DNA of 21,594 bases, taken from IMG/VR virus record IMGVR_UViG_3300025592_000083, positions 1 to 21,594 of that record; one strand, written 5' to 3'. This DNA comes from a virus. Below are positions 1-21,594 of the stretch, one piece after another (within the stretch, counting starts at the first letter, position 1; each line of letters opens with the position of its first letter). Both the position numbers and the translations under genes were made by a program. The notes below the pieces were generated by a model. That model ran no database searches. It saw only the letters and a list, made by a program, of their open reading frames with translations, and was not told the origin of the DNA.

Positions 1-962
1 AGCTAGATATATGGTATAATAAGTTTGATAACACTTTCCGTGAAAGAGGGGGAGCGTTAGTTACAGGGTTAGAGGAAGGTCAGAAAGCTGATGTTGTTTC
101 TAAAGATAACTTAGCAGAAGTTTATAAAATAAATAATTCTACATTAGGTAGTACTCTTAATAGTTGGGGGATGTCTGCTGAAGGAGTATTTAATGTTGGA
201 GCTGCTTCGTTAGCACAAGGCATAGGTATGGCACTTAAAACGGGTACTTTTGATTTTAAACAAATCTTAGCTAATTTCACTCTATCTATGGCTAATACTT
301 TAATAGATTCTCTAGCGCAATCAGCGGCTAACTCTTTAATGTCCAGTATGTTTGGGGAGGCTACAGAGGGTTTAATAGTAGACCAAGCAAAGAATGCCGC
401 AGATATAGCAACCGCAACAACTGTAGTAGGTATCAAAACAGTAGCTACAACCACAAACACAGCTTTAGAAGTTGGTGCAGCAACAACCTCTGCCGGTATT
501 ATCACAACAGCCGCTAATTTCTTTGCTAGTAGTATGGTAGCAGCAGCAACAGCTGCTGCCGGTATTATCACAGCAGCAAATGCTACTAGTAGTATAGGTA
601 GTACAATGTTATTCGCCGCGAATGGTGGCGTTCTAGAAGGGGGTTTCAGAGCTTTCGCCAATGGAGGTACCGTAACCAAACCTACTTTAGGTCTGGTAGG
701 TGAGGGTAGATATAATGAAGCTGTAGTTCCTTTACCAGACGGTAGATCTATTCCTGTAATAGGTAACACAGGTGGGGGCAATATTAATAATATTGTTATT
801 AATGTTAATGTAGATGACAAAGGTAATGCATCTACTCAGACTGAAAATTCCGGAGGACTTGATGATAGTACCGGAGAGGAGCTAGGATACCTAATATCTC
901 AAGCAGTACAAACTGAAATAGTAGAACAACAAAGACCTGGAGGACTGTTAAGTAGTTATTAA
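1..962 (+). CDS. Tail tape measure protein, C-terminal part (5' end outside window)
   Basis: The reading frame is open from base 3 to the TAA at 960-962 with no upstream stop, so the gene is cut by the window edge; the ATG at 171 is internal. Tape measure proteins set tail length and are threaded inside the tail tube. The visible part has a long Ala/Thr-rich, hydrophobic helical stretch (about bases 380-615). It is followed by the typical tape measure ending: a short run of the type NGGVLEGGFRAFANGG, then GLVGEGRYNEAVVPLPDG, which resembles the GE-GPEAI-PL motif at the end of lambda gpH and many other tape measure proteins. The position directly upstream of an M-like gene agrees with the lambda order H-M-L-K-I-J. 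Two similar short segments (around 489-515 and 553-580, both encoding AGIIT) suggest a small internal duplication. Confidence 0.85.
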   Translation, partial: LDIWYNKFDNTFRERGGALVTGLEEGQKADVVSKDNLAEVYKINNSTLGSTLNSWGMSAEGVFNVGAASLAQGIGMALKTGTFDFKQILANFTLSMANTLIDSLAQSAANSLMSSMFGEATEGLIVDQAKNAADIATATTVVGIKTVATTTNTALEVGAATTSAGIITTAANFFASSMVAAATAAAGIITAANATSSIGSTMLFAANGGVLEGGFRAFANGGTVTKPTLGLVGEGRYNEAVVPLPDGRSIPVIGNTGGGNINNIVINVNVDDKGNASTQTENSGGLDDSTGEELGYLISQAVQTEIVEQQRPGGLLSSY

Positions 963-964
963 TT

Positions 965-1519
965 ATGGCAAACTTTACAAACTTTATTACAGATGTTAAT
1001 ATAAACCCTGACCGAGGTCTAAAAACCTCTTACAAACCCCGAGTTCTATCCGCTAAGTATGGGGACGGATATGAACAGAGGGTCTCTGATGGTATAAATA
1101 CTCTAACCGAAGAGTGGAGTCTAACTTGGAAGAATCGATCTAGATTAGAAACTAGTAAGATTATTTTATTTTTTGAAGTATTAAAAGGGTTAACTTCTTT
1201 TGATTGGTATCCTACAGGCTTAAGCACTTCTGGGATTACAACCTCTATACTTCCAAACCACTTAGTAGATTCTAGTCAAAGTTTTACTAGTAGATACTTA
1301 AATACTACCGTCTCCAATAACACAGATAGTACACAAGCCACCGTTTTAGAAGTAGTCAGTAATACTTCTCTAAGGCTGTCCAATGATATAATGGCTTTAG
1401 AAGAGAATTACACGATTAACCCGTATAAAAAGTATATTTGTAAAGAGTGGGATAACGTAGAGACTTTTCAAGGTTATAATACTATTACAGCAAAATTCAC
1501 TCAAGTAAATGAACCCTAA
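965..1519 (+). CDS. M: Minor tail protein, lambda gpM-like, with inserted domain
   Basis: 184 residues; starts two bases after the tape measure stop. Residues 24-84 match the lambda gpM pattern: a KYGDGYEQR segment near residues 31-39, then a beta-rich stretch and SFDWYPTG where lambda has SFLWTPP. The last 30 residues (CKEWDNVETFQGYNTITAKFTQV) correspond to the gpM C-terminal strand pattern. gpM helps finish the tail tip around the tape measure. At 184 residues it is clearly longer than lambda gpM (about 109 residues as I recall). The extra length is a block of about 68 residues (roughly 85-152) between the two conserved halves. This block resembles a short beta module I have seen in other phage structural proteins (LVDSSQSF, then a central N-TD segment, then LRLSNDIM and a closing YTI). 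Family assignment is by pattern recognition only. Confidence 0.82.
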   Translation: MANFTNFITDVNINPDRGLKTSYKPRVLSAKYGDGYEQRVSDGINTLTEEWSLTWKNRSRLETSKIILFFEVLKGLTSFDWYPTGLSTSGITTSILPNHLVDSSQSFTSRYLNTTVSNNTDSTQATVLEVVSNTSLRLSNDIMALEENYTINPYKKYICKEWDNVETFQGYNTITAKFTQVNEP

Positions 1520-1535
1520 GTAAGGAGAAGTAAGT

Positions 1536-2324
1536 ATGTCCACAAACGCTTTAGTACAAGACTCAAATATATTAGAATCAGGAGCAGTAGTTACACTGTT
1601 TGAACTAGACTTAAGGACGGGTGTTGCTTCAGTGCCTACTGATACTGAAGTATTTAGATGGCACTCAGGAGTTAATGATAGTATGGAAGAGGTAGTTTGG
1701 CAAGGGTACAATTATTCACCTTTCCCAGTTGAGGCTTCAGGATTTGAGATGTCTGGCAATGCTCAGATTCCCAGACCTAAGTTGTTGGTAAGTAATATCA
1801 CCTCCATACTTACATCCTTAATTAATACATACGAGGATTTAGTAGGGGCTAAAGTAACCAGAAAAAAGACTTTTGAAAGGTTTCTAGATTCTTATTGTGT
1901 AATAGAAGGCTCTAGTTCCGGGGTGTACACCTCTAATACTTGTAGTACTGCTGGAGGTACTTGGTATGAAAACCCTGAAGCAGACCCTACAGCACATTTC
2001 GCAGATGAGATATGGTATATAGATAGGAAGTCCTTAGAGACAGGTACTCATGTAGAATTTGAGTTAACTGCCGCTTATGACGTACAGGGGGTAAAGCTGC
2101 CGGCAAGGCATGTGATATCCGATACATGTTTATGGGTATATAAGGAGGGAGCCTGTGACTACACAGGTAGTAGTTACTGGGATATAAATAACATCTCAGT
2201 AACTAACGTATCCGAGGATGTCTGTGGTAAAACGTTTGGTTCCTGCGAATTAAGATTCCCCGATAACTCTAGCACTTCGAACCCTTTTGGGGGTTTTCCC
2301 GGTGCTGGTAAAGGTATGGAATAA
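1536..2324 (+). CDS. L: Minor tail protein, lambda gpL-like, probable [4Fe-4S] tail-tip protein
   Basis: 262 residues, preceded by an AAGGAG ribosome binding site at 1522-1527. The N-terminal half (LFELDLRTG, WQGYNYSPFPVEASGFE, IPRPKLLVSN) is typical of phage minor tail protein L. The C-terminal domain has four cysteines at 198, 207, 230 and 237. The spacings 9, 23 and 7 equal those I recall for the lambda gpL cysteines that hold an iron-sulfur cluster. Between RFLD (about 115-118) and NPEADP (146-151), which are nearly adjacent in lambda gpL, lies an inserted segment with Cys121, Cys136 and CSTAGGTW. This is one of five copies of that motif in neighbouring genes. gpL sits in the tail tip with M, I and J. 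Its stop overlaps the next start as TAATG. Confidence 0.88.
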   Translation: MSTNALVQDSNILESGAVVTLFELDLRTGVASVPTDTEVFRWHSGVNDSMEEVVWQGYNYSPFPVEASGFEMSGNAQIPRPKLLVSNITSILTSLINTYEDLVGAKVTRKKTFERFLDSYCVIEGSSSGVYTSNTCSTAGGTWYENPEADPTAHFADEIWYIDRKSLETGTHVEFELTAAYDVQGVKLPARHVISDTCLWVYKEGACDYTGSSYWDINNISVTNVSEDVCGKTFGSCELRFPDNSSTSNPFGGFPGAGKGME

Positions 2325-3013
2325 TGGATATAGAGATATTAACAGCTTTTACAAGTCATGCGGAAGAAGGGTACCCAAAAGAGGTTTGTGGTTTAATAGT
2401 TAATAAAAGGTATATACCTTGTCGTAATATATCTGATAATCCGGAGGATAATTTCATACTAGATCCTGAGGACTACGCCCTTGCAGAGGATAAAGGTGTG
2501 ATAGAAGGGATCTGTCATTCCCACCCCAATAGCCTAAGTAATCCCTCCGAGGCTGATATCTCTTTATGTAATAGTACAAATAAAGTTTGGTATATATTGA
2601 GTCTTCCAGGCAGGGATTTAAAGAGTATTAACCCTGAGAAAGATTTATTAGGTAGAACCTTTGAGTATGGAGTAATAGACTGTTGTTCCTTAATTAAGGA
2701 CTATTATGCTAAAAATTACAGATTATTTTTTGAGTGTACTGCTGGAGAAGATGAGTGGTGGTTAAGAGGAGAAAATAGGTATTTAGATAATTACTCTAAG
2801 CAAGGTTTTGTAAGTCTTGAAGATACCCAACCTATTGAAGGAGATGTTTTTTTAATTAAATTATTATCCCCCGTTCCTAATCATGCAGCTATTTATATAG
2901 GGGATAATAATATCCTTCATCACATACATGGAAGACTATCCAACCGAGAGAATTATTCTGGTTACTGGAGTAATTTTACTACACATCATTTGAGGCACAA
3001 ATCATTATGTTAA
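2324..3013 (+). CDS. K: Tail assembly protein gpK-like: JAMM metalloprotease plus NlpC/P60 hydrolase
   Basis: 229 residues; the ATG overlaps the stop of the L-like gene by one base. The N-terminal domain is Mov34/JAMM: Glu20 (in KEVCGL) and HSHP...PSEAD giving His65, His67, Ser75 and Asp78, an exact H-x-H-x7-S-x2-D zinc motif. The C-terminal domain is NlpC/P60-like: Cys120 in VIDCCSLI as the likely nucleophile, His187 in NHAAIYIGD, and a following His199/His200 pair as candidate third residue. In lambda the same two domains form gpK, needed for tail tip assembly and suspected to act on peptidoglycan or on a tail protein. Both active sites look intact here. Length and order match the family, so the assignment is strong even though the natural substrate of gpK is not settled. 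Confidence 0.9.
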   Translation: MDIEILTAFTSHAEEGYPKEVCGLIVNKRYIPCRNISDNPEDNFILDPEDYALAEDKGVIEGICHSHPNSLSNPSEADISLCNSTNKVWYILSLPGRDLKSINPEKDLLGRTFEYGVIDCCSLIKDYYAKNYRLFFECTAGEDEWWLRGENRYLDNYSKQGFVSLEDTQPIEGDVFLIKLLSPVPNHAAIYIGDNNILHHIHGRLSNRENYSGYWSNFTTHHLRHKSLC

Positions 3014-3630
3014 AAAAAGTTAAATTATATGGAGAATTAGGAGAGCGTTTTGGTAAGGAATGGAACTTAGACGTAAATACCCCTGCGGAAGCTATAAGAG
3101 CCTTAACAATAAATAAAAAAGACTTTAGAAAATACTTAGAGGATGCCGAGAGTAACGGGATGGGCTTCCATATTAAAATAGGTAAAAGCTATTTACTAGA
3201 TGGAAGAGACACTCTAGTTCCTTCAGGAGTTGCCGATATACAAATTATCCCTGTAGTTATTGGCTCCAAAAAAGGGGGTTTAATGAAGATTATAATAGGG
3301 GCGTTTTTACTATATTTTGCTTTTCAGTTTGGAGTACCCCTTACAGAAGGGATGACGTTAGCTGAAGGCTCTGTAGTACTAGGAGGTAAGGTGTTTTCTA
3401 GTATGGCCCTCACAGGTATGAAGTTGGGGGCCGCCCTTGTATTATCCGGAGTAGCAGAGCTTCTAGCACCTGCTCCAGAACCTCCAAAAGAGGAACAAAC
3501 CGAATATGCATTTAGAGGGCCTCTAAATACCACTAAACAAGGGGTTCCAATACCTCTATGTTACGGTCAGTTAATAGTAGGTAGCGCTGTCGTTAGTGCC
3601 AGTATCATACCAGAAGATTATAACCCTTAA
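3007..3630 (+). CDS. I: Tail assembly protein, lambda gpI-like
   Basis: 207 residues; its start overlaps the end of the K-like gene by seven bases. The first 85 residues (VKLYGELGERFGKEW...VNTPAEAIRAL) look like the ubiquitin-like N-terminal domain of lambda-type tail assembly protein I. A hydrophobic Gly/Ala/Leu-rich middle follows (about 92-152). The C-terminus, with FRGPLNTTKQGVPIPLCYGQ and then VGSAVVSASI, is the characteristic gpI ending. gpI acts in tail tip initiation with J, L and K; whether it stays in the virion is not evident from sequence. The hydrophobic middle resembles membrane segments, but the family context favours a tail assembly role. Confidence 0.88.
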   Translation: MLKKVKLYGELGERFGKEWNLDVNTPAEAIRALTINKKDFRKYLEDAESNGMGFHIKIGKSYLLDGRDTLVPSGVADIQIIPVVIGSKKGGLMKIIIGAFLLYFAFQFGVPLTEGMTLAEGSVVLGGKVFSSMALTGMKLGAALVLSGVAELLAPAPEPPKEEQTEYAFRGPLNTTKQGVPIPLCYGQLIVGSAVVSASIIPEDYNP

Positions 3631-3635
3631 TGCTT

Positions 3636-3640
3636 GGGAG
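3636..3640 (+). promoter_or_regulatory. Ribosome binding site deciding the start at 3647
   Basis: GGGAG lies six bases before the ATG at 3647. The longer in-frame option, a GTG at 3596 inside the I-like gene, has no comparable purine-rich site, so the ATG is preferred. Confidence 0.6.
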
Positions 3641-3646
3641 CATACT

Positions 3647-4132
3647 ATGTATATGAGAGTACGAGATGAAATTAGTGAACTATTACAAGAGTGGTTAAAA
3701 GGAGATGAACCTGCTATAGAGTTCTGTAAGTTAATATTAGAGGTAGTAGGTACTTGGGATGATTTAATCGACAAAGATAAGTATACTCCCACAGGTATGG
3801 ATATATCAAACGCGTTTTCATTACTACTAATTAAGTTGCCTAACAATCCTTTTTATACTAAGCATAAAGACGATTTACAACCTTTTCTGGAACAGATGGT
3901 ATATGATTGGTTAGCCGCTAACGAGTTAGAAAGACAAAAAGTATTGTTAACTTCTTACTCCTTAAGGCTATCCTACGCTCCAGTATTAGCTAGAGCAGTT
4001 TATTTAATAGGAGGTTTTGAATGGGCCATTTTAGGTGTTCAAGTATTATATAATACTATAACGGGTATAGAAGATTTTAATAAATACACTAAAGAACATA
4101 GTTCTGAAGAGATAAAAAAAGGGGAAGTATAA
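3647..4132 (+). CDS. Unrecognised small protein between the I-like and J-like genes
   Basis: 161 residues from the ATG at 3647; a GTG at 3596 would add 17 residues and overlap the I-like gene. The protein looks mainly alpha-helical and soluble. It has an acidic N-terminal helix, a segment TWDDLIDKDKYTP (about 36-48), LPNNPFYTKHKDD (about 64-76), and a hydrophobic helix pair near residues 110-140. No catalytic motif or signal peptide is visible. Lambda has no gene between I and J, so this is an added member of the tail-tip operon. Its stop overlaps the J-like start as TAATG, indicating translational coupling. It could be a tail-tip assembly helper or a moron gene; I do not recognise the family and give no function. 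Confidence 0.8.
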   Translation: MYMRVRDEISELLQEWLKGDEPAIEFCKLILEVVGTWDDLIDKDKYTPTGMDISNAFSLLLIKLPNNPFYTKHKDDLQPFLEQMVYDWLAANELERQKVLLTSYSLRLSYAPVLARAVYLIGGFEWAILGVQVLYNTITGIEDFNKYTKEHSSEEIKKGEV

Positions 4133-6738
4133 TGTGTTGCGGCGGCGGCGGCGGTGGTTCAGCAGCAGTAGAAGCAGATAATACACTATTCTCGGCTTCA
4201 AAAGCAAAAATAATAGATCTAGTATCTGAGGGAGAAATTCAAGGTTTAGTAAACGGTAATAAATCTATATATATAGACAAAGTACCTCTACAAGCTGCAG
4301 ATGAATCTTTTAACTTCGAAGGAGTATCTGTAGAGTATAGAACAGGTGTACTAGATCAGTCTTATATAAAAGGATTTGAAGGTTCTGCCTCGGAGGTTAC
4401 TACTAGTTTTGGTGATTTAGATGCGAATACTATGTATAACAAAAGTATTACGAGTGCTAGTAACTTAGATGCAGTTAGAATAACTATATCTGTAGATAGT
4501 TTATCTAAACAAGAAATGGATAGTGGGGACTTAAATGGTTATAAAATTGAGTTTGAGATACATATTAGTAATAGTAGTATCCCAACAAGTAGTTCTAGCA
4601 CTAAAGTAGGAGGGACTAAATCCTTTTCTGGTAAGACAAACAAAAAGTACGAAAGGTCTTATAGAATAGATGTACCGGAGAATATAAAGGGCAGCCCTAC
4701 TATATATGTGGGAGTAAAAAGAACTACAGCAGTTGCAGGGACAGCTAATATTAGTGACTCCCTATACTGGAGGTCTTATACAAGAATAATAGATAATAAA
4801 TTTAGGTACCCGCATAGTGCCATAGTTGCTATGAAACTAGACTCAAAACAGTTCGATAATGTACCTACCAGAGGTTTTGAGGTAAAAGGTATAAAAGTAA
4901 AGGTACCTAGCAACTATACCCCTTATGACCAGGGACACTGTAGTATTCCGGAGTATAGAAGAAGAGGTACTTGTATTGATGCAGGAGGAACCTGGGAGGG
5001 AACTGTTCCTGGTAGTAACCTGTATTCGGGCTATTGGGATGGTACTTTTAAAAGTCAAAAACAGTGGACTTGCAATCCTGCATGGATTCTATATGATATA
5101 TGTACTAACACAAGATATGGGTTAGGGAGATGGTTAGAGACACATAATATAGATAAGTGGTCCTTATACGAAGTAGCAAAGTATTGTGATGCGGTAGATT
5201 CAAGTGGTGATTTTATAGGGGTAGAGGACGGATGGGGCGAAGGAGGTAAAGAAGCCCGATTTACTTGTAATATGTATATTCAAGGATCCATTGAGGCATA
5301 TAAATTAGTAAACGATATAGCCTCAACCTTTAGAGGTATGTTATACTGGCAACAGGGTCAAATTACCTCCGTTCAAGATGTACAGAAAGATCCTGTAATG
5401 TTGTTTAATAAAGCCAACGTAATTGATGGTCAATTTAACTACGAAGGGGTTTCAAAGAAGAAAAGACACAATGTAGCCCATGTAACCTGGAATAACCCAG
5501 AAGATTTCTATAATAAAAATGTAGAGTATGTTGAAGATGCTGAGGCTATAGCTTCCTTTAATAATCAGTTAGTAGTAAAAAGTATAAATGCAGTAGGCTG
5601 TACGTCTAAAGGACAAGCTCGCAGGGTTGGTCAGTGGCTTTTGTATACTGAAAAGTATGAGACGGAAATTGTATCATTTAAGACAGGTTTAGAGGGGTTA
5701 AGTATACGTCCTGGGGATATTATAAAAGTTGCAGACTCAACAAAGTCTGGAGTAAGATATGGTGGCAGAGTTTCAAATAATTATGATAATACTACTACGT
5801 CGGTGGGTATAGATAGTTATATAGATTTAGTTGTAAACCATACCTATAATCTATCCTTAATTAATACAGAAGAAGCTTGTATTAATAGTTCTGGAATTAA
5901 AGTAATAAACACTCCAAAGTGTATTGATACTAATGGTAATAATATTACGGAACCATATGGGGACTATAGCACTTGCACTGCTGCAGGAGGGACTTGGTTA
6001 AGTGATCCTAAAGAGCTATGTTTAACTACCTCGGACAACGATTGGAAGCCTTATATATGGGTAGAGACAAAACCTCTTAGCACTCTTAGTAACTCTTTAA
6101 GCACTAATATTATAGAGTTAGATCAAAGCTTTAGTAGTAACCCTTCTGGAGAATACTCTTGGATTCTAGAGGATACAACTAGTAATTCGGAAGTGGTTGC
6201 ACAAACCTTTAGAGTATTATCTATTCGGGAGAGTGCTAAAAATGTAGTAGAAATATCAGCCTTAAAACATCACAGTGCTAAGTATAATTATATAGAACGA
6301 GGCACTAGTTTCTCTACAAAAAATGTTAGTATACTACCGAGTCCTAGTAGTTTAGTACCCGCCCCTGTAAATATTGATATAGCCGAAGAACTGTACCTTA
6401 CTTCTAATAATTCCATTAGAAATAGAGGTTTTATATCTTGGTGCCCTTCCGGAGTATCTGGGAGTTCCTGTGATGTGGGCGTTATCTACAGTTATACACA
6501 AAGTTATTTTGTTAAGTATAGAAAGGACCAAGGAAACTGGGTAAATTTAGGAGAAACTTCCAGTACTGGGATAGTTATTGAGGATGCTCCTGCAGGAGAC
6601 TATGAAGTTATGGTAAAGACTATATCTATTACAGGAAAACAGTCTTCCTATACTTCTTTTAGTACTTCTTTACTAGGAAAAACTGCCCCACCTACTAACG
6701 TTATTTCTAATAACATAGAGATACAAGTAATACCTTAA
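4132..6738 (+). CDS. J: J-like tail tip / host specificity hub protein
   Basis: 868 residues. The N-terminus (MCC plus a run of six glycines, then AKIIDLVSEGEIQGLVNG) and the body closely track lambda gpJ: SLYWRSYTRIID, YPHSAIVAMKLDSKQF, VPSNYTP, YSGYWDGTFK, NTRYGLGRWL, DKWSLYEVAKYCD, and VGCTSKGQARRVGQWLL near 488-504. gpJ forms the trimeric tail hub and, in its distal part, the receptor-binding tip. This protein is shorter than lambda gpJ (about 1132 residues as I recall), ending after one FN3-like domain (about 745-850) and what looks like the first strand of another. Two cysteine-rich inserts are present: C270/C281 with CIDAGGTW exactly between VPSNYTP and YSGYWDG, and C583/C597/C615 with CTAAGGTW and C630. 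Receptor binding is probably done by later gene products. Confidence 0.9.
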   Translation: MCCGGGGGGSAAVEADNTLFSASKAKIIDLVSEGEIQGLVNGNKSIYIDKVPLQAADESFNFEGVSVEYRTGVLDQSYIKGFEGSASEVTTSFGDLDANTMYNKSITSASNLDAVRITISVDSLSKQEMDSGDLNGYKIEFEIHISNSSIPTSSSSTKVGGTKSFSGKTNKKYERSYRIDVPENIKGSPTIYVGVKRTTAVAGTANISDSLYWRSYTRIIDNKFRYPHSAIVAMKLDSKQFDNVPTRGFEVKGIKVKVPSNYTPYDQGHCSIPEYRRRGTCIDAGGTWEGTVPGSNLYSGYWDGTFKSQKQWTCNPAWILYDICTNTRYGLGRWLETHNIDKWSLYEVAKYCDAVDSSGDFIGVEDGWGEGGKEARFTCNMYIQGSIEAYKLVNDIASTFRGMLYWQQGQITSVQDVQKDPVMLFNKANVIDGQFNYEGVSKKKRHNVAHVTWNNPEDFYNKNVEYVEDAEAIASFNNQLVVKSINAVGCTSKGQARRVGQWLLYTEKYETEIVSFKTGLEGLSIRPGDIIKVADSTKSGVRYGGRVSNNYDNTTTSVGIDSYIDLVVNHTYNLSLINTEEACINSSGIKVINTPKCIDTNGNNITEPYGDYSTCTAAGGTWLSDPKELCLTTSDNDWKPYIWVETKPLSTLSNSLSTNIIELDQSFSSNPSGEYSWILEDTTSNSEVVAQTFRVLSIRESAKNVVEISALKHHSAKYNYIERGTSFSTKNVSILPSPSSLVPAPVNIDIAEELYLTSNNSIRNRGFISWCPSGVSGSSCDVGVIYSYTQSYFVKYRKDQGNWVNLGETSSTGIVIEDAPAGDYEVMVKTISITGKQSSYTSFSTSLLGKTAPPTNVISNNIEIQVIP

Positions 6739-6749
6739 GGAGTTGTATA

Positions 6750-9338
6750 ATGAGTTCATTAAATATAAGTTGGCAGGAGGTACCTGATTTAGATGTAAAG
6801 GAGTATATAGTTCAACATACTAGTAATAACGGAACTTGCTCTATAAGTCAACATACAGACCCTGTAAGCTGCATAAATGCTGGAGGAGACTGGAGTTCTC
6901 AATGGGATATTACAGGAACCGAGGTATTCAGGGGTCGAGCAACTAGTTTCAATTATATACCTGAGTCCTTAGTCTCAGGCACTCATTATTTCTTAGTAAA
7001 GGCTCTAGATGACTCAAATATGTATTCAGAGTTACCAGGGTATAAAACTATAGAAGTAGTAAGTGCTAACTGGTCTGATAGTCAGAAAGTATCCTATAAA
7101 TGTAATCAGGGTTTGCTAACTTTAAGCTGGAGTATCCCCGAGACCAAACAATTTAATATATTAGGTTACAAAGTATCTTATCAGCAAGGGGTTGAGGGTA
7201 TTTCGTATAATGTAGGTCAGGGTACTACAGAAGGTAAATATCTGGTAGATAGTACTATTACTTTTCCAGTAACTTGGGGGGTGGGGGAGACAGGTTCTTC
7301 CCAAAGTATAAGAACTTTTACAATCGAAGCAGTAGATACTATGGGAAATACTGCTTCAAATACACTAAGTATCTCTATAGAGGCATTAGCTCCACTAGCT
7401 CCTACAGTCACATCCCTTTTAGTAGGTGAAAATAGCATAGTCTCTTGGAATATTGAGAACGAACCTGAGTACTCGGGGGTAGGTTCTTCAGGTAGCGTAA
7501 GGGCTGGTATAGAGCATTATAAAGTAAGCTACAAAGATTGGGATAATATTCCCCCTTCTTTTGATAATAATAATACCTTAAATACTAAAGGTAATTCCTA
7601 TACCGAGAAGGTAACTTGGGGGCCTTCAATACTTAATAATAATGGTTCTATAGAATTAAATTCGGGGTCTTCTAAACCTAAACGAAGGTACTGGGTAATA
7701 CCGGAGGATGCATCTGGGGCGTATGGCTTAGATGCTTCAAATGCTGCTGTATATATAGATGTTACTATAGATAGACCTAATAGCCTGAATTACTTCACAC
7801 ATAGTGACTTTAGTACTCCCTCCTCTAATGGAGTGGTAGATATATTCTGGGAACTGCCCAGCATATCCTCTTTACCTCTTAAGTCTATAAAGATTTATTG
7901 GGAAGAGCCTATTTGGGATTCTAGTACTAGTAGTATAACGGTATTAAATGGAGGCATTTACAATTTAGTAGAACAGAAGTCTGTAGCAGGAGAAACTACT
8001 AAGTACTCCACTCCGGCAGACTGGGGCCCTACTCAAACAGACCACTCAAGTGCTACTAGGTCGTTTTGGTTCATATGTGTAGACACAGCTGGAAATATTT
8101 CAATACCTGCTCAGTATAGTAGTATACAAATAGATAACCCCCATCCTGTAGAGAATTTAGTCTCTCAAGTAATTGATAATAATGTTATTTTAAGTTGGCA
8201 GCAGCCAACTAGCTCATCTCTTCCAATATCTAGTTATGCAATTTATAGATGCCCCAGTTCTGGAACCTGTGATACTACAGACTATTTAAGTACTGCACAG
8301 TACATAGCAAACGTAGGTACTTCCAATACTTATACATTTTTCGAGACGTCTGCAGGAGAATATAAGTACTTTGTAACTGCATATGACTCAGCAGGGAATT
8401 ATTCAGAACCCCTATCTAAAAGCACTTATGTTAATGAACCTCGCGACTTCGAGTTATTAGACCAAGTAACTTCTAAGTTTACAAGCTCCTCGCTAAATTC
8501 TGCTTATTGTGATATAGGTTCTGGAAGCTATATAACCGAAGTTAGTTGTGAAAATGCGGGTGGAAATTGGGTAGAAGAGTCCCAAGCTTCCTGGAATAAT
8601 ATATTAGCCCTAGAAGATACAACAGCTTTAGTTCCTATACCCACAGAAACTTGGTTAGAGCACGGCACTAGACACGGTATTTTAAGTTCTAATACTATAC
8701 AGGATTTAATTAATAGTACTCATGAGTACTATTTAACCCCCACCACTAACGCAACCTACTGGCAGAAGTGGGATCTAGGGACCGAGGTGCCTCAATCTAC
8801 CACATCTTTGATAGAGAACATAAAGGATTATAGTGGTTCAGTAGGTGCAAGTGTATACCTTTATTACTTAAGTGAATCTCTAGGAGATACTCTTTATAAT
8901 ACTGAGAGTTTAAGTAGTACTACAGGATGGGTCGCAGTTAATGAAGGAGATACCTCGTTTCTAGTCTCTAATATAAGGTATTTAAAGGTAAAAATTGTAT
9001 ATACCTCAACTAACAATAGTTTTAGAGAAATTCTAGAACAAAGTATAGATTTAAAGCTCAGAACTATTAGAGATCAGTCTATGGCAAGCTCTAGCATTTC
9101 TTGGGGGGCTAGATCTAATGGCAAGGTTATATCTTTCAATAAAACATTTCAAGATATAAATAGTATATCAGTAACACCTCAGTTCTTATCTGGGGGAAAT
9201 AATAATGGTAATCAAAATACTGCAATTTATGATTTTGAAGATACTAGTAACCCAACATCTTTTACAGTATATCTATTAGATGCAGTTGATGGATCTTTTG
9301 CAGATGGATTTTTTACATGGCAAGCAACAGGAGTTTAA
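6750..9338 (+). CDS. Fibronectin-III repeat tail-tip protein, probable distal J extension
   Basis: 862 residues, 11 bases after the J-like stop, with AAGGAG at 6737-6742. About five FN3-like domains follow each other (roughly 1-104, 110-211, 215-340, 343-462, 465-562), recognisable by strand pairs such as LNISWQ...VKEYIVQ, LTLSWSIP...LGYKVSY and VILSWQQP...SSYAIYR. A C-terminal region (about 565-862) is beta-rich with no repeat pattern and may be the tip or an attachment domain. Two CxxAGGxW inserts occur (C30/C41 to W48; C587/C600 to W607). The first FN3 lacks its opening strand, which appears to lie at the end of the preceding gene. Lambda J also carries FN3 domains after its hub part, so the pair 4132-6738 and 6750-9338 probably equals one ancestral J. 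Receptor binding by this protein is inference. Confidence 0.8.
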   Translation: MSSLNISWQEVPDLDVKEYIVQHTSNNGTCSISQHTDPVSCINAGGDWSSQWDITGTEVFRGRATSFNYIPESLVSGTHYFLVKALDDSNMYSELPGYKTIEVVSANWSDSQKVSYKCNQGLLTLSWSIPETKQFNILGYKVSYQQGVEGISYNVGQGTTEGKYLVDSTITFPVTWGVGETGSSQSIRTFTIEAVDTMGNTASNTLSISIEALAPLAPTVTSLLVGENSIVSWNIENEPEYSGVGSSGSVRAGIEHYKVSYKDWDNIPPSFDNNNTLNTKGNSYTEKVTWGPSILNNNGSIELNSGSSKPKRRYWVIPEDASGAYGLDASNAAVYIDVTIDRPNSLNYFTHSDFSTPSSNGVVDIFWELPSISSLPLKSIKIYWEEPIWDSSTSSITVLNGGIYNLVEQKSVAGETTKYSTPADWGPTQTDHSSATRSFWFICVDTAGNISIPAQYSSIQIDNPHPVENLVSQVIDNNVILSWQQPTSSSLPISSYAIYRCPSSGTCDTTDYLSTAQYIANVGTSNTYTFFETSAGEYKYFVTAYDSAGNYSEPLSKSTYVNEPRDFELLDQVTSKFTSSSLNSAYCDIGSGSYITEVSCENAGGNWVEESQASWNNILALEDTTALVPIPTETWLEHGTRHGILSSNTIQDLINSTHEYYLTPTTNATYWQKWDLGTEVPQSTTSLIENIKDYSGSVGASVYLYYLSESLGDTLYNTESLSSTTGWVAVNEGDTSFLVSNIRYLKVKIVYTSTNNSFREILEQSIDLKLRTIRDQSMASSSISWGARSNGKVISFNKTFQDINSISVTPQFLSGGNNNGNQNTAIYDFEDTSNPTSFTVYLLDAVDGSFADGFFTWQATGV

Positions 9339-9344
9339 TTAAAA

Positions 9345-10352
9345 ATGGCGTACACAGATGCAAATTGGGATAGTAATTCCCACCCAAAAAACACTTCCAC
9401 GTATACTCAGGTACTACAACTACTTAGAGATAGGGATGAAAATATAGCCAGACAGTTCTGTGATATAAGTGATAGTGATAGCACTCTCGGAACTAACCAC
9501 ATTAATGGCACCATTAGGTGGGGAGGGACTAAGTGGTTGATTAAAAATACTAGTGGTACTTGGGAAGACTTAGTTAACCGATACTCTATAGATGTTAATA
9601 CAGTAGAGGGTTGTGCTCCAAGTGATTTATCCGGGTCCAATAGTTTAGCTAGAAATAATGGAAACGTACAGGCAAATCTTAATGCAGATCAATTAGATGG
9701 GCAGCATGGTGGTTATTACCGTAATGCAGCTAACTTAAATACTGGTACTATATCAGATAGCCGGCTCCCAGATACTATTTCTTCTAATATATCAGGAGTT
9801 GCTTCTAATGTTAAATGTACAGCTACTAATTCTACAAATGAAACGGTATACCCGATATTTGTTGATGAAGCTACGGGAGGGCAGGGGGTTGAGACAGACA
9901 CAGGATTTACCTATAATCCCAGTACTGGGACATTAAGTACGGGGGGAGCAGCTATAACTAATGACACCTCCGCAAGTTCTACAAGTACCGGGGCTTTAAC
10001 TGTCGTTGGGGGCATCTCAACACAAGAGAACATACATGTGGGGGGAACCTTAGTAGAGTCTTCAGCAAGGCACTTAAAAGAGAATATTAAGAAGTTACCT
10101 AAACAGTTGAGCAACATTTTAAAGCTAAACCCCGTATCCTATAATAAAAAAGCTACGGGATTAAAGGAATTAGGGCTAATAGCAGATGAAGTTCAGGAGA
10201 TATACCCAGACTTAGTTACTAAAAATGCGGAAGGTATTAATTATTCAAGACTTACAGTCCTACTAGTCTCTTCAATAAAGGAATTAAAAGAAATAATAGA
10301 CACACAAAATACTAAAATTAGTGATTTAGAAGCAAGGATATCTTACCCGTGA
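9345..10352 (+). CDS. Tail fibre protein with C-terminal S74 intramolecular chaperone domain
   Basis: 335 residues. The N-terminal third carries a region ending GTKWLIKNTSGTWEDLV. It is followed by the fibre motif LNADQLDGQHGGYY (about 112-125) and a Gly/Thr/Ser-rich shaft. Residues about 206-235 hold GALTVVGGISTQEN, shared with the 1407-residue fibre downstream. The last 100 residues are an S74 (endosialidase-type) chaperone domain: Ser240 and Lys245 in SARHLKENI keep the Ser/Lys spacing of the self-cleaving dyad, followed by LGLIADEVQEIYPDLV and a C-terminal coiled coil. Such domains assist trimerisation and then cut themselves off. An AGGAG at 9329-9333 within the end of the previous gene is the likely ribosome binding site. 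A fibre or distal tail role is well supported; the receptor is unknown. Confidence 0.85.
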   Translation: MAYTDANWDSNSHPKNTSTYTQVLQLLRDRDENIARQFCDISDSDSTLGTNHINGTIRWGGTKWLIKNTSGTWEDLVNRYSIDVNTVEGCAPSDLSGSNSLARNNGNVQANLNADQLDGQHGGYYRNAANLNTGTISDSRLPDTISSNISGVASNVKCTATNSTNETVYPIFVDEATGGQGVETDTGFTYNPSTGTLSTGGAAITNDTSASSTSTGALTVVGGISTQENIHVGGTLVESSARHLKENIKKLPKQLSNILKLNPVSYNKKATGLKELGLIADEVQEIYPDLVTKNAEGINYSRLTVLLVSSIKELKEIIDTQNTKISDLEARISYP

Positions 10353-10365
10353 GAAAATTTAACTC

Positions 10366-10394
10366 TTGACTTTTTTGTTATATTTTGTTATAAT
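10366..10394 (+). promoter_or_regulatory. Sigma-70-type promoter upstream of the 10508 gene
   Basis: TTGACT (10366-10371) and TATAAT (10389-10394) are separated by exactly 17 bases, close to the full consensus. Transcription would start near 10401, leaving an AT-rich leader of about 107 bases before the ATG at 10508. A second promoter of almost the same design lies at 20188-20216. No terminator hairpin is visible between the preceding stop and this promoter, so read-through from upstream is also likely. Confidence 0.75.
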
Positions 10395-10454
10395 TAGTAC
10401 ATAATTGGACAATAAAATATAACATGGGTACTTGTATTTAAGTAATATTTTTAA

Positions 10455-10487
10455 CTTATATAATTTGTACTAAAAATTGTATATAAG
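10455..10487 (+). other. Possible leader hairpin before the 10508 gene
   Basis: CTTATATA (10455-10462) can pair with TATATAAG (10480-10487), placing an eight-pair stem just upstream of the AGAGG site at 10496-10500. The sequence is very AT-rich, so chance pairing is plausible. The rest of the 155-base gap shows only the promoter and A/T runs. Confidence 0.3.
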
Positions 10488-10507
10488 ATTTTTACAGAGG
10501 ATATAAA

Positions 10508-10846
10508 ATGGCAGCAGGAATCCATAATATAGCAATAGAACAGGGGTCTACGTGGGAAATGTCACTAGGTGTAGACCAGCCTGAGGGTACCCCTAGTGAT
10601 TTAACAGGATATACCGTAGCTGGAAAACTAGCTAAGTCTTTCTATGATGATAGCCCTATTAGCTTTGCGGTTTACTATACAGATTTAGCTATTGGATCTT
10701 TTAAAGTGTCTTTAAGTTCTGATCAAACGGCTGAGTTAGATGGAGAGTACGTTTATGTTTATGATATAGAGTTAACGGCACCTTCTTCAGTAGTATCTAG
10801 GTTGATACAAGGACAAATTACTATTATTCAAGGTGTAACGTCATGA
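10508..10846 (+). CDS. Small beta-rich virion structural protein (fibre/baseplate adaptor-like)
   Basis: 112 residues with AGAGG seven bases before the ATG. The pattern begins IAIEQGSTWEMSL, continues DLTGYTVAGKL, and ends with a strand-rich stretch YVYVYDIEL...SRLIQGQITIIQG. I recognise this layout from small proteins encoded next to fibre genes in many phages (EQGATF... DLTGYT... YDLEL...RLLQGTVTVSPEVT), usually annotated as hypothetical or virion structural. It is probably a single Ig-like or adaptor-like beta domain; a BppU N-terminal-like fold is possible but unproven. It is the first gene after the promoter at 10366 and overlaps the next gene by four bases (ATGA). Confidence 0.75.
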   Translation: MAAGIHNIAIEQGSTWEMSLGVDQPEGTPSDLTGYTVAGKLAKSFYDDSPISFAVYYTDLAIGSFKVSLSSDQTAELDGEYVYVYDIELTAPSSVVSRLIQGQITIIQGVTS

Positions 10847-11256
10847 GTGATGTGGTAGTAACCGTAACAGAAGTTATAGCTAATAATGTAGTAGTAACTT
10901 CAGTTGAAGTTGTTAACGCTATAATAGTCTCAGAAGAGACTACTGTAGTAAATACTTCTAATCAACTAGTAGGTACTGCCTCTAATATACCTTGTGAGCC
11001 TATTGACACTTTATCAGCTACTAATGTACAAGAAGCTTTACATCAGCTAGCGGATAAACATTTTATTCAAATAGTTGAACCCTCTTCAGGGGATGTAAAC
11101 CTAAATGAAGGAGATGTATGGTATGACGTAGGAAATGGTAGATTAAAGGTTTATCAAAATACTCAATGGGAGGATTTAATATTATCAGCCCAGCTATCGG
11201 AAGGTGCAGATACCAACACCTACCCCGATATCGAACTAGACGGAGGTGTCTTTTAA
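10843..11256 (+). CDS. Small fibre-associated protein, paralogue of the next gene
   Basis: 137 residues; the ATG overlaps the preceding stop (ATGA). The first 45 residues are Val/Thr-rich and beta-like. Residues about 57-75 (TLSATNVQEALHQLADKHF) match a motif common in phage fibres that forms a short helical segment. A domain with EGDVWYDVGNGRLKVYQNTQWEDL follows, and the protein ends in ELDGGVF. The C-terminal 80 residues align along their whole length with the next gene product, showing a gene duplication. The codons for the final Gly-Gly form GGAGG, which is also the likely ribosome binding site of the next gene. A structural role at the fibre or tail tip is inferred from context. Confidence 0.75.
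   Translation: MSDVVVTVTEVIANNVVVTSVEVVNAIIVSEETTVVNTSNQLVGTASNIPCEPIDTLSATNVQEALHQLADKHFIQIVEPSSGDVNLNEGDVWYDVGNGRLKVYQNTQWEDLILSAQLSEGADTNTYPDIELDGGVF
11242..11246 (+). promoter_or_regulatory. Ribosome binding site embedded in a conserved C-terminal codon pair
   Basis: GGAGG encodes the Gly-Gly of the DGGVF ending and lies nine bases before the ATG at 11256. It supports that start over the in-frame upstream ATG at 11166, which is inside the preceding gene. Confidence 0.6.
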
Positions 11257-11552
11257 TGTCAGAAACAGTAGTCCATGCCTCGGTTGTAGGTTTTACACCC
11301 AAAGGTCACGTTAGTTCTTCAAATTTGCAAACAGCATTAGAGGAAATAATTGACCAGCACTTTGTTCAAGCCACGGCACCTGCCTCTGTAAGTACAGACT
11401 TAGAAGAGGGAGATATGTGGTACAACACTACAGACGATAAACTTATGGTTTATCGCAATACAATATGGGAAGAAGTTACTTTAAGTTCCCAATTAGCTGA
11501 AGGTACTGAGGATCAGTATACGGATGTTATCCTTAACGGAGGATATTTTTAA
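11256..11552 (+). CDS. Small fibre-associated protein, paralogue of the preceding gene
   Basis: 98 residues from the ATG at 11256, which overlaps the previous stop as TAATG. An in-frame ATG at 11166 would add 30 residues that look like out-of-frame translation of the neighbour, so it is rejected. The protein holds SSNLQTALEEIIDQHF, then EGDMWYNTTDDKLMVYRN, then the ending ILNGGYF, each matching the preceding gene product in the same order. It lacks that protein's Val/Thr-rich N-terminal extension. A GGAGGA inside the last codons (11538-11543) precedes the next ATG by 12 bases. Function is unknown; a small virion or fibre-linked protein is most likely. Confidence 0.75.
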   Translation: MSETVVHASVVGFTPKGHVSSSNLQTALEEIIDQHFVQATAPASVSTDLEEGDMWYNTTDDKLMVYRNTIWEEVTLSSQLAEGTEDQYTDVILNGGYF

Positions 11553-11555
11553 ATT

Positions 11556-13562
11556 ATGTCAAATACAATAAAAATTAAACGCAGTACAACCACGGCAGCT
11601 CCGGGTGCCTTAGCTGAAGGCGAATTAGCCTACTCAGAAAATTCTAATAATTTATTCATCGGAACTAGTGGTAACAACATCACTGTAATTGGTGGACAGG
11701 AAGGGATGGAAGATGCCGCAGCTAGCATTATTACTTCAGCCAGTCATTCTGGTTTAACGGCCTCTTATGATGATGCAGCCAGAACGCTTTCTCTAGATGT
11801 AAATGACCCTACAATCACTGTAAATGGTGACATGACAGGTTCTGTTACTCTTACAGACTTAGCCGATGGAACCTTAAGCCTATCAGCTAATATTAGTCCT
11901 ACAGTTACCTTGGGAGGGGATTTAGGAGGTAGTGCTACTTTTACAAATCTGGGAAATGCTAGCTTAGATGCTACTATTGCTACTGATGCTGTTCAAAAAG
12001 CTATGGTAAATACAGATGTTATCACAGGTCAGGATGCTTTAGCTGAGAATCCTGATGGGGATAATGACATGTTACTTATATACGACGCATCTGCTATGTC
12101 GTATAAGAAAGTCGCTGCTAAATATGTAGGGTCTAACCAGCTAAATGAACTAGATGACGTAGATACGTCTACGGCAACTGCAGGTAACTTACTAATTGCC
12201 GGTGGTACTGCCTGGGATTCCGTTGCTGTATCTGGTGATATCTCTATATCTAAACTAGGTGTTACAGATATTAGTGCTGATGTAGTTGCTGCTGCAGAGT
12301 TAGGTGTTACTGCTGGAACTGCTACTGCTAATAAGGCCCTTGTAGTTGATGCCAATAAGGATATTAACTTAGGTACTGGTGATATAACAGCTGCTCAGAT
12401 TACAGGCTCTCTACAGACTGCTGCGCAAGGGAATGTAACTTCATTAGGTACTCTAACAGGGCTTACGGTAGATGGAAACTCTACGGTTGCTGATGGGACT
12501 AATGACTTTGATGTTGCTTCCCATGATGGAACCAATGGTCTCAAGTTAGGGGGTACATTAGTTACTTCTAGTGCTTCAGATTTAAATAAACTTCAGGGTG
12601 TAACAAATGGTTCTGCAGCAGCTGGTAAAGCTGTAGTTGTTGATGCTAACAAAGATATCAGCTTCGGCGCAGGTAGCATTACTGCTACTGGATTTACTGG
12701 TTCTATTGAAACTGCTTCTCAGAATAATATTACCTCCGTAGGTATTTTAAACGGCTTAGCAGTTGCTGCAGGTCAGACAGTAAGTATGGGTAATAACCGT
12801 ATTACTAACGTTTCTAACCCTTCACAAGCACAAGATGCTGCTACTAAGTCTTACGTGGATGCAGTTAAAACTGGTCTAGATGTTAAAGACTCTGTTAGAG
12901 TTGCCTCCACTGCGGCTGCTACTTTAACTACTTCTTTTGCTAATGGCGAAAGTGTAGATGGTGTTGCTCTTGCTACAGGAGACCGAGTTCTTGTTAAAGA
13001 CCAGGTGGATGGATCTGAAAATGGTATTTATACTGTTAATGCTTCAGGCGCGCCAACTAGAGCAGTAGACTTTGCAGAGGCGGATGGAGGTGCGTTCACC
13101 TTTATCGAGGAAGGTGCTATTAACTCAGACTCGGGTTGGGTAATGTCTAATGATGGAGGAGTTACTGTTGGTACTACTAGCTTAGCATTCGTTCAGTTCT
13201 CTGGTGCTGGATCAATTACAGCCGGTACTGGTATGACAAAAACTGGTAATACTTTAGATGTAGTTGCAGGTACAGGTATCACTTCTAATGCTAATAGTGT
13301 TCAGATTGATACTACTTGGGCAGGTCAAGCTGCTATTAGTACTGTAGGCACTGTTACTTCAGGTACTTGGCAGGCTAACACTATAGGTGTAGGCTTTGGT
13401 GGTACTGGAATCGCTAGTTATAGCGCGGGTGACCTTACGTATGCTAGTGGTGCAACTGCTATATCTAAACTAGGCGCTGGAACGGCTGGACAGTTTCTCA
13501 TGATGAATTCTAGTGCTAATGCTCCAGAATGGACCAGTTCTATAGACGGCGGTACTTTCTAG
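11556..13562 (+). CDS. Large fibre-like structural protein, 668 residues
   Basis: The N-terminus (IKIKRSTTTAAPGALAEGE, then LAYSENSNNLFIG) resembles the beta-prism-like N-terminal attachment domain found in several phage fibres and in the Bordetella phage Mtd protein. The middle is repetitive: two imperfect blocks of about 46 residues, each with VVDANKDI, lie near bases 12325-12470 and 12620-12765. Around residues 413-435 comes NRITNVSNPSQAQDAATKSY, a widespread fibre motif, then a domain with GDRVLVKDQ and NGIYTV. The C-terminus has TSGTWQANTIGVGFGGTG and ends SIDGGTF, sharing the (D/N)GGxF ending with the two genes before it. It probably forms a trimeric side fibre or tip appendage; no enzymatic motif was seen. 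Receptor specificity cannot be read from sequence. Confidence 0.78.
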   Translation: MSNTIKIKRSTTTAAPGALAEGELAYSENSNNLFIGTSGNNITVIGGQEGMEDAAASIITSASHSGLTASYDDAARTLSLDVNDPTITVNGDMTGSVTLTDLADGTLSLSANISPTVTLGGDLGGSATFTNLGNASLDATIATDAVQKAMVNTDVITGQDALAENPDGDNDMLLIYDASAMSYKKVAAKYVGSNQLNELDDVDTSTATAGNLLIAGGTAWDSVAVSGDISISKLGVTDISADVVAAAELGVTAGTATANKALVVDANKDINLGTGDITAAQITGSLQTAAQGNVTSLGTLTGLTVDGNSTVADGTNDFDVASHDGTNGLKLGGTLVTSSASDLNKLQGVTNGSAAAGKAVVVDANKDISFGAGSITATGFTGSIETASQNNITSVGILNGLAVAAGQTVSMGNNRITNVSNPSQAQDAATKSYVDAVKTGLDVKDSVRVASTAAATLTTSFANGESVDGVALATGDRVLVKDQVDGSENGIYTVNASGAPTRAVDFAEADGGAFTFIEEGAINSDSGWVMSNDGGVTVGTTSLAFVQFSGAGSITAGTGMTKTGNTLDVVAGTGITSNANSVQIDTTWAGQAAISTVGTVTSGTWQANTIGVGFGGTGIASYSAGDLTYASGATAISKLGAGTAGQFLMMNSSANAPEWTSSIDGGTF

Positions 13563-13575
13563 GGAACCATAAAAG

Positions 13576-13621
13576 AAGGGGTCTTATATAAGATCCCCTT
13601 AATTCCTTGCTATATAGCAAG
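13576..13621 (+). other. Two adjacent hairpins between fibre genes
   Basis: AAGGGG and CCCCTT (13576-13600) close a stem whose centre is the self-complementary TCTTATATAAGA, with one bulged T. A perfect 16-base palindrome CTTGCTATATAGCAAG follows at 13606-13621. Neither is followed by a clear T run, so this is a weak terminator at best; RNA processing or partial attenuation is possible. The GGGAG at 13628-13632 then serves the next gene. Confidence 0.45.
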
Positions 13622-13638
13622 AATACAGGGAGACCCAT

Positions 13639-14190
13639 ATGGGAATAATCAAACCAAAGCGGACAACACAAGCGGGTAGGGTACCTAACCTAGGAAACCT
13701 AGACGCTGGTGAAATCGCTATTAATCTAGTAGACAAAAAACTCTACGTAAGGGATACCTCTAATAACGTACAGGAACTTACCACTAGAACTCTAGAATCT
13801 TTAGACAACCTGAGTATATCAGGACCTGTAGATAACCAAGTTCTTAAGTATAATAATACTACAGGGAAGTGGGTAAACTCTACAATTACCACACCTTGGA
13901 CAAGTGCATCAGGTTATATTTATCATAATGAAGCTGTTTCAATTGGTAAGAGTACCCACAATCCTAATTACGCCTTAGACGTAGAAGGAGCGGGAAGCTT
14001 CTCGGAAATGTATATTAATGGTTTCCAAGTTACTGGAACGCCTTCGCCTTTCTTAATGTCCGCAACTATTGTTAGTCAGGACTTTATTATCCCACCTTAT
14101 TATTTCGCCTCCTCTCCTACACCTATTCAGGTAGGAGAGGGAGCCACAGTCACAGTAAGCGACAATTCAAGCTTAGTTGTAACACCTTAG
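13639..14190 (+). CDS. Fibre-like structural protein, 183 residues
   Basis: GGGAG six bases upstream supports this ATG. The N-terminus (IIKPKRTTQAGRVPN, then LDAGEIAINLVDKKLYVRD) has the same attachment-domain pattern as the 668-residue protein. It is followed by VLKYNNTTGKWVNSTI, a common fibre motif, and a segment YALDVEGAGSFSEMYINGFQV seen in fibre shafts. The C-terminal stretch (PTPIQVGEGATVTVSDNSSLVV) is a strand-rich cap resembling endings of other phage fibre proteins. At 183 residues it is short for a fibre, so it may be a connector or a minor appendage. It sits between hairpins upstream and the giant fibre gene 10 bases downstream. Confidence 0.72.
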   Translation: MGIIKPKRTTQAGRVPNLGNLDAGEIAINLVDKKLYVRDTSNNVQELTTRTLESLDNLSISGPVDNQVLKYNNTTGKWVNSTITTPWTSASGYIYHNEAVSIGKSTHNPNYALDVEGAGSFSEMYINGFQVTGTPSPFLMSATIVSQDFIIPPYYFASSPTPIQVGEGATVTVSDNSSLVVTP

Positions 14191-14200
14191 AGGAGTTTTA

Positions 14201-17200
14201 ATGTCAACATTAAAAGTTAATACTTTAGATACATATTCAGGAAGTACTTTAGATATAGATAGTACTTCAGATTTAACCGTTAGCAGTAATACTACTGCTA
14301 CTAGCACAACTTCAGGAGCTTTAAGAGTTACTGGAGGTATTTCAACACAAGAGAACCTATACGTTGGGGGTAATGCTGTAATTAATGGCACTATGACCGC
14401 CAATGGAGGTACCATCACGTTAGGGGACGCTGGGTCCGATCAGATAGCTTTTGGAGGTGAAATTAACTCAAGTATTTTACCTACTACTACTGCAACTTAT
14501 GACCTAGGATCTGCCTCAAAATCTTGGGCAGGCTTATACGTTAATACTATTAATGGTAACGTAACAGGTGATGTAACAGGTGATGTAACAGGTAATGTAA
14601 CAGGTAATGTAACAGGAGATGTAACAGGAGATGTAACGGGGGATGTAACAGGTAACGCAGACACAGCTACTAAAACATCTAATGCTCGTACTATAGGTAT
14701 GACGGGTGATGTAGTTTGGACCTCCGCAGCCTTTGATGGTTCAGGTAATGTTACAGGTACCGCATCCATCCAGAACGATTCAGTAGCTTTAGGTACTCAG
14801 ACTACAGGTAATTACATGAGTAATGTAGCTGCAGGTACTGGCGTATCTATAACACATACTCCAGGAGAGGGCTCAACTGCATCCGTGTCTATAGGACAAG
14901 CAGTTGGGACTACTGATGACGTCACCTTTAATGCAGTAACTGTAGATGGTGACCTCACTGTTAATGGTACTACTAACTCCGTAAACTCTACGGAAGTTAA
15001 CATTGGTGACTCTACTATTACATTAAATGCGGGAGAGTCAGGTGCCCCCACTCAAAACGGAGGTTTTGAGATTGAGCGAGGTACTGCTACTAATAAATCA
15101 TTCCTTTGGAATGAATCTGTAGATAAGTGGACTGTAGGATCTGAAACTCTTACTGCAGATACTTTTGAAGGTGCTTTAACAGGTGATGTAACAGGCGATG
15201 TAACAGGTAATGTAACTGGTGCCTTGTCTGGTAACTCTACTACTGCCACAGCTTTAGAAACGGGACGTACTGTAGGTATGACGGGTGATGTAGTTTGGAC
15301 CTCCGCAGCCTTTAACGGTTCGGGTAACGTTACAGGTACAGCTACTATTCAACCAAATTCAGTTTCTTTAGGTACTCAAACTAGTGGTTCATATGTTAGT
15401 AATGGTACTACTGCAGGCATTGGTTTATCTGGTACCGTAGATCAGGAAAATGGTACTTTTACAGTAACTTCAAATGCTACTCCAAATAATACAGCTAGTG
15501 CTTTAGTATCTAGAGACGCTTTAGGTAACTTTACTGCTTCTACTATTACAAGTGCTTTAACAGGTGATGTAACAGGTGATGTAACAGGTAATGTAACAGG
15601 TAATGTAACGGGAAGTTCTGGTTCTTGTACTGGAAACGCTGCAACTACTTCTAAACTATCTACCCCTAGAACTATATCTTTAGGAGGTACAGGAAGTGAC
15701 TTATCAGGTTCCGTTGCTTTTGATGGATCTACTAATGTAGCTATTAATGCGCAGATTAATAATGGAGCTATTGGAAATACAGAGTTAGATAATACTGCGG
15801 ATGTTACCTTTAATACTGTAACTGCTAGCATTTCAGGTGATGTAACAGGTAACGCAGACACAGCTACTAAAACATCTAATGCTCGTACTATAGGTATGTC
15901 AGGAGACGTAGTTTGGACCTCTGCAGCCTTTGATGGTTCTGGTAATGTTACAGGCGTAGCAACTATTCAACCTAATTCCGTAACTATAGGTACAGATACT
16001 ACAGGTAACTATACTAACTCGGTGGCTGCAGGTACGGGAGTATCTATAGCAGGTGGAACGGGTGAAGGTAACAATCCTATAGTCTCTATAGGACAATCAG
16101 TAGGTACTACAGATAATGTAGCATTCAATTCTTTAGTTCTTGCGGGAGATCTTACTGTTAATGGTACAACAACTACCGTTAATACAGAGACTATCTCTTT
16201 AGCTGATAATATTATACTTATCAATGGAAATGCTTCAGGGACTCCTACGGAGAATGGAGGTATTGAGATTGAGCGAGGTACTGCTGCTAATAAATCCTTC
16301 CTTTGGGATGAGTCTCTAGATAAGTGGACTGTAGGATCTGAAACTCTTACTGCAGATACTTTTGAAGGTGCTTTAACAGGTGATGTAACAGGCGATGTAA
16401 CAGGTAATGTAACTGGTGCCTTGTCTGGTAACTCTACTACTGCCACAGCTTTAGAAACGGGACGTACTGTAGGTATGACGGGTGATGTAGTTTGGACCTC
16501 CGCAGCCTTTAACGGTTCGGGTAACGTTACAGGTACAGCTACTATTCAACCAAATTCAGTTTCTTTAGGTACTCAAACTAGTGGTTCATATGTTAGTAAT
16601 GGTACTACTGCAGGCATTGGTTTATCTGGTACCGTAGATCAGGAAAATGGTACTTTTACAGTAACTTCAAATGCTACTCCAAATAATACAGCTAGTGCTT
16701 TAGTATCTAGAGACGCTTTAGGTAACTTTACTGCTTCTACTATTACAAGTGCTTTAACAGGTGATGTAACAGGTGATGTAACAGGTAATGTAACAGGTAA
16801 TGTAACGGGAAGTTCTGGTTCTTGTACTGGAAACGCTGCAACTACTTCTAAACTATCTACCCCTAGAACTATATCTTTAGGAGGTACAGGAAGTGACTTA
16901 TCAGGTTCCGTTGCTTTTGATGGATCTACTAATGTAGCTATTAATGCGCAGATTAATAATGGAGCTATTGGAAATACAGAGTTAGATAATACTGCGGATG
17001 TTACCTTTAATACTGTAACTGCTAGCATTTCAGGTGATGTAACAGGTAACGCAGACACAGCTACTAAAACATCTAATGCTCGTACTATAGGTATGTCAGG
17101 AGACGTAGTTTGGACCTCTGCAGCCTTTGATGGTTCTGGTAATGTTACAGGCGTAGCAACTATTCAACCTAATTCCGTAACTATAGGTACAGATACTACA

Positions 17201-18424
17201 GGTAACTATACTAACTCGGTGGCTGCAGGTACGGGAGTATCTATAGCAGGTGGAACGGGTGAAGGTAACAATCCTATAGTCTCTATAGGACAATCAGTAG
17301 GTACTACAGATAATGTAGCATTCAATTCTTTAGTTCTTGCGGGAGATCTTACTGTTAATGGTACAACAACTACCGTTAATACAGAGACTATCTCTTTAGC
17401 TGATAATATTATACTTATCAATGGAAATGCTTCAGGGACTCCTACGGAGAATGGAGGTATTGAGATTGAGCGAGGTACTGCTGCTAATAAATCCTTCCTT
17501 TGGGATGAGTCTCTAGATAAGTGGACTGTAGGATCTGAAACTCTTACTGCAGATACTTTTGAAGGTGCTTTAACAGGTGATGTAACAGGTGCTGTAACAG
17601 GTGATGTAACAGGTGATCTTACAGGTAACGTAACAGGTGATGTAACAGGTGATGTAACAGGTAATGCAGACACAGCATCTACTTTAACTACTGCACGTAC
17701 TATTGGTGGGGTATCCTTTAACGGCTCTACTAATATTAACCTACCAGGTGTTAATGCTACAGGTAACCAAGATACTACAGGAAGTGCAGCTACTTTAACT
17801 ACTGCACGTACTATTGGCGGGGTATCCTTTAACGGCTCTACTAATATTAACCTACCAGGTGTTAATGCTACAGGTAACCAAGATACTACAGGAAGTGCAA
17901 GTACTTTAACTACTGCACGTACTATTGGCGGGGTATCCTTTAACGGCTCTACTAATATTAACCTACCAGGTGTTAATGCTACAGGTAACCAAGATACTAC
18001 AGGAACCTCATTTAAATCTTCCAAGTTAGAAACTGCTAGAACTATTAGTGGTGTATCCTTTGACGGTACTTCTAATATTAGTTTAGATAATGTTTATAAT
18101 CGTAGAGTTCAGAATAGTATAACGGCTAGTACAGCTTCTACAGCTATTGACTTCAACTCTGCTAGTAACTTTTACCTAAACCTAAGCTCTAATACTACTT
18201 TTAGCCTTTCTAACACTGCAAATAATATAGGGCTCTCAGGAATGATTATCCTTAAGCAAGATGCAACAGGGGGTCGAAGCTTTACGCTACCGTCCTCTAT
18301 GAAGACACCTTTAGGAGGTGCTGCTATTGACCAAGAGACTAGTGCAAGTAATACTGCTATTCTTTCATACTATATAGCTGCCTCCGATACAATTCTTGTG
18401 AATTATATCGGAGACTTCGCATGA
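14201..18424 (+). CDS. Giant repetitive tail fibre protein, 1407 residues
   Basis: AGGAG at 14191-14195 precedes the ATG. The N-terminal part has GALRVTGGISTQEN, shared with the S74 fibre, and YDLGSASKSWAGLYVNTI. The body alternates TGDV/TGNV tetrapeptide runs with domains carrying TIGMTGDVVWTSAAF, DGDLTVNGTT, GGFEIERGTATNKSFLW and DKWTVGSETL. A 399-residue unit is duplicated exactly (about residues 307-1130 with the partial third copy). A third, diverged copy of its second half lies before the pair. Near the C-terminus three 37-residue units (TLTTARTIGGVSFNGSTNI...) follow each other. The last 100 residues are non-repetitive (SGMIILKQDATGG...ILVNYIGDFA) and resemble the caps of other environmental phage fibres. 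No S74 domain is present. Probably a long trimeric side or tip fibre; it overlaps the next gene by ATGA. Confidence 0.82.
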   Translation: MSTLKVNTLDTYSGSTLDIDSTSDLTVSSNTTATSTTSGALRVTGGISTQENLYVGGNAVINGTMTANGGTITLGDAGSDQIAFGGEINSSILPTTTATYDLGSASKSWAGLYVNTINGNVTGDVTGDVTGNVTGNVTGDVTGDVTGDVTGNADTATKTSNARTIGMTGDVVWTSAAFDGSGNVTGTASIQNDSVALGTQTTGNYMSNVAAGTGVSITHTPGEGSTASVSIGQAVGTTDDVTFNAVTVDGDLTVNGTTNSVNSTEVNIGDSTITLNAGESGAPTQNGGFEIERGTATNKSFLWNESVDKWTVGSETLTADTFEGALTGDVTGDVTGNVTGALSGNSTTATALETGRTVGMTGDVVWTSAAFNGSGNVTGTATIQPNSVSLGTQTSGSYVSNGTTAGIGLSGTVDQENGTFTVTSNATPNNTASALVSRDALGNFTASTITSALTGDVTGDVTGNVTGNVTGSSGSCTGNAATTSKLSTPRTISLGGTGSDLSGSVAFDGSTNVAINAQINNGAIGNTELDNTADVTFNTVTASISGDVTGNADTATKTSNARTIGMSGDVVWTSAAFDGSGNVTGVATIQPNSVTIGTDTTGNYTNSVAAGTGVSIAGGTGEGNNPIVSIGQSVGTTDNVAFNSLVLAGDLTVNGTTTTVNTETISLADNIILINGNASGTPTENGGIEIERGTAANKSFLWDESLDKWTVGSETLTADTFEGALTGDVTGDVTGNVTGALSGNSTTATALETGRTVGMTGDVVWTSAAFNGSGNVTGTATIQPNSVSLGTQTSGSYVSNGTTAGIGLSGTVDQENGTFTVTSNATPNNTASALVSRDALGNFTASTITSALTGDVTGDVTGNVTGNVTGSSGSCTGNAATTSKLSTPRTISLGGTGSDLSGSVAFDGSTNVAINAQINNGAIGNTELDNTADVTFNTVTASISGDVTGNADTATKTSNARTIGMSGDVVWTSAAFDGSGNVTGVATIQPNSVTIGTDTTGNYTNSVAAGTGVSIAGGTGEGNNPIVSIGQSVGTTDNVAFNSLVLAGDLTVNGTTTTVNTETISLADNIILINGNASGTPTENGGIEIERGTAANKSFLWDESLDKWTVGSETLTADTFEGALTGDVTGAVTGDVTGDLTGNVTGDVTGDVTGNADTASTLTTARTIGGVSFNGSTNINLPGVNATGNQDTTGSAATLTTARTIGGVSFNGSTNINLPGVNATGNQDTTGSASTLTTARTIGGVSFNGSTNINLPGVNATGNQDTTGTSFKSSKLETARTISGVSFDGTSNISLDNVYNRRVQNSITASTASTAIDFNSASNFYLNLSSNTTFSLSNTANNIGLSGMIILKQDATGGRSFTLPSSMKTPLGGAAIDQETSASNTAILSYYIAASDTILVNYIGDFA
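14555..14650 (+). repeat. Array of 12-bp units encoding G(D/N)VT
   Basis: Eight in-frame units, each GGN (A/G)AY GTA AC(A/G), encode GNVT or GDVT. Shorter arrays of the same unit recur at about 15180-15215, 15558-15610, 16377-16412, 16755-16807 and 17576-17659 within the same gene, marking the joints between larger domains. Synonymous third bases in the Gly codon differ between units. Confidence 0.85.
15120..17589 (+). repeat. Exact in-frame 1197-bp tandem duplication inside the fibre gene
   Basis: Bases 15120-16392 equal 16317-17589, a 1273-base match at an offset of 1197 bases (399 codons). I compared the two copies line by line and found no difference. The first base outside on each side differs (15119/16316 and 16393/17590). 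The 76 bases at 16317-16392 therefore occur three times (15120, 16317, 17514). The lack of even synonymous change indicates a very recent duplication, active gene conversion, or an assembly artefact. Confidence 0.92.
17681..18013 (+). repeat. Three 111-bp tandem units near the fibre C-terminus
   Basis: Units start at 17681, 17792 and 17903 with nearly identical DNA (small differences such as GGTGGG versus GGCGGG) and encode 37-residue repeats beginning TLTTARTIGG. A diverged fourth unit follows (ETARTISGVSFDGTSNI). Confidence 0.88.
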
Positions 18425-20142
18425 TATGGAATATAGAATCTTGGAATACCTCAGTAAATACGGATAGAAGTACCAATACAGTATATAACACTAGTAAGAG
18501 TACTACAACGACTTGGAATACTAGTAAGAGTACTACTACTACGTATAATACAAGTAGGAGTACTAGTAAGAGTACTATTACCGTATGGAGCACTAGTAAG
18601 AGTACTTCTACTACATATGCAACTAATAGAAGTACTACAACGACTTGGAATACTAGTCATAATACAACTACTACGTATGCGACTAGTAAGAGTACAACTA
18701 CTACGTATGCTACCAATAAGAGTACTACAACAACTTGGAATACTAGTCGTTCAACTAGTAAGAGTACTACTACTACGTATGCTACTAGTAAGAGTACTGC
18801 GACTACGTATGCGACTAGTAAGAGTACAACTACTACGTATGCTACCAATAAGAGTACTACAACAACTTGGAATACTAGCCACACAACTAGTAAGAGTACT
18901 ACAACGACTTGGAACACTAGTCATAATACTACAACGACTTGGAACACTAGTAAGAGTACAACTACTACGTATGCTACCAATAAGAGTACTACAACAACTT
19001 GGAATACTAGTCGTTCAACTAGTAAGAGTACTACAACGACTTGGAACACTAGTCATAATACTACAACGACTTGGAACACTAGTAAGAGTACAACTACTAC
19101 GTATGCTACCAATAAGAGTACTACAACAATTTGGAATACTAGTCACACAACTAGTAAGAGTACTACCACGACTTGGAATACAAGTAAGAGTACAACTACT
19201 ACGTATGCAACTAGTAAGAGTACAACAACTGCTTGGAGTACCTCTTATAGTACCAACTATGAAGACTATGTATCAGATGGGTACGCCTCTGCAGGTTATT
19301 GGGTAAGTACTAGTAGAAGTACTAGTCACACAACTAGTAAGAGTACTACCACGACTTGGAATACAAGTAAGAGTACAACTACTACGTATGCAACTAGTAA
19401 GAGTACAACAACTGCTTGGACTACAACGTATGCTACCAATAGAAGTACTACAACGACTTGGAATACTAGTAAGAGTACTACCACGACTTGGAATACAAGT
19501 AAGAGTACAACTACTACGTATGCAACTAGTAAGAGTACAACAACTGCTTGGACTACAACGTATGCTACCAATAGAAGTACTACAACGACTTGGAATACTA
19601 GTAAGAGTACTACCACGACTTGGAATACAAGTAAGAGTACAACTACTACGTATGCAACTAGTAAGAGTACAACAACTGCTTGGACTACAACGTATGCTAC
19701 CAATAGAAGTACTACAACGACTTGGAATACTAGTAAGAGTACTACAACAACCTGGAATACTAGTCATAATACTATAACTACGTATAATACTAATCATAGT
19801 ACAACGACTGCTTGGACTACCACGTATGCTACCAATAGAAGTACTACAACGACTTGGAATACTAGTAAGAGTACTACAACAACTTGGAATACTAGTAAGA
19901 GTACAACTACTACGTATGCAACTAGTAAGAGTACTACAACGACTTGGAATACTAGTCATAATACTACTACTACATTTAATACTGAGCGTATAACTACAAC
20001 GACTTGGACTACTACGTATGCTACTAGTCATAATACTACAACGACTTGGAGTACTAATAAGAGTACTACAACAACTTGGAGTACTAATCATAGTACTACT
20101 ACTAGTTGGATTACACAAAGGTCTACTAACTATTATATGTAA
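18421..20142 (+). CDS. Thr/Ser decapeptide repeat protein, 573 residues
   Basis: Starts in an ATGA overlap with the giant fibre gene. After 18 residues the protein is almost entirely decapeptides of the type STTTTWNTSK or STTTTYATSK, with one aromatic residue (W, Y or rarely F) per unit and a charged or His residue at the end. The consensus unit is seven-tenths Ser/Thr. Four-residue half units (STSK, TTSK) and 14-residue units (STTTAWTTTYATNR) interrupt the period. One non-repetitive island (residues 280-296, YEDYVSDGYASAGYWVS) contains the only glycines I see. No signal peptide, membrane segment or catalytic motif is visible. The regular aromatic spacing suggests a beta-solenoid or fibrous trimer, plausibly a phage fibre shaft or surface decoration. 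A terminator follows directly. Function is unknown; context makes a virion protein most likely. Confidence 0.75.
   Translation: MIWNIESWNTSVNTDRSTNTVYNTSKSTTTTWNTSKSTTTTYNTSRSTSKSTITVWSTSKSTSTTYATNRSTTTTWNTSHNTTTTYATSKSTTTTYATNKSTTTTWNTSRSTSKSTTTTYATSKSTATTYATSKSTTTTYATNKSTTTTWNTSHTTSKSTTTTWNTSHNTTTTWNTSKSTTTTYATNKSTTTTWNTSRSTSKSTTTTWNTSHNTTTTWNTSKSTTTTYATNKSTTTIWNTSHTTSKSTTTTWNTSKSTTTTYATSKSTTTAWSTSYSTNYEDYVSDGYASAGYWVSTSRSTSHTTSKSTTTTWNTSKSTTTTYATSKSTTTAWTTTYATNRSTTTTWNTSKSTTTTWNTSKSTTTTYATSKSTTTAWTTTYATNRSTTTTWNTSKSTTTTWNTSKSTTTTYATSKSTTTAWTTTYATNRSTTTTWNTSKSTTTTWNTSHNTITTYNTNHSTTTAWTTTYATNRSTTTTWNTSKSTTTTWNTSKSTTTTYATSKSTTTTWNTSHNTTTTFNTERITTTTWTTTYATSHNTTTTWSTNKSTTTTWSTNHSTTTSWITQRSTNYYM
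18469..20130 (+). repeat. 30-bp coding repeats with 132-bp super-repeats
   Basis: The basic unit is 30 bases (AGTACTACAACGACTTGG followed by AATACTAGTAAG) with a characteristic order of Thr codons. Two different arrangements both recur every 132 bases: matching points at 18829, 18961 and 19093, and again at 19402, 19534 and 19666. Each corresponds to 44 residues, made as 10+10+4+10+10 in the first and 14+10+10+10 in the second. Confidence 0.85.
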
Positions 20143-20148
20143 AAGCTG

Positions 20149-20180
20149 TAGTGGTGCAGAAATGCACCACTATATTTTAA
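20149..20180 (+). terminator. Rho-independent terminator after the repeat-protein gene
   Basis: TAGTGGTGCA (20149-20158) pairs perfectly with TGCACCACTA (20163-20172) across a GAAA tetraloop, followed by TATTTTAA. It lies six bases after the stop codon, closing the long fibre operon just before the next promoter. Confidence 0.85.
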
Positions 20181-20187
20181 ATAGTAC

Positions 20188-20216
20188 TTGACTTTTTAGG
20201 TTATAATTGTTATAAT
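20188..20216 (+). promoter_or_regulatory. Sigma-70-type promoter upstream of the glycosyltransferase-like gene
   Basis: TTGACT (20188-20193), a 17-base spacer, and TATAAT (20211-20216). It has the same -35, spacing and -10 as the promoter at 10366-10394, and both have a C before the -35 and a second GTTATA-like element inside the spacer. With the terminator immediately upstream, it defines a separate transcription unit. Confidence 0.8.
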
Positions 20217-20249
20217 ATGTTTTTCTAATAATTAAAAAGGATCTAGCAA

Positions 20250-21146
20250 ATGGAAATGTTTAATAAAAAGTCTCAATCTGAAAGAATAGGGGATGAACTA
20301 AAAAAGAGTAGTTCTCTAGACCCTCTAAAAGAGGTAGAAAGATACTTTCTTAAGAAGATGCGACAATATAAAACAGAGGCTTCCTATGATGTTATAGCAA
20401 ATGAAACCCCTTATTTTAGAACTATAAATTATACTGAGTATGCCAATTGTTTTATTATACACCCTCTGTGTCAGGACTTACGAGTTCAGCAAATGAGAGA
20501 TGCGTATAATGATAATACAACAAATACTCTAGACTACATTAAATACTTCAAGTCCAATATATTAGAGAACAAATCTAATAAATATAAAGATAGAGAGGAT
20601 TTAGATTTAGAAGCTAAAAGTGCTTTGGTAGTCTTAGTAGGTTCTAATAAACTTAAAGACCGAGTCTGTTTAAATAAACTTAGCTGGATAAAAGATAACT
20701 ATGATGATGATGTGTATTTTAAACCCCACCCTCTAACGTATCATACGTTAATAGGAGAATTAAAAGACATATTTGGTGAGGATAAGATATTACCTAGAGA
20801 GGCTAATATGTACTCTCTCATGTTAAAATCAGATATAGTATACACTTCACATATGAGTGAATCAGCTATCTATGCAACAGCATTAAATAAAGAAATTAAC
20901 CCAATAGATGTATATAACAAAGTAGAGCAAGGTTCTTTTTATCATATAAATAAGTTCTTATTTATAGAAAATGATCCACAGACGTGGGTAAATAGAACGT
21001 TCTCTAGTTATAAATCAGGTATTATTAACCCAGTACTGAACAAAGACTGGAAAAGTTCAATAGACAATTACCTTGAATACATTCACGAAGTACGTGACAT
21101 GTATAAGGATTTTTACATTGAAGAATTAAAGAAGGATAAAAAATAA
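20250..21146 (+). CDS. Putative GT-B-like glycosyltransferase
   Basis: 298 residues; AAGGA at 20237-20241 supports the ATG at 20250 (a second ATG lies two codons on). The protein is soluble, Lys/Asp/Asn-rich, without signal peptide. Residues 155-162 (VYFKPHPL) give the K-x-HP motif seen in GT-B-type transferases of surface polysaccharides such as sialyltransferases, capsule enzymes and CDP-glycerol polymerases. Residues 193-211 (KSDIVYTSHMSESAIYATA) match the following acceptor/donor-site pattern of a strand, then Ser-rich loop, then helix. An acidic D/E-D/E-G motif known from polysialyltransferases was not found, so the substrate and even activity are uncertain. It sits alone with an S74 protein behind its own promoter, directly after the Ser/Thr repeat gene. 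It could modify the host surface, a fibre, or be a moron gene. Confidence 0.6.
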   Translation: MEMFNKKSQSERIGDELKKSSSLDPLKEVERYFLKKMRQYKTEASYDVIANETPYFRTINYTEYANCFIIHPLCQDLRVQQMRDAYNDNTTNTLDYIKYFKSNILENKSNKYKDREDLDLEAKSALVVLVGSNKLKDRVCLNKLSWIKDNYDDDVYFKPHPLTYHTLIGELKDIFGEDKILPREANMYSLMLKSDIVYTSHMSESAIYATALNKEINPIDVYNKVEQGSFYHINKFLFIENDPQTWVNRTFSSYKSGIINPVLNKDWKSSIDNYLEYIHEVRDMYKDFYIEELKKDKK

Positions 21147-21147
21147 T

Positions 21148-21534
21148 ATGACAATAACAACACGAAGTGGTAAAGGCTCAGCCCTTACACACGCTGAGAT
21201 GGACTCAAATATTAATGAACTAACTACTCGAACGGGTAATTTAACAGTTGAAGGAACTTTTTATGAAACATCTGCCGCAATTTATAAAGATAACATTACC
21301 AATATTCCTAGCCAGCTTAACAATATCTTATCTCTTAGACCTGTAGAGTATGATAAAAAATTAGATGGTACACATGAGATAGGGTTAATTGCCGATGAGG
21401 TTGCAAAAGTTTATCCAAATATGGTGCACTTTATAGAGGGTAAACCTGAGGCACTAAACTACTCTAAAATGGTTTCAGTACTCGTTAAAGCAGTACAGGA
21501 ACTAACTGAGAAAGTAGAAAAACTTTCTAAATAA
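21148..21534 (+). CDS. Small fibre-type protein with S74 chaperone domain
   Basis: 128 residues, one base after the preceding stop; AAGGA at 21132-21136 is a somewhat distant ribosome binding site. The N-terminus RSGKGSALTHAEMDSNINEL is a motif I associate with the start of fibre proteins in environmental phages. The rest is an S74 domain: Ser42 and Lys47 in SAAIYKDNI keep the Ser/Lys dyad spacing, followed by IGLIADEVAKVYPNMV and a C-terminal heptad-like helix. It aligns with the S74 domain of the 335-residue fibre (PSQLNNILSLRPVEYDKK versus PKQLSNILKLNPVSYNKK). Almost no shaft is left between the N-terminal motif and the chaperone, so it is either a minimal fibre, a fibre that lost its shaft, or a chaperone acting in trans. 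Confidence 0.8.
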   Translation: MTITTRSGKGSALTHAEMDSNINELTTRTGNLTVEGTFYETSAAIYKDNITNIPSQLNNILSLRPVEYDKKLDGTHEIGLIADEVAKVYPNMVHFIEGKPEALNYSKMVSVLVKAVQELTEKVEKLSK

Positions 21535-21542
21535 ATTTAATT

Positions 21543-21558
21543 GCTCTCTTAGGAGAGC
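21543..21558 (+). terminator. Possible terminator hairpin at the window end
   Basis: GCTCTC pairs with GAGAGC across a TTAG loop, nine bases after the stop codon. No T run follows. A second imperfect stem (GCGC at 21560-21563 with GCGC near 21581-21584, enclosing CGAA and TTCG) lies right behind it. Together they make a structured, GC-richer stretch that continues past the window. Confidence 0.4.
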
Positions 21559-21594
21559 TGCGCCACGAAACTCCTTCGAGCGCAAAAGTAACAC

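Follow-up and report, generated by a model that had tools for sequence, protein, structure and literature searches.

The DNA that we analyzed (here, the window) is the 21,594 nucleotides of IMG/VR record IMGVR_UViG_3300025592_000083, a siphovirus-type tail region on a fragment from a marine phage. It begins with the end of the tape measure gene, continues through counterparts of the lambda tail genes L, K, I, and J (PHROG families phrog_18, phrog_30, phrog_32, and phrog_31), and then enters the fibers (Table 1). The large tail fiber and the Ser/Thr repeat protein overlap in an ATGA, and the C terminus of this fiber (...ILSYYIAASDTILVNYIGDFA) recurs 5' of the repeat gene in other loci (L004, L008, L041/L084, L132, L135, and L098). 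The original prediction had placed the enzyme gene behind a terminator and its own promoter. Both elements could be located, as a hairpin of 12 pairs with a GAAA loop and a T run (-19.3 kcal/mol; z, -5.7) and as a site with 11 of 12 consensus matches; promoter-like sites overall were not more common than in shuffled sequence. The ORF that follows the enzyme is a neighbor of the pair and has not been shown to belong to it. An S74-type ORF is also found directly 3' of the enzyme in L004 (PF13884) and in L129 (by sequence).

Table 1. Features at the 3' end of the window
Feature	Position	Strand	Basis
Tail fiber protein, 1407 aa	14201..18424	+	PHROG tail fiber matches; C terminus kept in relatives
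Ser/Thr repeat protein, 573 aa; proposed glycosyl acceptor and fiber	18421..20142	+	ORF, repeat analysis, relatives
Intrinsic-terminator-like hairpin between repeat gene and enzyme gene	20147..20174	+	Folding
Sigma-70-like promoter TTGACT-17-TATAAT, extended TG, for enzyme gene	20188..20216	+	Consensus match only
GT-B glycosyltransferase-like protein, 298 aa, phrog_26179	20250..21146	+	PHROG, alignment, AF2, fold search
Fiber-type ORF with S74 intramolecular chaperone domain, 128 aa	21148..21534	+	Pfam PF13884, 2.7e-10

The repeat protein had been described as a series of units that are seven-tenths Ser/Thr with a single aromatic, and this description held. The unit is the decapeptide W/Y-x-T-S-K-S-T-T-T-T. 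Exact matches to [WY]xTxx[SN]Txxx, each followed by another aromatic, number 39, and the most frequent unit, WNTSKSTTTT (7 of 10 residues Ser or Thr), occurs 12 times. Overall, the protein is 62.1% Ser plus Thr (256 Thr and 100 Ser), has 34 Trp and 28 Tyr residues, and contains no Leu, Pro, or Cys. An aromatic residue follows another at +10 at 6.3 times the chance frequency and also recurs at +20 and +14, while TRF found many periods at the DNA level (30, 60, and 132 bp), with scores of up to 1065. N-glycosylation sequons were considered as a conserved feature and rejected: N-T-S is common in the window, but the L006 array is nearly devoid of Asn, as judged on the stretch read.

What the array keeps most strictly is Thr, rather than Ser, at positions +2 and +6 from each aromatic. 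In the window, Thr occupies 90% of the +2 positions and 89% of the +6 positions (Ser, 5% and 2%), whereas Ser predominates at +3 (59%) and +5 (67%), where Thr accounts for 10% and 3%. Across 31 proteins from different viruses, the mean at +2 was 76% Thr versus 5% Ser, and in L006 Thr was found at +2 in 129 of 129 cases (100%). The arrays of L132 and L135 have almost no Ser, yet they keep Thr at +2 (70% and 86%). The Thr codons are mixed (ACT, ACC, and ACA), and the Ser codon AGT is a single base away from ACT; therefore, the Thr pattern looks as if it is under selection. On these grounds Thr is likely the functional residue of the array, whether its role is that of an acceptor or a structural one.

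To follow the two genes in other phages, we searched from each side. The repeat protein had no Pfam or PHROG match, and tblastn against reference phages returned nothing, as expected given the low-complexity filter of BLAST, so its relatives were found by a DNA pattern scan that is independent of the enzyme. Each of the five contigs recovered by a close search with the enzyme had a Ser/Thr array upstream, and a profile search with the enzyme gave 80 loci. After removal of near-duplicates at 88% identity, 49 of 54 testable enzyme genes had a Ser/Thr-rich ORF (at least 35% Ser plus Thr) on the same strand within 2.6 kb upstream, versus 8 of 516 control ORFs, which were the other ORFs of the same loci (Fisher p, 2e-56). 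No such ORF was found on the downstream side of the enzyme (0 of 52). When only enzyme-derived loci were counted and the window was left out, the upstream ORF was still present in 31 of 36. In the reverse direction, the enzyme was found in 26 of the 29 array loci with enough downstream sequence; the other three were a record that ends inside the next gene (L071), a locus with opposite-strand genes downstream (L058), and one with a different, shorter repeat (L014). Three of the five enzyme genes that failed the upstream criterion had weaker arrays, namely, those of Cr30 (27%), L194 (33%), and L201 (TSKSTSRSTSRST), and the enzyme of two jumbo phage records (L184 and L187) came without a Ser/Thr array.

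In most loci the enzyme starts 0 to 125 nucleotides past the repeat gene. The pair is kept in KVP40 (KVP40.0254; phrog_30374), in the Caulobacter podovirus Lullwater, and in Vibrio phage F86, at enzyme identities of about 20 to 28%, and it thus spans siphoviruses, podoviruses (Lullwater), and myoviruses (KVP40 and, weakly, Cr30). The arrays of Lullwater and Cr30 are short and less regular, and Stenotrophomonas phage DLP6 and L200 have a remote enzyme homolog without a clear repeat array. The statistics above assume independent loci, an assumption that related phages violate; a stronger case for the pair comes from its spread over phage types. We did not find a cellular version of the enzyme: a scan of bacterial genomes yielded a single match, on a metagenome-assembled contig whose fiber-like and repeat genes resemble the phage loci. 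Both genes are called hypothetical where they are annotated at all, and a literature search that mostly lacked subscription papers found no description of the pair.

The enzyme matched no Pfam family, only phrog_26179; weak Pfam matches to polysialyltransferases, GT52, and Capsule_synth appeared in one or a few of its relatives. In an alignment of 57 relatives, D47, K111, Y112, G131, N133, K158, H160, P161, E204, and G257 were invariant. The K-x-HP motif and Ser loop of the original prediction are both present and conserved: K-P-H-P lies at residues 158 to 161, with K, H, and P invariant in 57 of 57, and a T/S-x-x-S-E loop lies at 199 to 204. The first of these fits the (K/R)xHP motif by which CMP-ulosonate (sialyl- and Kdo) transferases are recognized; it binds CMP and is common to sialyltransferases and retaining Kdo transferases, the latter of which also carry QxxxD as their nucleophile motif (PMC12887879). 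In KpsC, a Lys133-Tyr134 pair precedes the Q of QxxxD by 23 residues (PMC10148158). The enzyme meets this feature of families GT99, GT107, and GT140 with K111-Y112, invariant in 57 of 57 and 22 residues before N133, and from the spacing we infer that this may be the equivalent pair. QxxxD with its Asp nucleophile is not met. An invariant Asn (N133) replaces the Gln, and the residue at +4 is Asp or Glu in only 29 of 57 relatives; N133 was placed at the Gln position from its spacing and the order of the motifs, without a superposition.

The AF2 model of the enzyme, built on the 57-relative alignment, was confident (pLDDT, 94.9; pTM, 0.91) and had the two Rossmann-like domains of a GT-B fold, and its matches in both Foldseek and VIA-align were GT-B enzymes. 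The top PDB matches by Foldseek were WbbB with CMP-beta-Kdo (9.8e-6), KrkA (1.2e-4), and KpsC (5.4e-4). VIA-align ranked the same three highest, with Z scores for the best chains of 10.5 for KpsC, 10.4 for WbbB, and about 9.5 for KrkA (range, 9.4 to 10.5), followed by TDP-sugar GT-B enzymes near 9.3 and the bacterial polysialyltransferase 5wc6 at 9.2. In total, 60 chains had a Z score of at least 8, and the aligned span was about 190 to 226 residues for the Kdo enzymes versus about 110 to 130 for the others. Going by this model and the conserved motifs, the enzyme looks like one that would work as a CMP-Kdo/ulosonate transferase, with both the donor and Kdo transfer being inferred. Because the catalytic Asp of the retaining Kdo enzymes is not conserved, we did not assign it to GT99, GT107, or GT140. 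The original prediction had also proposed a functional link between the two genes, and this link gains support from both the fold and the near-universal co-occurrence, although the acceptor, the presence of the repeat protein in virions, and the sugar remain inferred.

Further sugar-related genes flank the pair in other loci, including GT8-like, GT29-like (sialyltransferase), GT4-like, Anp1-like, and DUF4422 proteins, methyltransferases, a GDSL hydrolase, and a cupin. The genes kdsA and kdsB serve the synthesis of Kdo and CMP-Kdo. In L180, the order is fiber, short ORF, repeat, enzyme, cupin, methyltransferase, unknown, KdsB (NCBIfam PRK05450 subfamily; 215 bits, cutoff 193), and KdsA (TIGR01362; 362 bits, cutoff 314), and L162 has repeat, enzyme, cupin, methyltransferase, and KdsA. 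Adjacent KdsA-like (PF00793) and KdsB-like (by sequence) genes lie in a 9-kb island of L216 that extends from the enzyme to the tail sheath. Elsewhere in the record, L165 and L172 have cupin-KdsB-methyltransferase-KdsA, and the L128 record has cupin-KdsA. By count alone, the enrichment is not significant: a KdsA-family gene was found in 6 of 54 module-bearing records versus 0 of 20 controls (p, 0.18), and a CMP-sugar synthetase was found in 5 of 25 versus 0 of 20 (p, 0.056). These neighbors carry more weight because the fold had indicated Kdo before they were read. Still, kdsA and kdsB in the L180 and L216 islands and kdsA in L162 are only circumstantial support for the transfer of CMP-beta-Kdo.

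Taken together, these results lead us to propose that the two genes form a phage module that O-glycosylates a virion fiber in the cytoplasm, with CMP-Kdo as the most likely donor, a reading to which we give a probability of roughly 0.63. A functional link between the repeat gene and the enzyme is strongly supported by the comparative genomics; the acceptor, donor, chemistry, virion location, and benefit are inferred, without proteomics of virions or glycopeptide data behind them. The repeat protein would be made together with the tail fibers and would present densely packed Thr acceptors, one at +2 from each aromatic or basic residue. The soluble 298-residue enzyme would load a CMP-activated acidic keto-sugar (CMP-Kdo or a related ulosonate) at its KxHP motif and place it on array Thr residues before or during tail assembly. 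CMP-Kdo would be supplied by the host or by phage kdsA/kdsB; most hosts are presumably Gram-negative bacteria that make it, so that only some phages would carry these genes. The extra enzymes of some relatives (GT8-, GT29-, GT4-, and DUF4422-type proteins, methyltransferases, and an aminotransferase) could elaborate or cap the sugar. The product might be an anionic, hydrated, mucin-like coat or a receptor-reaching fiber that benefits the phage by shielding, adhesion, or receptor mimicry. A more specific version is tentative and, as a whole, doubtful: a widespread module of sipho-, podo-, and myoviruses in which a Thr array fiber bears O-linked Kdo, the GT-B enzyme keeps the CMP-Kdo site and has lost the covalent nucleophile, some phages bring their own CMP-Kdo supply, and the resulting phage mucin mimics, or shields against, an LPS-rich host surface.

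The same co-occurrence could arise if the two genes were linked through the receptor. The repeat protein would then be a fiber that binds a glycan on the host surface, and the enzyme would alter that glycan (e.g., the Kdo of the LPS core) against superinfection or the loss of progeny on debris, without the fiber being an acceptor. A Kdo-type fold and kdsA/kdsB neighbors suit LPS or capsule chemistry, the promoter and terminator are what a separately timed gene might have, and in the two jumbo phage records the enzyme occurs with no array beside it. Against this stand the enzyme's position directly past the repeat gene in most loci, its tail gene surroundings in three virion types, and the retention of Thr, position by position, in an array that is otherwise degenerate and variable in length, which a binding fiber would not obviously need. 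A change to the host surface had been put forward as an equal alternative; it is not excluded, but we judge it unlikely and no longer on a par with glycosylation of the fiber.

A purely structural role for the array Thr residues likewise cannot be excluded, because the AF2 model of the repeat protein (nine homologs; pLDDT, 37) was too poor to interpret. The array could be a beta-rich shaft with the large residues and Thr on one face and Ser, Asn, and Ala on the other, the enzyme modifying a few fiber sites or another part of the virion. Residues other than Ser, Thr, Ala, Gly, and Asn are spaced almost exclusively at even distances (4, 6, 10, and 14), with an even/odd ratio of 3.4 in the window and 58 in L006, L135 alternates strictly as TxTxRxTxTxF, and the AF2 model has weak strands of about seven residues with a period of 10. 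A model of such low confidence cannot be relied on, however, and a shaft alone leaves the constant adjacent transferase unexplained. Since a shaft would also be compatible with sparse or dense glycosylation, it does not exclude our preferred reading of a glycosylated fiber, and as a replacement for that reading we find it improbable. Least credible is co-inheritance of tail genes without a functional link, or an enzyme that is not a sugar transferase: both genes do lie within a mosaic tail region, no member has been characterized, and GT families are matched only weakly and rarely in Pfam, but the pair persists at enzyme identities of 20 to 25% in unrelated phage types while other neighbors change, and the GT-B model is confident and the CMP-binding motif invariant.

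The link between repeat and enzyme is thus supported well beyond the window, and the recurrence of the pair in very different phages suggests, as far as gene content can, that many phages coat one of their own fibers with sugar. Few cases of phage protein glycosylation are known, among them the capsids and tail tubes of mycobacteriophages. The pair described here would be of that known kind, and there is a real prospect that its chemistry is new. It is a conserved pair of proposed acceptor and enzyme, seen with three types of tail and in phages of several hosts (Vibrio, Caulobacter, and unknown marine hosts), and it yields both an acceptor rule at the sequence level (Thr at +2 and +6 of an aromatic) and a donor prediction (CMP-Kdo), with counterparts in the isolates KVP40, Lullwater, and Cr30. 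To our knowledge, Kdo is not known as a protein modification. If the Kdo reading is true, the pair would represent a new type of link between protein and sugar and would extend the Kdo transferase superfamily at a new end.

Several known systems resemble parts of the pair. The serine-rich repeat adhesins of Gram-positive bacteria are very Ser/Thr-rich repeat proteins encoded beside glycosyltransferases, and the arrangement here works like theirs in that a Ser/Thr-rich repeat gene adjoins a transferase. Unlike in the adhesins, the strict residue is Thr rather than Ser, the transferase is of a different type, and the context is a phage tail without accessory Sec genes. Without Leu or Pro, the 573-residue protein has neither an LPXTG motif nor a typical hydrophobic secretion signal. 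Phage-encoded transferases are reported to glycosylate virion proteins of the mycobacteriophages Che8, Corndog, and Myrna (PMC12363180 and PMC12619734, which cite Freeman et al. 2023). There, the modified parts are the capsid and tail tube C termini, unlike the proposed fiber array, and the accessible text reports no Ser/Thr decapeptide acceptor gene adjoining a transferase.

For the enzyme, the best structural matches are the retaining beta-Kdo transferases KpsC (GT107), WbbB (GT99), and KrkA (GT140). It shares with them the K-x-H-P CMP motif and a K-Y pair similarly spaced to the QxxxD-type position, and some loci have kdsA/kdsB alongside it. It differs in having Asn for Gln and no conserved Asp nucleophile, in being a 298-residue phage protein with 10 to 16% identity to them, and in its proposed acceptor, which is a protein Thr instead of a polysaccharide. 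For transfer to protein, FlmG is a soluble enzyme that puts an acidic keto-sugar onto Thr/Ser of a fiber protein (PMC7591256). The phage pair differs from the FlmG/Maf systems in being phage encoded and in both its acceptor and its enzyme; flagellin O-glycosylation with nonulosonic acids is nonetheless a precedent, though only that, for the proposed order of events, in which Thr/Ser residues would be modified in the cytoplasm and the fiber assembled afterwards.

Within the 1407-aa fibre gene of the window we observed a near-duplication of about 1.2 kb, the copies being nearly identical over long stretches. Several relatives carry two Ser/Thr-rich arrays, and in these the first Ser/Thr protein has an intein/Hint-like C-terminus ('DVFYANGILTHN'), a possible sign that the fibre cleaves itself. 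In Vibrio phage F86, the Ser/Thr ORF of the KVP40.0254 type (the array gene of phage KVP40) has no single-gene annotation; at its position the annotation shows just two very short CDS.

Locations of the features (L-numbers, loci in other viral records)
Feature	Location	Remark
Fibre-gene near-duplication, two copies	window 14637-16405 and 15834-17602	offset 1197 bp
First Ser/Thr protein, intein/Hint-like C-terminus	L083:5039-6748; L145:6347-7429; L143:2580-3731; L010:5264-8713; L025:6319-9186	
F86 Ser/Thr ORF	L204 ~3840-4395	
Small cupin with kdsA and/or kdsB	L209:3271-5561; L210:3656-5940; L217:3012-4337; L180:8901-11831	L217, minus strand
Enzyme behind coiled-coil-like gene, jumbo phages	L184:7614-8819; L187:7563-8780	
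75-91 aa and 72-77 aa ORFs	L032/L034/L042-L044/L083/L102/L127	immediately 3' of enzyme gene

A small cupin repeatedly adjoins the Kdo and CMP-Kdo synthesis genes kdsA and/or kdsB in phage genomes and is perhaps a member or modifier of that pathway.

In two jumbo-phage records (L184 and L187), a coiled-coil-like gene precedes the gene for the GT-B glycosyltransferase-like enzyme, and a CMP-sugar synthetase (PF02348) is encoded elsewhere. The Ser/Thr array is absent from these two enzyme loci, where the enzyme possibly has a different acceptor. In many marine loci, the enzyme is followed by a conserved coiled-coil-like ORF of 75-91 aa and by a further ORF of 72-77 aa ('MKLIRKISIGKDYKNDAMHYSVGQEVYGGHTI'); in KVP40, a coiled-coil-like ORF sits between array and enzyme.
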